Source of the DNA: Methanoregula sp. PtaB.Bin085
GTDB lineage: Archaea; Halobacteriota; Methanomicrobia; Methanomicrobiales; Methanospirillaceae
Assembly: GCF_002067035.1 (NCBI RefSeq)
Contig: NZ_MVQB01000034.1
Coordinates: forward strand, 1 to 64,000
Reading direction: 5' to 3'
DNA: 64,000 bases
Part shown: one piece after another, positions 1 through 64,000 of the stretch
Layout: each line of letters opens with the position of its first letter
How positions within the stretch are numbered: position 1 is the stretch's first letter
Notes under the pieces: model-generated
The model's database searches: none
Seen by the model: the letters and a program-made list of their open reading frames with translations, nothing else
What the model was told of the DNA's origin: nothing
Translations under genes and position numbers: made by a program

Positions 1-153
1 CTGTTCCTCTTTGTTTGCAATTCACTGTTGGATACAGGGCATCTTCACTTTTTACAGCACGTCGTGTACGCTACCACGACGACAGCAGGTGAACCGGTGA
101 AAAATCTTTACTGAAGAAGGCAGATTTCTGCTTTTTGGGAGTAAAAGAAATGA

Positions 154-1260
154 TCAGATCCTTATCAGATCATACGAACGGGTCCCCATGCCAATTTTTT
201 CTGCGTACCGGAGCTGCCCTTCCCCGTCGGTCTGGGCATGGACTCCTTTGAATTTGTCAGCGCCCTTGTGGTGGTGTGTAGTCAGGAGCGAGTCTGAGAA
301 ACCCTGCTGCTGGTTGACCAGGTCGAAGCTTGCGGCATCGATAGCAACCGGATCCGTTGATGCGAGAATACCGATATCCGGGACGATTGGTGCATCACTG
401 AACGGGAAACAGTCGCAGTCCGGGGTAATCCGTATGAGGAAATTCATGAACCCGCACCTCCGCTCTTTTCCCTGCAGCGCACCGTATGCATACTCGACCA
501 TCCGTTCCATGAACTGAGGGATCTCCGTCTCCCAGTTGATATCGATCGCATGCTCCGGGCATGCATGCATGCATTCGAAACAGCCGATGCAGAGTTCCTG
601 ATCGATCACGGATTTCTTCTTTTTTACCGTGACAGCGTCCTTCGGGCAGACGTTCATGCAGGAAGCACAACCCGTGCACTTTTCTGGAATCGTGAACGGG
701 CGGGCGTTATGCTGTGCCCGCTTTCCCTCCGGCGGGGCGCAGCCCATAGCAAGGTTCTTGATCGCTCCACCGAACCCGGACACGATATGGCCCTTGAAAT
801 GGCTCATCACGATCATGCTGTCTGCCGCTGCGATATCTCCTGCAATGACCACGTCATGGAAGTGCTCCCTGTTGATCGTTACCTTCCGGGTATTCTTTCC
901 ATCGAGACCGTCGGCAATGATGACCGGTGCACCCGTGACAGCATAGTCAAATCCGTGGAGGATTGCCGTGCCGATATGCTCAACAGCGTTCGACCGGCTG
1001 CCCATGTACAGGGTATTGGTATCGGTCAGGAACGGGAGGCCCCCGCATGCCTTCACTTTGTCAACCACCTGCCGCACATAGACCGGGCTGATGAACCCGT
1101 CGTTACCAAATTCGCCGAAATGGATCTTGATCGCGGTCTTCCCCTTTTGCGAAATTGCTTGGGCAAAACCCGCATGGTCGAATAACCGCTGCACTTTGGA
1201 AATCGTGGACTCCTGGTCAGAAAATGCACGCAGGGATGCAAAATAGACGGGACTTGTCAT
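154..1260 (-). CDS. DUF362 domain protein with two [4Fe-4S] ferredoxin clusters
   Basis: The 368-residue product has an N-terminal DUF362 domain (about residues 1-190) and two ferredoxin motifs near residues 195-250, CTGCASCMNVCP and CIGCFECMHACP, each able to bind a [4Fe-4S] cluster. The C-terminal part continues the DUF362 fold with the STDPVAIDAA stretch typical of the family. The start is the ATG at 1260, because GGAG lies 8 nt upstream and a longer reading would run into the neighbouring response-regulator gene. It is probably a cytoplasmic electron-transfer or iron-sulfur protein; the substrate is unknown. It lies 59 nt downstream of the regulator gene on the same strand and may be cotranscribed. 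Confidence 0.9.
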   Translation of the reverse strand: MTSPVYFASLRAFSDQESTISKVQRLFDHAGFAQAISQKGKTAIKIHFGEFGNDGFISPVYVRQVVDKVKACGGLPFLTDTNTLYMGSRSNAVEHIGTAILHGFDYAVTGAPVIIADGLDGKNTRKVTINREHFHDVVIAGDIAAADSMIVMSHFKGHIVSGFGGAIKNLAMGCAPPEGKRAQHNARPFTIPEKCTGCASCMNVCPKDAVTVKKKKSVIDQELCIGCFECMHACPEHAIDINWETEIPQFMERMVEYAYGALQGKERRCGFMNFLIRITPDCDCFPFSDAPIVPDIGILASTDPVAIDAASFDLVNQQQGFSDSLLTTHHHKGADKFKGVHAQTDGEGQLRYAEKIGMGTRSYDLIRI

Positions 1261-1319
1261 GACGTCATCTCCTACGGGACAATTGCGGGTTTTCTGGAAA
1301 AAAAGATGCTGGTCCGGAA

Positions 1320-2696
1320 TCAGACAATCGTGTCGAGGTTCCGCACCTTCCTCTTGGCCTTGCCCCAACGGACAAGGTTCTGTGCCCGCTCGTAGTATTG
1401 CCGTGAGATCTCGTCCCTGCCCTGCTCTTTCATACAGACAGCGAGGCCGTTCCATGCATCAGCATTGTTCGGGTTGATCTCGAGAACCTTGTTGAACGTT
1501 TTTACGGCGGCAGCAATTGCATTCTTCTGCCCGCGGAGGATTCCAATCCTCTTGAGCAGTTCCGCACGGGTGAACAGGAACTCCTCGTTCTCCGGCTCGA
1601 TCTCGCACGCCTTGTCGATACTTTTGAGTGCATCCTCATCCCTGCCAAGTTCCCTCAGGCAGACCCCCCGGTCGTGCCATGCCGCGGCAAGGTACGGGTC
1701 GATCTCCAGCGCCTGGTCGAAGTACCGGATCGCTTCGGGATGGTTTCCCTCACGGTAATAATGGAACAGGCCTTTCTTGTAACTTGACCTGCCCCTACCC
1801 AGCAGCTTGTCGAGCCGTCCTGCCTTGGAGGACGACGGAGTGCTGGAGAGGGGTACGTCCTGGCCGGCAACTGCCGATAATCGCGAGAGTTCCGGTCCCA
1901 GTTCATCGGTGATGTCCTTTACCGTTCCGATTGAGCTGACAAAGACGCCCTTGCCGTCATGGAGCGCGGATGCTTTCATCCATAAGAACCGGTCTTCGCC
2001 TCCTGTCCCGGTTGTTTTGATCCATGCCGTAACCGAGTCCGGTTCCTTGCTGATGATGGTATATCCGTTCTTCACGATGGTGTTCTCGTCATCGAAGATC
2101 ATGTCAGTGAGCATGGGCATCTTGCGGCCGAAAATCGGGACGGAATATTTCCCGTCCCCTTTTCCGAGCATGTTCTTTGCCTCGATACCGGTGAATTCCG
2201 CCATCGCGAGGTTCCAGGCGATCACCTTGCCTTCGCGATCAAGGGCATACGCCGGCTCTGAAAAGAATGCAATGGTCTCTGCAAGGAGCCGTTCGGAAGT
2301 CCCTATCGCGCGGCCCATGGATCTCCGTTCCACGGCCTGGTTGATCATGTGGACCATGTTCCGGAACTGCGCGTGCGGGTCCTCGCCTTTTTTTAAGAAG
2401 AAATCCGCTCCGTTGTTCAGGGCCTCGATGGCAGCATTTTCCCTGCCAACACCGGTGAAAATGATAATGGGCGTGGTGTCCCCTTTTGCCCTTACGATCT
2501 TGAGAAACTCGATACCTGAAATATCCGGCAGGTCGAAATCTACGACAAGGGCATCGTAACTCCTGTCCTTCATCTTCGCCAGCGCTTCCTTTGCCGTTTT
2601 TGCGGTATCGACGTTCATCTCGCCAAAACGTTCGAGGAAGAGCCGCGTGATGTCCAGCAGGTCCTGCTGGTCATCGATGATGAGGACGGAATGCAT
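1320..2696 (-). CDS. Response regulator with receiver, PAS and TPR domains
   Basis: The 458-residue protein begins with a CheY-like receiver (residues 1-120; acidic pair at D8/D9, phospho-acceptor D53 in VVDFDLPD). A PAS-like segment follows (about 130-265), and the C-terminus carries about three TPR units (about 305-450, for example YFDQALEIDPYLAAAWHDRG). There is no kinase or DNA-binding domain, so the output is probably protein-protein interaction through the TPR. The putative partner kinase is not adjacent. The REC-PAS start resembles that of the large kinase at 21598. The start ATG at 2696 gives a full receiver domain. Confidence 0.9.
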   Translation of the reverse strand: MHSVLIIDDQQDLLDITRLFLERFGEMNVDTAKTAKEALAKMKDRSYDALVVDFDLPDISGIEFLKIVRAKGDTTPIIIFTGVGRENAAIEALNNGADFFLKKGEDPHAQFRNMVHMINQAVERRSMGRAIGTSERLLAETIAFFSEPAYALDREGKVIAWNLAMAEFTGIEAKNMLGKGDGKYSVPIFGRKMPMLTDMIFDDENTIVKNGYTIISKEPDSVTAWIKTTGTGGEDRFLWMKASALHDGKGVFVSSIGTVKDITDELGPELSRLSAVAGQDVPLSSTPSSSKAGRLDKLLGRGRSSYKKGLFHYYREGNHPEAIRYFDQALEIDPYLAAAWHDRGVCLRELGRDEDALKSIDKACEIEPENEEFLFTRAELLKRIGILRGQKNAIAAAVKTFNKVLEINPNNADAWNGLAVCMKEQGRDEISRQYYERAQNLVRWGKAKRKVRNLDTIV

Positions 2697-2745
2697 AGGG
2701 TTCCCTGATAGTCCATTGAGGATATAAATAAAAAAGATTATGGGT

Positions 2746-3234
2746 CTATTCGCGTTTGCCCAGCTGATGGTCCAGCCAGAACAGGTGGCCCGGGATGTCT
2801 CCGACGATCCGGATCTGGTTCAGGATATCAGCGGAATGCTCCTCTTCCTCGACCTGTTCTTTCACAAACCACTGGAGCATCTCGAACGTTGCGTGGTCGT
2901 TCTCCTTCTTTGCCATGTCGACAAGCGCGTTGATCATACCGGTCACTTTCTGTTCGTGGGCATATGTCTCTTCGAATACCTTACCGGCTGACGCCCATTT
3001 GCCCTTCGGCGCCTCGATGTCCATGAATGCGACTTTTCCTCCGCGGGCAACGACATAATCATAGATCTTCATGGCGTGAGCCTGCTCCTCCTTTGCCTGG
3101 ATCCTCATCCATTTCGCAAATCCTTTCAGGCTTACGCTCTCAAAATACGATGACATGGCAAGATACAGGTATGCCGAATAGAGTTCGCGGTTCACCTGCT
3201 TGCTGAGTGCCGATTCCATGGTTTTGGAAATCAT
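2746..3234 (-). CDS. ftn: Ferritin (non-heme iron storage protein)
   Basis: A 162-residue four-helix-bundle ferritin of typical length. Ferroxidase-type ligands are visible as E17 in NRELYSAYLYLAMSSYF and the EEQAHAMK motif near residue 50, with later carboxylates in the KEQVEEEEHSADIL helix. It should oxidise and store iron and protect against oxygen stress. The start ATG has a strong GGAGG 8 nt upstream and a TATA-like box about 35 nt upstream. It appears monocistronic, followed 50 nt later by the receiver-PAS-TPR gene on the same strand. Confidence 0.95.
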   Translation of the reverse strand: MISKTMESALSKQVNRELYSAYLYLAMSSYFESVSLKGFAKWMRIQAKEEQAHAMKIYDYVVARGGKVAFMDIEAPKGKWASAGKVFEETYAHEQKVTGMINALVDMAKKENDHATFEMLQWFVKEQVEEEEHSADILNQIRIVGDIPGHLFWLDHQLGKRE

Positions 3235-3267
3235 CAGAAAACCTCCGCTGGATCGTTCATTGGTTTG

Positions 3268-3280
3268 TATTTTTATAATT
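3268..3280 (-). promoter_or_regulatory. Probable TATA box of the ferritin gene
   Basis: Read on the minus strand, this is AATTATAAAAATA, an archaeal box-A-like sequence in a locally AT-rich patch. It lies 34-46 nt upstream of the ferritin start codon, which fits a short leader that includes the GGAGG site at 3242-3246. Confidence 0.55.
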
Positions 3281-3450
3281 GTTTGTAATGCGGAGGGTCC
3301 AAGGGTTGGTACCCACGTCTCCGCTTTCCCGACCTATCGGTATTCCGACAGTGATCCTGTTTCATGATAATTCCCTAAAAACGGCAGCAGAACCGCGGAT
3401 TTTGTCCAGGAGAAAAACAAGGCGGATCGGCCGTGAATAAAAAAGGCCTG

Positions 3451-3912
3451 TCAGTGTTTCCGTATCTTCCTGCGTTCGGCATCCATGTCCAGGATGATCT
3501 CGAGCTCAAGTGATTTCCCGTATGCCTCTTGTGCCTCATCGCTTCTTCCCAGCTCGTCGAGGCAGACCCCTTTGATGTACCATGCCATGGCATCGTTGCC
3601 ATTGAGCGTCGAGGCGCGGGTGGCAGCGAGGACAGCATCCTCGAATCGCTCAAGGTTGAAGAGTGCAAGCGCCTTTTTCGACCACGCATCAGCATAGTTC
3701 TGGTTCAGGGCGAGCGCCCGCTCGCAGTCCGCGAGAGCTTCCTGCGGTTTACCGGTATCGATCAGAACCGATGCCCTCAGGTACCAGCTCTCCGGATATT
3801 TCGGGTCAAGAGACAGCGCCTTGTTATAGTATGCCATTGCCTCCTTGTACTTGGTCCTCTGGGCATAGGCCCGCCCCTTTTTGAGGATCTCAACGACCTC
3901 CTTTGTTGTCAT
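3451..3912 (-). CDS. TPR repeat protein
   Basis: The 153-residue protein consists almost wholly of TPR units (about three and a half), recognised by repeats of the type AMAYYNKALSLDPKYPESWYLRA, and ends in a short charged tail. No signal peptide or membrane segment is seen. Its ATG overlaps the stop of the upstream 341-residue gene in an ATGA arrangement (4 nt), so the two are translationally coupled and probably act together. The partner is unrecognised, so the role (scaffold or adaptor) is inference. Confidence 0.85.
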   Translation of the reverse strand: MTTKEVVEILKKGRAYAQRTKYKEAMAYYNKALSLDPKYPESWYLRASVLIDTGKPQEALADCERALALNQNYADAWSKKALALFNLERFEDAVLAATRASTLNGNDAMAWYIKGVCLDELGRSDEAQEAYGKSLELEIILDMDAERRKIRKH

Positions 3913-4934
3913 GTACCCTCCTCAGAATCACTGATCAGATCACCAAAAATCTTCTTCAATGCCTTTTTCTCATATACTCCTTTCATCTCGTGCGCCTGTA
4001 ACAGATGCTTTGGCGTATCCCAGACGAACCAGTCCTTCATGCTCATGTATGATGTCAGGTGGTTTGTCAGGTTGACGCCAAGCCGGTAGAGCTCGTAGTA
4101 GTGATCGAGCGTTGGCGGTGCGTTCCACTCGACTTTATCGAGATGCTTGTCCACGATCTCCAGCATGGTATCGCCAAAGACCTTTGACTGGTACCATGCC
4201 GTATGTGTCCAGCGGTGGGTGAGCATCTCTTTTACCTCGAGATGGTTGAACTTCTTCATCTGCGGGATATTGAGTACCGGCATCAGCTCGTCGGCCGGGA
4301 GCGTCTTTGCCAGGAACATATCCCGGGCATAGAACATCGCCTTGTTCAGGACGAAATACCGGCGGGGGATGATCTTTTCCTGCTCCACCATCTCGTCCAT
4401 GTCGTTCTTGCTCTCTTTCATGATGTGGTAGAGCTGGGTCTTGCGGATCTTGGACATCCGGTGGTACACGCTTGCGTTTACGATCGCGTTCCAGGGGATC
4501 TCGTTGATATCTTCGTTGAAATGGTTGTACAGGATGAAGAGCATCTGGATAAGCTTGTTGACCGGAAGCTTATCCTTCTCGGCTTTCTTTGCTTCGTCCT
4601 TGAGGGTATCGATATAAATCTGGCGCATGCCGCGCGATACCGAATCCTCGTCATAGGAACAGACGAGGTATTTCCCCTTCTTGTGCGCGGCTCCCTTGAT
4701 CAGCAGGTGTGTGCAGTGTTTGGCGATGATGAAGTCTTTCAGGAGACCGACGTACTGGGCGGGGAAGATGATGACATTGATATTCTTTTCCATCTCGTAG
4801 GTATAGATATCAACGAGAGTTCCGCCCGGATCGGCCTCAGGCTGGCGCAGGAGCGAGATCTCGGTGTCGAGCATCTCTTCGGTCTGTTTGATAATCCGCC
4901 GGATGGGTTTTGACAGGGGCATCTCGGTCTTCAT
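3909..4934 (-). CDS. Conserved hypothetical protein, coupled to a TPR protein
   Basis: I do not recognise this 341-residue family. The protein is soluble-looking, with no signal peptide or hydrophobic segment, and is rich in charged and aromatic residues. The N-terminal half (about 40-110) alternates strands and helices; the C-terminal half is probably helical, with repeated His/Trp/Tyr residues such as MLTHRWTHTAWYQ. The stop overlaps the start of the TPR gene by 4 nt, which suggests the TPR protein is its partner. Base composition matches the neighbours, so transfer is not suggested. Confidence 0.8.
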   Translation of the reverse strand: MKTEMPLSKPIRRIIKQTEEMLDTEISLLRQPEADPGGTLVDIYTYEMEKNINVIIFPAQYVGLLKDFIIAKHCTHLLIKGAAHKKGKYLVCSYDEDSVSRGMRQIYIDTLKDEAKKAEKDKLPVNKLIQMLFILYNHFNEDINEIPWNAIVNASVYHRMSKIRKTQLYHIMKESKNDMDEMVEQEKIIPRRYFVLNKAMFYARDMFLAKTLPADELMPVLNIPQMKKFNHLEVKEMLTHRWTHTAWYQSKVFGDTMLEIVDKHLDKVEWNAPPTLDHYYELYRLGVNLTNHLTSYMSMKDWFVWDTPKHLLQAHEMKGVYEKKALKKIFGDLISDSEEGT

Positions 4935-5063
4935 GGCGTTTCACTCAGGGTACCGTGGAATAACCTGTTCTGGTTATCAGCTCACTTGGCGCCGATGGCA
5001 CATAAATCATCGTTTGTATCAGCTCCCCCCGATCATGGCTGCAAGGCGGAGACGAGGAATTTT

Positions 5064-5663
5064 TTACTGGTTTTTCCGGTGGAAACCGCTGCCGGATATT
5101 CCGGCCAGGATACCGGTTCCTTCCTGGCGGAATACACCTTCGTTCACATACCGCACGTCCTCAATCGAGAAAAATGCCCGGGGATTGACGGTGCGGATGA
5201 AATCCGTTATCCGCGGTATATCCCCCCGGTTGACCAGCGAGAGGATAATCCTGACGCTGCCCCGTGATCCCTGTGCGTCAAGCCGGGTGACCCCGTAGTT
5301 CTCTGCCGCAAGAAAACCAGTAATCGGCCCTTCGGACTCCTCCGTCGTGATCACGCGCAGGATGACCATGCCGATGGAAAGGCGCTCCTCTATGACAAGC
5401 CCGACATACGTACCCGCTGCAAACCCGAGAGCGAATGCCATGAAGTTCGCGATATTGGAGAGATCCTGCATGACCACCTCCATGGCAAGGAGCCAGATCA
5501 CGATCTCGAAGAATGCGATGACCGGTGCGAGATACCTGATGCCGCGGGAAATGTAGATGACACGGATCGTCTCCATGCTCACGTCACAGATTCGGGCAAG
5601 GAAGATGAGCAGGGGAAGGATGACATACGCATAGATTTCAGGACTGATACCGAAAAACGACAT
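5064..5663 (-). CDS. UPF0316 / DUF2179 family membrane protein
   Basis: This 199-residue protein has three hydrophobic segments in the first 95 residues (YVILPLLIFLARICDVSMET is characteristic of UPF0316), followed by a cytoplasmic DUF2179-type alpha/beta domain (about 105-185). The function of the family is unknown. I take the ATG at 5663; a GTG two codons upstream (5669) is also possible. AGGTG lies just upstream. The tail after residue 180 is Gly/Ser-rich. Confidence 0.85.
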   Translation of the reverse strand: MSFFGISPEIYAYVILPLLIFLARICDVSMETIRVIYISRGIRYLAPVIAFFEIVIWLLAMEVVMQDLSNIANFMAFALGFAAGTYVGLVIEERLSIGMVILRVITTEESEGPITGFLAAENYGVTRLDAQGSRGSVRIILSLVNRGDIPRITDFIRTVNPRAFFSIEDVRYVNEGVFRQEGTGILAGISGSGFHRKNQ

Positions 5664-5807
5664 GTACACACCTGTTCTGCCCGGAGGGAGGCAGGATGTT
5701 CTGAAGAGATTGCCGGTTGTTCCTATATCAACATTATCGGGAAAAACGGGTAAAAAGGGGGATTTTCCTGAACCAACCGAATCGCGCGGAATTTCAGGAC
5801 AGGATAC

Positions 5808-5948
5808 TCACGTATACTTTGCAGGGTCGCCATCAAACTTTTTCTTGCAGCCCGGGGCACAGAAGTAATACTTCTTTCCCTTGTACTCACTCGTGTATTT
5901 CGCCGTCTTCTCGTCAACGGTCATCTTGCAGATCGGGTCGATTGCCAT
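5808..5948 (-). CDS. YHS-domain mini-protein linked to copper ATPase
   Basis: A 46-residue ORF starting MAIDPICKMTV and ending in DGDPAKYT. It is essentially a complete YHS domain: DPICKM near the N-terminus, YKGKKYYFC in the middle and CAPGCKKKF near the C-terminus. The three cysteines (C7, C30, C34) are likely metal ligands. Its ATG is 8 nt after the stop of the Cu-ATPase gene, with GAGGTG just upstream. It probably binds or delivers copper or another soft metal for the pump, which is inferred from context and family. Confidence 0.88.
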   Translation of the reverse strand: MAIDPICKMTVDEKTAKYTSEYKGKKYYFCAPGCKKKFDGDPAKYT

Positions 5949-5956
5949 ACAACACC

Positions 5957-8392
5957 TCAGCTCACTGCCTTTTTCGCTTCCGGTATATATCCTTTGAGAA
6001 GGAGGGAAAGCGAGACGACGGTTACAGAACTTGCCGCCATGGCGAGCGCAGCAAGTTCTGGCCGGAAGGTTATGCCGAACGAGGGATAGAGGACGCCGGC
6101 TGCCACCGGGATCAGCGCCACGTTGTAGGCGAACGCCCAGAAGATGTTGCCCTTGATCCTGCCCATGACCTTCTTCGAGAGCTGGATCGCGGCTACCGCG
6201 TCGAGGAGATCGTCCCGTATCAGGACGATGTCCCCGCTCTCGATGGCAACGTCCGTGCCGCTGCCGATGGCAATCCCGACGTCAGCCTGCGCGAGTGCCG
6301 GTGCATCGTTGATACCGTCCCCCACGAACGCGACGACCTCGCCCTTCGCTTGCAGCGCCTTTACCTCCGCTTCCTTGTCCTGCGGGAGCACATCCGCTAT
6401 AACGGTCCCGATACCGATCTGTTTAGCGATCGCTTCGGCTGTTCTCCGGTTATCTCCCGTGATCATCGCGACACGGATATTCATCCCTTGGAGCTTAACC
6501 ATAGCGTCCTTTGTCGTTGGCTTGAGGGTGTCGGCGATTGCGATGATACCGGCCATCGTTCCGCCGGCTGCAACGAGCACGGCAGTTTTTCCCTCCTCTT
6601 CGAGAGCAGTGATGCGGGCACCGGTTTCATCACTAATCGTTACGGAACGTTCGATAAGGAACGCCCGGTTCCCGACCAGTACCTGCTCGCCCAGGACGGT
6701 CGCCATAACGCCCCGCCCGCCAAAGGTATCGAACCCCGTCGCGGTCTCCGGCGTGACGCCCCGGTCCTGCGCTGCCTTCACTACCGCAACCGCAAGCGGA
6801 TGCTGCGAGTTCTTCTCGACTGCTGCTGCAAGGGTGAGGAGGGTCTCGGGCGAGATGCCGGACGGGACGACATCCGTTACCTCCGGCTCTCCCCGGGTGA
6901 GCGTCCCGGTCTTGTCGAAGACAACCGTTGTCACGCGCTCAGCAACCTCAAGGGCCTCACCATTCCGGATCAGGATCCCCAGCTCAGCCCCGCGCCCGAT
7001 CCCGACCGTTACAGCAGTTGGGGTTGCAAGACCGAGGGCGCAGGGGCAGGCTACTACAAGGACAGAGATGAGCGCTGTGAGCGCAAAAAGTGTAGTCGCG
7101 TGCAGAAGGAAGTACCAGGTCACGAACGATGCGGCAGCGATGAGCAGCACGGCCGGAATGAAGTACGTGACGGCAACATCGGCAATCCGCTGTACGGGCG
7201 GTTTCGAACCCTGCGCATCTTCCACCATCCGGATGATCTGGGCAAGGACGGTATCCTTCCCCACCTTCTCCGCTTTGATCGTGAGCACGCTGTTGGTATT
7301 AAGCGTACCGCCGACAACGCGGCTTCCTTTTGCCTTGAGGGGCGGCACCGGTTCACCGGTGATCATCGCCTCGCTGACATAGCTCTCGCCTTCTGTTACG
7401 ATACCGTCAACCGGCACCTTCGCGCCGGGCTTCACGATCACGAGGTCCCCGATGACAACATCCTCGACCGAAATCTCCTTCTCTGCGCCTTCGCGGATCA
7501 CTGTCGCGGATTTCACCCGGAGCCCGGCGAGTTTTTTGATCGCGTCCGAGGTCCTGCCCTTTGCCCGGCCCTCGAGGTACCTGCCCAGCATGAGGAACGC
7601 TGCGAGCATGATGGCTGTATCGTAGAACATGAACTCGTGCGTGAGGATGACTGAGAAGGTTCCCATCACGCTCGAAACGAACGAGACTCCCGTGCCCATT
7701 GCGTACATCACGTCCATCGAGAGGGTGCGGTGCGAGAGGGCGATCCATGCAGCCCGGAAGATCGGAGCTGAGACATAGACAAAGACCGGGGTCGAGATGA
7801 CGAGCATGATATACCCGAGCTCATGCATGGAAACCGGCAGCGGCACGTACATCGCAGCCATCAGCGGGATGCTCACGGCAAACCCGACAACGAAGCGGAC
7901 GAACTTGTCATGCAGGTCTGCCTCGCGTGCCTTCTTCTCGGCCTCCTCGCTCATTTCTCCCGATATCCCGAGGTACTGGTAGCCGGCATCCTCGATCGCT
8001 TTCTTCATGTCGGTAATCGTTGTCAGTGAGGGGTTGTAGGTGACGTACGCCTTCTCGGTGCCGAGGTTGACCGTTGCCGTAACAACGCCCGGCAGATTCT
8101 TCAGTGCCGCCCCGATCGTCTCCACGCACGTGGCACACATCATGCCCCCGACCTTGATCGTGGCCTCCTGGTTCACGACATCGTAACCAGCGTCCTTTAC
8201 CGCTTTCTCGATCTCGTGGATGGTTACCTTCTCCGGGTCGAACTCGACGTGCGCTGAGTCGGTACCGAAGTTGACCTGCGCCTTCTCCACATCCTTGATC
8301 TTTGTGAGTGATTCCTCAATGTTGACGGCGCACGTTGCACAGTGCATCCCGGTGATCTTCAGTTCCGCCTTTTTCTTCTCAGGTTCCGGCAC
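5957..8392 (-). CDS. copA: Copper-translocating P1B-type ATPase
   Basis: The 811-residue protein carries two N-terminal heavy-metal-associated domains (GMHCATC near residue 18 and GMMCATC near 90). These are followed by the P1B membrane core with the TGEPVP actuator motif, the CPC metal-site motif (about 449), the phosphorylated DKTGTLTRG (about 491), the SQHP motif (about 538) and GDGINDAPALAQ (about 693). This is the architecture of Cu+ exporting ATPases. The start is GTG, supported by GGAGGAG 6 nt upstream. The YHS mini-protein follows in the same operon. I saw no CsoR- or CopY-like regulator next to it. Confidence 0.96.
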   Translation of the reverse strand: MPEPEKKKAELKITGMHCATCAVNIEESLTKIKDVEKAQVNFGTDSAHVEFDPEKVTIHEIEKAVKDAGYDVVNQEATIKVGGMMCATCVETIGAALKNLPGVVTATVNLGTEKAYVTYNPSLTTITDMKKAIEDAGYQYLGISGEMSEEAEKKAREADLHDKFVRFVVGFAVSIPLMAAMYVPLPVSMHELGYIMLVISTPVFVYVSAPIFRAAWIALSHRTLSMDVMYAMGTGVSFVSSVMGTFSVILTHEFMFYDTAIMLAAFLMLGRYLEGRAKGRTSDAIKKLAGLRVKSATVIREGAEKEISVEDVVIGDLVIVKPGAKVPVDGIVTEGESYVSEAMITGEPVPPLKAKGSRVVGGTLNTNSVLTIKAEKVGKDTVLAQIIRMVEDAQGSKPPVQRIADVAVTYFIPAVLLIAAASFVTWYFLLHATTLFALTALISVLVVACPCALGLATPTAVTVGIGRGAELGILIRNGEALEVAERVTTVVFDKTGTLTRGEPEVTDVVPSGISPETLLTLAAAVEKNSQHPLAVAVVKAAQDRGVTPETATGFDTFGGRGVMATVLGEQVLVGNRAFLIERSVTISDETGARITALEEEGKTAVLVAAGGTMAGIIAIADTLKPTTKDAMVKLQGMNIRVAMITGDNRRTAEAIAKQIGIGTVIADVLPQDKEAEVKALQAKGEVVAFVGDGINDAPALAQADVGIAIGSGTDVAIESGDIVLIRDDLLDAVAAIQLSKKVMGRIKGNIFWAFAYNVALIPVAAGVLYPSFGITFRPELAALAMAASSVTVVSLSLLLKGYIPEAKKAVS

Positions 8393-8506
8393 GGGGCGCT
8401 CCTCCAGTCAGTAGGATCTATTCCCGCGATTAATAACCTTATGAACGTACCAGCCGCTGGCAAACGGCAGGAAAAGAAACGCGATCCTGCCGGGAGAATA
8501 AAAAAA

Positions 8507-9364
8507 TCAGAGATCCAGGACCGCTTTCCGGTAATACCCGGGTTCCGGTTCAGGTGTATTCCGGGCGGGGGAAGACGGGATTCCCTCGCGTGCCATCCAC
8601 AAGGCACGACGGATCTGGTCAGCCTGGTGTGCCACAAAGAGTTGATTGTGGAGAACCTCGGGGTATTTCTGCAGGAGGAGGAGCCGCGCAATGCTTTTCC
8701 CGATAATCCTGTCGGGTGAATTCATCCGGGACCTGCGGTGGCAGAGTGGTTTCCCGATATGGTGGAAACGGCAGATCCGGCTGAGCCGGATGATCATATC
8801 CATGTCCGAGAAGCACCCGAGCGATTCATCGAACGGCCCGGCCCTCTCGAGAACAGAGCGACGGACCAGGACTGGGGAGATGTCAAGGCCTGCAGCCTGG
8901 AAATCCGTTGCGTACTCATTCAGCAGGTCACCGTCATCCATCTCAGGACTGTGCCAGTACGCACGGTTACCGGCAGGAGAGATCTCCCAGGTATCGGAAT
9001 ATACGACACCGTACTCCGGTGACAGGAGCGAAAAGCAGGAAACCTGCTCCTCCAGTTTTCGCTCATCCCATGCATCACCGGGCCGGATAAAACCGACCAG
9101 TTCCCCTCCTGCTGCAGCAATGCCTCCGTTGAACGCAGCTGCATTGTTGGATGATTCCTTTTTCTGTATGACTACGATCCGCGGATCGTTTTGGCCGGCT
9201 GGCACATCTGCTGAGGCACCTGCTGTTCCGTCACCGACAACGATCAACTCGAAGTCCGTTTTTGTCTGGCACAGGATACTCTCGAGAGCGATAGTAATGC
9301 AGTCTGCATTGCCGCGGGCAGGCAGAATGATGCTGATGTGCGGGTGTTTCCGGTCCCTTATCAT
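8507..9364 (-). CDS. Family 2 glycosyltransferase
   Basis: A 285-residue GT-A fold enzyme. The N-terminus has the family pattern ISIILPARGNADCITIALESIL, the FELIVVGDGT nucleotide-sugar loop lies near residue 40, and VGFIRPGDAWD occupies the acceptor DXD-like position near 95. There are no membrane segments. It would transfer a sugar from a nucleotide donor to a glycan, glycolipid or surface protein. No other glycan genes are adjacent, so the acceptor is unknown. A few residues in the DXD-equivalent site differ from the usual DDD, so donor specificity is uncertain. Confidence 0.87.
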   Translation of the reverse strand: MIRDRKHPHISIILPARGNADCITIALESILCQTKTDFELIVVGDGTAGASADVPAGQNDPRIVVIQKKESSNNAAAFNGGIAAAGGELVGFIRPGDAWDERKLEEQVSCFSLLSPEYGVVYSDTWEISPAGNRAYWHSPEMDDGDLLNEYATDFQAAGLDISPVLVRRSVLERAGPFDESLGCFSDMDMIIRLSRICRFHHIGKPLCHRRSRMNSPDRIIGKSIARLLLLQKYPEVLHNQLFVAHQADQIRRALWMAREGIPSSPARNTPEPEPGYYRKAVLDL

Positions 9365-9540
9365 GAAACCCTATAGGTGTCAGCAGCGATGGTAAAAAAA
9401 ATTCCGGGACCGGGCCGTATCCCGCAGCCCCGGATTCATCCTGTTGCTCCCGTTACCCATTAACCCGCTCCCGTAAGAACAATACCGCGCCGCGCACGGC
9501 ATCCTTAAAAACTCCCGCGATCTTCATCATACAGGAAATC

Positions 9541-9828
9541 ATGGGTATCTTCCGGTACGACAGCAAGTACTCCGCTCCCACGAAGGAACAGCGGGAGCGG
9601 TACATGAAGGGCGAGTACGAAGAGCACCGGTTCGGAAAAGACGAGGAGATCCTGCTCGTTCTCTATGATGAAGCCGCGTATCTCAAGGACGATACTGACG
9701 GGGTCCGCATCCTCTTTACAGGCGCTTCTGACAAGGGGAAGGTCCATAATGAACTCCGGCGACTTCTCGAAGAGCACGAGGCAAAGGATCAGCGTCCGGA
9801 CGGGTTCCGGCGGGGCGGGGACCGGTAA
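9541..9828 (+). CDS. Small hypothetical charged protein
   Basis: A 95-residue soluble protein starting MGIFRYDSKYSAPTKEQRERY, rich in Glu, Arg, Lys and Asp. The middle (about 35-65) has strand-forming EEILLVLYDEAAYLKDD, and a helix (about 68-82) precedes a Gly/Arg-rich tail. I do not recognise the family. The codon usage and start context are plausible, and no overlapping gene competes, but the function is unknown. Confidence 0.65.
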   Translation: MGIFRYDSKYSAPTKEQRERYMKGEYEEHRFGKDEEILLVLYDEAAYLKDDTDGVRILFTGASDKGKVHNELRRLLEEHEAKDQRPDGFRRGGDR

Positions 9829-9905
9829 GCGCGACACGGATTTTTTTCCCTGCTGCACCAGAGAGAAACTATTTACCGTGCCCGCGGGATAGCTCCCTTG
9901 ATGTG

Positions 9906-11714
9906 ATGCCGAACGATTCCCTGAACGGTGTCATTAAGTCCATGGGGCTCGTGTTCGGTGATATCGGGACGAGCCCCATCTATGCGCTTACTGCAATCTT
10001 TCTTATTGTCCGGCCGACACCGGAGAATGTTCTCGGGATTCTCTCGCTGATCCTCTGGACGCTCACCATGCTCGTCACCGTCCAGTACACGTATCTTGCC
10101 ATGCATCTCGGGACAAAAGGCGAGGGCGGGACGATCGTGCTGCGCGAGATCCTGCTACCTTTGGTAAAACCCGGGTCACAAACCGCGTTTGTCTCCCTGC
10201 TTGCAATCGTCGGTATTGCCCTCTTCATGGGCGATGCGGTCATAACTCCGGCCATCAGCATGCTGTCCGCTGTCGAAGGTGTTGCTTTCATCCCGGGCCT
10301 TGAGCAGACTTCCCAGACCACGCTCATGATTATCGCAGGGCTGATCGCAATCGGGCTCTTCTCCCTCCAGGCACGGGGCAGTGAGCGGGTTGCCTGGACA
10401 TTCGGGCCGGTGATGGTGGTCTGGTTTGCTGCACTGGCGGGCGCAGGTCTCGTTGCGATCTTCTCTGCACCGGAAGTTATCTACGCGATCAACCCGGTGT
10501 ACGGCATCCGCTATCTCACGTCCCATGGCATTGAGGGATTTCTCATCCTTTCGGCGGTCATTCTCGTTGCTACCGGTGGTGAGGCGCTGTACGCAGACAT
10601 GGGGCACCTTGGCCGGGAGCCGATTATCCGGGCATGGCATATCGTATTTGTTGCGCTCGCGGTGAATTATCTTGGGCAGGGTGCGTTTATCCTGACACAT
10701 CCAGGTGTGCACAACATCCTGTTCGAAATGATCCTCTCCGAGTTCGGCATTGCCTACATACCCTTTGTGCTCCTGAGCATCTCTGCAACCATCATTGCGT
10801 CGCAGGCCATGATATCCGGTATCTTCTCGATCGTATACCAGGGCATAACCACGCGGATGATGCCGCTGCTGCGCATCGACTACACATCGCCGCTGCTCCG
10901 CTCCCAGATCTACATCGATACCGTGAACTGGGCGCTTCTCCTTGCGGTCCTCTTCATCATCGTGATCTTCCGGACCTCCAACAACCTCACCCATGCCTAC
11001 GGTCTCGCGGTCTGCGGCACGATGGTCATAACGGCAATCTTCGTTACCTGGATCTTCATACGCCGCGGGCAGGCAGTCCGGTCCATGATTGCAGCAGCCA
11101 TCCTCGGGATCACCGCGTCATTCCTCGTTGCCAGTTTCGACAAGATCCCCTATGGCGGTTACTGGTCTCTTGTCATTGCGGCTATCCCGTTCTCCATCAT
11201 TCTGATCTACATCAACGGCCAGAAGAAACTCGCCGCGGCATTGCAGCCGGTCTCCTTCGACTCTTTCATAAAGCAGTTCAACGAAGCCTATGCCTCGCTC
11301 AACCGCATCTCCGGGACCGCGCTCTTCTTTGCCCGTGATTTCCGCAACCTGCCACAGTACATCCCCCGGATCATGTTCACCAACCGGATCATCTACGATG
11401 ACAACATCATTGTCTCGATCACCCGCACCGAGCAGCCGTTCGGCATTACATGGGGATTCACCCGGGAGGTTGCCCGGGGCTTCTCGATCTTCGAGATCTA
11501 TGCCGGTTACATGGAGTTTGTCAACATCGGTGATATTCTGAAGGAAGCAGAGATCGATGAACTGACGATCTTCTATGGTATGGAGGATATCGTAACGAAC
11601 CATGTAATCTGGCGTATCTTTGCCGCGGTCAAGCGGCTCTCCCCTTCTCTTGTCCAGTTCTACAAGCTGCCGTCCGATAAGATCCACGGCGTTGTTATGC
11701 GGGTGGAGATGTAA
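9906..11714 (+). CDS. kup: KUP/HAK/KT-family potassium uptake transporter
   Basis: The product is about 602 residues, with roughly 12 hydrophobic helices in the first 430 residues and a cytoplasmic C-terminal domain. The N-terminal GLVFGDIGTSPIYALTAIF signature and the GEGGTIVLREILLPL loop identify the KUP family, which imports K+ with protons. A GTG one codon before the ATG could also start translation, and no strong SD is seen. The gene is isolated, between the 95-aa ORF and the convergent Hsp20 gene. Confidence 0.95.
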   Translation: MPNDSLNGVIKSMGLVFGDIGTSPIYALTAIFLIVRPTPENVLGILSLILWTLTMLVTVQYTYLAMHLGTKGEGGTIVLREILLPLVKPGSQTAFVSLLAIVGIALFMGDAVITPAISMLSAVEGVAFIPGLEQTSQTTLMIIAGLIAIGLFSLQARGSERVAWTFGPVMVVWFAALAGAGLVAIFSAPEVIYAINPVYGIRYLTSHGIEGFLILSAVILVATGGEALYADMGHLGREPIIRAWHIVFVALAVNYLGQGAFILTHPGVHNILFEMILSEFGIAYIPFVLLSISATIIASQAMISGIFSIVYQGITTRMMPLLRIDYTSPLLRSQIYIDTVNWALLLAVLFIIVIFRTSNNLTHAYGLAVCGTMVITAIFVTWIFIRRGQAVRSMIAAAILGITASFLVASFDKIPYGGYWSLVIAAIPFSIILIYINGQKKLAAALQPVSFDSFIKQFNEAYASLNRISGTALFFARDFRNLPQYIPRIMFTNRIIYDDNIIVSITRTEQPFGITWGFTREVARGFSIFEIYAGYMEFVNIGDILKEAEIDELTIFYGMEDIVTNHVIWRIFAAVKRLSPSLVQFYKLPSDKIHGVVMRVEM

Positions 11715-11742
11715 AAAAACGGAGTTGGGGCTTTTTTAAAAT
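11715..11742. terminator. Bidirectional T-tract terminator between kup and hsp20
   Basis: The 28-nt gap between these convergent genes has an A7 run near its left end and a T6 run followed by AAAATTT near its right end. Each strand therefore reads into an oligo-T tract just after its own stop codon, the usual archaeal termination signal. A GC-rich core lies between. Confidence 0.55.
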
Positions 11743-12276
11743 TTACTTGAGGTCAAGTTTCCTTGGTTTCACGTCAGGTCTGGGCTCTTTCTTTGGTACC
11801 TTCAGTTCGAGGATTCCCTCCTTCATCTTTCCCTCGGCTTTTGCCGGGTCAACCTCTTCCGGGAATGCGATCGATCGCTCGAAAGCGGAGTAGGCCCGCT
11901 CCCGGTGCAGATAGTTCTTCTTCTTGTCCTCTTTTTCAGTCTTCTTCGTGGCACGGATGGAGAGTCCGTCGCTGTTGATCTGCACATCCACGTCCTCCTT
12001 GACAAACCCGGGGAGTTCGGCATGGACCTGGTAGTGGTCGCCCTCATCGATAACGTCAAGCGGTGCATAGCGCACGGGCAGCATGCCCATTTCCTGCATC
12101 CGCATCTCCATCGGGTAGTACGGGCGCATCATGTAATCGAACGAGCGCCGGAAATCGTCAAAGATTGAGTCAAAGTCCCGCTCGAGCAGGCTCGGCATTC
12201 TCCAGGGTCTGAGCGAAGAACCCGGAGCGATGGGAACAACATCGGTTGTTTTCCTCTCAGGTTTTTCACGGTCCAT
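11743..12276 (-). CDS. hsp20: Hsp20 / alpha-crystallin small heat-shock protein
   Basis: A 177-residue protein with a Pro/Met-rich N-terminal arm (1-70), an alpha-crystallin domain (about 73-160; DVQINSDGLSIRATK and the GILELKVPK end motif) and a short Lys-rich tail. It acts as an ATP-independent holdase for unfolding proteins. The start has AGGAGGAA just upstream and a strong TATA-like box at 12319-12334, consistent with a heat-inducible single-gene unit. Confidence 0.95.
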   Translation of the reverse strand: MDREKPERKTTDVVPIAPGSSLRPWRMPSLLERDFDSIFDDFRRSFDYMMRPYYPMEMRMQEMGMLPVRYAPLDVIDEGDHYQVHAELPGFVKEDVDVQINSDGLSIRATKKTEKEDKKKNYLHRERAYSAFERSIAFPEEVDPAKAEGKMKEGILELKVPKKEPRPDVKPRKLDLK

Positions 12277-12318
12277 AGGTGATTCCTCCTATGTTTCACT
12301 TTTAGTTAGTCATATGTT

Positions 12319-12334
12319 ATTAATAAATATTTGC
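12319..12334 (-). promoter_or_regulatory. Probable TATA box of the hsp20 gene
   Basis: Read on the minus strand, the region is AAATATTTATTAATAA, an archaeal box A preceded by purine-rich AAAGC that could be the BRE. It lies about 45-58 nt before the hsp20 ATG. Confidence 0.6.
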
Positions 12335-12375
12335 TTTGGGGAAAATGGTCGACGGATATGCGCCGCGCGTCATGC

Positions 12376-12996
12376 CTACCGACTCCCTTCGTCCCAGAGT
12401 TTCAGGATCTCAAGATCGCGCATCATCGTTGCCCGGGAGAGCGCCTGAGCCCGGGTCAGCATCCGCTGCTGGACAAAATCGTACTCGCAGAGGATTTTCG
12501 TATTCTTCATGAGCGTTGCACGGATCGGGTGATACCGGTATATGACTGGTTCCTGCTTCCGGAAATACCATTTAATCCGCTGGTACGTGAGCCAGTTGAG
12601 TTTCATGGCGAGCGTTGCATGGAATTGGAAATCTTCCGCGGAATCAAGGTCATACTCTCTCAGCGTGCAGTACGGGGCGATGGCCTGCGCAAGCCGGTAC
12701 CGGAACTGCTTCAGGTTCTCATCCGGGGTGATCGTGACATACACGACCCGGGTTGCGTCAAAAAAACCGTATCCGCCCACATCGTAGCGTGGAATGCTCT
12801 GCTGCGCTGTGCAGACATGAGCGAAACCTGCAACGAGCCGCGCTTCATCAGCAGTCGAGAACGGGCCGGCCAGCGTGATATGAGGAGTGACAAGGTTCTT
12901 ATCCAGGCCGAACTTCTCCTGCAGCCGTTCGCTCAGCTGGCGGATCTGCTGCTTCACCGGCCCCATCAGACGGATATCGATAAGATAACGGGTCAT
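12376..12996 (-). CDS. 2H phosphoesterase / 2'-5' RNA ligase family protein
   Basis: The 206-residue protein has both signature histidine motifs of the 2H superfamily, PHITLAGPF near residue 38 and FHATLAMKL near residue 129. It lacks other recognisable domains. Members act as cyclic phosphodiesterases or RNA end-processing enzymes, so a role in cytoplasmic RNA or cyclic-phosphate metabolism is likely but the substrate is open. The C-terminal ~50 residues form a charged helical extension. It stands between the hsp20 promoter region and a DUF4126 gene on the other strand. Confidence 0.87.
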   Translation of the reverse strand: MTRYLIDIRLMGPVKQQIRQLSERLQEKFGLDKNLVTPHITLAGPFSTADEARLVAGFAHVCTAQQSIPRYDVGGYGFFDATRVVYVTITPDENLKQFRYRLAQAIAPYCTLREYDLDSAEDFQFHATLAMKLNWLTYQRIKWYFRKQEPVIYRYHPIRATLMKNTKILCEYDFVQQRMLTRAQALSRATMMRDLEILKLWDEGSR

Positions 12997-13156
12997 TACT
13001 CAGTGCCTGTATGGAGTGCCGGCATGAAAAAAGGAGTGGCAAAAAAGAAGCAATCGCTGTGGCTGTCAAAAGGAACATTCATCCAGTGGTACGGATACAT
13101 TTCTCTGTCTTGAACAAGATCATTATCTGTAAGGCGTGGTCCGGAGCCGGGGCAGC

Positions 13157-13717
13157 ATGATTGAAGTTATCTCGGGGATCGCAGAAGCATTCGGATTATC
13201 GGCGGCCGCGGGGCTGAACGCGTACCTTCCGCTGCTGGTCGTGGGGCTCGTTGCCCGGTTTACCGGTCTTGTCCAGCTGAACGAGCCGTGGGGCATGCTT
13301 ACGAACGACTGGGTGCTCGCCGTACTTGCGTTCCTGCTGCTTATCGAAATGACGGTCGACAAGATCCCCGGTGTCGATACCCTCAACGACATGATTCAGA
13401 CATTCGGCCGCCCAATTGCCGGTGCCATCCTCTTTGCCGCCGGGTCTGGCATCACGGGGGAACTCCACCCAATCCCGGCATTTATCGCAGGTCTGCTGGT
13501 TGCCGGTGGCGTTCACGCCGGTAAGACCGCGGTGCGCCCCTTCGTCACTGCCGCAACCGCGGGCATGGGTAACTGGCTTGTCAGTCTTCTTGAGGACCTG
13601 CTCGCGCTTGTCATCGTCATCATCGCCATTCTTGTTCCCCTGCTGATCCTGCTCGCTATCGTTCTTGTCCTTCTGTTTGCGGGCGCGAACCGGATATACT
13701 GGGATTCACCGTTGTGA
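13157..13717 (+). CDS. DUF4126 family membrane protein
   Basis: The 186-residue protein starts at the ATG at 13157 (GGAG 12 nt upstream; an in-frame GTG at 13136 is less likely). About five hydrophobic segments are visible, including NAYLPLLVVGLVARFTGLV and a very hydrophobic C-terminal pair. The FGLSAAAGLNAYLPLL and VDKIPGVDTLND pattern matches DUF4126, an uncharacterised integral membrane family. No operon partner is adjacent. Confidence 0.85.
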   Translation: MIEVISGIAEAFGLSAAAGLNAYLPLLVVGLVARFTGLVQLNEPWGMLTNDWVLAVLAFLLLIEMTVDKIPGVDTLNDMIQTFGRPIAGAILFAAGSGITGELHPIPAFIAGLLVAGGVHAGKTAVRPFVTAATAGMGNWLVSLLEDLLALVIVIIAILVPLLILLAIVLVLLFAGANRIYWDSPL

Positions 13718-14035
13718 ATCTTGGTACGGGATGACATCTTGCACCGGGCTTCCGCGGCCCCTGCCTTATCAGCCGGATATCAATCAGGTGACAGAGCATC
13801 GATAATACTCTTTAATTTGGACTACCCGACAACCTCCTAAAACGATTCAACTCTCCTTCTAAAAACCAAATCAGGTTTTATATTTTGTCGAACAGGTAAC
13901 CATTCTCAAATTAAGGGTGATTCCTTACATCGATTTTTCCAGCGAATTTCTTCCGTTTTTTTGATAAACCAACAGCATTATCTGATTAGAATGGCGAAAA
14001 AATAGGTTATAGGAAATTTTGCATTTCGTGACAAC
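13718..14035. other. AT-rich intergenic region before the methyltransferase
   Basis: This 318-nt stretch becomes markedly AT-rich after about 13800. I see no credible ORF, RNA or long inverted repeat. It contains several TATA-like patches (for example around 13877-13884), but none is well placed enough to call as the promoter. The composition shift continues into the next gene. Confidence 0.5.
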
Positions 14036-14992
14036 ATGAAAAACGCATTCTCGTTTACACGGAAAAAAATCCAGAGCCTGAAACATTGGGGATATTCAGT
14101 GAAGTATATCACAAGTCTTGCGGATTTGGACCGCGAACTGGACTATGTTGACTCACAATTTCAAATTTCAGACGATTGCGGCAGACTTGCATTAAGTAAT
14201 TTCTGCTTCAAAATCAGGAGAGATGATCTTCCCAGGAATCCGTTCTCTCGGGAATATTATGATTTTCAGATGAGGTTGTATTCGTTTATTTCCGGTCGGG
14301 CCGGATATGATATTGCAAATGAAGAACACGTCTTTGATGGGGAAGAAATGAAAAATTATCCCTATCCTTATTCCACTGGTAGTGCTTCGACAGTGGCTGA
14401 CCATCTGTTATCGATCGGATATGTAATAAAAAAAGCAAATTTGCCTGCATATTCAACCGTTCTAGAATTTGGTTCCGGATGGGGTAATCTGACCCTTACG
14501 CTTGCCCAGATGAAATATAATGTTACCTGTGTTGAAATAAACAAAAGATTCATCGATTTGATAAAATACCGATCGCGGGATCTAAAAAATCAAATCAGGT
14601 TTTTTCAACAGGATATGTTGTCATTCTCTCAGGATCCCGATAAAAAATATGATGCGGTTTTTTTTCATGAATCTTTTGACCATTGTTGTGATCCCATAAC
14701 CATGATAAAGAATTTGTCGAATCTTCTGAGTGAGAACGGGATCATCTGTTTTGCATCGGAACCGGTTATGTCATACCCGATAAAATTCCTTCCGAACCCG
14801 GTTCTTCCCTATCCCTGGGGGGTTCGCCTTGATGGGATATCAGTGTGGTCAATGAGAAGGTTCGGATGGATGGAACTGGGATTTGAGCGCCATTTTTTTA
14901 TACAAATGTTATCAGATGCCGGATTCAGATCCGATCTCTTTTCTTCAGATGCCAGCCCCCATATGAACCTGATCATTGCCCGTAAAAAATAA
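14036..14992 (+). CDS. SAM-dependent class I methyltransferase, AT-rich
   Basis: A 318-residue protein with a Rossmann methyltransferase core at about residues 135-260. Motif I is VLEFGSGWGNLTL, motif II VTCVEINKRF, and a motif-IV-like AVFFHESFDHC follows. The N-terminal 120 residues are a less familiar helical extension. It probably methylates a small molecule, sugar or lipid; the substrate cannot be told. The gene is visibly richer in A and T and in AAA/ATA codons than its neighbours and sits in an AT-rich island, which suggests recent acquisition. Confidence 0.83.
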   Translation: MKNAFSFTRKKIQSLKHWGYSVKYITSLADLDRELDYVDSQFQISDDCGRLALSNFCFKIRRDDLPRNPFSREYYDFQMRLYSFISGRAGYDIANEEHVFDGEEMKNYPYPYSTGSASTVADHLLSIGYVIKKANLPAYSTVLEFGSGWGNLTLTLAQMKYNVTCVEINKRFIDLIKYRSRDLKNQIRFFQQDMLSFSQDPDKKYDAVFFHESFDHCCDPITMIKNLSNLLSENGIICFASEPVMSYPIKFLPNPVLPYPWGVRLDGISVWSMRRFGWMELGFERHFFIQMLSDAGFRSDLFSSDASPHMNLIIARKK

Positions 14993-15016
14993 TTTTTTTT
15001 GCATCGGGTGTGTACC
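14993..15016. terminator. T-tract between convergent genes
   Basis: An eight-T run follows the methyltransferase stop directly. On the opposite strand, the gene at 15017 reads towards an ATTATTTTTTA tract. The short gap therefore serves as a plausible terminator for both. Confidence 0.45.
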
Positions 15017-16540
15017 CTATACGTTAGTAACAGCACCCGATTCAGCCTCGATCTCGTCCAGCAGTTTCCGGATCTGAGCAATCTTCTCTTTCAGCGAGGT
15101 TCCGCTCCCGGAACCTGTTCCGGTCCCTGCGATCTCCGGTATCCCCCGCCACTGACCGAGCACGTCCTGCAGGTCCTGCCCGATATACGTAACGCCGCTC
15201 CGCGCTTCGACAAGACCGACGAGTGTCTGCTCCCCGCTCGGGGTGATGACCGGGATGATCCAGATCTCCTGCCCGTCAATCACGTACATGATCGGCTGGA
15301 CAACCTGCAGCTCCGGCGCCTTTGCCACCTCCGGGTGCTGGTGGACGTTCTGTGCAGCGCCGATATCGTTGTAGTAGCCCGGGGTCTGGTGGAAGGTGAA
15401 CTTCCCGGTCTTCACATCGGTCAGCATATACCCGACCATGGATGAATCCGTACCGGGGTTCGAGACCGTGCCAAACCAGTAGAGCCTGCCATCGTTGCCG
15501 TTCACGAGGAACACATCAGGTCCGTCGATGCCGGAGAGCACCTTGACATCGCGCTGTTCAAGGATGGAGTTCCACCAGCCGAGCTGGTAACGGCCCCACC
15601 ACCCGATCCATTCCTCGGCCGTGGTCTCGCTCCAGACACGCTGGATCCAGGCCGGCTGCTCGCCAAGCTGGTAAAAGTCAGTGACGCCGGTGACCGGGTC
15701 GACCGTGGCAACACCGACCGGCCGCTCACCGATGCAGCCATAGAACATCGGTTCGGCAAGCGGGATCACGTACTGCGGCTGCATTTGGTCGTCCAGCTGG
15801 AACGTCGTCTCCATCTGGAGATATTCCGGATACTGCTCCCACACGCGCCGGTTGACCTCATTTCCGAACAGGGCGCCGCGGGTATAGACCATGCGGCTGA
15901 CCGGGACCATCTTCGCATCGGCTTTCGGGTCCTCTGCGTTCACGATCACATAGCCGCCCGTCCCCTCGCCGGCATACGACCATGCCTTGATGAAGGAATC
16001 CGCATAATCGAGCGGCGTCACCCAGACAAGCGTCCCGTTCAGTGTCTGGATATCGGGCTCGGAGATCGCCGATTTGTACCCGAGCGAGCCGATGACCTTG
16101 TCACTGCGCCAGAGTGCTGTCTCGTAGCTGACCAGCCGGATATGGCTGCTGTTGATGATATCCGCGGGACCGGAGACGACTGTGACGTCAGGTGCTGCCG
16201 CAAGCTGGGATGCAGTCAGCGCTGAAAGGAGCGTGATGCCGACGACCGAGAATACAACGGCAATCCCGATGATCAGCCCTGCTGCCAGCCCGCCGGGAGG
16301 ATAACTGGCAACAGCGCTGTTCATCCCCAGGGCAATTCCGCAGTTGATTGCGAACCACAACAGCAGGTTGAACGTGGTGAACGGGATCTCGAGGAGATAA
16401 AGAAAGGCAAAACTTCCCGCCCCTGCAACGAGTGCAAGGACCGCCCGCGGGACGATATGGCGGTTCCTGACAATGTCCGGCGATACGAGGAAGTACAGGA
16501 GCGCGGTAGCGATCACCACGCCGGTGAAGAGCAGGCTCAT
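15017..16540 (-). CDS. Membrane-anchored protein with large extracytoplasmic domain, unknown family
   Basis: The 507-residue protein has four hydrophobic helices in the first ~115 residues, then about 370 residues of hydrophilic, Trp/Tyr-rich sequence that is probably outside the membrane, and a Gly/Ser-Thr linker before a short helix (LKEKIAQIRKLLDEIEAES). I do not recognise a named family. The large domain alternates strand-like segments such as TLVWVTPLDYADSFIKAW and LVNGNDGRLYWFGTV. The gene is alone on its strand, convergent with the methyltransferase. Confidence 0.75.
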   Translation of the reverse strand: MSLLFTGVVIATALLYFLVSPDIVRNRHIVPRAVLALVAGAGSFAFLYLLEIPFTTFNLLLWFAINCGIALGMNSAVASYPPGGLAAGLIIGIAVVFSVVGITLLSALTASQLAAAPDVTVVSGPADIINSSHIRLVSYETALWRSDKVIGSLGYKSAISEPDIQTLNGTLVWVTPLDYADSFIKAWSYAGEGTGGYVIVNAEDPKADAKMVPVSRMVYTRGALFGNEVNRRVWEQYPEYLQMETTFQLDDQMQPQYVIPLAEPMFYGCIGERPVGVATVDPVTGVTDFYQLGEQPAWIQRVWSETTAEEWIGWWGRYQLGWWNSILEQRDVKVLSGIDGPDVFLVNGNDGRLYWFGTVSNPGTDSSMVGYMLTDVKTGKFTFHQTPGYYNDIGAAQNVHQHPEVAKAPELQVVQPIMYVIDGQEIWIIPVITPSGEQTLVGLVEARSGVTYIGQDLQDVLGQWRGIPEIAGTGTGSGSGTSLKEKIAQIRKLLDEIEAESGAVTNV

Positions 16541-16605
16541 GAGTGGAAGGTGTTACCGCTGTATCAATAACCCTGCCGTTTTAAGAACGGGAACATCATG
16601 TCGGA

Positions 16606-17019
16606 TCATCTTCCGGATACCTGCCAGTCCTCAGCCATCTCTCTCTTTCTGATTAAAGTGCCTGCAGCCATTGGGATGACTGCCATCGCGATATAATAGA
16701 CATATACATCCGGGCCATAGTATTGCCATGCCCCGAACCGTAGCACGATGAACGGGAAGTCGAGAATGATCGCGATCAGGCTCCAGGAAATTCCGATGCC
16801 GGCAGAATACCGGAGGGAGAGGATCCGGCCGGAAAAATACCAGCAGGCAAAACCGAAAGCGCACGGGAGGTACAGCAGCAGAACAACTTTCCCCCAGAAT
16901 CCGTAATCCGGCAGGGAGTGGTACACGGCCATCGAGGCAAGGTATCCTGCAGCCCAGAGGAGTATGCCTGCGTACACGGTATCGCGGAGGAGCTGCTCCA
17001 TGATGCACGGTATAGGCAT
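16606..17019 (-). CDS. Hypothetical four-helix membrane protein
   Basis: About 137 residues, with four hydrophobic segments (AGILLWAAGYLASMAVYH, VVLLLYLPCAFGFACWYF, SWSLIAIILDFPFIVLRFG and VYVYYIAMAVIPMAAG). The family is not recognised. The start is uncertain: ATGs exist at 17019 and 17001 and a TTG at 17046; none has a strong SD. It faces the 94-aa gene divergently. Confidence 0.6.
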   Translation of the reverse strand: MPIPCIMEQLLRDTVYAGILLWAAGYLASMAVYHSLPDYGFWGKVVLLLYLPCAFGFACWYFSGRILSLRYSAGIGISWSLIAIILDFPFIVLRFGAWQYYGPDVYVYYIAMAVIPMAAGTLIRKREMAEDWQVSGR

Positions 17020-17115
17020 CCCGGCTGATGAGGATTGCTGCGGCAAACCATTACGGCACCTGAGCAGGATGTGTCATGCCGGAAATTGTGGCCGTTTTAT
17101 AAAAGATATTAAAAG

Positions 17116-17400
17116 ATGCCGCCAGATATCTTCTGCATGCAGGCAGCGTCCGGAATCAGCAGGCACGACAGGGAGACATTTCTGAAATGGTACCCGTTCT
17201 TCCTGTTCGCCAACGGTTTCTTCGCGCTGGTCATTCTTGTTATCCCCTTCCTTGCACTCGGCCCGTATAACCTGGCCGGCGTTCCGGAGAATCCCCGGTT
17301 TTCAGAATATACCGTGTACGCGATCCTTGCCGCGATACTTACAGCAGTCGCCGGCCTATCATTTTTCGTATCGATCAGGAAACAGTGCGAGGAATCCTGA
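17116..17400 (+). CDS. Hypothetical two-helix membrane protein
   Basis: A 94-residue protein with a basic N-terminal segment (SGISRHDRETFLKWY) and two clear transmembrane helices, PFFLFANGFFALVILVIPFLAL and YAILAAILTAVAGLSFFVSI. No family is recognised. The distance to the downstream frameshifted membrane gene is about 70 nt on the same strand, so the two may be cotranscribed. Function unknown. Confidence 0.6.
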   Translation: MPPDIFCMQAASGISRHDRETFLKWYPFFLFANGFFALVILVIPFLALGPYNLAGVPENPRFSEYTVYAILAAILTAVAGLSFFVSIRKQCEES

Positions 17401-17473
17401 GGCCTCGGCGCCGTTCCCGCCATGTTTAATAATCCAGACAACTTCACAAGGATCAGTGAAGGGAGGTCAGGCA

Positions 17474-17934
17474 ATGGAACAAGGTGAGGCAGGGGCATCG
17501 TTCTGGGAATCGTTGTACCGGCCCCACCCGGTGATCTTCGCGCTTCTCGTTTTCCTTGGCCTCGATCTCGAATTCGTTGTCCACTACTGGTTCGGCATCA
17601 CCATCGTCTACACCCAGTTCTTTTACCTGATCATCGTATCGGCGGCCTCTGGTACGGGCGGCGGGCAGTCTGGATCGCGCTCCTCTTCGGCAGCCTCCAT
17701 GTCCTGGTAACGTTTTTCATGACCGGCCAGTTGTCGCCCGACGCCCTGATGCGGGCTGTCGTGATGCTCATCGTTGCATCCGCTGTCGGTACCATCGTGG
17801 AACAGAAGCAGGCATATCTCGATCAGGTTGCGGAAAAGAACCGGGCATTGTCCGATGCGAACGAAAAGCTGCGTGCCGTCCGTGCGCAACTCGTGGACTC
17901 CCTTGAGGCATGTGAGACAGCAAAGAGGAAATAA
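17474..17934 (+). pseudogene. Frameshifted multi-helix membrane protein with coiled-coil tail
   Basis: Translation starts at ATG 17474 after a strong GGGAGG and gives MEQGEAGASFWESLYRPHPV, then two hydrophobic helices ending ...YLIIV. The frame is then lost and closes at 17710. The sequence continues naturally in another frame from about 17641 (GGLWYGRRAVWIALLFGSLH, then MTGQLSPDALMRAVVMLIVA) to a charged coiled coil ending at 17934. Joined, the parts make about 150 residues that resemble the membrane input module of PAS sensor kinases such as the one at 37759. The shift lies in a GGCGGC-rich stretch near 17636-17650. It may be a real inactivation, a sequencing error or a programmed shift. 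Confidence 0.7.
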
Positions 17935-18233
17935 GTTTTTTATCCGGTTCGCGGTGTGTGTAACCGGATGCGGTTTTACCCCACGAAATTACCGGAGTAT
18001 CATGACCAGAACATCGTTGTTGTATTGGTTCCAGGCAAAATACGTTCGTTTTGCCAAAACCTGGCCATCACGATGAAGTACATTATTGACAATTACCAGT
18101 ATCCTTTTTGAAAAATTTCCGGTAAAATTTTTAAAACCGCGTTGTGCTGAAAAAAATTTAAAAAAAACCGGACGGATCCGTCAAAAAACCGGAAGATGCA
18201 GGATCCTGGAGGAGACCCGGGAGGGCTGTACTC
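17935..18233. other. Intergenic stretch with two short hairpins
   Basis: No credible gene is seen. Two inverted repeats are present: ATCCGGTT...AACCGGAT with a 12-nt loop at about 17951-17978, just after the frameshifted gene and likely part of its terminator, and GGCAAAA...TTTTGCC at about 18034-18055. An A-rich patch follows near 18150-18175. Confidence 0.45.
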
Positions 18234-18475
18234 AACGGAGGCCAGAATGACCTCCGTTGGCTTGTTTTCCCGGGCCGTACGACACTATTTCTTAAAAAAA
18301 CAGCACTATTGTTTTCTGGAACGCTCGATTTAGCCTCTGACTTGCGCGAATCGCCCGTTTCAGGCCCGGATGTTGACAACATCCGGCAACGTTACAACGG
18401 CTGATAATTCCCCGGACGGGCTGGTGGTTGTGGCGGGACAGGGGGCTGCCGGAATGTGTATATGGCCGTTTTAAG
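18234..18475. repeat. Structured direct repeat, copy A
   Basis: A 242-bp unit that recurs ungapped 377 bp downstream (18611-18852) with about 8 differences in the first 237 positions. It opens with a perfect hairpin, AACGGAGG/CCTCCGTT with a 9-nt loop (18234-18258). It contains a palindrome of CCGGATGTTG and CAACATCCGG around one central base (18366-18386). Weaker similarity continues another ~40 bp. Both strands stay open in several frames, but the conserved part does not look like protein under selection. It may be a non-autonomous mobile element or a duplicated structured RNA gene. Confidence 0.85.
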
Positions 18476-18610
18476 GGAATTGTCGAGGGGATTTTTTGGT
18501 GAATATCAGTGGATCTGTGGAGAGTGAGGTGGCCGGGAAACATTCCTGCGGGCACCTGGTGCAGGTGGGAGTTTTTCCGAATATCGCATTCGTCCGGAAG
18601 AGTGTATCCC
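18476..18610. other. Spacer between structured repeats
   Basis: Only the first ~40 bp resembles the sequence after copy B (weak, ungapped). The rest is unique, with an inverted CACCTGGTGCAGGTG patch near 18556-18570. No gene is seen. Confidence 0.4.
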
Positions 18611-18852
18611 AACGGAGGCCAGAATGACCTCCGTTGGCTTGTTTTCCCGGGCCGTACGACACTATTTCGTGAAAAAACAGCACTATTGTTTTCTGGAACG
18701 CTCGATTTAACCTCTGACTTGCGCGAATCGCCCGTTTCAGGCCCGGATGTTGACAACATCCGGCAACGTTACAACGGCCGATAATTCCCCGGACGGACTG
18801 GTGGTTGTGGCGGGACAGGGGGCTGCCGGAATGCATATATTGCCGTTTCAGG
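18611..18852. repeat. Structured direct repeat, copy B
   Basis: Second copy of the 18234-18475 unit, about 97 percent identical over the core, in the same orientation and without indels. The hairpin is at 18611-18635 and the long palindrome at 18743-18763. The distal end has GCATATATTG in place of GTGTATATGG, a TATA-like patch if the element is read on the minus strand. Similarity beyond 18852 falls to roughly two thirds and ends near 18895. Confidence 0.85.
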
Positions 18853-19027
18853 AGGGTTGTGGAAGCAATTTTCCGGGGATTACCGGTGGGTAGCCTGGCG
18901 AAGGGATCAATGGAAAAAAAGTATTGGAGAAGGGCGTCGCCAGAATCATTTCGCCACCCCATGTGAGCGGGATTGCCGCTGGAATGCTCCGGAATTTTAA
19001 TGGTACATAAGACCGATCTTCTGTACG

Positions 19028-19672
19028 ATGAAACAGGACCACCGGCCGGAAATTATTCTTGCACTCATCCTCCTCACCGTGATAATTGCCGGCGTATCGG
19101 CGTTCACGCTCGCAGAGACGAGCGTCTCGCCGCTGGGATACCAGCCGGCCGGCACGCCCGTGACCGTGACCGCGGTCATTGATTTTCCCCGGAAAGATCT
19201 CACGTCCGATACCTTCCCTGCTTCGCACGATCTCGTGATTTCAACCGGCCTTTCGGGCGCACGCTGGGAACCGGTGCTGGTCCTCGACGGCCGTCAGACG
19301 CGGCTGCCGCAGGAAAATGGCGGCACGCTGACAATCGGCGGGATGTACCTTTCCTACCCGGGAACGCAGGAACTGAAGGTGCATCTGACCCTCACGGGGA
19401 CGATGCCGGCTGATGTCTCTCCTACAAAGGATTTCCTGCGGGTGCAGGAAACGGATGCGCAGAAAAACATCCTCGCAACAAGCAGCATCGCGATGCCGGA
19501 AGTCCCGCTCGTTGTTCCCACGGAATCGCTACTGCCGACAACAGTCCCGACAACCCGTAAGCTGCCCACGCCACTCCCGACCACATCGCCAACACCGCAA
19601 TCGCCGGACGGGTTTTTTCCTGTAATCGTTGCGGCTGCAGGAGCTGCACTGATGGCGATGCGGCAGAACTAA
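19028..19672 (+). CDS. Secreted or membrane-anchored surface protein, unknown
   Basis: The 214-residue protein has an N-terminal signal or anchor (IILALILLTVIIAGVSAFT), then a strand-rich domain of about 125 residues. A Thr/Pro-rich linker (about 160-198, repeated PTT/PTP) follows, with a weak hydrophobic C-terminal segment (FPVIVAAAGAALMAM). This is the layout of archaeal cell-surface proteins with an O-glycosylated stalk. I do not recognise the central domain. Confidence 0.75.
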   Translation: MKQDHRPEIILALILLTVIIAGVSAFTLAETSVSPLGYQPAGTPVTVTAVIDFPRKDLTSDTFPASHDLVISTGLSGARWEPVLVLDGRQTRLPQENGGTLTIGGMYLSYPGTQELKVHLTLTGTMPADVSPTKDFLRVQETDAQKNILATSSIAMPEVPLVVPTESLLPTTVPTTRKLPTPLPTTSPTPQSPDGFFPVIVAAAGAALMAMRQN

Positions 19673-19684
19673 AGCCGGAGCTGC

Positions 19685-20355
19685 TCATTCGGGTGCTGCG
19701 CCCTGTACTCCCCGCTCACTCTGGTGTTCCCTGATCTGCTGGCGCCACATTGGATAGTACAGGCCTTTCTGTTTCAGCAGGTCCGCGTGCGATCCGGTTT
19801 CGATAATCCTGCCCCGTTCCATGATATAGATCACGTCCGTGTATATGATCGTGGACAGCCGGTGGGCAATCAGCAGCGTGATCTGCTTCCGGCTCCGCGA
19901 GATATCCTGGATCAAGTTCGTAATATCCTCATTATTCGGCGAAGGAGGCCTCGTTAAAGATGAGATGGAGGGGATGGCACGCTTCAGCGCCCGGGCAATG
20001 GGAGTGCGTTGCTTCTCCCAGCCGGAAAGGTTCATCCCCTCGGAGCGTCTGCTGCAGGCCGTTGCTGAAGATCTGTATGCCAACCTTTCTCACCACGAGT
20101 TCGGTGAAACAGGTCTGGAATGCCTTTGTTGCCTGTGCGAGGAACGCGATCCCGATCGCCACGTCAAGCCGGAACAGAATGCCCCGGATCAGGATGTCTT
20201 CCGGGTGGTTCTTCGGGTTCAGGGCCTAGTCATGAATGATATTTTCGAAGATCAGCGGATCGATGAGGTTCAGCAGCTGGCTGATGCCTGCGAAGATGAG
20301 CGCGGCGAGGATCAGCCACCAGTGCGGCCTGAGGCACTTCCCGAGGATACACATG
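19685..20355 (-). pseudogene. Remnant of an ABC exporter (MsbA/LmrA-type)
   Basis: The minus strand starts with MCILGKCLRPHWWLILAALI and continues as an ABC exporter membrane domain (SQLLNLIDPLIFENIIHD), where a TAG stop interrupts the frame. Past the stop it reads AIGIAFLAQATKAFQTCFTE. The frame then decays and most of the membrane domain and the Walker A region are missing. The end is a degraded signature motif (MNLSGWEKQRTPIARAL for the usual LSGGEKQR) and an H-loop region (TLLIAHRLSTIIYTDVIYIM) ending in the exporter C-terminus. A deletion, a stop and frameshifts make it non-functional. Confidence 0.8.
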
Positions 20356-20627
20356 TCCGTTTGCCCGCAATGTCCGTTGCAGGGATCCGTACCGGTTTTC
20401 TAAACCGGATCCGTTTTTTTATTTTTCTGCATGCGGGTTGCCTGTGAACGGGAAATCGTAGGAAGATGGAATAAATGTATGGTATGCCGGCGCCGGATGC
20501 AGCATCGAACCCGGCGTTTACATCATGGAAACCCCTCCTTCCTATGAATATTAAACCCAAAAAATAGATACGGTATGATTTGTCAGGGGAAACCTGATCC
20601 GAGAACCCTCGACAAGGAGGCCCGACT

Positions 20628-20957
20628 ATGAACTGGGTATATATGAAAGGAATTCCTATCGACGCGCAATTTCTCTATCGTAAGGCGCTGGAGCTGGTAC
20701 AGCAGGAACGGTACGAGATCGCGCTCCGGTATTTCAGACAGGCAACGGTCATCGCCCCGACCTATGCTAAAGCGTACTTGGCAATGGCTGCCTGCCATTA
20801 TTATCTCGCACGGTACGATGACGCGATCCGGTTATTCACCTGTGCAATCGAGATCGACCCGGCCTGTGAAGAAGCACGGATACAGCGCGATATGGTGATG
20901 AACCTGCGGGAACTGCAGGGCAGGATACCACAACAATCTACGGGAATGCCTTTCTGA
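20628..20957 (+). CDS. Short TPR-repeat protein
   Basis: A 109-residue protein with about two TPR units at residues 14-85 (FLYRKALELVQQERYEIALR and YDDAIRLFTCAIEIDPACEE). There is no signal peptide. The ATG follows a clear AAGGAGG. It is smaller than the TPR protein at 3451 and not obviously its copy. It stands alone between the ABC remnant and a zinc-ribbon gene; the partner is unknown. Confidence 0.8.
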   Translation: MNWVYMKGIPIDAQFLYRKALELVQQERYEIALRYFRQATVIAPTYAKAYLAMAACHYYLARYDDAIRLFTCAIEIDPACEEARIQRDMVMNLRELQGRIPQQSTGMPF

Positions 20958-21125
20958 TCCTGCTCGGGATTCTACCGGCAGGAAGACCGGAAAACCTCTT
21001 TTTACCATCAGACTCCTGATCACGGGACGCGGCGCCCGGATCCTTTGGTACGATTTTCCTGTCAGACTCACGGGTTCGACAAAGGAATCCCGGGGTTAAA
21101 CGCCATAACCCCGGGAATTCCGGGA

Positions 21126-21133
21126 TTATATAA
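21126..21133 (+). promoter_or_regulatory. TATA box for the zinc-ribbon mini-protein
   Basis: TTATATAA matches the archaeal box A closely and is preceded by GC-rich sequence. It lies 73 nt before the ATG at 21206, giving an expected leader of roughly 45-50 nt. A GGGGTTA...TAACCCC inverted repeat lies just upstream (about 21093-21113) and could be an operator. Confidence 0.6.
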
Positions 21134-21205
21134 GCTCACGGGAAGAGGGGACTATTCAGGTATACACCGTGCAGCCAGACAACGGTCAATAACCGAGGTG
21201 AAAAC

Positions 21206-21379
21206 ATGCAACTGTGCCCGATATGCCGTAAGGAAACGAATGATCGTGATGCATCCTGTCCGGGATGCGGCTATAAATTCCCGGCAAATCCCCGGCGTTC
21301 CCGGATTCCCCGTGGATCCCTTGATAATTATCCGCATTTCATCGATTCGAATACCGGCAAAGAGATGATCTTTCTCTAG
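21206..21379 (+). CDS. 57-residue zinc-ribbon protein
   Basis: A small ORF with GAGGTG at a good distance from its ATG. The product starts MQLCPICRKETND and has a second CPGCGYKF pair, so the four cysteines (CPIC, CPGC) can hold one zinc. A basic stretch and an acidic C-terminal half (YPHFIDSNTGKEMIFL) follow. A strong TATA box upstream supports expression. The partner or nucleic-acid target is unknown. Confidence 0.78.
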   Translation: MQLCPICRKETNDRDASCPGCGYKFPANPRRSRIPRGSLDNYPHFIDSNTGKEMIFL

Positions 21380-21503
21380 CCGCCGGGAGATCTCTCAAAT
21401 TTTTTTGCTGACTGTCTGAACATACTGCCGGGGTGGAAGAATTGCTGCGTAATTCTTATCCGCCTCCCGGCCGAATGGCATGTCGGATGAACAAACCTAT
21501 TTC

Positions 21504-21514
21504 ATATTATAAAT
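21504..21514 (+). promoter_or_regulatory. Probable TATA box of the hybrid kinase gene
   Basis: ATATTATAAAT in an AT-rich patch about 84 nt upstream of the kinase ATG; no other strong box is seen in the gap. Confidence 0.45.
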
Positions 21515-21597
21515 CGTTCTGATCATATTGATGAACCGTCATTATTCTCCCTTACTGTCCGCGATACCATACATGATGCCTCCCGTTCCACGCTGAT

Positions 21598-24279
21598 ATG
21601 ACCGCCGAAAGCCCTCTCACTGTCCTGTACGTTGACGACGAACCGTTCCTGCTTGACCTCGCAAAGGTGTACCTGGAAAAGACCGGGGAAATTTGCGTTG
21701 AGACGTGCCAGTCGGGAGAAAAGTCGCTTGAGATCATCAGGACAACGCCCTGCGACGCGATCGTTTCGGACTACCAGATGCCGGGGATGGACGGGCTTGA
21801 ATTTCTGAAAAATGTCCGCGAACAGTACGGTGACATCCCGTTTCTCCTCTTCACCGGCCGTGGCCGCGAGGATGTCGTGATCGAAGCCATCAACCTCGGG
21901 GCAGACTTCTATGTCCAGAAAGGCGGGGATCCGCGATCTCAGTTCGCCGAACTCGCCCACAAGATCCGGATGGCGGTGGGGCGCAAGAGGGCGGTCGCCG
22001 CACTCCGTGAACGCGATGCCCAGCTCATCTCGCTCTCCGATAACCTTCCCAGCGGTGTCATCTACCAGGTAGTCGTGGACCCGGCAGGGAACCGGCGCTT
22101 TGCGTACGTCAGCGCCGGCGTGGAAAAACTCCATGAAGTGAAAGCGGCAGATGTCCTGCGGGACCCGCAGCTCCTCTACGGCCAGGTGGCCCCGGCCGAC
22201 CGTTCCGTGCTCATGGAGGCCGAGATGCGCGCACGGGACACGGGTGTCCCGTTCAGCGCCGAAGTAAAGTATCGCACTCCCTCCGGCTCGGAACGGTGGG
22301 TGCTCCTCCGGTCTGCCCCGCGCATGCTCCCGGGCGGCAGCTCGGTCTGGGACGGGATCGAGCTCGACATAACTGCCACCAAGCGGGCAGAAGAGGAACT
22401 CCGTGCCGCGTACGGCAAGCTTGCCGAATCGCAGGCGCAGCTGCAGACGCAGCTGTCCGAGCTCAACGCATCGCGGCAGCAGATTGCCGAGAGCGAGGAG
22501 AAGTACCGGACGCTGGTCGAGCATACCGATGATATTGTTTTCATCGCGCAGGACGGCAACGTGGTCTTTGCCAACTCCAAGCTTGCGTCACTCTCCGGGT
22601 ACACTCTCGACGAGGTCATCGGCCAGCCGTTCATCCGCTTCATCGCCCCGGAGGACCAGGACATGGTGCTGGGGCGTCACCGGCTTCGCCAGGGGGGAAA
22701 TGCTCTTCCCGAGAGTTATGAGTTCTCGCTTCTCCACCGGGACCAGAAGACCCGGATACGGGTCAGGATCCGCGTCGGTGCCGGGACGTACCGCGGCCGT
22801 CCTGCAACAACCGGGACGATCCAGGATATCACCAGGGAATGCCGGCAGGAAGAGGAACTGGCAAAGAGCGGGGAGCTGCACCGGAAGATGGTTGCCGCAA
22901 GCCCGGATATTATCGTCCAGACCGATCTGGAGGGAAAGATTGTTTTCCTCAATGACAAGGGCCTGCAGCTTGCCGGTATGACCGATCCCGGGGAAATCAT
23001 CGGCATCTCGGTCTTCTCGCTCTTTGCACCGGAGAGCCTGCCGGCGGCAATCGAGAATACGAAACTCATGCCCGGTGGTCCACTCGGCCCCCGGGAATAC
23101 ACGTTCATTAATTTCAACAAAGAACGTGTCCTTCTGGAAGTGAACGGCGATATCCTCCGGACACCGGACGGGACTCCCTACGGTATGATGTTCGTCTGCC
23201 GGGACATTGGTGAGCGCAAGCGTGCCGAGGAGACTCTGAGAAAGAGCGAGGAGGTGTTCAGGAACATCATCGAGAACATGCAGGACGTCTTCTACCGGAC
23301 CGGCCGTGACGGCATCCTCTGCATGATCAGTCCCTACGGCGCCCGGATCATGGGCTATGACTCACCGGAAGAGATCTGCGGGAAACTTGCCGCAACGGAA
23401 TTCTACGCGGATCCGGCCGAGCGCGAGACCTTCCTTGCGCATATCCTGCAGGAGAAGAAAGTGGCCGGGTATCCGATGACGCTCAAAGACCGGTACGGCA
23501 ACCTGCACTATGCCGTTGCAAACAGCCGCGTGATCACCGATCCGGCCGGTAATTTTGACGGGATCGAAGGGATTCTTCATGACATCACGCACCTGAGAAA
23601 GGCCGAAGAAGCCCTCCGGCAGGCCAACCGCCAGATCACGCTGATGGCAGGCATCACCCGGCACGATGTCAAGAACCAGCTGCATGCGCTTGCAGGGTAC
23701 CTCAGCCTCTCGGCGCGATCCACCGGAGATCCTGTACGCGCAGCGGATCTGGTTGAAAAAGAACAGAAGATCGTTGATATTCTTGTGCAGCAGATTGACT
23801 TCATGACCGTTTTTGACGGGATGGGATGCAGATCGCCCGCATGGCAGGATCCGGTCCCGCTCGTACTGAAGGCACGATCTGCGCTGCCGTTCCGGAATGT
23901 CGAGCTTGACGTAAGCCTGCCGGCCATAGAGATCTTCGCGGACCCGCTTCTTGAGAAGGTATTTTATAATCTCTTTGACAATGCGCTCCGGCATGGAGGG
24001 GATGAGATGACGGCGCTCCGGACATATTCCCGGCATGACAACGGTTCGCTTGTCCTGGTAATCGAGGATAACGGAGCGGGAATCCCCGAATGTGACAAAA
24101 TGCGCCTCTTCGAGCGGGGGTTCGGGAAGAATTCCGGCCTTGGCCTGTTCCTTGCAAAAGAGGTCCTTGCTATCACGGGAATGAGCATCCGGGAGACCGG
24201 CACGCATGGCAGGGGAGCGCGGTTCGAGATCGTGGCACCGAAGGGGACATACCGCATTGCCGCCACCCGCGGGGAATAA
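21598..24279 (+). CDS. Hybrid sensor kinase: receiver, four PAS, histidine kinase
   Basis: The 893-residue soluble protein starts with a receiver (residues 1-120, phospho-acceptor D58 in AIVSDYQMPGMDG). Four PAS/PAC-type segments follow at about 145-280, 300-420, 425-545 and 550-675. The dimerisation box has H near 689 in GITRHDVKNQLHALAGY, of the HD-N type common in methanogen kinases. The ATPase domain has NLFDNALRHGG and ends in GLGLFLAKEVL. A coiled coil (about 265-300) links the first two PAS. No membrane helix is seen, so it senses a cytoplasmic signal. A receiver at the N-terminus of a kinase suggests it is itself a relay target. Confidence 0.93.
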   Translation: MTAESPLTVLYVDDEPFLLDLAKVYLEKTGEICVETCQSGEKSLEIIRTTPCDAIVSDYQMPGMDGLEFLKNVREQYGDIPFLLFTGRGREDVVIEAINLGADFYVQKGGDPRSQFAELAHKIRMAVGRKRAVAALRERDAQLISLSDNLPSGVIYQVVVDPAGNRRFAYVSAGVEKLHEVKAADVLRDPQLLYGQVAPADRSVLMEAEMRARDTGVPFSAEVKYRTPSGSERWVLLRSAPRMLPGGSSVWDGIELDITATKRAEEELRAAYGKLAESQAQLQTQLSELNASRQQIAESEEKYRTLVEHTDDIVFIAQDGNVVFANSKLASLSGYTLDEVIGQPFIRFIAPEDQDMVLGRHRLRQGGNALPESYEFSLLHRDQKTRIRVRIRVGAGTYRGRPATTGTIQDITRECRQEEELAKSGELHRKMVAASPDIIVQTDLEGKIVFLNDKGLQLAGMTDPGEIIGISVFSLFAPESLPAAIENTKLMPGGPLGPREYTFINFNKERVLLEVNGDILRTPDGTPYGMMFVCRDIGERKRAEETLRKSEEVFRNIIENMQDVFYRTGRDGILCMISPYGARIMGYDSPEEICGKLAATEFYADPAERETFLAHILQEKKVAGYPMTLKDRYGNLHYAVANSRVITDPAGNFDGIEGILHDITHLRKAEEALRQANRQITLMAGITRHDVKNQLHALAGYLSLSARSTGDPVRAADLVEKEQKIVDILVQQIDFMTVFDGMGCRSPAWQDPVPLVLKARSALPFRNVELDVSLPAIEIFADPLLEKVFYNLFDNALRHGGDEMTALRTYSRHDNGSLVLVIEDNGAGIPECDKMRLFERGFGKNSGLGLFLAKEVLAITGMSIRETGTHGRGARFEIVAPKGTYRIAATRGE

Positions 24280-24354
24280 TCAAAAGAACCCCGGTATAAT
24301 CGGGAAGATCCCGGCTGCATAGTCCAGTCGGCGACCTGTTTTTCAGCGGTACCT

Positions 24355-25386
24355 TCAGTACCCGATTGCTACCCGGATTATCTCAAACGCTGTAAATCCT
24401 ATTGCCGCACTCACGGGAATTGTCAGGATCCATGCCCACAGGATGTTCCGGGCAACGCCCCACTTCACCGTACTTGAGCCGCTTGTCGTCCCCACCCCCA
24501 TGATTGACGTGCAGATGATATGGGTTGTACTGACCGGGATCCCGAGCACGGAAGCGCCTATGATAGTCGATGCGCCGGCCGTCTCAGCTGCAAAGCCGTG
24601 CACCGGCCGGAGCTTCGTGATCTTGTAGCCCATTGTCTTCACGATGCGCCAACCCCCGGACAGAGTCCCGAGTGCAATAGCTGCATGGGCTGCAAGAATC
24701 ACCCAGAGAGGGACCGGGAGGTGGTTGGGATCAACGGATGTGCCGAAGTAGCCAATCGAGAAGAGGAGCGGGACGATGATGCCCATAGTCTTCTGTGCAT
24801 CGTTGGTGCCGTGGCTGAAACTGTACGCTGCGGCTGAACAGAGCTGAAGGCGTTTGAACGCAGACTCGGCCGACGGCTTCTGGGCGTTCTTTGTCAGGTT
24901 GAGGATGAACGCCATGAACAGGTATCCCGCTGCGAGGCCGATCATCGGCGAGACGATCATGAACAGGGCCACCTGCCCGACCGTGGACCACTTGATGGCG
25001 GTAAATCCGGCGGCGGCGAGACCCGCACCGGTCATGCCCCCGATGAGCGCATGGGAGGATGAAGTCGGAAGCCCGAAGAACCATGTGATCAGGTTCCAGG
25101 AGATCGCGCCGATCAGGGCTGCCAGTATGATCCACGGGATGACTGCCGTCATTACGATCTCCAGCTGGATGATCTTGGCGATCGTGCTAGCAACGGCTAC
25201 ACCAAACCCGAAAGCGGCAATGAAGTTGAAGAACGCGGCAAAGATAACAGCCCGCCGCGGGGAGAGGACTTTTGTCGAAACCACGGTCGAGATCGAGTTC
25301 GCCGAGTCATGGAACCCGTTCGTGAAGTCGAAGACGAGCGCGATACCGATGATGACAACAATCAGTTCCCAGGTTGCTTCGATCAT
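24355..25386 (-). CDS. pit: Inorganic phosphate transporter, PiT family
   Basis: The 343-residue protein has about 10 hydrophobic helices and both PiT signatures: FDFTNGFHDSANSISTVVST near the N-terminus and FSHGTNDAQKTMGIIVPLL in the second half. It should move phosphate (probably as metal-phosphate) with H+ or Na+. Its ATG has GGGAGG upstream and lies 25 nt after the DUF47 gene; such pairs form a standard low-affinity phosphate unit. Confidence 0.95.
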   Translation of the reverse strand: MIEATWELIVVIIGIALVFDFTNGFHDSANSISTVVSTKVLSPRRAVIFAAFFNFIAAFGFGVAVASTIAKIIQLEIVMTAVIPWIILAALIGAISWNLITWFFGLPTSSSHALIGGMTGAGLAAAGFTAIKWSTVGQVALFMIVSPMIGLAAGYLFMAFILNLTKNAQKPSAESAFKRLQLCSAAAYSFSHGTNDAQKTMGIIVPLLFSIGYFGTSVDPNHLPVPLWVILAAHAAIALGTLSGGWRIVKTMGYKITKLRPVHGFAAETAGASTIIGASVLGIPVSTTHIICTSIMGVGTTSGSSTVKWGVARNILWAWILTIPVSAAIGFTAFEIIRVAIGY

Positions 25387-25411
25387 GGGATCCTCCCGGG
25401 AAATGCAGGAA

Positions 25412-26041
25412 TCATGAGTGCCGGATCGCGATGTCCGAGAGCGTGTTCGCCACGTCCTCGCAGTTGTCGGTCGCTGTCTCGAGCTGCTCGTAGATGTCCT
25501 TGAGTTTGATGATCGCGATCGCGTCCGTTGTCCTGAACAGCTCGGTGATTGCCTGCGCGAGTGCGTCGTCTGCGAGGTTTTCGAGCCGGTTCACCTCGAT
25601 ACAGCGCTCCTCGATGTACCGCGGATCCTTCAGCGACCGGACGCTTTTTACCGCGCTCTCCAGCTCGCGGGCTGACTGGTGGACGAGTTTTGCGAGCCCG
25701 ATGATGTGGGTATCGGTGGCCGGGATTGCGTAATAGAGCATTTTCTCAGCAGTGTCGTCGATACTGTCAAGAACTTCGTCAAGCGTGGAGGCGAGGCGCG
25801 AAATCTCCTCGGGATCGAGTGGCGTGATGAAAGTGGTGTTGAGCTGCTGGTAAATATCGTGCGTTACCTGGTCACCCTTGTGCTCGATGCTCTCGATCGC
25901 GTGCCGCTTCTCTTTCACATTCGAGAAATTCTCCGCCAGGTCCACGAGCATCCAGGCAGCCTCGGTTACGAGCCCGGCCTGCTTTTCGAACAGGTCATAA
26001 AAGACCGTGTCGTGCGGTACCAGCAGTTCCCTCAGTCCCAT
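25412..26041 (-). CDS. DUF47 / PhoU-like phosphate transport accessory protein
   Basis: A 209-residue all-helical protein with the DUF47 pattern (EKQAGLVTEAAWMLVDLAEN, the IEHKGDQVTHDI metal-binding-type motif and LDEVLDSIDDTAEKML). DUF47 proteins accompany PiT transporters and are thought to gate or regulate them. The gene opens the operon with pit and sits behind a triple CTATAG site at 26112-26146. Confidence 0.93.
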   Translation of the reverse strand: MGLRELLVPHDTVFYDLFEKQAGLVTEAAWMLVDLAENFSNVKEKRHAIESIEHKGDQVTHDIYQQLNTTFITPLDPEEISRLASTLDEVLDSIDDTAEKMLYYAIPATDTHIIGLAKLVHQSARELESAVKSVRSLKDPRYIEERCIEVNRLENLADDALAQAITELFRTTDAIAIIKLKDIYEQLETATDNCEDVANTLSDIAIRHS

Positions 26042-26105
26042 CAGATGTCCCCTTCCAGTAATATTCTGACAGGAATTCGCCGGGGGGAAATATACCTTTT
26101 GTCAC

Positions 26106-26150
26106 AATAAACTATAGGCCACTCTATACACTATAGAGAACTATAGGGAA
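26106..26150. promoter_or_regulatory. Candidate Pho operator upstream of DUF47-pit
   Basis: CTATAG occurs at 26112, 26131 and 26141, a 19-then-10 bp spacing, with a near copy CTATAC at 26124. The same arrangement with the same spacing is found at 30972, 30991 and 31001 between pstS and the AbrB-PhoU regulator. About 33 of 45 aligned positions match. The site lies roughly 70-105 nt before the DUF47 start, so it can cover the promoter. Confidence 0.7.
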
Positions 26151-26331
26151 AAGCGGTACAAATGATCTCCCGGGAGTAATCCCGGCACAGGAATATCCGT
26201 TTCCTCCGGTTACCAGGTATGCATGACAATTTTATCTGTAATCGGATCGGATCGTGCCTTTGCCAGCACGCTCTTCATATCTTTTCCGCCTCTTTCCCGG
26301 TCCCGACCGTAAAAGACAGAGGGGAGATGTC

Positions 26332-26475
26332 TTAAGATGATATCTCCGCACGGCCCGTATCCCGGCGCTCCTTTTCGCGTATCCATTCCAGCAGTGCAGC
26401 ATAATCCTCCGGGTGCATCGGCACCCTCTCAACCGGATCATACGGTGATGATTTCGTCAGCAGCGATCGTTTCAT
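26332..26475 (-). CDS. 47-residue ORF ending the pst-phoU operon
   Basis: The ORF starts 10 nt beyond the phoU stop with GAGGG about 8 nt before its ATG, and reads MKRSLLTKSSPYDPVERVPM through to a charged C-terminus (EWIREKERRDTGRAEISS). No family is recognised; it may be a small regulator or simply a tail ORF. The placement and SD are the only support. Confidence 0.5.
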   Translation of the reverse strand: MKRSLLTKSSPYDPVERVPMHPEDYAALLEWIREKERRDTGRAEISS

Positions 26476-26485
26476 GAAAGTACCC

Positions 26486-27163
26486 TCAGTGGATCTCGAT
26501 CCGTTCACCCGTCTCCATATAGTGCACGTTCTCGGCGATATTGCAGGCATGATCGGCGCAGCGCTCGAGATACCGCGCCACCATGATGAAATGGGTGCAG
26601 CGGGTGAGGCTTCGCGGATTCTCCATCATGTGGGTGATGCCCTCACGAAAGATCGAATGGCGCAGGGCATCGATGGTGTCATCGCGGGACGAGAAGTCTT
26701 CGATGAGGCGGAGGGTCGAGGTATCGTATGCCTCGATCGCATCGTCAATCATGTCGATGGCGAGGTCAGCCATGTGCGGGATGCTCATCATGGGAGAGGT
26801 ACGCGGTATGCTCCGGATTGCCGGACCGTTGCCGGCATCAGATATCTCGTTGACAATCTTCGCTATCACCTTACCATACCGGCCAATGCGCAGCGATGCC
26901 GTAATGACTTTGAGTGTGCACGCGATCTCCCGCATGTCCTTTGCCATCGGCTGGTAAAGCGCGATCAGTTGGTAACAGCGCTCCTCGAGCTCGACTTCCA
27001 GTTCGTGGATCTTCTCCTTGCGTGCCACGACCGATTCGGCCAGTTGTGTGTCCTGCCGGACCATGGCATCAACCGCGTCGCGAAGCATCGAGCGCCCGAA
27101 CCGCGCCATCTTCACGGTATCCTTCTTCAGTGTGTCCAGTTCCGCATGAAATTTCTCTGCCAT
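26486..27163 (-). CDS. phoU: Phosphate-specific transport regulator PhoU
   Basis: A 225-residue two-repeat helical bundle with the PhoU patterns (FHAELDTLKKDTVKMARF; CTLKVITASLRIGRYGKVIAKI; a second three-helix repeat). It restrains PstSCAB and mediates phosphate signalling. ATG 27163 is chosen with AGGTG just upstream; an in-frame GTG at 27172 abuts the pstB stop. It follows pstB directly. Confidence 0.93.
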   Translation of the reverse strand: MAEKFHAELDTLKKDTVKMARFGRSMLRDAVDAMVRQDTQLAESVVARKEKIHELEVELEERCYQLIALYQPMAKDMREIACTLKVITASLRIGRYGKVIAKIVNEISDAGNGPAIRSIPRTSPMMSIPHMADLAIDMIDDAIEAYDTSTLRLIEDFSSRDDTIDALRHSIFREGITHMMENPRSLTRCTHFIMVARYLERCADHACNIAENVHYMETGERIEIH

Positions 27164-27172
27164 GTCCCGCAC

Positions 27173-27934
27173 CTACCCGAACCTGCCGGTGATATAATTC
27201 TCGGTCAGTTCGTCTGCCGGGTGTTCGAAGATCTGTTTTGTCTGCCCGCACTCGACAAGCCTCCCGAGATACATGAATCCGGTAAAGTCACTCACCCGGG
27301 CTGCCTGCTGCATGTTGTGGGTTACGATGATAACCGTGTACTCCCGTTTCAGCAGATCGATCAGGTTCTCGATCTTCGCAGTCGCGATGGGATCGAGTGC
27401 CGAGCAGGGTTCGTCCATCAGGATCACGTCAGGCTCGACGGCAAGCGTGCGGGCAATGCAGAGCCGCTGCTGCTGCCCGCCGGAGAGCCCGAGGGCTGAG
27501 TCGTCGAGCCGGTCCTTCACCTCGTCCCAGAGTGCCGCGTGCCGGAGGCTCTCCTCCACGATCCGGTCCAGCGCATACCTGTCCGTGATCCCGTGGATCC
27601 TTGGCCCGTATGCAACGTTCTCCCGGATTGACTTCGGGAACGGGTTGGGCTTCTGGAAGACCATGCCGACCTTTTTACGGAGAGCGACAACGTCCGTTCC
27701 CGGTGCCTGGATGTCCTGCCCGTCGAACAGGATTCCGCCGGTGATCTTCACGCTGTCGATCAGGTCGTTCAGGCGGTTGAAGCACCGAAGCAGTGTGGAC
27801 TTGCCGCAACCCGACGGGCCGATCAGGGCAGTGACCTTGTTTTTCGGGATTTTCATGGTAACAGACTGGAGCGCGTGTTTCCCGCCATACCAGAGGTTGA
27901 GGTCGTGTGTGGAAATGATACAGTCTGATGTCAT
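27173..27934 (-). CDS. pstB: Phosphate ABC transporter ATP-binding subunit
   Basis: The 253-residue ATPase has Walker [17 protein letters not shown], the signature [16 protein letters not shown], Walker [14 protein letters not shown] and the H-loop [34 protein letters not shown] and the C-terminal [17 protein letters not shown] are typical of PstB. It powers phosphate import with the fused permease upstream and lies between that gene and phoU with almost no spacing. Confidence 0.96.
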
Positions 27935-27935
27935 G

Positions 27936-29894
27936 TCATACCCTCATGTTGTTCCGGAATTGCGTGCGCACGACAATTGCGACCGAGTAGAACCCGATGA
28001 CGAGCAGGAGCAGCACGAGCGCAGTGCCGTACTTGTTTGCAGAAGCGCCCGGCACGTTCGTTGCAAGGATAAAGAGGTGGTACGGCAGCGCCATGACCGG
28101 GTCGAAAACCGAGTCCGGCAGGAACCGCGAGGAGAAGACGACCGCGGTGAACATGATGGGGGCCGTTTCCCCGGCAGCCCTCCCGATGGAGAGGATCGCG
28201 CCGGTCAGGATGCCCGGGACGGCCGGCGGGAGAACCACCCGGCCGATCGTCTGCCACTGCGTTGCCCCGAGCGCAAGGCTGCCCTCGCGAAGGGACTGCG
28301 GTATGCTTTTTAACGATTCCTCGGCGGTCCTGATAACGGTCGGCAGCACCATCAGCGCGAGGGTGACCTGCCCCGCGAGCATCGATACACCTGTGTTGAG
28401 GAACAGCACAATGAACGCAAAGCCGAAGAGGCCGAAGACGATGGAAGGCGTCCCGTTCAGCAGGTCAACCCCGGTCCGGATCAGCTGCGTCACCCGCCCT
28501 TCCCGGGTATACTCAACAAGGTACACCGCTGCCCCGATCCCGATCGGGAGCGCGATGGCGATTGCCCCGGTAACAAGATACAGGGTGCCGACGATGGCCG
28601 GGAAGATGCCGCCTTCCCGGCCGGAGTCCAGAGGGGATTGTGTCAGGAACTCCCACGACAGTGCCGGTATGCCATTGATCACGATGTCCTGCAGGATGAT
28701 GACAAGGATTGCGAGAACGGTTAGCGTGGCCGCTGTGATGCCTGCAAACGCGATCTGCTGGACAGTCCTCTCCGAAAGGAACGGCCGGACCGTGAACCAG
28801 AGGAGCCCTGCCAGCAGGAGAACCGGCCCGAGCCCCCACGGCAGGAACGTGAGGGACACGAGCAGGAGCCCGAAGAGGATCATGCCGGAGATGAAGAGAA
28901 TATTCTCTTTTGTTTCGAATGAGACGAAAGGCTTGCCGGCAGGGCTGCTGATCCTGCCCTCTTTGAGGTACCTGAGGATGGCAACCGCCAGGAGGTTGAT
29001 GGTGAGCGTAATGACAAGCAGGACGACCGCGACACCGAATAACGCGTTATAGTGAACGCTTCCGACCGGAACCTCGCCCATCTCGATACCGAGCGTGCCG
29101 GTCAGGGTCCGCAGAGGCGAAAGGATGTTCCAGAACGGGTCCGGGATGATTGCTGCGTTCCCGGCTACCATCATCACGGCCATGGTCTCGCCTACCGCCC
29201 GGCCGATCCCGAGGATGATAGCGGCAGCAATCCCGGAGAGGGCCGCGGGGACGATCACCCGGCTGATGGTCTGCCATGTCGTTGCACCGGTAGCAAGCGA
29301 CCCTTCTTTAAATTCCCGTGGAACGGCGCTGATCGCGTCCTCAGAAACGCTGACAATTGTGGGGAGCGCCATGATCCCGAGAAGTACCGAGGCCGCGAGC
29401 CAGGTCTCGCCCGTTGGCAGGTTGAAGACGATACGGATGAAGTCTGTTAGCACGATCAGGCCGAAGAAACCATACACGACCGACGGGATCCCGGCCAGCA
29501 GCTCAATGGCCGGCTTCAGGACCGCTTTCATGCGGGGAGACGCGAGTTCCGCGATGTAGACTGCACAGCCGATAGACAGCGGGACGGCAAAGGCCATGGC
29601 GCCGATCGTGACGAGAATCGTTCCGATGATCAGCGGGAAGATCCCGTACAACGGTTCGGCCGCGGTCGGTGCCCAGTCGGGGCCGAAAAGGAAATCCGCG
29701 ACCCCGACCTCTGCGAAGATTGGCAGGCCGTCATTGACGAGAAAGAGCAGGATGAACGAAACGACAATGACGGCAAAGAAGGCTGTGAAGAAGAAGAGGG
29801 TCCTGATGGTTTTTTCCCGGAAGAGGGAAGAACCGTCTGCATGGGCCGAAACGGCTGCAGTGCCACGGTAATGGCTCATGATATTCACGATCAT
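27936..29894 (-). CDS. pstCA: Fused PstC-PstA phosphate ABC permease
   Basis: The 652-residue protein joins two permease halves normally made as separate subunits. The PstC-like half (about 1-310) and the PstA-like half (about 375-652) each have six hydrophobic helices and an EAA-type loop ([21 protein letters not shown] and [21 protein letters not shown]). A hydrophobic linker joins them (about 320-395). The ATG at 29894 has an A/G-rich stretch directly before it; ATG 29879 is the alternative. There is no stop between the halves, so the fusion is intact. Confidence 0.94.
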
Positions 29895-29932
29895 TCCCCC
29901 TTTTTCACGGTTTTTTCCTGGTCTTCCCGCGA

Positions 29933-30919
29933 TCAGACGGTCACGTATCCTTCATCTGCAACGATCTTCTGGCCCTCCTCGCTCAGGATGTACCGGATGA
30001 AATCGCCGGTAAGCCCCGATGGCTGCCCGTTCGTGATAAGGTAAAGTTCCCGCGAGACCGGGTAGGTTTTGTCCTTCACGTTCGCAAGGTTTGGAGCAAC
30101 GATCCTGTCTGCGTTGTACCAGATAGGCAGCGCCTTTACATCTTTGCTGACAAACCCGATGGAGACGTACCCGATAGCACCGGGAGTCTGGGCGACTGTC
30201 TGGAGCACAGCTCCGTTGGAGTTCTTCTCGAGCATCTGTTTTGTCGGGGTCTTCTTGGCAAGGAGCGTCTCATCGAAGTATGAGCGGGTGCCGGAAGCGC
30301 TGTCGCGGCCGACTACGACAATCTGGTTATTCGTGCCAGGTACGTCGGCGCCGGAAATTTCTGTCCACTTGGTGGTCTTCCCAAGATAGATGTTCCGGAT
30401 TTGCTCAAGGGTGATATACCTGATGCTGTTGGCCGGGTTGACAACTACAGCAATGCCGTCCTGCGCAACTGGTGTGATAACAAAGGACGCGTACTTCTTC
30501 TTCTCGTCAGCCGTCACTTCGCGCGAGGACATCCCGATGTCAACGGTCTTTGCACCGATTGCCTGGATTCCCACGCCGGATCCGCCGCCCGAGACCTGAA
30601 TGTCCGCATTCGCATGTGTGGCCATATACTTGTCGGCCGCTTTCTGTACGATTGGCAGCACGGTTGTCGAGCCGCTGATCTTAATTTTCTGTCGTTGCCC
30701 GGATGAGACCGGTGTGGCGGTTGATACCGGAGCCGCAATCGTAGCGGCAGCTGCCGCCGGCGCGCCGGCTGCATCCGTAATCGTTGCGTGATCTGCCGGT
30801 GCCTTGGTGGCAGCAGGTGTGGTGTTTGTCTGCGTTGTGCAGCCGGCTGCCAGTGCGAGCATGATGACTGCAACAAGGCTTCCGGCGATAACCAGGTATC
30901 TGTTCTGCTTTCCATTCAT
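29933..30919 (-). CDS. pstS: Phosphate-binding lipoprotein
   Basis: A 328-residue PstS-type binding protein. The N-terminus is a lipoprotein signal (LVIAGSLVAVIMLALAAGC), then an Ala/Thr-rich tether (about 30-75). The periplasmic-binding fold follows, starting KISGSTTVLPIVQKAADKY, with the phosphate-site patterns GGGSGVGIQAIG and RDSASGTRSYFDE. It captures phosphate outside the cell for the fused permease. Start ATG 30919 is preferred over the upstream TTG at 30928. The candidate operator at 30972-31006 lies 53-87 nt upstream. Confidence 0.94.
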   Translation of the reverse strand: MNGKQNRYLVIAGSLVAVIMLALAAGCTTQTNTTPAATKAPADHATITDAAGAPAAAAATIAAPVSTATPVSSGQRQKIKISGSTTVLPIVQKAADKYMATHANADIQVSGGGSGVGIQAIGAKTVDIGMSSREVTADEKKKYASFVITPVAQDGIAVVVNPANSIRYITLEQIRNIYLGKTTKWTEISGADVPGTNNQIVVVGRDSASGTRSYFDETLLAKKTPTKQMLEKNSNGAVLQTVAQTPGAIGYVSIGFVSKDVKALPIWYNADRIVAPNLANVKDKTYPVSRELYLITNGQPSGLTGDFIRYILSEEGQKIVADEGYVTV

Positions 30920-30965
30920 GGTGTTCAATCATCCATATCGCGGGAGTGCATATACTGATTTTCGC

Positions 30966-31010
30966 CATAAACTATAGATATCTAAATACCCTATAGAATA
31001 CTATAGAGAT
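30966..31010. promoter_or_regulatory. Candidate Pho operator between pstS and AbrB-PhoU gene
   Basis: Three CTATAG hexamers (30972, 30991, 31001) with 19- and 10-bp steps lie between the divergent pstS and regulator genes, 41-79 nt before the regulator ATG. The matching array upstream of DUF47-pit has the same steps. Such placement could let the regulator control both its own and the pst promoter. Confidence 0.7.
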
Positions 31011-31050
31011 AAATTAATGAATATGATTGCCGATGGAGTAGTGTAGCGGT

Positions 31051-32085
31051 ATGGAAATTCGCAGGGTACAGGTAACCGGGGGGGCCTCGTTTGTCGTCAC
31101 ACTCCCCAAGGAATGGGCGGAAGCGCAGAAGATCGTCAAGAACGACCCGGTAGGGCTCGTTACCCAGCCGGACGGGACGCTCCTTGTGACAAAACACCTT
31201 TCCGAAGAACCGGCACAGCGGACAAAGGAGATCGATACAACCTCCATCACGGACCCGGCATTCCTCTTCCGAATGCTCATCGGTGCCTACATCACCGGCT
31301 TTACCATTATCAGACTCACGACAAAGGTCAGGTTCCCCCCGTTCGTCCGTACCGTTGTCCGGGACTATACGCAGATGACCATCGGGCAGGAAGTCGTGGA
31401 GGAGACAGAGACGACCATCACCATTAAGGATCTCCTCAACCCTGCCGAGATGCCGTTTGATAACACGCTCAAGCGTATGTTTGTCATCATCAAGGCCATG
31501 CACGAGGATGCGGTGACGGCACTCGAGACCCATAACAGGTTGCTTGCAATGGACGTTATCAAGCGCGATACGGACGCCGACCGGCTTAACTGGCTGATTG
31601 CCCGGCAGACAACCATGATCCTGCAGAATGCCTCGCTCTCGCGCAAGATGGGGATCTCCCCGCACATGGCGACGAACTACTACATGATCAGCCGGATCAT
31701 CGAGCGTATCGGCGACCACGCGGTCCGGATCGCCGAGCACAGCCTCCCGATCATTGACGTTGACTTCGACCGTAAGTTCATGAGCGCGATCCGGAAGGCC
31801 GGCGCCCTTTCGCTCGAGATCTTCGACCGGAGTATCGTCTCGTTCTTCAACGCGGACATGAAGGAGGCTCACCGGAACGTGGAGTCGCTTGCCGCGCTCG
31901 AGAACATCTGCCGGGACATTAACAACATGGTGCTGAAACAGGACGCGCTCATCGCGCTCAACATCGCGTACATCTCCGAGAGTATCCGCCGGGCCGGAGA
32001 ATATGCCGGGGACATCTCCGAGACGGTCATCAACCTGCTCGTGGACAACGAGATCGGACCGGCGCGGGGAAAGGTGCGGAAGTAA
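31051..32085 (+). CDS. AbrB-PhoU fusion phosphate regulator
   Basis: The 344-residue protein has an N-terminal SpoVT/AbrB-like DNA-binding fold (about 1-45: RRVQVTGGASFVVTLPKEWA), a linker domain and a C-terminal PhoU-like helical repeat region (about 120-335, for example SRIIERIGDHAVRIAEH). The fusion is widespread in archaea as a phosphate uptake regulator. It is transcribed away from pstS across the CTATAG array, so autoregulation and control of the pst and pit units are likely. GGAG lies about 12 nt before the ATG. Confidence 0.93.
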   Translation: MEIRRVQVTGGASFVVTLPKEWAEAQKIVKNDPVGLVTQPDGTLLVTKHLSEEPAQRTKEIDTTSITDPAFLFRMLIGAYITGFTIIRLTTKVRFPPFVRTVVRDYTQMTIGQEVVEETETTITIKDLLNPAEMPFDNTLKRMFVIIKAMHEDAVTALETHNRLLAMDVIKRDTDADRLNWLIARQTTMILQNASLSRKMGISPHMATNYYMISRIIERIGDHAVRIAEHSLPIIDVDFDRKFMSAIRKAGALSLEIFDRSIVSFFNADMKEAHRNVESLAALENICRDINNMVLKQDALIALNIAYISESIRRAGEYAGDISETVINLLVDNEIGPARGKVRK

Positions 32086-32219
32086 GAGGTTTTCCGGTTC
32101 TTATACTGATTTTTTCAACCCGGTTTTTCACTAAGAATTATTACGCAGGATAACCTGTCACGAGATCAATAAACCACTCACAGGGAAAGTTCAGAGGCCC
32201 TGGTTTTTTCTAATCGTGT

Positions 32220-32522
32220 TTACTGTTCTTCCACGGGTGCTTCATCCGGCTCGAACATCTTAAATTCCCGCAGCAGCGCCTCCCGGTATTCCTTCATCTT
32301 TCTTGTCTGGATGTAGTTGAACTGCCGGACCCGTTTCACGAGTTCGTCTGAGATCTGTTCGTCATTTGTAAGGTGAAGGCGTGCAACGTCGCGCAGAATC
32401 CAGTCGAGACGATCGATCCCGGTCTCCTTGCCATCGATAACAATCTTCTTGATCTTTATCTGGTCCGGCGGGATACCGCCGCAGATGGTGCAGTAGACCC
32501 CGTCTTTCCCGTCGCCGTTCAT
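32220..32522 (-). CDS. Small conserved protein with CxxC, function unknown
   Basis: A 100-residue protein starting MNGDGKDGVYCTICGGIPPD with one CTIC pair and a helical, basic C-terminal half (KRVRQFNYIQTRKMKEYREAL). The start is set by an AGGT just upstream; the longer upstream reading has no support. It may be a small regulator. I cannot name a family with confidence. Confidence 0.7.
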   Translation of the reverse strand: MNGDGKDGVYCTICGGIPPDQIKIKKIVIDGKETGIDRLDWILRDVARLHLTNDEQISDELVKRVRQFNYIQTRKMKEYREALLREFKMFEPDEAPVEEQ

Positions 32523-32662
32523 TGACCTGTCACGCTCCCGTGATTCATCAGTATGTCCCAGCTGTAAAAATACCTGATGGAAAGGGTTCCAAACCGGATT
32601 GCCGTGTGGGAAGTATATGAACAATGAGAACCGATCAGAAATGTGAAATCCAGTGATACATC

Positions 32663-33601
32663 ATGAGCGATAAACCGGGGCACTTTGAGAAGGGGGTCTG
32701 GGTTGAGGACAATACAGTCCCGGCCCAGCCGGTGAACGGCGAAGCTGTGGAGAAGAAGATATCCGAAGCGACAAAGGCAGTCATTGCATCCATCGATCAC
32801 GCGAGGAACGTGACCCACAACCTTGTTGCAACGGAAGAGGGGAAGCAGTTCGTTGAGACGACTATCAGGGATACGCGGAGCCATCTCCAGAACACCTTCG
32901 ATGCGATCATGAAACGGGCAAAGGCCGAACTGGAGCATGCAAAACCTGTCCTGGAAAAAACAAAGGCAGATCTTGACAGGAAAGTGGCTGCGATTGATAC
33001 GAAGGCTATTGAACCGGCCGTGATCAAGGCTGAAATCAGCAAAAAGGCTGCCGGGCTGAATATCAAAAGCGTTGATACCGAAGCCATTAAGGCAGAACTG
33101 GAGAAGAAGGTTGCCGAGCTGAGCAGGACAAAAGCCGAGCTTGATAAGAAGGTAGCAGAGCTGGAAGCCAAAGCGAAAGAGCCGGAAAAGATTCGGGCGG
33201 AGCTGGAAAAGAAAGTCGCTGATCTGAATAAAAAGGTTGCAGAGTTTGCGGAAAAAACCGCCGAGTCCGTGAAGGCCGGCATTGCACCCGCTACGGCCGC
33301 GGCTGAGAAGGCCCTGGTAAAAAATTCACCCGCCAAGGTTAAGTCAAAGCCAAAGGCAAAAACTGCGGCGGCAAAAAAGGCACAGCCTGCGAAGGCGAAA
33401 GCAACGTCAGCGGCACCCAGAGCAAAACCAAAGGTCGCCGCGAAGAAGGCAAAGTCCGTAAAGGCAACGGTTGCGAAGGCGAAACCGGCCAAAGCACAGT
33501 CAGCCGCAACAAAACCGGCCCGGGCAAAGGCCAAAGCCAGCTCATCGAAAACGGCCCCGAAAAAAGTAAAATCCCCTGCAAAAAAGAAAGGAAAGAGGTA
33601 A
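32663..33601 (+). CDS. Coiled-coil protein with histone H1-like Lys/Ala/Pro tail
   Basis: The 312-residue protein has an N-terminal phasin-like amphipathic helical region (1-110), then a long coiled coil with repeats of the type AELEKKVAELSRTKAELDKKV (about 110-215). The tail (about 225-312) is almost only Lys, Ala, Pro, Ser and Thr, like the tail of linker histone H1. The tail probably binds nucleic acid or polyphosphate through charge. A small-molecule role is unlikely. The protein is soluble with no signal peptide. Confidence 0.85.
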   Translation: MSDKPGHFEKGVWVEDNTVPAQPVNGEAVEKKISEATKAVIASIDHARNVTHNLVATEEGKQFVETTIRDTRSHLQNTFDAIMKRAKAELEHAKPVLEKTKADLDRKVAAIDTKAIEPAVIKAEISKKAAGLNIKSVDTEAIKAELEKKVAELSRTKAELDKKVAELEAKAKEPEKIRAELEKKVADLNKKVAEFAEKTAESVKAGIAPATAAAEKALVKNSPAKVKSKPKAKTAAAKKAQPAKAKATSAAPRAKPKVAAKKAKSVKATVAKAKPAKAQSAATKPARAKAKASSSKTAPKKVKSPAKKKGKR

Positions 33602-33780
33602 TACCGTTTTTTCAGCGGTTCGCGCAGGCCGCAATTTCAATGATTTTGTCTAGGAAAAACGCTCACGGGCGTTCATACCCGAAGCATGAAAATCAGATTT
33701 TTTTCAGATATTTGCGAGGGTTTCTCAGATCTATGGCCCGGCATGGCGGGGCGATCTCTTGTTCGTAAAAACCGGTAATG

Positions 33781-33855
33781 AAAGCCGCCGCGGGGCGCCC
33801 TTCGGTGTGGTGGCCGTTTATCACATCCGGGGTATGGGGGCATCAGCCCCCATCA
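33781..33855. repeat. Dispersed hairpin-ended element, copy 1
   Basis: About 75 bp starting AAAGCCGCCGCGG and ending in a perfect hairpin, ATGGGGGC/GCCCCCAT with an ATCA loop. A related copy lies at 62648-62726, sharing both ends, the GGCCGTTnATCACAnCCGGGG middle and the terminal hairpin. Neither copy codes for a recognisable protein. It may be a REP-like or miniature element. Confidence 0.7.
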
Positions 33856-34018
33856 ATATTCTGTTAATGTACTTTTCTTGGGAAATCATTGGATTGACGC
33901 TCTTGGGGGCTTCGCTCACGCTCAGCCCCCGCCGCTGTTGCAGCCCCCGCTTTGCGATACTCCCTCAGAAGGTTTTCGGCAATCTATGAGAAAAGGTAAT
34001 TAGTCACTATCCCAACAC

Positions 34019-34049
34019 GCCCCGTCCCCCAACGGGGGACTGGTGGGGC
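34019..34049. terminator. Strong nested hairpin after the cupin genes
   Basis: An inner stem of GTCCCCC with GGGGGAC around AAC sits inside a GCCCC/GGGGC outer stem. It lies about 50 nt beyond the stop of the cupin gene and is a likely 3' structure, though it lacks an obvious T-tract. Confidence 0.4.
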
Positions 34050-34098
34050 AAGAGGGGGGTTTTATTTCCAAAACAGGTTTTCTCCCGAGTATGATTCC

Positions 34099-34470
34099 TC
34101 ATTCCTTGATCATCACGAGGCTCATCTTGAATTTCGTAATCGCCGAGAGCGCGTGCGGGGCGTCGGCCGGGAAGATGATGGTCTCCCCCGTTGCCATACG
34201 GAACGTGTTTCCGGCCACCCAGACCTCGCACTCGCCGTCAAGGATCGTGACCATCGCGTCAAACGGGGAGGTGTGTTCTGAGAGCCCTTCGTTTTCATCG
34301 AACGAGAAGATGGTCACGCTCCCGCACTTCCGGTTGATGACCATCCGGCTCGCAACCGTGCCCTCGGCATAGTCCACGAGACCGGCAAGGCTGATGACCT
34401 TCCCTTTCAGGTCCCCGCGCTTCTTATCCGTCGTTTCTCCAAGCCCCGGTCTGAACTCTGCCATCGTCAT
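34099..34470 (-). CDS. Cupin domain protein (second of tandem pair)
   Basis: A 123-residue single cupin. The two-part motif is visible as GLSEHTSPFDAMVTILDGECEVW and GETIIFPADAPHAL, with His/Glu metal ligands partly as in the family. It closely resembles the 121-residue gene just upstream. The start ATG at 34470 shares a base with that gene's TGA, so the two are coupled. Substrate unknown. Confidence 0.88.
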   Translation of the reverse strand: MTMAEFRPGLGETTDKKRGDLKGKVISLAGLVDYAEGTVASRMVINRKCGSVTIFSFDENEGLSEHTSPFDAMVTILDGECEVWVAGNTFRMATGETIIFPADAPHALSAITKFKMSLVMIKE

Positions 34471-34835
34471 CACTCCCGGATCATGGTCAGTGTCATTTTG
34501 AACCGCTGCTTCGCCTTTACCGCATGCGGGATGTTCGCCGGCATGATGATCATCTCACCGGTCCTGATGGTGCAGGGTTTCCCTCCGATAGTGACCTCAG
34601 CCACCCCATCCGTGACTTCGAGCACCGCATCGAACGGGGCGGAATGCTCGGAGAGCCCCTCGCCTTCATCGAACGCGAAGAGCGTGATGGTGCCGGTCTT
34701 TTTGAAGACGATCATCCGGCTTGCGACAGTCCCTTCCTGGTACTGGAGGAGATCGTTTGTCACGAGTACTTTACCGATAAGGTCCTCACGTTTTTTATCC
34801 TGGTTTGCCGGCGCACTGTCTTCACGGTTGGTCAT
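34470..34835 (-). CDS. Cupin domain protein (first of tandem pair)
   Basis: A 121-residue cupin with GLSEHSAPFDAVLEVTDGVAEVTI and GEMIIMPANIPHAVKAKQ, and an N-terminal Asp/Lys-rich tail. ATG 34835 follows AGGAACGACC; the longer upstream reading is not favoured. A tandem duplication with its neighbour is likely. Both may be metal-dependent or ligand-sensing cupins; no enzyme context is next to them. Confidence 0.88.
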   Translation of the reverse strand: MTNREDSAPANQDKKREDLIGKVLVTNDLLQYQEGTVASRMIVFKKTGTITLFAFDEGEGLSEHSAPFDAVLEVTDGVAEVTIGGKPCTIRTGEMIIMPANIPHAVKAKQRFKMTLTMIRE

Positions 34836-35044
34836 GGTCGTTCCTGTGTTGTGGGTACGTGCAACGGGGATAAGAGGATTATCCCTACTGCCATGGTTAT
34901 GCCGGCACCATGCGGGCAAGGTCTTCCCGGGCAGTGCTGTACTTTTTATCCCGAAGGTGTCGACAAGCAGGTTCAGGATGCCAGACGAGACGAATACCGG
35001 AAGTGGAAGGTTGATACCATTTTTTCAGATGATCGCGATTGAAA

Positions 35045-36226
35045 TTAGCCGGTCACGACCGCTAGCCACACCCAGTAAATAACGATCTGGATCATCGTCA
35101 CCGGCACCCCGACCCGGGCAAACTCAAAAAAGGTCAGGGTCTCGCCCTGCTTCTCCGCGTTCTGGATGATGATCACATTACTTGCCGCCCCGAGGATTGT
35201 CAGGTTGCCGGCGATCGTGCTCCCGGCGGCGAGTGCCATGAGTTGGGCGGTCGTGCCACCAGCCTGCAAAATCATTGGCTGGAAGAGTGCGACAAACGGG
35301 ACGTTGGAGATGAACTGGCTGATGATCACGCTCGATCCCAGGATGAACGGGACCGATGCGATGCTGCCGCTGTCCACAAACGACTGGAAAAAACCGGATT
35401 CCCAGACGCTCTCCATCAGGACGAACATCGCGGCAAAGAAGACGAGGGTCGGCCAGTCGATGGCGTGGAGGACAGAGAACCTGCGCGGGGAGAAGAGAAG
35501 GACCGGTGCTGCTGCCGCGAGCGCGATCAGCGGAAGGGAGACGGGGTTCTGGATGCCGGCAAGCGAGAAGGCGATCTTCATTACGGCGAGCAGGAAGATA
35601 ATCGCAAGTGAACATTTCGTCAGGAAGAACAGGGAATCGTCACAAGGAACCGCCGTGTCCGGCTCCACAGCGCGTGCAGAAAATTCCTGCGGATAGAAAA
35701 GGCGCAGCGCTATGAACGCCGCGAAGAGGCTGACAACCGTCGGGACGATAAGCCATGCTGCAAAGGTCAGGAAGGGCGATGCCATCCCGGAGTTCACCGC
35801 AACGAGCAGGTTCTGGGGATTTCCTATCGGGCTCATGACGCTGCCGGTCGTGATGGCGATTGCCAGTGAGAGGAGGAGGAGCTTCTTTGACATCTTCCAT
35901 TTCGTTGCAAGGGCGAGCACGAGCGGGGTCCCGATGATGGCGATCGTGTCGTTCATCAGGATCGCGGAGAGAATGCCCATGGCAAAGAGGATTGTGAGCA
36001 CGACCTGGTCCGGGTTCTTCGCCCGCGAAAATAACCGGTATGCTTCGCATGACAGGTACCCGCTGTCCACCATGGCCTCGCCGACCACGAACATGCCAAA
36101 GAGGAAGACCATTACGTCGATATTGATTGCACGGAGGGCATCGGAAAGAGCGATCTGGCCGGTCAGCAGGACAGCAATGGCTCCCCCGAGCATGACCTGC
36201 CAGATGCGTATCGTGAACCTTCCCAC
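35045..36226 (-). CDS. ArsB/NhaD/CitM-type anion or cation permease
   Basis: The listed part has 393 residues and about 10 hydrophobic segments with the permease patterns LMNDTIAIIGTPLVLAL, SPIGNPQNLLVAV and AGNLTILGAASNVIII, which place it in the ion-transporter superfamily of ArsB/NhaD. The substrate is uncertain. Upstream of the GTG at 36226 the frame stays open to 36292 and encodes another clear hydrophobic helix (AVIVLAAVFLLIAV) but has no ATG, GTG or TTG. The true N-terminus is therefore unclear. Confidence 0.85.
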   Translation of the reverse strand: MGRFTIRIWQVMLGGAIAVLLTGQIALSDALRAINIDVMVFLFGMFVVGEAMVDSGYLSCEAYRLFSRAKNPDQVVLTILFAMGILSAILMNDTIAIIGTPLVLALATKWKMSKKLLLLSLAIAITTGSVMSPIGNPQNLLVAVNSGMASPFLTFAAWLIVPTVVSLFAAFIALRLFYPQEFSARAVEPDTAVPCDDSLFFLTKCSLAIIFLLAVMKIAFSLAGIQNPVSLPLIALAAAAPVLLFSPRRFSVLHAIDWPTLVFFAAMFVLMESVWESGFFQSFVDSGSIASVPFILGSSVIISQFISNVPFVALFQPMILQAGGTTAQLMALAAGSTIAGNLTILGAASNVIIIQNAEKQGETLTFFEFARVGVPVTMIQIVIYWVWLAVVTG

Positions 36227-36400
36227 CTGCCGGACCGCGATGAGCAGGAAAACGGCGGCAAGGACAATGACTGCTATGTACGTGGATGAGGGTTATCCGT
36301 ACAGGCTGATAGGTGTTGGCCCTGAACCCGGCTTTTATCATACAGGAAATGGAATCGTCTGACCACCAGCCTGAAATATTCCCGGGAAAAAACCGGCATC

Positions 36401-36886
36401 ATGGATCACCGGACCATGTTCATCATATCGCTTGCCATCGTCACTCTCCTGGCGGCAACCGGCTGTTCATCACCGGAGAAACCGGTTATAACGCCAAATC
36501 CGACAACTATTGCGACACCTGCACCTGAAACGGTCGCAACACCCTTGCCGGCCTCAACAGCTTCAACGGTGCCCGGGCCGGTCGACACCCTTCCTCCCGG
36601 GTGGGACCTGACGGTCACCGTTGAAAAAGGCGGTATGTACACCCGAACGATCATCGCCCGCTTTGACGGGGGAAAAGGGCTGATGTACGCCAGCCGCATG
36701 GATGTCCGCGTTACGTTCCCGGACGGGACTGTTAAAACAGACAGTATCGTCAAACCCAAGATGGGTGATACCATCGAGATCCTGGGGAGCACGGGCACAG
36801 ACCGCGTGGAGGTCCTCATGCTGATGGCATCGGGCGATACCTACCGGATCATCGACCAGCAGATGCCCTACCGGAACAAGGGCTGA
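36401..36886 (+). CDS. Putative lipoprotein, unknown function
   Basis: The 161-residue protein has a signal peptide with a lipobox (LLAATGCSS), a Thr/Pro/Ala-rich tether (about 25-65) and one globular domain of about 95 residues with strands (LTVTVEKGGMYTRTIIARFD and TFPDGTVKTDSIVKPK). I do not recognise the domain. It should be anchored on the outer face of the membrane. Confidence 0.78.
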   Translation: MDHRTMFIISLAIVTLLAATGCSSPEKPVITPNPTTIATPAPETVATPLPASTASTVPGPVDTLPPGWDLTVTVEKGGMYTRTIIARFDGGKGLMYASRMDVRVTFPDGTVKTDSIVKPKMGDTIEILGSTGTDRVEVLMLMASGDTYRIIDQQMPYRNKG

Positions 36887-36889
36887 AGC

Positions 36890-37576
36890 TCAGGAATCCG
36901 TCTGCTCCACCTTCCAGTGAAGAAGGATGCCGGACTCGATCCGGCGGGACTCGATGAGGGTGAGCCGGGGGAACTCTTCCTCCCGGACGAATCCCTCGCC
37001 ATCGGCAAGGGTGGGTGCATCCCTGCCACCGATGATGATATTGCCGATGAATGTATAGATCTCGTCCACAAGCCCGGCACGGATCAGGCCTGCGATCAGC
37101 TGCCCTCCTCCCTCGACCATGAGCCGCTGGATTCCCATCTCACCCAGTGTATCCATCAGGGCGACAAGATCGACTTCGTTTTTCCCGGCAACGATCACGG
37201 TCGCCAGCTCCTGCAGTGCAGCGATCTTCCTTGTGTCGGCGTTTTCCGATACTGCAACGATTCTCCTGCCGCTGCCCTTGTGCAGGATGGATGCAGAAAG
37301 CGGGATCCGTGCCCTGCTGTCAACAACGACCCGGATCGGATGCTCGTCAGCGCCGCGGTCGATCCGGTGCTGCCGGCACTCCTCCCCCTTCACAGTCAGG
37401 GATGGATCGTCGGCAAGCACGGTGCCGATGCCGACCATGACCGCATCCGACCCGGCCTTGAGCCGGTCAACGCGGTTGAAGTCCAGCGACCCGGAGATCT
37501 TTACCTGACGGCGCTCCCGGGTAGAGAGTTTTCCGTCGGCACTCATGGCGACATTGACTACAACGTACGGGCGCAT
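36890..37576 (-). CDS. Diaminohydroxyphosphoribosylamino-pyrimidine reductase (RIB7/RibD-C type)
   Basis: A 228-residue reductase of riboflavin synthesis. It has the RibD-C patterns NVAMSADGKLSTRERRQVKI, GSDAVMVGIGTVLADDPSL, PIRVVVDSRARIPLSA and MVEGGGQLIAGLIRAGLVDE. Unlike bacterial RibD it has no deaminase domain, the archaeal arrangement. It reduces the ribosylamino-pyrimidine 5'-phosphate with NAD(P)H on the way to flavin and F420-type cofactors. It is convergent with the lipoprotein gene. Confidence 0.92.
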   Translation of the reverse strand: MRPYVVVNVAMSADGKLSTRERRQVKISGSLDFNRVDRLKAGSDAVMVGIGTVLADDPSLTVKGEECRQHRIDRGADEHPIRVVVDSRARIPLSASILHKGSGRRIVAVSENADTRKIAALQELATVIVAGKNEVDLVALMDTLGEMGIQRLMVEGGGQLIAGLIRAGLVDEIYTFIGNIIIGGRDAPTLADGEGFVREEEFPRLTLIESRRIESGILLHWKVEQTDS

Positions 37577-37758
37577 CGTGGTATTTTTATTACTCTGCCG
37601 GAAATATCAAACCACTGGTTTTATTTTCAATTGGGACGCCATGTTTTTATCAGGAGCAGCATCGTGGTTCCTGCCGGTATATTTCGTTCATCCCGGGTGG
37701 GAACAAACCCCCGCGTGGTCACCTTCATATAACAGGAACATCTAATGGCGAGGTAGGT

Positions 37759-39561
37759 ATGGAAGGGAAAGTGTACAGGGTACTCCGGTACGATATCCCG
37801 GCAACGGATATCGCCCGGCTTGTTGTCATCACCTCGCTGGTTGTATCCTGCACGCTGATAACCGCACTCTCGTTCTCGCGTTCGATCACGCTCATCAACT
37901 ACCAGCTCTTCTTCATCCCTATCCTGTACGCGGTCTATTTCTATGCAAAACGCGGCCTTATCGTTGCCGGTATCTGCGGGATTCTGTACCAGGCTGTCGG
38001 GTATTATTACCGGTACCCGGATCCAGCCGCGCTCATGGGCGTGACATCGGAAGCGTTCCTGTTTGTCATTATAGCGAGCCTGATGACGTACTTCATCGAG
38101 CGGATTCGGGCCGGCGAAGCCCGGTACCGCAGCGTCTTCACGCATTCCCAGCTTGGCATCGTCATCATCAGTCTGCCGGACTGCCGGATAAAACAGACCA
38201 ACGATAAGTTCGCGGAGATGCTCCAGCACAGTACCGGTGACCTTTTATCAATGACCTTCCCCTCGCTCGCCTTCTCTTCTGAAGAGAATGACCTGCTGTC
38301 CGAACGGATCCGGAACCACGATGTCTGTGAGAACTTCGAAATCCGGTTCCGTACAAAGGACGGAACCAGCTGCTGGGTCAACCTGTCGTGGAGCGCCATC
38401 GATGAAAATACCGTCAGCGTTACCGTCGTGAATATCAATGCCCGCAAGCTCATCGAGGCGATTAACAACGACACCATGATGAAATACCGGCAACTGACCG
38501 AGAACTCGCCGACCAGCATCCTCGTGCTGCAGGACGGCCGGATCCGGTTTGCCAACCCGGCGTTCTGCCAGTATTCAGAATACCCGGCGCAGGAGCTTGA
38601 AGGAAAGGACCTTGTCTTCCTGCTGGACAGCCGTGACCGCGACCGGTTCGGCGAGTTCAGGCAGCGCCTGGTCAGTGAATCACAGATCTCTGACGGGACA
38701 GAGTTCCGGTTCGTGACCCGGAGCGGGGGAGTAAAAGCTGCGCTGCTCTTCGCAAATCCGATTACCCACGATAACCAGCAGGCCACGATGCTCAACATCG
38801 TGGATATCTCGGTCCAGCAGCGCCTGGAGGAACGGATCCAGCAGGACAATGAACGCCGCAGGGGGATCATCATCACGGTTGCCCATGAACTCCGCACCCC
38901 GCTCCAGCCCATCCTCGGTTATCTCAACCTCCTCATCCAGGACCCGGAAGGATTCGGAATCCTCGACAACACAAAGAAGATGCTCGAGCGCTGTCTGGTC
39001 AGCGTGGATCGTGAACGCCAGATCATCAACCAGATGCTCGAACTCTCGGTTCTGGAAAGCGGGAAGATCCAGCTGACGTTCTCAGAATTCCCGCTCTCAC
39101 CTCTGGTCCATTCCGTGCTCGATACCAGCGGGTACAGCACCAAGGCCGACGTGACGATGGATATCCCCTCAAATCTGGTCATCCGTGCAGACAGGGACCG
39201 GTTGTATTCGGTACTCGATTCTCTCCTCTCGAACGCGATAAACTACTCCAAACCCCCCCGGAAGATCCACATCGCGTATCGTTCGGGAGGCGGCGGTGTC
39301 ATGCACACGATCTCCGTTGAGGACAACGGGATCGGGATCCCGCGGACCATGTTTGCATCGATCTTCGAACCGTTCCAGCTGGCGGATGCTGCCAAGCTCT
39401 CGCGGAAGTACGACCGGCTCGGCCTGTCCCTGTCGATTGCAAAACAGATCATCCAGATGCATGGCGGGGATATCACGGTCGAGAGTACGGTGAATGTCGG
39501 CAGCACGTTCACCATCCATATCCCGAAAGATCTGCCCCGGGAGGCGCCCCATGTCCGGTAA
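37759..39561 (+). CDS. Membrane PAS sensor histidine kinase
   Basis: The 600-residue protein has about four hydrophobic helices in the first 110 residues, then two PAS/PAC segments (about 118-235 and 245-360) and a classical HisKA box (H376 in ITVAHELRTPLQPILGYLNLL). The ATPase domain carries SNAINYSKPPRKIHI, DNGIGIP and GLSLSIAKQI. It phosphorylates the overlapping response regulator next to it. A GAGGTAGGT lies just before the ATG. Confidence 0.94.
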   Translation: MEGKVYRVLRYDIPATDIARLVVITSLVVSCTLITALSFSRSITLINYQLFFIPILYAVYFYAKRGLIVAGICGILYQAVGYYYRYPDPAALMGVTSEAFLFVIIASLMTYFIERIRAGEARYRSVFTHSQLGIVIISLPDCRIKQTNDKFAEMLQHSTGDLLSMTFPSLAFSSEENDLLSERIRNHDVCENFEIRFRTKDGTSCWVNLSWSAIDENTVSVTVVNINARKLIEAINNDTMMKYRQLTENSPTSILVLQDGRIRFANPAFCQYSEYPAQELEGKDLVFLLDSRDRDRFGEFRQRLVSESQISDGTEFRFVTRSGGVKAALLFANPITHDNQQATMLNIVDISVQQRLEERIQQDNERRRGIIITVAHELRTPLQPILGYLNLLIQDPEGFGILDNTKKMLERCLVSVDRERQIINQMLELSVLESGKIQLTFSEFPLSPLVHSVLDTSGYSTKADVTMDIPSNLVIRADRDRLYSVLDSLLSNAINYSKPPRKIHIAYRSGGGGVMHTISVEDNGIGIPRTMFASIFEPFQLADAAKLSRKYDRLGLSLSIAKQIIQMHGGDITVESTVNVGSTFTIHIPKDLPREAPHVR

Positions 39562-39922
39562 GATTATGCTTGTCGAGGACGACAAACCCATTCTCGAAAT
39601 GATGGAGATCCTTCTTGAACGGATCGGATATGAGCCGCTGATCGTTCCGGATGTAGAAAAAGCGCTCGGAATCGTAAAAAACGATCCGCCGGCGCTTCTC
39701 CTGCTCGATATCATGATGGACCCGATGGATGGCTGGGAGTTCCTGGAAAAGGTGCGGGAGGAGATCGGCAACAAAGACCTTCCGGTACTCCTGTTCACCG
39801 CATCGCCTTCCGTTGACGAAAGGTTTGCAGCCATGCACGACCCCCGGCTTGGCGTGCTTGAAAAACCGGTCTCGATTGCCGATCTCAAGGCAGGTCTTGA
39901 GAGGTTCCTCGGCAAAAAATGA
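39551..39922 (+). CDS. Single-domain response regulator
   Basis: A 123-residue receiver with the acidic pair E9/D10/D11, phospho-acceptor D53 in LLLDIMMDPMDGWEF and the conserved Thr/Lys of FTASPS and LEKPVS. There is no output domain. Its ATG lies 11 nt inside the kinase gene's end, so the pair is translated together. It probably works as a shuttle to another protein. Confidence 0.93.
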   Translation: MSGKIMLVEDDKPILEMMEILLERIGYEPLIVPDVEKALGIVKNDPPALLLLDIMMDPMDGWEFLEKVREEIGNKDLPVLLFTASPSVDERFAAMHDPRLGVLEKPVSIADLKAGLERFLGKK

Positions 39923-39952
39923 TCGGCGGTCCCGGAATGGCCGTTCCGGATT

Positions 39953-41236
39953 CTATTCCTCGTTTACCGTATGGGTCAGAATAACCGTGCCGTTCCCGTG
40001 CATCCGCGGGTATCCATGGAGGAACGGGACAAAATCTTCCATGAACCGGTAATGGGGCCCGCTGATCATGCGGGCATTATTCTCTTCAATGGCGGGGAGG
40101 ATCTTCATGAATTCCGGGGGCCCGGCGATAAGCGACTGGTTCTCGTCCCGGACCTCCCCGACCCGGAAGTAAAGCTGTTTGTACGTTACAAGCGTCCCAT
40201 AATTCGTGGAACCTGATGCATGGATAATCTTCTCCAGCCTCCGGAGCGGGAATGTCCGGAGGCAGATCGCGGCAATGCCGGTCTTTGAGCGGTACAGGTA
40301 GATATCCGAAAGCCGGTACTGCTGCTGCACGGTGGTCAGCTGCTTCTCGACACGTTCGATGCGGCTGTGGGGAGGGAACGTGAAGAGCGGGATGTGCAGG
40401 GGGGTTCCGGGCACCGTGCTGACCAGGAATGTGGAATAGGTAAAACGGGTTGGAGGCTTTGACCTTACCCCGAAACGGTGACAAAGCCAGGTTATGATAC
40501 GGGAGCCTCGAAGAGGTCGGTCATCTCCCCCGGGGGGGATCAGCGGGGTACCAGCATTAGCCCGGGGAACATATTTAAGAATTGTGCTGACGGGCATCGC
40601 GAGCTGCTCACGGGAGAGGATCGTGCAGACATAACCCGTCTTTGAGTTGATGGTCCCCGGCACCCGTATTATCCGGCGGGTATCGGCAGTGATCTTCGTG
40701 TCGATGGCAATGCCATTTGCAAGAACCCGTGTGGTGATCTCCCTGCGGAATTCCTTTGCCATGTTCTCCCGCACGAACGGGGACGGATCATCGTACCGGC
40801 GGGGATCTGCACAGACAACATGGAACCCTTTGCTGCCGGAGAACGCGATGTACTTCACGGAGAAACGGTGCCGGTCACAGAACGCAAGCAGCTGCAGGGT
40901 GTCCTGCCGTGCCAGTTCAAGGTTCTCTGCCGAGAACGGCGACCGGTCGATGTCGAAGACGATGTCCGACGAGAGGAGGATGTTGTCAGAGAGCGGCGTC
41001 CGCTCGCGCCGGCCGATGTTCTCGGGCACCAGCCAGCAGCTGGTCGAGTAGTACACATCGGACGGCCGGTACCGGACCAGCCATGTCTGCAGGTCCTTCT
41101 CCGACCGGATCCGTGACCGGATCTTGAGGAACGTGCCCCGCGGGAGAAGGATGCGGAAATGCCGGTGGGGGAGATCCGTTATGACAGAAAGGTCCGGGGG
41201 ATGATGCTGGTAAAACGTGCGAAAGGGATCGGTCAT
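39953..41236 (-). CDS. Primase small-subunit-like AEP protein (PriS paralog)
   Basis: The 427-residue protein has the core patterns of the archaeo-eukaryotic primase superfamily: a DxD-type SSDIVFDIDRS, the SGSKGFHVV motif and AIDTKITADTRRIIRVPGTI with a downstream NSKTGY. The zinc knuckle of canonical PriS was not seen; the cysteines are scattered. The C-terminal ~180 residues are unlike the usual subunit. It could make primers or DNA in repair. A 144-aa gene starts its operon 7 nt upstream. Confidence 0.82.
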   Translation of the reverse strand: MTDPFRTFYQHHPPDLSVITDLPHRHFRILLPRGTFLKIRSRIRSEKDLQTWLVRYRPSDVYYSTSCWLVPENIGRRERTPLSDNILLSSDIVFDIDRSPFSAENLELARQDTLQLLAFCDRHRFSVKYIAFSGSKGFHVVCADPRRYDDPSPFVRENMAKEFRREITTRVLANGIAIDTKITADTRRIIRVPGTINSKTGYVCTILSREQLAMPVSTILKYVPRANAGTPLIPPGGDDRPLRGSRIITWLCHRFGVRSKPPTRFTYSTFLVSTVPGTPLHIPLFTFPPHSRIERVEKQLTTVQQQYRLSDIYLYRSKTGIAAICLRTFPLRRLEKIIHASGSTNYGTLVTYKQLYFRVGEVRDENQSLIAGPPEFMKILPAIEENNARMISGPHYRFMEDFVPFLHGYPRMHGNGTVILTHTVNEE

Positions 41237-41242
41237 GGGGGA

Positions 41243-41677
41243 TTATTTCAGGAGCGGTTCGTAATTCTGCTTCTTGAGATAATCGATGAATCCTTTCTTT
41301 GTCTTTGCCGAGAGTCCCCTGCAGGCCTCGGCAGTGAGCTGCTCGAGCCCGAGCCCCTTGTCAAAACCGGTTGCGGAACTGCTGATACGGTCCTTGTAGT
41401 TCCTCTTCATCCATGCTGCGATCTTCTGGTAGCCGGGGTGGGGTGAACGCGCCGGGGAGCGGTTCTGCGGGGCTGCCTGCTGTGCAGGCGCTGCCGGTGC
41501 CGCAGCAGAAGGTGCCGGCTGTTGCGGAGCCGTGGCCTTGTTGATCTCTGCGGAGATGTCTTTTCCGGCCTTGTTGATGCCCTGTTCGAGACCTTTCAAC
41601 TGCCGGTCAAGATCGGATTTTTTTACATCCTCCTCGACCTTTTTCAATGCCTTTCCCAAATCGTCAAAGAGTCCCAT
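41243..41677 (-). CDS. Hypothetical protein paired with the primase-like gene
   Basis: The 144-residue protein has a Lys/Asp-rich amphipathic N-terminal helix (1-45), an Ala/Pro/Gln linker (about 48-80) and a C-terminal helical domain (about 82-144; GYQKIAAWMKRNYKDRI, GLGLEQLTAEACRGLS). I do not recognise the family. Its short gap to the primase-like gene suggests a shared function, perhaps a DNA-associated partner. Confidence 0.7.
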   Translation of the reverse strand: MGLFDDLGKALKKVEEDVKKSDLDRQLKGLEQGINKAGKDISAEINKATAPQQPAPSAAAPAAPAQQAAPQNRSPARSPHPGYQKIAAWMKRNYKDRISSSATGFDKGLGLEQLTAEACRGLSAKTKKGFIDYLKKQNYEPLLK

Positions 41678-41824
41678 GGAAAATCCCCCGTAATCTGCTT
41701 ACTCACCATACTCCCCCCGGAGATAAAAAATATTCTTTTCACCGGTATCAGATATCATTGCCCGCTCTGGATCCCGGCATGGTTGCCGTACCTGTCGGTT
41801 CGGGGAAATGGTGGATACGCAGGT

Positions 41825-42745
41825 CTATCCGGCAGGATCTATCCCGAGATGATCAGCGACCTCGAGATAATACGCGGCAAATCCTTTCCAGGCACCCCAT
41901 CGTTCCGAAAAGATCCGTGCCTCCGCTGCGGTAATCTTCCTTCCCGACAGATAGAATTCTGAGATAAACCGGCGTATCCCGACGTCATCTGCGGGGAAGG
42001 CGTCGGGACGGTGCAGTCCGCGGAGGATGGTCAGTTCTGCGGTCCAGCGCCCGATCCCACGGATTTTTACCAGGTCGTCAATGATCTGCTCCGTATCCAT
42101 ATAATCCCTGAATCCCTCGATGTCCAATTCTCCGGCAACGACCTGCCGTGAAATGTCCCGGATATATTCGCCCTTGCGGATTGTAAGGCCGCAGGATCGG
42201 AATGTGGTTTCAGTGGTCTTTGCCAGAACGGAAGGGCCCGGGTAACAGTAATACACAGAGTTGTCCAGAGAAAGCGTCTTCCCTGTGGCACGGATCAGCC
42301 GGTTCTTTATGCTGCGGGCAGCTGCAAGGGAGAACTGCTGTTCGATGATCGAATCCGTGAGGGCTTCAAAGACTGTTGGTGTGACAGGGACCCTGACGCC
42401 GCGGAGCCGGGCCGTGAGAACGGACAGGACCGGATCCCCGGCAACTGCACGATAGAACGGGATGAGGTCGTCATTGGTGCTGAAGATCGCAGCGACCTGT
42501 TCCGCGGCTGTCTGGGGATTGGCTCTGCCCTCCCCGTAATCCGATGAAAGGCTGAGTGATAGTTCCGGTGTATCGTATGTCCCGGTGGACCGGATATCCG
42601 CGAGCACCAGCCCGGTGCCGGTATCCAGCAGCTGGCGGAAAACACCTCTCCTGAAAGAACGGATGTACGGATCACCCGCAGAAAAGACCGCTGCGGGCAG
42701 GGCGAAAACAAAAGGCGGACAGGGGCGGAGGGTAATCTGCTGCAT
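41825..42745 (-). CDS. DNA glycosylase, AlkA / HhH-GPD family
   Basis: A 306-residue base-excision enzyme with the HhH-GPD motif LVKIRGIGRWTAELTILRGL and a catalytic Asp in PADDVGIRRFISEFY. The N-terminal 110 residues give an AlkA-N-like strand region. It removes alkylated or oxidised bases; no iron-sulfur Cys motif is present, which is normal for AlkA. ATG 42745 follows AGGTGATC. Confidence 0.92.
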   Translation of the reverse strand: MQQITLRPCPPFVFALPAAVFSAGDPYIRSFRRGVFRQLLDTGTGLVLADIRSTGTYDTPELSLSLSSDYGEGRANPQTAAEQVAAIFSTNDDLIPFYRAVAGDPVLSVLTARLRGVRVPVTPTVFEALTDSIIEQQFSLAAARSIKNRLIRATGKTLSLDNSVYYCYPGPSVLAKTTETTFRSCGLTIRKGEYIRDISRQVVAGELDIEGFRDYMDTEQIIDDLVKIRGIGRWTAELTILRGLHRPDAFPADDVGIRRFISEFYLSGRKITAAEARIFSERWGAWKGFAAYYLEVADHLGIDPAG

Positions 42746-42813
42746 GATCACCTGGCGGTGCTGATCATGGGTTCCCGGCCTATTTTTTGCAATCGGTTAT
42801 GACAGGTTCTCTT

Positions 42814-44709
42814 TCAGTGTTTCGGGTATCCCATTCCGTGCAGCGTCGCAGTGATCTCGTCGAGGATGGCCGGGTCGTCTATGGTTGCCGGCACGGTATA
42901 CGGGACCCCGTCGGCGATCTTCTTGATGGTACCCCTGAGGATCTTGCCGGATCGTGTCTTGGGAAGGCGTTTTACTACCGCTGCAGTCTTGAAGGAGGCG
43001 ATGGGGCCGATCTTCTGCCGGACCATGCCGATCAGCTCAGGTTCGATCTCCTGCCGCATCCTGTTCACCCCGGCTTTCAGCACAACGAATCCCAGCGGCA
43101 CTTCGCCCTTGACCGGGTCGTGGACACCGGCAACGGCACATTCGGCAACATCGGGATGGGAAGCCAGCACCTCCTCCATCGCCCCGGTGGAAAGGCGGTG
43201 GCCTGCGATATTGATGATGTCGTCGGTCCTTCCCATGATCCAGAGATACCCGTCCGTATCGATAAAACCGGCATCGGACGTGAGGTAGTATCCCGGGTAC
43301 GCGGAGAAATAGGTCTTCACGTAATCGGCATCATTGTTGTAAAGCGTGGTGAAACAACCCGGGGGGAGCGGAAGTTTCACGACAATATTTCCTGTCTCCC
43401 CGGCAGGGAGCTGGCTGCCCTGGGCATCAAGGACCCGGATATCATAGCCCGGGACCGGTTTCGTGCAGGAACCCGGCCTGACCGGGAGAAGTTCCAGGCC
43501 GGCACAGTTCGCCCCGATTGCCCAGCCTGTCTCGGTCTGCCACCAGTGGTCGATGACCGGGACCTTCAGCTGCGCCTCGGCCCACTGCAGGGTGTCAGGA
43601 TCACATCGTTCACCGGCCAGAAAGAGCATGCGGAACCGCGAAAGATCATACTTCCGGATATGGCTGCCGTCCGGGTCTTCTTTCCTGATCGCCCGGAATG
43701 CGGTGGGCGCACAAAAAAGGACAGACGCCCCGTGCTCGGAGATCACGCGCCAGAATGCACCAGGATCGGGAGTTCCCACGGATTTTCCTTCATACAGGAT
43801 GCTCGTGCAGCCATAAAAGAGCGGACCGTAAACAATATAGGAATGCCCGACTACCCAGCCGATATCGGAGGCAGCCCAGAAGACCTCTCCGGGGCTGACA
43901 CCATAGATATTCTTCATGCTCCAGTTCAGGGCAACGAGATGGCCGCCGTTGTCCCGGAGGACCCCCTTCGGTTTTCCGGTTGTTCCTGACGTGTAGAGCA
44001 GATAGAGGGGATCAGTTGCCGCCAGCGGTACGCACGGTACGGGTGCAGCATCCATAAGATCACCCCAGGATATATCGAGGCCGGCATGGAGCTTCACGGG
44101 GCACTGCGGGCGCTGGACAATGACACATGCAGAAGGTTTGTGGCTGCACAGCCCCAGCGCACCGTCAAGAAGTGGTTTGTAGGGAATGATACGGGCGACC
44201 TCGATTCCGCAGGATGAGGATATAATGACACGCGGCTTTGCGTCCTCGATCCTTGTGGCAAGCTCCCGCGCGGCAAATCCACCGAAGACTACGGAATGGA
44301 CAGCACCGATTCGCGCGCAGGCGAGCATGGCGATCACCGCCTCTGGTATCATGGGCATGTAGATAATAACGCGATCCCCTTTCGTCACGCCAAGATTCCG
44401 GAGGCCGCCGGCACAGATTGCCACGAGATCGCGCAGTTCCCGGTAAGTATACTTTTTCCGGATGTCCGTAACCGGGCTGTCATAGATGAGCGCGACCCGG
44501 TCGCCCCTGCCGTTCTCGCAATGGGTATCGAGTGCAGCATAACAGGAGTTTACTGACCCCCCCTCAAACCACCGGTAAAAAGGCGGGCGATCCCGGTTCA
44601 GGACACGGTCAGGTGCCCTGAACCAGGGAACCTCACCAGCTGCTTTTCCCCAGAACGTTTCTGTATCCTCAATGGAATCGCGGTATGCCCGCTCGTAATC
44701 CCCCTTCAT
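42814..44709 (-). CDS. prpE: AMP-forming acyl-CoA synthetase (propionate/acetate type)
   Basis: The 631-residue enzyme has the adenylation motif YTSGTTGKPKGVLRDNGGH, typical of propionyl-CoA synthetase, together with DIGWVVGHSYIVYGP and WWQTETGWAIG. The C-terminal acetylated-lysine region is KRLPKTRSGKILRGTIKKI. It makes acetyl- or propionyl-CoA from acid, ATP and CoA. The start ATG at 44709 gives the usual length; a longer upstream reading is not supported. Propionate preference is inferred from motifs only. Confidence 0.93.
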   Translation of the reverse strand: MKGDYERAYRDSIEDTETFWGKAAGEVPWFRAPDRVLNRDRPPFYRWFEGGSVNSCYAALDTHCENGRGDRVALIYDSPVTDIRKKYTYRELRDLVAICAGGLRNLGVTKGDRVIIYMPMIPEAVIAMLACARIGAVHSVVFGGFAARELATRIEDAKPRVIISSSCGIEVARIIPYKPLLDGALGLCSHKPSACVIVQRPQCPVKLHAGLDISWGDLMDAAPVPCVPLAATDPLYLLYTSGTTGKPKGVLRDNGGHLVALNWSMKNIYGVSPGEVFWAASDIGWVVGHSYIVYGPLFYGCTSILYEGKSVGTPDPGAFWRVISEHGASVLFCAPTAFRAIRKEDPDGSHIRKYDLSRFRMLFLAGERCDPDTLQWAEAQLKVPVIDHWWQTETGWAIGANCAGLELLPVRPGSCTKPVPGYDIRVLDAQGSQLPAGETGNIVVKLPLPPGCFTTLYNNDADYVKTYFSAYPGYYLTSDAGFIDTDGYLWIMGRTDDIINIAGHRLSTGAMEEVLASHPDVAECAVAGVHDPVKGEVPLGFVVLKAGVNRMRQEIEPELIGMVRQKIGPIASFKTAAVVKRLPKTRSGKILRGTIKKIADGVPYTVPATIDDPAILDEITATLHGMGYPKH

Positions 44710-44886
44710 GCACCACAGCTCACCCGGCGTATTTAGTAGGGAATTGGTAGCCAGGCTCTTATTTTTTTCTCCATTACGCACCAAAAATCGAACCTTTCTG
44801 GTGCATTTTACCGAACAATTCGTAAGTGGTGGTGCACTGCGGATTGTTACAATTTGGAATTCTGGATCGGGCAGGACAGGAAATAT

Positions 44887-46884
44887 CTATTCGTACGTCT
44901 GGCCAAAGAGCCCGGCTATCTCCCGGATGGTTCTGTCAGAACAGAATACTATGAGGGAGTCACCGGCCTGCAACCGGGTAGCGGCGTCGGCCGTGACGCT
45001 GGTATCCCCGTTCCTCCGGAGACCACAGTCGGCAATCCCGTACTGCTCCTTCAGCCGCAGGTCGGCGAGGGTCTTTCCTTCGGCAGGAGATTTCGGCTCG
45101 ACCGTCAGCATATGAATGCGGAGGGACGAGAGTACCTCGTCCATGCCCGGGACGGAGTTACCGTCCTGCCCGTTCTTCACGAACTTGGCATAGCCCCACT
45201 CCTGCAGCTTCGCCACAATCTTGCCGATCTCGGACTCCGGCAGCTGGTATTTCCTGAGCGTTCGGGTGAAGATCTCCTTTGCCGATTCGTACTCCTCGGA
45301 GATAACCTCGTCCGCACCAAGGTCGAGCAGGTACTGTGCATTGCGGACATGCTCGGTGCGGGCGATAATGTAGAGCGACGGTGCCATTGCCCGGGCCTTG
45401 TGGACAATATGGGGGATCGCCTCTTGTGCGGAGACAACGACGACAAGTGCCCGGGCACGGCAGATTCCGGCATGTCCGAGCACCTCCTCCTGCATTGCAT
45501 CTCCGAAGATGAAGAACGGGTGGCGGGCAGATCTTTCCCGCCGGATAACGTCAGGGTTCAGCTCGATGACCGTGTAGGGAATTCCCGTGATCTCAGCGGC
45601 CCGGGCAACGCTTTTTCCGGTGATACCGTAGCCTGCGATCACGATATGGTCGGATAACAGCCCTGTAGCATCCGTCATGCCGGCACCGGATCCGGAGCCA
45701 GGCTCATTCCGAGCGGGTGCCATCCGGTAGTAAAAACCGACAGCGCGGGGCGAAACCTGCATGAAGACGGGTGTCAGGGCCATCGTAATGATAGCCGAAG
45801 CAAGGAACAGCTGGTAGATCATTTCGGGTATGAACCCGGCGTCAAGGCCGCTCTTTGCCAGCACGAAGGAGAACTCCCCCACCTGGCAGAGGGCGAAGCC
45901 GGTGATGATCGCGATCCGCGCCGGCATGCCGAGAACAGATGCTGCGAATATTCCCGTGAAAACCTTGATACCGATTATGAGAGTGACGATGATCAGGATC
46001 AGGATAATAAATCCGGGATTGCCAAGGATGGCGTCGGTGTCGAGCAGCATGCCGATGGAGAGAAAAAAGATCGCGGCAAACACGTCGCGGAACGGGATGA
46101 TGTGACTGAGTGCATCAATATTGTAATCGGATTCGCCGATGATGAGGCCGGCAATAAAAGCACCCAGCGTGTACGAGAGGCCGGCCTGGTTCGTGATCCA
46201 CGCGATGACGATGCATAACCCGGCAACCGTGATGAAGAAGAGCTCCCTGCTCTTCTGCCGTGCAACGCGGTACAGAACGCCGGGGATGACCCAGCGGGAC
46301 AGGACGATGACAATACAGAGAATGCCGGCAACCTTCACAATAGTCAGGGGGAGGTTTGAAAAACCGGAACCTCCGCTGCCCATGAAGTGCGGCAGGATGA
46401 GGATCATCGGGATGATGGCAAGGTCCTGGAAGATCAGGATCCCAAGGAGCGTCCGGCCCTGCAGCGTATCCAATTCCCGCCGTTCCTGCAGAACTTTCAT
46501 CACGATCGCAGTACTTGAGAGCGAAATGATAAGCCCGAAAACGAACGCCGAAGCTGGCGGGACGCCGAGTGCCTGGGCAACAAACGTGATCGCCGCGACG
46601 GTGGTGACAAGTTGCACAAGGCCGCCAATGATGACAGTCCGCCATGATCTGAGAAGTTTGTCAAACGAGAACTCGAGCCCTATGGTAAAGAGGAGGAGCA
46701 TGATCCCGATCTCGCCAAAGGTCTCAATGCTGTCAACGTTTTCGATAAGGGCAAAACCATACGGTCCTGCGAGCATGCCGATGACAAGGAACGAGACGAT
46801 GCTGGGGAGCCGGAAAGCCAGGCTGATGTACAGGAATACGATGGAGATGACGGCAATTCCCGCAAGGGCGAGCATGAAATCCAT
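44887..46884 (-). CDS. Kef-type monovalent cation/proton antiporter
   Basis: The 665-residue protein has about 12 hydrophobic helices (1-385; FEFSFDKLLRSWRTV and GLIISLSSTAIVMKVL). A cytoplasmic TrkA-N/RCK domain follows (IVIAGYGITGKSVARAAEI) and a TrkA-C domain ends it (about 580-660). It probably exchanges K+ or Na+ for H+ under nucleotide control. The ATG has GGGAGG upstream and no operon partner is evident. Confidence 0.94.
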   Translation of the reverse strand: MDFMLALAGIAVISIVFLYISLAFRLPSIVSFLVIGMLAGPYGFALIENVDSIETFGEIGIMLLLFTIGLEFSFDKLLRSWRTVIIGGLVQLVTTVAAITFVAQALGVPPASAFVFGLIISLSSTAIVMKVLQERRELDTLQGRTLLGILIFQDLAIIPMILILPHFMGSGGSGFSNLPLTIVKVAGILCIVIVLSRWVIPGVLYRVARQKSRELFFITVAGLCIVIAWITNQAGLSYTLGAFIAGLIIGESDYNIDALSHIIPFRDVFAAIFFLSIGMLLDTDAILGNPGFIILILIIVTLIIGIKVFTGIFAASVLGMPARIAIITGFALCQVGEFSFVLAKSGLDAGFIPEMIYQLFLASAIITMALTPVFMQVSPRAVGFYYRMAPARNEPGSGSGAGMTDATGLLSDHIVIAGYGITGKSVARAAEITGIPYTVIELNPDVIRRERSARHPFFIFGDAMQEEVLGHAGICRARALVVVVSAQEAIPHIVHKARAMAPSLYIIARTEHVRNAQYLLDLGADEVISEEYESAKEIFTRTLRKYQLPESEIGKIVAKLQEWGYAKFVKNGQDGNSVPGMDEVLSSLRIHMLTVEPKSPAEGKTLADLRLKEQYGIADCGLRRNGDTSVTADAATRLQAGDSLIVFCSDRTIREIAGLFGQTYE

Positions 46885-47239
46885 TATTTCCTCCCGTAAT
46901 CAGAATGAAACTGGAGGCAGCCGATAAATGGCAGGAAATCCCGGAAATCAGCCATTTTCAGGATCATGGGTATGTCAGTTCTCCTAAGTGTATTGCTCTG
47001 ATTCCTGAAGATGCATTCCATCGTGGCCTGAACCTGGGAGCCTGATGACCAGAATCCTGGGAGATGGTATAGGAGTATTACATTCTGTACCGTATCATCC
47101 GGAATTTGAATTATCGATCCATGGATCGTGAATATGATCCGGTTTCCTTGAAAAATATATCAAAACCATCATTTGTGATACCAGGTTGTTTCCAAAACGT
47201 TTATATGCCCTTCTCCGGATGATATCATAAAGATGGGTT
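46885..47239. other. Divergent intergenic region with a short palindrome
   Basis: No gene is seen in this 355-nt gap. It holds a perfect 14-bp palindrome, CGATCCATGGATCG, at 47115-47128, and a TATA box at 47199-47207 for the recombinase gene. The palindrome may be a site used by that recombinase. Confidence 0.45.
47199..47207 (+). promoter_or_regulatory. Probable TATA box of the recombinase gene
   Basis: GTTTATATG lies 33-41 nt before the recombinase ATG at 47240, leaving a very short leader. Confidence 0.5.
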
Positions 47240-47857
47240 ATGATACTAGGATATGTCAGAACCTCTTCCATGTCGGAAGATGAACAGGATCAGATCCGGC
47301 TGCTTGCAACGTATGGTGTGAACGTTGCCAATATCTTCGTCGACTGCAACATTCCCGGATCCGTCCCGCCTTCCCGGCGGGAGGGCTTTACCCGGATGAT
47401 CAGTTTTATCCGGGATCATTTCGTCACCCACGTATATACCTGTGAACTTGACAGGCTTGGAGGAAACCCGGCCGATGCTCTTTGCGCCATCCGCGATATC
47501 GGGCATCTTGGCGTCTGCGTCCAGTCACTGTCTCCTCACGAATCGTGGTGGAACTGCGATCCGTCGATACACCCCCTTATCATCCATGTCATGGCATGGT
47601 GCGCCCGGCAGGAACATGAGAGCCGTATCGAACGGACCCGGGCAGGGATCCGGAAAGCCAGATCGGAAGGGAAGCATTGCGGGCGACCTTTCCGGGAAAT
47701 TGACTGGTTGTATGTTGAATCGCTTCACGAGAAGGGCATGAATTACCGGAAGATTGCTGAGACTATCAGCGTGCCATATATTACTCTTATCAGGAGGAAA
47801 AAACATCATCTCCGGAACATGGGAGATTCGAGCCCGGGCCAGGGAATGGTACAATAG
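47240..47857 (+). CDS. Serine recombinase/resolvase family protein
   Basis: A 205-residue protein with the resolvase start GYVRTSSMSEDEQDQIRLLA (candidate catalytic Ser in RTSS), the inner motif YTCELDRLGGNPADALCAI and EHESRIERTRAGIRKARSEG. A C-terminal helix-turn-helix follows (GMNYRKIAETISVPYITLIRR). Small resolvases have this layout and act on short inverted sites. The RTSS motif replaces the usual RVST. No terminal repeats of a mobile element were found around it. Confidence 0.88.
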   Translation: MILGYVRTSSMSEDEQDQIRLLATYGVNVANIFVDCNIPGSVPPSRREGFTRMISFIRDHFVTHVYTCELDRLGGNPADALCAIRDIGHLGVCVQSLSPHESWWNCDPSIHPLIIHVMAWCARQEHESRIERTRAGIRKARSEGKHCGRPFREIDWLYVESLHEKGMNYRKIAETISVPYITLIRRKKHHLRNMGDSSPGQGMVQ

Positions 47858-48032
47858 GTATCCGGACTCTGATATCTTCACGTCTCGTTCTTTATCATGA
47901 GATGCATCTTTCGAATCTGTCAGGTAAAGAATCCGGAAGAAAAGAGAACGAATGTAAAAATGCCCGCCAAAAAGTCTGTTCTGGCAGTTTACAGGATACC
48001 GGTCCATAAACGCGGGAAATCGGTAAAAGAAG

Positions 48033-48106
48033 TGCCCCAGGCCTGATTTGAACAGGCGACAACCAGATCTTCAGTCTGGCGCTCTCCCGGGCTGAGCTAC
48101 TAGGGC
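48033..48106 (-). tRNA. tRNA-Phe(GAA)
   Basis: A full cloverleaf reads on the minus strand. The acceptor arm GCCCTAG pairs with CTGGGGC before discriminator A73, with one G-U pair. The D-arm contains AGCTCAGCCCGGGAGAGC. The anticodon stem CCAGA/TCTGG encloses CTGAAGA, giving anticodon GAA, and the T-loop is GTTCAAATC. CCA is not encoded. The closest protein-coding neighbour upstream is the DHH gene on the other strand. Confidence 0.95.
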
Positions 48107-48189
48107 AGGAGTATAATGGTTGTTTCTTGTCACTAATAAATGATCTGTTCCATTTTTCAGGACGGGCGTGACCTCCTGTACCCGCTCTT

Positions 48190-48197
48190 TTTTATAT
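48190..48197 (+). promoter_or_regulatory. Probable TATA box of the DHH gene
   Basis: TTTTATAT, preceded by a T-rich run, sits 25-32 nt before the DHH gene start, implying a nearly leaderless transcript. Confidence 0.5.
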
Positions 48198-48221
48198 GCG
48201 CCGCGATGACAGTATTAACCA

Positions 48222-49190
48222 ATGCCGCCTCCGGATACCGGTGAGAACGAGTCAGGACTTGCAAACGCGATCAGGAGCCGGACAGCACATGTTGTCCACC
48301 TGACCCATAACGATCTCGATGCCGTGGGAGCCGATGCGATCCACCGGATGAAATTCGGCGGTGACGGGGTGTTCACGATCTGGAGTTCGGTGGGAAAATT
48401 CTCCGCCCTGTTTGCGCTGGTCGCATCGTGCGAGGGAAAGGGCGACCTGCTCTCGATCTCCGACCTCGGGTACCAGAAAGATGCCGAGACGCTCGCAGCC
48501 CGGGCAAAGAAGAACGGGTGGATCGTTGAGTGGCGCGACCACCACCGGTGGCGTGATGACGAGATCCGAAAGACAGAGGCTGTTGTCAGCCTTCTCCATA
48601 TCGATACAGCCGTCTGCGGTACAGGTATCGTTGCACGCGATCTTGCACCGGACAATCATTCAGCAGCAGAGGTTGCACGGGTAGTCTGCGATTACGATCT
48701 CTGGAAACATGCCGATCCCCGTTCCGCCGTACTCGGCCAGGTGCTGCAGAAAAAGGAGAACCGGGACCATGTCCGCGACTGTCTCGTCAAGGGAATTTTC
48801 ACGGACGACCATATTGAACGAGAATATGCCGCTATACGAGCCGAGATGGCTGCGATGATGAGACGGAGCCTGCAGAAAGCGACATTCATCACCGGAGGGA
48901 AATACCGGATCGTGTTTGCGCCGCTGTATGGGTACCCGAGCGAGACCGCCCACTTCATACGCGACCAGAAGAACACCGAAATAGAAGTTATCATTGGGAG
49001 AGACGGCAAGTTCTCGATCCGGTCCGTCCCCCCGATCAGCCACCTTATCGCCCGGGAGTTCGGCGGCGGGGGCCACCCGAACGCTGCCGGCGGATCGTTC
49101 AACTTCACGGTCATCGAGCGGTTCACATGGTGGCTCTTCAAGAAGAGCCGGCACTTCGACGATCTGGTGAAGGTTGCCGGCCGGTTTTAA
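48222..49190 (+). CDS. DHH family phosphoesterase
   Basis: The 322-residue protein carries HNDLDAVGAD in the first motif, the DHH motif in WRDHHRW, and the C-terminal DHHA1 motif FGGGGHPNAAGG. This marks the DHH/RecJ-NrnA superfamily of Mn-dependent phosphoesterases. It lacks extra domains, so it may act on oligonucleotides, pAp or cyclic dinucleotides. The start ATG is very close to a TATA box. Confidence 0.9.
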   Translation: MPPPDTGENESGLANAIRSRTAHVVHLTHNDLDAVGADAIHRMKFGGDGVFTIWSSVGKFSALFALVASCEGKGDLLSISDLGYQKDAETLAARAKKNGWIVEWRDHHRWRDDEIRKTEAVVSLLHIDTAVCGTGIVARDLAPDNHSAAEVARVVCDYDLWKHADPRSAVLGQVLQKKENRDHVRDCLVKGIFTDDHIEREYAAIRAEMAAMMRRSLQKATFITGGKYRIVFAPLYGYPSETAHFIRDQKNTEIEVIIGRDGKFSIRSVPPISHLIAREFGGGGHPNAAGGSFNFTVIERFTWWLFKKSRHFDDLVKVAGRF

Positions 49191-49370
49191 CCGCCGTGGA
49201 TGCCACTGCCAGGTCCGCGGTGGGCACCTGCGAGGCAGAAGGGGATCACCCTCGCAATTCCGCTGAGTGCAGCAAAGAAAGGATTTCAACATTAGGTCCC
49301 GACGAAAATTGCATTCCATGGATCATTGGTTCTACCGGCAGGTTCACGATTTAACCCCCGGGATCCCGTC

Positions 49371-49378
49371 AATATATA
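49371..49378 (+). promoter_or_regulatory. Probable TATA box of the secreted 167-aa protein
   Basis: AATATATA lies 33-40 nt before the ATG at 49411, close enough for a short leader. Confidence 0.5.
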
Positions 49379-49410
49379 CCTGCAACGGCTCAACACCGAT
49401 CTGATCAGCT

Positions 49411-49914
49411 ATGAAGAAGGTTCATGCAGTTTTTCTTTTCCTCTGTATTATTGCTCTGGCAGCCATGCCGGTCCAGGCCTTCACTGCAAAATCCCTCACG
49501 ATAAAACTGTCCGGTAACGGCGATGCGGAGATGGATATGCAGTATGATCTCTCGTTCCTTGAACAGAGTGCGGTTTTTTTCAGGATTGCCGATCCAGCCG
49601 CGGAGCTGAAAAATGCGTTCGATTCCCATTCTGCCGTTCCGGTAACTGTCCCGATGGCGACAGATTCGTCCGCAGTTGTGATTATCCCCTCCTTTGCAGA
49701 AACCAGCAGTACTGCCAGTGAAAAGACCACCATGATCACCCCGGCCCTCTCGTTTGAACGGGCCCAGCAGGTGATGGACGAGTACTGGTTTGCCCCCCTC
49801 ATATCCCCCGACTTCTCCCCGGGAGTCACGACGGTTATCTTTCCGGACGGGCACCGGGATTATTATTATGATACCCTGACAGTTCCCTCTGTGAAACATA
49901 TCCTGAAAACATGA
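49411..49914 (+). CDS. Secreted protein of unknown function
   Basis: The 167-residue protein has a clear signal peptide (VFLFLCIIALAAMPVQAFT) and a strand-rich body with two paired segments (LTIKLSGNGDAEMDMQYDL and TTVIFPDGHRDYYYDTLTVP). No C-terminal anchor is seen. I do not recognise the family. It is alone on the plus strand. Confidence 0.75.
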   Translation: MKKVHAVFLFLCIIALAAMPVQAFTAKSLTIKLSGNGDAEMDMQYDLSFLEQSAVFFRIADPAAELKNAFDSHSAVPVTVPMATDSSAVVIIPSFAETSSTASEKTTMITPALSFERAQQVMDEYWFAPLISPDFSPGVTTVIFPDGHRDYYYDTLTVPSVKHILKT

Positions 49915-50006
49915 ACCGGCCCGGTACATTTTTTTCGTGACAAAAGAACCCCGACTCCGGATACTTGTGACAGGCTGACGAGTCTTCATCCCCCTTTATG
50001 GATTAT

Positions 50007-50798
50007 TTACCCTGAATATATCGCGTGCGAAACAATCTCCTTCCAGTAATCCCCGTCCCCTTCCGCATCGTACCCTGCTGCCACAATCTGGTCCGGGTCG
50101 AGATGGGAGAGCGCAAGGCTGATCGATGCCGGGTCCGGGTCAGTGAGATAAATCCGTCTGAGTGTATATTCTGCCGTCAGATCGAAGACAGTTGCCAGCT
50201 GGTCCTTTCCGGCTGCAACCTGCTGCTGATGTTCCAGCAGCATCGCCAGCGTGTCGCGATCCGGTGAGGGTGAAAAGAAGAAGACTTTCTGGCGGGCCAG
50301 TGCTGCCAGTTCCGCCTCATCCATACGGTCTGCAATAAGGACATGACCGGCAACACCCGTGTCCCTCATCGCGCGCAGAATCGTGCTGTATGCGTCGCAG
50401 ATTGCAGTACTCCACTCGTCATCATCGTCATAGTGGGAATGGGTAATTCCCAGTTCGTGGGGCGCCGGCATGGCACACCATGCACCCTTTGCCTGTACGA
50501 CAATCCCGGCAGCATCTTCGATGATCGCGGGGGTATCCGCGTGGATCTCCCCTGTTGCCCTCTTGTCCGTGACACCTGCAAGGCACTGGAAGATCCTATC
50601 CCCGTAGAACCTGCCGCCTGCACAGGTAAGTCCTATCCCTGCCGTTATCTGGGGGGCGAGCGACCGCTCGAGCCGGTATGTTACGATATCGGCAATTCTC
50701 CCCCGGTGCTCCGCGATCCACTCCGCAAGGCCCGCTATGTCCGGCAGCCCGGGTTCTCCACCGAATGCACGGGTTGCAAGCGTTCGCCGTTTCGCCAT
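50007..50798 (-). CDS. Conserved hypothetical protein, possible metal-binding
   Basis: The 263-residue soluble protein has an N-terminal charged region, a THSHYDDDDEWSTAICDAYST motif rich in His and Asp near residue 137, and an alpha/beta pattern in the second half (FFFSPSPDRDTLAMLLEHQQ). The His/Asp cluster could hold a metal. The family is not recognised. It is divergent from MetRS with a 36-nt gap. Confidence 0.7.
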   Translation of the reverse strand: MAKRRTLATRAFGGEPGLPDIAGLAEWIAEHRGRIADIVTYRLERSLAPQITAGIGLTCAGGRFYGDRIFQCLAGVTDKRATGEIHADTPAIIEDAAGIVVQAKGAWCAMPAPHELGITHSHYDDDDEWSTAICDAYSTILRAMRDTGVAGHVLIADRMDEAELAALARQKVFFFSPSPDRDTLAMLLEHQQQVAAGKDQLATVFDLTAEYTLRRIYLTDPDPASISLALSHLDPDQIVAAGYDAEGDGDYWKEIVSHAIYSG

Positions 50799-50834
50799 AT
50801 ACAGATCTTATTACCCATAAGCATCTAAAACGTA

Positions 50835-52826
50835 ATGATGAATCCGCCACCGCTGCTCGTCACGTGCGGGCTGCCGTACACCAACGGCCCCTGCCATCTC
50901 GGTCACCTGCGAACGTACGTCCCTGCAGACATGTACGTCCGCTACATGCGGCGGGCAGGCGAAGAGGTCGTCTTCGTCTGCGGGTCGGACAACCACGGGA
51001 CCCCGATTGTGGTTTCGGCAGAAGACGCCGGCATCACTCCCCGTGCCCTTTCCGAACAGTACCACCGCCATTTCGACGAGACGTTCAGACGGATGAACGT
51101 CATATTCGATCGCTTCGGCATGACTGACGATCCCGCGAACCACCGGCGGGCACAATCGATCGTGTCTCAGCTCGTGAAGAACGGGTACATCTATCGGCAG
51201 ATCGTCCACCAGGCTTACTGCACGAAGTGCAAACGGTTCCTGCCGGATCGGTATGTGGAAGGGATCTGCCCCCACTGCGGCAAGCCGGCCCGTGGCGACG
51301 AGTGCGACCAGGGGTGCGGCAAGCACCTCGAGCCGGGTGAGATCAAGGACCCGGTCTGCCGGGTCTGCGGGACGAAGGCGGAGTTCCGCGACCAGGAGCA
51401 TTTCTTCTTCCGGCTCTCGGCATTCAAAGACTTCCTCCTCCCCTACCTCGACCAGGTCCGGGGCACGAGCAATGCAAAGAACTACGCCATCGGCTGGATA
51501 AAGGACGAACTCCACGACTGGTGCATCACCCGTACGCTCGAGTGGGGTGTGAAGTTCCCCGGCCGCGATGACCTCGTGGTCTATGTCTGGGTCGACGCCC
51601 CGATCGGCTACATTGCATTCACCGAGGAGTGGGCGAAAGCGAACGGGAAGGACTGGAAGCGCTACTGGTGCGGGGACAACCGCGTCACCCATTTCATCGG
51701 CGGCGACATCATCTACCACCACACGATTTTCTGGCCTGCGCTGCTCCACGGTGCAGGCTACGGCGTGCCGCATGCGGTAGTTGCGAGCGGGATGGTAAAA
51801 GTCGACGACCACAAGTTTTCGAAGTCGCGGGGCTACGTGGTCTGGACAAACGACGATTATCTTGACAGGGGACTTCCCGCGGATTACCTCCGCTACTACC
51901 TGCTCGCGTACACGAGCCATACCAAGGAGCTGAACTTCGCATGGCCGCTCTTTGCAGAACGGATCAACAATGAGGTCGTCAACATCTTCGGTAACTTCGT
52001 GTACCGGACGCTCTACTTTGCCCAGAAGGAGTTCGACGGCATCCCCCCGGGAGCTGTTGAACCTGCGATCATGGCTGAGATTGAAATGACCCTCTCGACC
52101 GTCGATACGCTGATGCGGGACTACGAGTTCAAAGGCGCTGTCGATGCAATCATGGGTCTTGCCGCGTTCGGGAACACGTATATCCAGACCAGTGCGCCGT
52201 GGAAACTGATCAAGACAGACCGGGCCGCTGCAGCGCAGGTGGTTAAGAACTGCTGCCAGATAGCAAAGGCGCTCGCCCTGCTCATCGAACCGGTGATGCC
52301 CGAGACGGCCCAGCGGTGCTGGGCACAGCTCGGGTACTACGACAAAGTGGCAGCGCACCCGCTCCGCGATGCAACCATCCCGGTTCCGGAGGCATGCATC
52401 AAGGCCCCCACTCCCCTGTTCGTCAAGATGGAAGAGACGCAGGTGAAAGAGCTCGATGCGCTCCTGCAGAAACGTGTTGCGGATGCGAACAGGAAAGCGG
52501 AGAAGATCCCTGTGGTTACCTTCGAGGAATTCCAGAAACTTGACCTGCGGACAGGAAAAGTCCTCTCTGCAGAAGCCGTACCGAAATCGAACAAGCTCCT
52601 GAAACTGACGGTCGATATCGGGAGCGAGAAACGCCAGATCGTTGCCGGCATGCAGCAGTTCTACAAGCCCGAAGAACTGGTCGGGAAGGATGTCGTGGTC
52701 GTGACGAACCTTGCCCCGGCAAAGATCTTCGGCATCGAGAGCAACGGGATGGTTCTCGCTGCAGGAGATGCAGCGTCCCTGCTCGTGCCGCTGAAGCCGG
52801 TGGAACCGGGGACGAAGATACGGTGA
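50835..52826 (+). CDS. metG: Methionyl-tRNA synthetase
   Basis: The 663-residue class I synthetase has the HIGH-type motif as CHLGH in TNGPCHLGHLRTYV and the KMSKS-type motif as KFSKS near residue 330. The insertion has four zinc knuckle pairs (CTKC, CPHC, CDQGC and CRVC). The C-terminal ~110 residues (from about 555) are the EMAP-II-like tRNA-binding OB fold (LDLRTGKVLSAEAVPKSNKL). It charges tRNA-Met. A second ATG follows immediately. Confidence 0.97.
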   Translation: MMNPPPLLVTCGLPYTNGPCHLGHLRTYVPADMYVRYMRRAGEEVVFVCGSDNHGTPIVVSAEDAGITPRALSEQYHRHFDETFRRMNVIFDRFGMTDDPANHRRAQSIVSQLVKNGYIYRQIVHQAYCTKCKRFLPDRYVEGICPHCGKPARGDECDQGCGKHLEPGEIKDPVCRVCGTKAEFRDQEHFFFRLSAFKDFLLPYLDQVRGTSNAKNYAIGWIKDELHDWCITRTLEWGVKFPGRDDLVVYVWVDAPIGYIAFTEEWAKANGKDWKRYWCGDNRVTHFIGGDIIYHHTIFWPALLHGAGYGVPHAVVASGMVKVDDHKFSKSRGYVVWTNDDYLDRGLPADYLRYYLLAYTSHTKELNFAWPLFAERINNEVVNIFGNFVYRTLYFAQKEFDGIPPGAVEPAIMAEIEMTLSTVDTLMRDYEFKGAVDAIMGLAAFGNTYIQTSAPWKLIKTDRAAAAQVVKNCCQIAKALALLIEPVMPETAQRCWAQLGYYDKVAAHPLRDATIPVPEACIKAPTPLFVKMEETQVKELDALLQKRVADANRKAEKIPVVTFEEFQKLDLRTGKVLSAEAVPKSNKLLKLTVDIGSEKRQIVAGMQQFYKPEELVGKDVVVVTNLAPAKIFGIESNGMVLAAGDAASLLVPLKPVEPGTKIR

Positions 52827-52863
52827 CCTCCCCGCCCTTTTTTCTGTCGGCAGTGTGATCCCG

Positions 52864-53529
52864 ATGCCCCGCCTCCGCACCATCCTTGAATGGGCTGTTA
52901 TTCTCGTCCCGCTTCTCACCGTTGCGCTCGTTGTCTGGTTCCTGTTCTTCAGCGGTTCCGCCATCCCTCCGTCCGGCCTGCCCAACGCGACCGGGGGTTT
53001 CTACCAGGCGCCTCTCTCCCCGCCGCAGCAGTATTCAAAGACCCTTGGCAATTACCAGTACACACTCACCGCCTCGAATATCTACACCCTCGCCGGCCGG
53101 ATCGTGGGCCGGCATGAGTATCCGGCAGCCGCGCCGGATGGCATCATAGCTCTCGATCTGGCGGTGGTGAACGGCGAACTCATGAAGAAGGACATCCTTT
53201 CTTTCTTCACGTTCGAGATGGGGGACCGGACGCTGAAATACAGTTACGATATACCGACTGCCCTCGGCCTGACCGAAGAGTATATCGATGAACATATCAG
53301 CAACAACCACCTCGTGTTCCTGAATGCTACCCTGGAAAACGAAGTGAAAAAAGCTCCCGAGGGAAGCTGTATCATCCTTACGGGAAAACTCATCGATATC
53401 CGTGGCGTCTCTCCCGTTAACTTGTATATCATCAACACAAGCACGGTCCGGAATGACGGATACCCGGCGGGCTGCGAGATTATCCTTGTCGATTCGTTCT
53501 CGACGGTCAGTTGCGGGGACCGGCGCTGA
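52864..53529 (+). CDS. Membrane-anchored hypothetical protein
   Basis: A 221-residue protein with one N-terminal helix (ILEWAVILVPLLTVALVVWFLF) and a ~180-residue strand-rich extracytoplasmic domain with patterns such as YQYTLTASNIYTLAG and GIIALDLAVVNGELMKK. The layout resembles single-anchor surface proteins with a DUF-type domain. The true start may be the GTG at 52855. No family is recognised. It follows metG by 37 nt. Confidence 0.72.
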   Translation: MPRLRTILEWAVILVPLLTVALVVWFLFFSGSAIPPSGLPNATGGFYQAPLSPPQQYSKTLGNYQYTLTASNIYTLAGRIVGRHEYPAAAPDGIIALDLAVVNGELMKKDILSFFTFEMGDRTLKYSYDIPTALGLTEEYIDEHISNNHLVFLNATLENEVKKAPEGSCIILTGKLIDIRGVSPVNLYIINTSTVRNDGYPAGCEIILVDSFSTVSCGDRR

Positions 53530-54200
53530 GCGGTCTGTGCGGGAAAAAACAGGGATGTGCCGCCGGCCTGGTGCATGCCGGGGGCAATGTGCGGTGGTGT
53601 GCTGTGGATTGCAGTGTCTTGCTACGAGAGGAGCTCATGGTATCAGGACGACGAGGTCATCGATGCCCGGTCGCGGTGGCGCTGGACGATCGTTGTCGTC
53701 CTCCAGTTCTCGCTCGTCGCGACGTCCCTGAACCATCCTCCTGCCGGCATCCGGTGCGGTGTTTCCCGGACGGCGGTGAGTAATCCGTCAAGGACCGGAC
53801 GTACCGCAATGCCGGTCTTTGTTTCCGAAGTCTGGCTGTTGTTTTCTGTCATGGCCTTTTCTCCGGACCCCCTGCATATACGCCGGCCCCGGGGGGCTCG
53901 GAATGTTCAGGAGGGTCCTATCTCCCCGGTTCGCGTATACCAGGATCCGGAAAGAAGGGACGCCGGGGAAAGCGTTCCGGCAATCCCTTCAGAGAGGACA
54001 TGGTCCTTTACTCGGGGAAGAGTGTATGGCTGTCCCGCGTACTGCCGCGGGACCCACACTCTGATCAGAATGTCAGCTCATGCAGCATAAATATTCAAAA
54101 AATGTGCCCGGTCACAGGTTCCCACCATGCGGTTCAACACTTGAACGGGCACAACGGAAAGGATATTAATCGTGGTATTTTCCCAAGCGTTCCGTGGCGG
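53530..54200. other. Long intergenic region with decayed sequence
   Basis: No full gene is supported in this 671-nt gap. The plus strand near 53600-53730 encodes RSRWRWTIVVVLQFSLVATS, a plausible broken membrane-protein fragment with no continuation. The minus strand at 53643-53852 opens with MTENNSQTSETKTGIAVRPV but soon degrades. A multi-stem structure lies at 54103-54153. The region looks like decayed coding DNA plus the 3' region of msrA. Confidence 0.45.
54103..54153. ncRNA. Possible structured RNA or terminator stem cluster
   Basis: An outer stem TGTGCCCG/CGGGCACA encloses a 35-nt segment with an inner GTTCAA/TTGAAC hairpin (CAC loop). The arms are perfect, but there is no known class match, and it lies about 48 nt past the msrA stop on the opposite strand. 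A terminator or processing structure is equally possible. Confidence 0.3.
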
Positions 54201-54707
54201 TCATTCCCAGATCTTGTGACTCGTCCCGTATCCCTGTGCGCATTTCTCATAGAACCGCTGGTGGCATTCCTCGGCAGGCCAGAACGTTGTGGCAGGCAGG
54301 ATCTCCGTCAGGATCGGGCGGTTGCGGTATGGCGCCGATGCTGCGAGCCGGTCACGGGACCTTTCCGCAGCCTCCTTCTGTCCTGCATCATGGTAGAAAA
54401 TGATTGAACGGTACTGCGGGCCGGTATAATCTCCCTGACCGCCATTCCGGGCGGGATCGTGGACCTGCCAGAAGATATCCAGCAGTTGCTCATATGACAC
54501 GATAGCGGGATCGAATACGATACCTACGGCCTCAACGTGGCCGGTCGTGCCGCTCTCTACCTGCTCGTACGCTGGTTCGGGCACAACACCGCCGGTGTAG
54601 CCGGTCACCGTTTCAAGGACCCCTTCAACCATCCGGAATGCCGCCTCGACATCCCAGAAACATCCCGCGGCAAACGTGGCTTTCTCGTATCTGCCGCTGT
54701 CCTCCAT
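54201..54707 (-). CDS. msrA: Peptide methionine sulfoxide reductase MsrA
   Basis: The 168-residue enzyme has the catalytic GCFWDVEAAF motif (Cys near residue 16), YTGGVVPEPAYEQVESGTTGHVEAV and DPARNGGQGDYTGPQYRSIIFY. It repairs methionine-S-sulfoxide in proteins. No MsrB fusion is present. A resolving Cys near the C-terminus (YEKCAQGYGTSHK) is visible. The gene is alone. Confidence 0.96.
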   Translation of the reverse strand: MEDSGRYEKATFAAGCFWDVEAAFRMVEGVLETVTGYTGGVVPEPAYEQVESGTTGHVEAVGIVFDPAIVSYEQLLDIFWQVHDPARNGGQGDYTGPQYRSIIFYHDAGQKEAAERSRDRLAASAPYRNRPILTEILPATTFWPAEECHQRFYEKCAQGYGTSHKIWE

Positions 54708-54791
54708 GTACGATCAGGTTGGTGTCATACTACTAAAACCGTGCGGAGCAACCTTCATGGAGGTAAAAAAAAGAGTGGATGTGTCGCCGGT

Positions 54792-57700
54792 TTACTTCGG
54801 ACCGGTTGCCCAGAAGCTGAGCCACTTGGGCAGCACGAAGATGAACCGGAAGTCCTGGTCGCTGCCGTAGTCGTTCGAGACATACAGCCGTGCGAAGTAG
54901 ATACCCGGCTCGGCGTAGAGATGGGTCGGGTTCTCGTCCAGTGACTGCGATCCATCACCGAAGTACCAGACACGGTGGGTCGGGTTGTTGAGCGACTTGT
55001 CGGCAAACCTGACCGTCATCGGGGGTGTTCCCCAGGTCTTGTCCGCGAACATCACGGCAACAGGCTTCTTGCCGGCGGGGGGCTGGTCGCCGCCCTTGAC
55101 CGTGATATAGTTGCTCTTGATCTCCATGTCGGAGCCCGCCGCGTTGGTCACCACGAGCTTGACGGCATACGAGCCTGCCGTGCTGTAGGTGAAGGTCGGG
55201 TTCTTCTCGGTGGAGTCGACGACCCCGTCATTGTTGAAGTCCCAGCTCCGTTCGGTGATCCCGTCGCCCCTGCTCATGTCCGTGAACTTGACGGTCAGAG
55301 GAGCCTTGCCGGACTGCTTGTCAGCCTTGAAGTCTGCGCTGGGTTTCTCAAGCTGGCTGACTTTAATATAGTTCTTCTTGAACCTGGTGTCCGAGCCACC
55401 GGCATTGGTGACCGTCAGGCTGACGTTATAACTGCCTTTTGTTGCGTAAACATACTCGGGATTCTTTTCTGAACTGTCAGTGATTCCGTCACCGTTGAAA
55501 TCCCATGCCCATGAGGTGATGTCCTTGCCAATGGACTTGTCGGTGAACTTCACGGTGAGGGGTGCCGTACCGCTCGTCGGCTTTCCTACGAACTCAGCCC
55601 TGGGCTTTGCCGGAACAACCGCCAGGACACTGATATAGTCTGTCTTTGTCGCGGTTGTCGACCCTCCCCTGCCTTTTACGGTAAGCGCAACCGTGTAGTT
55701 GCCGGCCGTACCGTAGGTGTGGACCGGGTTCTGCTCGGTGCTGTCAACGGTGCCATCGTTGTTGAAGTCCCAGCTCCAGCTGATCAGGCCGATGCCCTTC
55801 GAGTCGTCCGTGAACTGGACGGAGAGCGGGGCATATCCCGTGGTCAGGTTGGCCGAGAAGTCAACGACCGGTGCGGGAACCGCAGAGACGTTGATATAGC
55901 CGACCCTGACCGACGTGTTGCTGCCGCCGCCATTCGCGACCGTAAGGTTCACGGAGTAGTTGCCGGCCGTTGTGTAGGTATAGTCCGGGTTCTGTTCACT
56001 GCTGTCGACCGTTCCGTCGTTTTGGAAGTCCCATGCCCAGGACTCAACGGTACCGGTCGAGGCATCCGTGAACTGGACCGGGAGCGGGGCGTACCCGCTG
56101 GTTATGTTCGCCGTGAAACCGGCAGCCGGTGCGGTCACGGTAGCGGTGATGTACTGCTCCTTTGTGAGCGTGTTCGATCCGCCGGCATTGGTGACGGTCA
56201 GGCTGACGTTGTAGGCTCCCGGCACGGAGTATTCGTGTGCGGGGTTCTGTTCATTGCTGTCAACGATACCGTCGCTCTCGAAGTCCCATGCCCATGCAGT
56301 GATGCTGTCACCGGTAGATTCATCGGTGAAGAGGACCGCGAGCGGCGCGGGGCCGGAGGTCGCGTTGGCGCTGAAGTTCGCGACAGGTGCCGCGGGGCTG
56401 ACAACGATATAATCAGCCTTGACTTCACTGGCATTTCCCGCAGTGTTTGATACCGTGAGGTTTACTGTGTAGCTCCCTGCTGCAGCATACACATGCTGCG
56501 GGTTCTTGTCGGTGCTGTCAATGGTGCCGTCGTTCTCGAAGTCCCATGCATACGCGCTGATTGCGTCACCGGTTGAGGCATCCGTGAACTGGACGCTCAG
56601 CGGGGCAGCTCCCTGGAGTGGATCTGCGGTGAAGTCTGCAACAGGTTTTGCGAGAGGTTCAGCAACAGTGATATATCCGGTCTTTGCCTCGTCATCGGAC
56701 CCGCCGGGACCCGTGACAGTGAGGCTGACCGCATAAGTACCTGCCGCGCCGTATACATGCGCGGGGCTCTGTTCGGTGCTGTCGATAGTGCCGTCATTTT
56801 CAAAGTCCCATGCCCATGAAGTGACTTTCCCTGTTGATTCGTCCGTGAAGAGGACCGCAAGCGGTGCGTCGCCGGATGTCTGGTTCGCAGAGAACGCTGC
56901 CACCGGTGCCGGATCGAGGACCGTGATATAATTGGTCTTCACTGCATAGTCCATCCCGCCGGGGCCTGTTACCCCCATGTAAATGGTGTAAACACCCGGA
57001 TCGTTGAAGGTCCAGGACGGGTTGTGGTCAGTGCTGTCCGGCTGAAGATCTCCGGTGAAGTCCCAGTAGATTGCGGTAATGTCGCCTGTCGACTCATCCG
57101 TGAACTGGACGGTCAGCGGTGCAACACCGGAGAGGGGGTTTGCGGAGAACTTTGCATCAGGTGCTGCCACCGCCGGCGTCACCGTGATATAATCGGTTTT
57201 TATCTCGTCATCGTATCCGCCGGGGCCGGTTACGTTCAGGGTAACGGTGAAGGTACCGGCATGACTGTACGTGTACACGGGTTCTTTCTCTGTCGAGTCG
57301 ATGATGCCGTTGCTGTCAAAGTCCCATGCATAGCCGGTGATATCGCCGGTCGAAGCATCGGCAAACCGGACCGTGAATGGTTCTGCACCGCTGGTATTAT
57401 CGGCAAAGAACCCTGCAACAGGTGCAGGAATGACTGCCTGGGTTACGGTAATGTAATCGGCCTTGGTACTATCTCCATCGCCACCGGTACCGGTCACGAC
57501 GAGTTTCACGGAGTACGTGCCGGCACTGGAATACGTATATTCGGGATTCTGTTCGTTGCTGTCGACGGTACCGTCATTGTCAAAGTCCCATGCCCATGCG
57601 GTGATACCTTCACCGGTTGAGAGGTCAGTGAACCTGACAGTCAGGGGCGCATCACCGCTGGTCGTGTCGGCAGAGAAGTCTGCGACCGGTGCGGGGATGA

Positions 57701-58760
57701 CCGGTGACGTTACAACGATATAGTCAGGTTTTGTGACAACATCGGACCCGCCGTCATTGGAGACGGTGAGTTTTACCGTGTAGGTACCGGGATCGTTGTA
57801 GGTATAGCTGCAGTCCCTGGTCGTGCATTCGTCCGTACCGTCATTGTTGACATCCCATGACCAGGACGTGATGTCGCCTGTTGATTCGTCAGTGAAGAAC
57901 ACATCCAGCGGTGCATCGCCGGTCAGCGGGCTGGCCGCGAAGTTACCGACCGGGGGAACAACCTGTGTGTTTGTGGGGGTCGGTGTCGGGGTAGTCGTGG
58001 GTTCGGTTACGGTGATGAGATCAGTCTTGGTAATCTCTCCATCGCCACCGGCGCCGGACACGACAAGTTTCACGGAGTATGTTCCGGCACTGGCGTAGGT
58101 GTATTCAGGGTTCTGTTCGTTGCTGTCGACGTTTCCGTCATTGTCAAAGTCCCATGCCCATGCGGTGATACCGTCACCGGTCGAAAGGTCAGTGAACCTG
58201 ACAGTCAGGGGTGCATCGCCGCTGGTCATGTCGGCAGAGAAGTCTGCGACCGGTGCGGGCGTCACACCGGCGACAGTAAAGGACCCGGTTCGGATCGTCG
58301 GGCTCATAAGGTCGCCGTTGTCAGCATCCAGCTGTTTTATGGTGACGGTAACCGGTGTCGTACCCGCAGCATCGGCGCGGAGCGTCAGGTTTGCCAGGAT
58401 AACATCATGGGATCCCGCCCCGATGTTCTTTTCAAGGTCAAGGCCCCGTATTGAGACAGAATCTGCCGGCAGGGGGCCGGTACGGGGAAGGATGACCCAG
58501 TCAGGATACCTGACTGCAGTAATTTCTCCGATGTCGGTACTTGTCAGAGTTACGGTCATATCGAACCCGGCGAGTCCGTCGGGAACTTCGTCAAGGATGA
58601 CAGGATATTCGACCGTCTCTCCGACTGCTCCTGCCGATACGTCCTGCCCGGTCAGCTGGAAAGCCGATGCGGGAAGGACAATAAAGGCCAGGAGGAGCAG
58701 GGTCACCAGGAGGGATACAAGCCCGCCCGGTGACCGGCTCTTATTGTGTATGGTATTCAT
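54792..58760 (-). CDS. Scaffold-like surface protein: cohesin-like domain plus 13 PKD domains
   Basis: The 1322-residue protein begins with a signal peptide (LLVTLLLLAFIVLPASAFQL). A cohesin-like domain follows (about 30-150; QDVSAGAVGETVEYPVIL, GLAGFDMTVTL, ILANLTLRA), then 13 PKD domains in tandem, each with a WDF/WDFNNDG core. The last ends SDQDFRFIFVLPKWLSFWATGPK without a membrane anchor. The start ATG at 58760 is 1 nt after the stop of the NHL-dockerin gene, with GAGGAG in that gene's end. The dockerin-like tails of its two neighbours suggest partners that dock onto it. Confidence 0.9.
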   Translation of the reverse strand: MNTIHNKSRSPGGLVSLLVTLLLLAFIVLPASAFQLTGQDVSAGAVGETVEYPVILDEVPDGLAGFDMTVTLTSTDIGEITAVRYPDWVILPRTGPLPADSVSIRGLDLEKNIGAGSHDVILANLTLRADAAGTTPVTVTIKQLDADNGDLMSPTIRTGSFTVAGVTPAPVADFSADMTSGDAPLTVRFTDLSTGDGITAWAWDFDNDGNVDSNEQNPEYTYASAGTYSVKLVVSGAGGDGEITKTDLITVTEPTTTPTPTPTNTQVVPPVGNFAASPLTGDAPLDVFFTDESTGDITSWSWDVNNDGTDECTTRDCSYTYNDPGTYTVKLTVSNDGGSDVVTKPDYIVVTSPVIPAPVADFSADTTSGDAPLTVRFTDLSTGEGITAWAWDFDNDGTVDSNEQNPEYTYSSAGTYSVKLVVTGTGGDGDSTKADYITVTQAVIPAPVAGFFADNTSGAEPFTVRFADASTGDITGYAWDFDSNGIIDSTEKEPVYTYSHAGTFTVTLNVTGPGGYDDEIKTDYITVTPAVAAPDAKFSANPLSGVAPLTVQFTDESTGDITAIYWDFTGDLQPDSTDHNPSWTFNDPGVYTIYMGVTGPGGMDYAVKTNYITVLDPAPVAAFSANQTSGDAPLAVLFTDESTGKVTSWAWDFENDGTIDSTEQSPAHVYGAAGTYAVSLTVTGPGGSDDEAKTGYITVAEPLAKPVADFTADPLQGAAPLSVQFTDASTGDAISAYAWDFENDGTIDSTDKNPQHVYAAAGSYTVNLTVSNTAGNASEVKADYIVVSPAAPVANFSANATSGPAPLAVLFTDESTGDSITAWAWDFESDGIVDSNEQNPAHEYSVPGAYNVSLTVTNAGGSNTLTKEQYITATVTAPAAGFTANITSGYAPLPVQFTDASTGTVESWAWDFQNDGTVDSSEQNPDYTYTTAGNYSVNLTVANGGGSNTSVRVGYINVSAVPAPVVDFSANLTTGYAPLSVQFTDDSKGIGLISWSWDFNNDGTVDSTEQNPVHTYGTAGNYTVALTVKGRGGSTTATKTDYISVLAVVPAKPRAEFVGKPTSGTAPLTVKFTDKSIGKDITSWAWDFNGDGITDSSEKNPEYVYATKGSYNVSLTVTNAGGSDTRFKKNYIKVSQLEKPSADFKADKQSGKAPLTVKFTDMSRGDGITERSWDFNNDGVVDSTEKNPTFTYSTAGSYAVKLVVTNAAGSDMEIKSNYITVKGGDQPPAGKKPVAVMFADKTWGTPPMTVRFADKSLNNPTHRVWYFGDGSQSLDENPTHLYAEPGIYFARLYVSNDYGSDQDFRFIFVLPKWLSFWATGPK

Positions 58761-58761
58761 A

Positions 58762-59919
58762 TTACAACTCCTCGTATATCGTGACGATATCGTCAAAGTC
58801 CATACGGCCGTTCCCGTTGAAATCAAAATACGGGACCGGTTCGTGTTCGCTGATCCAGTCCATCTGGTCGTACAGGAGGACAATGTCGGCAAAATCCGCC
58901 CTGCCGTTACCGTTCAGGTCCTCGTAAAGACCATCACCATCGGAGTCGGTCGGGGCATTCGCCATACCGGGCAGAGGCAGGACCTCTGCCGTGAGGGCGA
59001 ACTTCTGGATTCGGTTGGTGCCGTACTCGCCGACATAGACATTTCCGGAAGAATCAACCGCAATGCCGGTTGGCGACTGGAACTGGCCGTCTCCCGATCC
59101 GATGCTGCCCCATTTTGTGACAAACGTGCCATCGGGCGTGAACTTCTGGACGCGGTTGTTGAAGGTGTCGGTCACATAGACATTTCCGGCATTATCGAGT
59201 GCAATACCACCCGGGTACTGGAATTTGCCATCGGTGTCGCCCATAGATCCCCATGTGCCCAGGAATTTCCCTTCAGAACTGAATTTCTGGATGCGGTGGT
59301 TGTTGGAATCGACAACATAGATAGTGCCGGAAGCATCGGCCGCGATCCCGGCAGGATTATCGAACTGGCCGTCTCCTGAGCCCTCTGATCCCCATGCCGT
59401 GATGAAGGATCCGTCCGGCGTGAACTTCTGGATGCGGTAATTGTACGCATCGGCCACGTAGACATTGCCATCGTCATCAGTGGCAACACCCGAAGGGGAT
59501 CTCAGCGATCCGTTGGCACTCCCGGCAGACCCCCATTTCGTGATGAAGGATCCATCGGGCGTGAATTTCTGCACGCGGTGATAACTCAGGTCCGTGACAT
59601 AGATGTTTCCCGCCGGATCGGCTGCAACGCCAAAGGGAGTATAGAACGATCCATTGGCACTGCCGGGGGATCCCCATTTCGTGATGAAGGTCCCGCCGGA
59701 GGTAAACTTCTGGATACGGCTGTTCTGCCCGTCGGCAACATAGACATTACCCTCGGGGTCGATCGCGATGCCGATGGGACGGATGAACTGCCCGTCTCCG
59801 GAACCCTGCGATCCCCATTTGGTAACAAAGCCGTACGTTTCCGCGGCAGTGACGCCAGGGACCAGCACGAGCAGGAACAGCATGGCTGCCGCTGCCAGGA
59901 TGGCTCTGTGGTGCGCCAT
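58762..59919 (-). CDS. Six-NHL propeller with C-terminal dockerin-like domain
   Basis: The 385-residue protein has a signal peptide (ILAAAAMLFLLVLVPGVTAA), six NHL repeats (about 25-310) of the form WGSxGSGDGQFxxPxGIA...GNVYVxDxxNxRIQKF, and two EF-hand-like Ca loops at the end (DLNGNGRADFADIVLLYDQM and DFNGNGRMDFDDIVTIYEEL), which resemble a dockerin. It starts 3 nt after the stop of the upstream gene, with GAGGTG in that gene's end. It could be a secreted ligand-binding propeller docked to the neighbouring cohesin-like domain. Confidence 0.92.
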   Translation of the reverse strand: MAHHRAILAAAAMLFLLVLVPGVTAAETYGFVTKWGSQGSGDGQFIRPIGIAIDPEGNVYVADGQNSRIQKFTSGGTFITKWGSPGSANGSFYTPFGVAADPAGNIYVTDLSYHRVQKFTPDGSFITKWGSAGSANGSLRSPSGVATDDDGNVYVADAYNYRIQKFTPDGSFITAWGSEGSGDGQFDNPAGIAADASGTIYVVDSNNHRIQKFSSEGKFLGTWGSMGDTDGKFQYPGGIALDNAGNVYVTDTFNNRVQKFTPDGTFVTKWGSIGSGDGQFQSPTGIAVDSSGNVYVGEYGTNRIQKFALTAEVLPLPGMANAPTDSDGDGLYEDLNGNGRADFADIVLLYDQMDWISEHEPVPYFDFNGNGRMDFDDIVTIYEEL

Positions 59920-59922
59920 CGG

Positions 59923-61560
59923 TTACACCTCGTCGTACAGGAGGACAACGTCGGCGAAATCGATCCGGCCGTTGCCATTGAAGTCAAAGAGGCTGAGCGG
60001 CTCGTTTGCCGTGATCCAGTCCATGTTCTCAAAGAACGTTACCACGTCATCGAAATCGATCCGGCCGTTGGCGTTCAGGTCCTCAAAGATCCCGTCGGCA
60101 TCAGTGTCAGTCGGGAGAGCGCCCTGGCCTGGCAGTGCAACCGGCTGCTCCGGAGTCTGCGTGGGAGTTGGCGTTGGAGTCAGTGTCGGTGTTGCACCGC
60201 CCGGGAAGGTCAGGTGGACCGCGTTGCCGGCAACCGGCGTATACGGCTCGTACACGGCCGTCACACTGAAGTAGTAGTCCTCGCCCGGCACGAGATAGCC
60301 TCCGAAATCGCCGCCATTGTAGTGCTGGGAGGCGTCGAGCGTGGCCGAGGTTACCGTCGGGTCAGAGAAGTAGACCATGTAGCCGTCTGCCGGGTATGCC
60401 GGGTTCGGGTTGGCATGAGAAACCACGATCTTGTTGTAGATCAGGTCGGGATCATTGATCTGCTGCCAGTGCACGACAACCTTGTTTCCCGAGACTTCGG
60501 CCGTAACCACCGGAGCAGTATGGACCGGCGTGGTGGTCGGTACCGTGGTTACTGGTGTGGTCGGGACTGTCGTGACAATGGTTGTCGGAACCGTGGTGGG
60601 TACCGTGGTAACCGTTGTCGGTATGGTGGTTGTGGTTGTAGGTATTGTTGTCGGAACGGTTGTTGGTGTCGATGTCGGTGTCGGCGTCGGGTTCACCGGT
60701 GTACCGTCCCATCCGGCGATCCGTGCGAACATATGCCAGGCAGCATAGGCCTTCAGGTTCCCGTTCAGGGCCTGCGTATGTGCAGGACTGCACTGGTACC
60801 AGTCGACGCCCTGTGTGTGGCTCGCCTGCCACTCGGTTGCCCAATTATGGGACGAACTGTTCCGCGTATAGTCACAGTTGTCGTTCGCATTCAGTTTCAT
60901 GTAGTTGACAAGGCCGTCGGGATCGTAACTCTCGATATCGGCAAAGTCATACAGGACCTTGTTATTGGCCCGTGCATATGCGCGGATCTGCTCGTTCCTC
61001 TGGTTGAGGTTGCCGCTTTCGCCTGTGCCGACAAGGTGCCCGGTCATGTACACGAATGTCACGCCCGGGTAATCCGACTCGAGCTGGTTCATGAGGTTCA
61101 GGTACGTGTTGATATTTGCTGCCGATGTGTCGGCCTGCCCGCACCAGGACCACATGACGACATTGACTTCGGGATGAGCGTTAAGATAATTCCGGGTTGC
61201 CGTTGCCCATGAGGTATAATCGGGATTACCGAGATCGCTCGCGCCGCTGAAGGGCGTGTCCCGGAAATCGAATGATCCGTCCCGGAACCTGTACGTTGCA
61301 CTCCCGTAAGGAGCCCCTGCAAATGTTGTCAGGCCATCCATACCGGTGACGATCTGGCTGCCATGCGATGTATGCCCGTACGCTACGTGGAGCGTCGACT
61401 TGGCATTCAGTATCGCGTTGAGCGGTACATCGTTCAGGTGGGTACTTGTGTGATCGATGATTATCGGCTCATCTGCTGCTGCCACGGGGGCGGTTAAAAT
61501 GCAGACAGTGAGAGCAAGTACCAGGATAAGAAAAAATCTGGTTTTTTGCAAACGGTTCAC
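59923..61560 (-). CDS. Secreted SGNH-like hydrolase with dockerin-like domain
   Basis: The 545-residue protein starts with GTG (GGAGG 6 nt upstream) and has a signal peptide (FFLILVLALTVCILTAPVAA). A ~300-residue catalytic-type region follows (VAYGHTSHGSQIVTGMDGL, VVMWSWCGQADTSAANINTY and HTQGVDWYQCSPAHTQALNG), similar in outline to SGNH hydrolases. A Thr/Pro linker (about 325-380), an Fn3-like or PKD-like sandwich (about 380-475) and two dockerin-like Ca loops (DLNANGRIDFDDVVTFFENM, DFNGNGRIDFADVVLLYDEV) follow. It begins the operon. Confidence 0.85.
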   Translation of the reverse strand: MNRLQKTRFFLILVLALTVCILTAPVAAADEPIIIDHTSTHLNDVPLNAILNAKSTLHVAYGHTSHGSQIVTGMDGLTTFAGAPYGSATYRFRDGSFDFRDTPFSGASDLGNPDYTSWATATRNYLNAHPEVNVVMWSWCGQADTSAANINTYLNLMNQLESDYPGVTFVYMTGHLVGTGESGNLNQRNEQIRAYARANNKVLYDFADIESYDPDGLVNYMKLNANDNCDYTRNSSSHNWATEWQASHTQGVDWYQCSPAHTQALNGNLKAYAAWHMFARIAGWDGTPVNPTPTPTSTPTTVPTTIPTTTTTIPTTVTTVPTTVPTTIVTTVPTTPVTTVPTTTPVHTAPVVTAEVSGNKVVVHWQQINDPDLIYNKIVVSHANPNPAYPADGYMVYFSDPTVTSATLDASQHYNGGDFGGYLVPGEDYYFSVTAVYEPYTPVAGNAVHLTFPGGATPTLTPTPTPTQTPEQPVALPGQGALPTDTDADGIFEDLNANGRIDFDDVVTFFENMDWITANEPLSLFDFNGNGRIDFADVVLLYDEV

Positions 61561-61970
61561 AATGTTCCTCCGTATATTCGTATTCTGCAACAGAGGAGAG
61601 GGAAGGGCAGATACAGGCAGGCGGTGGAAGTGTGCAGACAGATGCCCGGAACCGGGCATCAGGAACCTGACTGTACCGTAGTGCTCCTCGTGCCGTGACC
61701 GGCATGTCCCTGTGCGGGCACCCGGTCAACAGAAAACAAACAATGGAAAGTGACATAAATTCGTACGCCGGCACCAGTGCCATGCTCGAACCTGCAGGTT
61801 TGGATCTTGATCCCGCGGAATCCCCCGGGTTTAATACAAAAGGCCGGCTTTTACGGGATTTTCCGGGCTGAAATAGAATGAGTCAGGGTGCCTGGCCAGG
61901 TTGTCCTGTACCTGAGGATGCCAGAGTGTATGATCCTAAGATCAGGCAAAACCGGATACATTGTGGAGCC
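61561..61970. other. Intergenic region upstream of the surface operon
   Basis: The 410 nt between the operon start and sixA show no ORF worth naming. The region has a purine-rich minus-strand leader with GGAGG next to the operon start. I could not find a strong TATA box, only a weak AATATA patch too near the start. Confidence 0.4.
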
Positions 61971-62465
61971 TTACTTTGCACAAGCCATCTGTTTTGCGGT
62001 AACGAGCCAGTGGAGTTGTCCGGATGGGCGTGTTGTCATGGAGAAATCGCGGATCTTCGCCAGCGCCCCCTTGGTCATGGCAATAGCTGCATCCTCATTG
62101 CCGGCGATTATCCGGCTGATGAGCGCGGAGAGGAGCGGTTCGTGGCCGACCAGCAGAACGGCACCCGGATCCGCAAGTTTCCCGATCTCGTGGCAGACTT
62201 TATCCGGTGTCCCCCCGGGAGCAAGTATGTCCCACGTGACGAGACGCTCCTTGCCTTCAAGGCACCCGGCAACGATGGCTGCGGTTTCCTGCGCCCTTGC
62301 GAGAGGGCTTGCCGCTATCAGGTCAAAACGGAGTCCCTGTGCGGCCATCCAGCGCCCCGCTGCCGCGATCTCCTCGCGCCCTTTTTTCGTCAGCCTGCGG
62401 TCCGCATCGGTCATGCCCGGTCCGGTATCCTCGGCCTTCCCATGCCGCAGGATATAGACGTCCAT
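61971..62465 (-). CDS. sixA: Phosphohistidine phosphatase SixA-like
   Basis: The 164-residue histidine-acid phosphatase has the RHG motif in VYILRHGKAEDTG, then ASPLARAQETA and the second catalytic His in LLVGHEPLLSALI. This is the compact SixA type, which strips phosphate from histidine in phosphorelay proteins. With several kinases in the window it could damp a His-Asp relay, though other phosphatase roles are possible. Confidence 0.9.
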   Translation of the reverse strand: MDVYILRHGKAEDTGPGMTDADRRLTKKGREEIAAAGRWMAAQGLRFDLIAASPLARAQETAAIVAGCLEGKERLVTWDILAPGGTPDKVCHEIGKLADPGAVLLVGHEPLLSALISRIIAGNEDAAIAMTKGALAKIRDFSMTTRPSGQLHWLVTAKQMACAK

Positions 62466-62647
62466 ACGAGGAATAACGGACGTGTGAGGATATGAAAATT
62501 GTGCTTTGGGGAAGCGGGCATGAATAGGCTTTTTTTACACAGGAATGATGATAATCACTTGAATTCTGTATAATTATGATGGCACCCCGCCTCAGGGCCC
62601 CTCACGGGGCACGGCGGGCCAGAGCAGGTTCCGGGAAATGCTTATTA

Positions 62648-62726
62648 AAAGCCGCCGCGGGAGCGCCCCCGCGGGGGCGGCGGCCGTTCATCACAACCGG
62701 GGGTATGGGGGCATCAGCCCCCATCA
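62648..62726. repeat. Dispersed hairpin-ended element, copy 2
   Basis: About 79 bp starting AAAGCCGCCGCGG, with a local CGCCCCCGCGGGGGCG hairpin, the shared GGCCGTTCATCACAACCGGGGG middle and the ATGGGGGC/GCCCCCAT terminal hairpin. It matches the copy at 33781-33855 at both ends and in the middle. It sits just beyond guaB, between it and sixA. Confidence 0.7.
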
Positions 62727-62760
62727 TAAAAAAATATCCCGGAACAATTCCCAGCAGGGA

Positions 62761-64000
62761 TTACTCAAAGAGCCGGTAGTTCGGCGCTTCGTCCGTGATG
62801 AGGATATTATGCGGGTGGCTCTCGGTCATGCCGGCATTGGTGATCCGGACAAACCGTGCATTCTTGTGCATGTCGGGGATGGTCTTCGAGCCCGTGTATC
62901 CCATCGCGGACTTCAGCCCGCCCACGAGCTGGTACACGACCTCGCCGACATGGCCCACGTACGGGGTGACCCCTTCGACCCCCTCGGGGACGAACTTCGT
63001 GCTGCCGATACCTTTCTTCTGGAAGTACCGGTCGCTGGACTGTCCTGAGCTCATGACACCGAGCGAACCCATGCCCCGGTACTGCTTGTAGCGCCGGCCC
63101 TTGATGGAAATGACCTTGCCCGGCGATTCGTCCGTGCCGGCAAACATGCTTCCCATCATGACCGTGTCGGCACCGGCAACGATTGCCTTTGCGACATCGC
63201 CGCTGAACCGGACACCCCCATCGGAGATGACGGGTACTCCTGCCGCATGGGCGATGTCTGCAACCTGCGCCACTGCGGTGATCTGGGGAACGCCGGTTCC
63301 CGCGACAATACGGGTCGTGCAGATCGAGCCCGGCCCGATGCCGACCTTGACCCCGTCCACACCGGCTCCCACGAGTGCCTCTGCAGCTTCCTTTGTTGCG
63401 ATGTTACCGGCAATGACCTCGGCCTTCACGCTTCCCTTGATATCCTTGACTGCAGCAACAACCTTCATGTTGTGCCCGTGGGCTGAATCGACGACCAGGG
63501 CATCGACGCCGTGCTGGTCGAGCAGTTCGGCCCGCGTGAAATCGAAGGGGCCGACCGCGGCAGCGACCCGGAGGTTTCCTTTTGCGTCACGGGTAGCGAG
63601 CGGGTACTGCTTCTTCTCGAGGATGTCCTGCATGGTGATGATGCCGAGGAGTTTTCCCTTCTTGTTGACCACCGGCAGGCGTTCGACCTTGTTGGTGTAC
63701 ATGATCTCGAGCGCCTTGTCCGCAGTGATGTCCTCGTCGGTCACGATCGGCTTTTTCGTCATGATCGTGGTGATCTTCTCGTCACCCCGCTTTGAGACGA
63801 TGGCCCGGACATCTCTCCTGCTGACGATACCGATGATCTTTCCCTTGTCCACGACCGGGACACCGCCGATGCTGTACTGCTGCATCAGTTTCTCGGCATC
63901 GGAGACTGTTGCACTGTCCTCCACATAGAGCACGTCGCGCTCGATCAGTTCCTCGGCATGCTTGACAAACTGGATCTCCTGCAGCTCGCGTTCGGGCGTC
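62761..64000 (-). CDS. guaB: Inosine-5'-monophosphate dehydrogenase (5' end cut by window)
   Basis: The visible part has over 410 residues and continues past the window end (the reading frame there is TPERELQEIQFVKHAEELIE). Two CBS domains (about 35-145 of the visible part) sit inside the barrel. The catalytic loop GSICTTRIVAGTGVPQITA carries the active-site Cys, and the flap and C-terminus (MGYTGSKTIPDMHKNARFVR) are present. It converts IMP to XMP in GTP synthesis. The start codon lies beyond position 64000. Confidence 0.95.
   Translation of the reverse strand, partial: TPERELQEIQFVKHAEELIERDVLYVEDSATVSDAEKLMQQYSIGGVPVVDKGKIIGIVSRRDVRAIVSKRGDEKITTIMTKKPIVTDEDITADKALEIMYTNKVERLPVVNKKGKLLGIITMQDILEKKQYPLATRDAKGNLRVAAAVGPFDFTRAELLDQHGVDALVVDSAHGHNMKVVAAVKDIKGSVKAEVIAGNIATKEAAEALVGAGVDGVKVGIGPGSICTTRIVAGTGVPQITAVAQVADIAHAAGVPVISDGGVRFSGDVAKAIVAGADTVMMGSMFAGTDESPGKVISIKGRRYKQYRGMGSLGVMSSGQSSDRYFQKKGIGSTKFVPEGVEGVTPYVGHVGEVVYQLVGGLKSAMGYTGSKTIPDMHKNARFVRITNAGMTESHPHNILITDEAPNYRLFE

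Follow-up and report, generated by a model that had tools for sequence, protein, structure and literature searches.

A three-gene cohesin–dockerin operon of Methanoregula, probably encoding a plug-and-socket system for surface display

The window considered here, that is, the whole stretch of 64,000 nucleotides that was analysed, belongs to the genome of Methanoregula sp. PtaB.Bin085 (2.9 Mb, 98% complete). Three back-to-back genes of its minus strand, A, B and C, make a cohesin–dockerin operon whose coordinates were confirmed exactly (Table 1). The genes are separated by 3 nt (A/B) and 1 nt (B/C), and purine-rich Shine–Dalgarno-like motifs lie in the preceding coding ends, GAGGTG inside A and GAGGAG inside B, so that the tight coupling described in the initial annotation holds to the nucleotide. 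Past the stop codon of C, a run of eight T makes a candidate archaeal terminator, where transcription would end. Judged by eye, all three products begin with a signal peptide, and all three would be secreted; no obvious membrane or sorting anchor was seen by eye in C. The six NHL repeats of B and the 13 PKD domains of C, both proposed at the outset, are found again in the counts given by Pfam.

Table 1. Features of the operon (positions in the window)
Feature	Position	Strand	Description
SD-like GGAGGA	61566..61571	-	before gene A; sequence
Gene A	59923..61560	-	GTG start 61560, stop end 59923; 545 aa; signal peptide, HYD, Thr/Pro linker, FN3-like domain, C-terminal dockerin-like tail
HYD domain of A	60703..61467	-	conserved motifs (see text)
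FN3-like domain of A	60193..60522	-	named by eye; 59% identical homologue in the L073 cohesin protein
Tail of A	59926..60117	-	DxDxDG motif and two F-hand loops, DLNANGRIDFDD and DFNGNGRIDFAD
SD-like GAGGTG	59926..59931	-	within end of A, before B; sequence
Gene B	58762..59919	-	ATG start 59919, stop end 58762; 385 aa; signal peptide, six NHL repeats (beta-propeller), C-terminal dockerin-like tail
Tail of B	58765..58956	-	loops DLNGNGRADFAD and DFNGNGRMDFDD
SD-like GAGGAG	58768..58773	-	within end of B, before C; sequence
Gene C	54792..58760	-	ATG start 58760, stop end 54792; 1322 aa; signal peptide, one cohesin domain, 13 PKD domains
Cohesin domain of C	58260..58661	-	AlphaFold2 pLDDT 95.4; Foldseek matches
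13-PKD stalk of C	54831..58253	-	Pfam; conservation relative to L073
T8 run	54765..54772	-	past stop of C, candidate terminator; sequence

In a whole-genome search against Pfam Dockerin_1 (PF00404), the tails that end A and B reach 21.1 and 22.2 bits for a cut-off of 22.9, and two homologous tails encoded elsewhere in the genome exceed it (29.3 and 23.6 bits). A profile built from the six tails of the present genome retrieves them all, each at E < 1e-36, and they are therefore far beyond chance. All six are of one type, 58–70% identical to the tail of A. The four that do not belong to the operon are carried by a Kelch protein, an NHL protein, a GH18 protein and a fragment at a contig end that has no assigned domain. 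Both F-hand loops begin and end with an Asp (positions 1 and 12) that is 100% invariant among 99 distinct tails, and Asn predominates at positions 3 and 5. An Asp residue at position 12 is typical of dockerins, whereas ordinary EF-hands have Glu there, and the tails display the two F-hand loops with Asp 1 and 12 by which a type I dockerin is recognized. The duplicated dockerin-like calcium loops first read at the ends of A and B are thus upheld, both by the invariance of the ligand positions and by the six-tail profile. A further conserved motif, DxDxDGxxE, stands N-terminal to both loops, and in 132 of 171 tails the last residue is followed directly by the stop codon. Some relatives are rich in such tails: genomes G212–G218 and G196 have at least 20 to 26 each, with few cohesins detected.

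The remainder of A is less readily named. Its main domain, which we term HYD, had been taken for that of a hydrolase, a label that must be considered a guess, since HYD has no convincing match to curated Pfam or NCBIfam families, nor to solved structures in a sequence search of the PDB. No match was found in plasmid records either, and a Pfam haemophore match to gene A was judged spurious. HYD is present in 17 of the 232 genomes of the order, with conserved motifs that include DLGNPD, WSWCG, FVYMTGH and DFADIE, and appears, as far as sequence tells, to be a conserved secreted domain family. Of these 232 genomes, 8 carry HYD joined to a tail and 4 have it behind a cohesin, with a tail gene directly upstream in three of the four; the present genome is counted in each set, since its second cohesin protein is itself a cohesin–HYD fusion. 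This second protein (L009:6880-8817, G000:C13) ends in DVGIYRPSTHMFYLR repeats that look FG-GAP-like by eye, and its multicopper-oxidase-like and NosD-like neighbours end in the same repeats. Between HYD and the tail, the FN3-like domain of A is so close to a domain of a cohesin protein in the relative HGW-Methanomicrobiales-3 (L073; Table 1) that domains appear to move between cargo and scaffold. In G019 (L166), a single chain was read as NHL, PKD, HYD and PKD, followed by an apparently different cohesin and a usual type I dockerin.

For the N-terminal domain of C, support from Pfam is marginal. In isolation, it scores 24.3 bits with Pfam Cohesin (PF00963), for a cut-off of 24.1, with its first 35 residues only being aligned; the family is absent from C in whole-protein and whole-genome scans, and matches only 10 of 37 relatives even at E <= 1. 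A cohesin profile compared by sequence with solved structures retrieved no cohesin; cohesins came up by comparison of folds alone. An AlphaFold2 model computed with 31 natural sequences (pTM 0.86, local confidence in Table 1) was compared with the PDB using Foldseek: the best 50 matches listed are all cohesin or cohesin–dockerin entries (best E 1.9e-10), and the cohesin of Archaeoglobus fulgidus, 2xdh, is matched at E 5.3e-9 with a TM-score of 0.74. The initial annotation had proposed a cohesin-like domain here and had named another fold as what would speak against it; the AlphaFold2 model settles the matter in favour of a predicted cohesin beta-sandwich. As for the stalk, the C-terminal third of C is its best conserved part in the comparison with L073 (75–81% identity). 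The last PKD domain was considered as a possible special anchor; used as a query, it retrieves PKD domains of the general sort from almost every relative.

The arrangement of the operon is conserved. In L073 the order is HYD-tail, a second tail protein, NHL-tail and cohesin-PKD, i.e. the order A-B-C, which the initial annotation had suggested looking for in related genomes, with one gene added; the best aligned segments are 58–69% identical to A, B and C, and the additional tail protein, without Pfam match, is beta-propeller-like by eye. G172 shows HYD-tail, NHL-tail, another tail protein and then a cohesin at a contig end.

More generally, tail and cohesin go together. Profile searches in the 232 genomes of the order found a cohesin in 94, a tail in 86 and both in 81 (Fisher p 8e-42, a value that ignores the relatedness of the genomes); the 5 genomes with a tail but no detected cohesin, and the 13 with a cohesin but no detected tail, may reflect incomplete assemblies or other partners. 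The same is witnessed in the genus, with 7 cohesin genomes, 7 tail genomes and 6 with both among about 39, this one included (Fisher p 1.5e-5, again ignoring relatedness), and in a phylum sample of 393 genomes, where 77 of 83 tail genomes have a cohesin, as do 42 of 48 when those outside the order are considered. Within family f9, genus g51 has small genomes (1.0–1.7 Mb) with a cohesin-like domain and no detected tail, possibly served by another partner. We also considered 60 regions, one per genome, each centred on a cohesin: a tail is present in 48 of them, and in 38 a tail-ending gene lies directly upstream of a cohesin-starting gene, on the same strand and within 1.2 kb, for a chance expectation that we put at about 0.1% (some four tails per 2.4 Mb). 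Forty-one open frames in these regions hold both modules, always cohesin then tail. In Methanocalculus chunghsingensis (L087, 5226-16385), six consecutive genes bear a cohesin, and four of the six also end in a tail. Judging from these profiles, the cohesin–tail pair is widespread in Methanomicrobiales, and the standard cohesin profile overlooks it for the most part.

A structural model could be obtained for such a pair. Because B and C lie in different frames, we turned to Methanoregulaceae archaeon Prado136 (L083), where a single TAA, with no change of frame, separates a tail gene from the cohesin gene that follows it; reading this TAA as glycine gives a chain of 310 residues, a computational device and not a natural protein. 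The alignment included duplicate rows of the fused chain, with fewer rows for the tail. AlphaFold2 returned a tail with pLDDT of about 85, a cohesin at about 97, a disordered linker and a pTM of 0.65. An unplaced tail would be expected to give a pTM of about 0.46–0.53, and the value obtained requires an error on the tail of about 2 Å, which implies, indirectly, that the L083 tail would have a defined placement on the adjacent cohesin.

The operon, then, probably makes a plug-and-socket device displayed at the cell surface, in which the tails of A and B dock on the cohesin of C. C would present a single cohesin socket at the tip of its long PKD stalk, while A, with HYD, and B, with its NHL propeller, would bear calcium-binding dockerin plugs at their C-termini, either of which could occupy the socket. 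Four further plug proteins (NHL, Kelch, GH18 and one without assigned domain) would be potential alternative cargo, and the most economical reading is that of a PKD-stalked surface socket taking one of several exchangeable plug proteins. Having one cohesin per chain, C cannot by itself bring several enzymes together, which makes display or anchoring a better fit than a multi-enzyme machine; a surface-display system is the most likely role, and sheath or matrix remodelling, attachment of a partner or breakdown of polymers are candidate functions. Pairing of tail and cohesin is supported by co-occurrence, by adjacency and by the co-fold of the relative's pair; binding itself is something that we infer, as are calcium dependence, surface location, cargo exchange and the biological role of the operon proteins.

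Other ways of matching the modules have to be considered. The tails of A and B might bind other scaffolds, for instance the L009 cohesin, with the cohesin of C taking other dockerins or linking cells. Bacterial cohesin–dockerin pairs can be type-specific, and a genome that holds two cohesins and six tails leaves room for such a division of labour, but these six tails are of one type and tail genes directly adjoin cohesin genes in many genomes, which makes crossed pairing unlikely. That the two modules do not bind each other at all is less probable again. The tails would then be calcium-stabilized end caps or S-layer anchors, in keeping with the existence of DxNGNG-type loops in non-dockerin proteins, with weak EF-hand matches and with genomes that have one module only, and the cohesin-like domain would be a sugar-binding or structural beta-sandwich; co-occurrence, adjacency and the many cohesin–dockerin fusions argue against this, as do the cohesin fold itself and the pTM predicted for the L083 pair. 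Finally, the patchy distribution in the genus, 7 of some 39 genomes, might evoke the degenerate remnant of a cohesin–dockerin system, deprived of present function, yet intact frames, a conserved gene order, 58–69% identity in L073 and invariant calcium-ligand positions speak against it, and we give this idea very little credence.

The proposed docking of A and B on C may be an instance of something wider. It is conceivable, if rather doubtful at this stage, that a general plug-and-socket surface assembly is at work in the majority of Methanomicrobiales with a cohesin and in many further Halobacteriota, docking propellers, HYD, GH18 and other cargo on short or stalked sockets and through cohesin–dockerin adaptors, and so remodelling the surface or holding partners. 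If true, such an assembly would parallel the cellulosome without being cellulolytic, and standard profiles would largely miss it. With its two cargo genes and its scaffold of one socket, and with relatives that keep the arrangement, the operon makes a minimal system for testing binding and function. Cohesin–dockerin pairs serve as connectors in protein engineering, and a new type of pair could be useful to that aim. No paper on a cohesin–dockerin operon of Methanoregula was found in the literature searched, which covered little of the subscription literature. For Methanospirillum hungatei, a 2017 InterPro survey gives 1 cohesin and 9 dockerins, and for Methanoregula formicica it gives neither module (PMC5244752); the profiles used here detect cohesins and tails where annotation by domain yielded none or only a few. 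PMC5244752 and PMC9012536 describe as unknown or unclear the purpose that non-cellulosomal cohesins and dockerins serve in archaea. With the plug–socket pair present in many related archaea, where it is mostly unannotated, this purpose is therefore now testable.

Comparison with known systems allows the operon to be classified. It shares with the CipA-type cellulosome of Clostridium thermocellum the cohesin fold, the two F-hand dockerin loops ending in Asp and the use of secreted modular proteins. However, C has a single cohesin, as has the L009 protein, so that neither is a cellulosomal scaffoldin; no cellulase or cellulose-binding module was seen in the operon and the tail proteins examined, and the cargo of the tails in the genome comprises HYD, NHL, Kelch, one GH18 protein outside the operon and one protein without assigned domain. 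Given a single socket on each chain, and since no cellulase was seen in it, the operon is not a cellulosome, and membership in that class was rejected. Many cohesins and dockerins are also known from ANME archaea, in which some chains, in the description given by PMC9012536, combine several cohesins with a dockerin, scaffoldin-like proteins having up to five cohesins and the reported cargo including ABC transporter binding proteins. The module types are the same (PMC9012536, PMC5244752) and were detected with the same profiles at L080 (Methanophagales, ANME-1), whereas the present operon has one cohesin per chain and HYD and NHL cargo. At L080 the row of genes runs tail, cohesin-cohesin-tail, cohesin-tail, cohesin, an order suggestive of cargo followed by adaptors and an anchor. 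An archaeal non-cellulosomal cohesin and dockerin have also been described from A. fulgidus (Bayer, 1999; Haimovitz, 2008; Peer, 2009; as cited in PMC9012536). The fold of 2xdh matches that of C (TM-score 0.74), although the sequences are only 12% identical; the operon of Methanoregula differs in having two tail genes with one cohesin gene that encodes a 13-PKD stalk, and in the DxDxDG motif that its tails add ahead of both loops. As in those archaeal systems, the modules are borne by proteins that, from signal peptides seen by eye, are secreted, and show no link to cellulose degradation. The initial annotation had seen in this scaffold a distinct design: the single cohesin on a PKD stalk is indeed there, but archaeal non-cellulosomal modules were already known, and the operon is thus a variant of this known archaeal kind and not a separate class.
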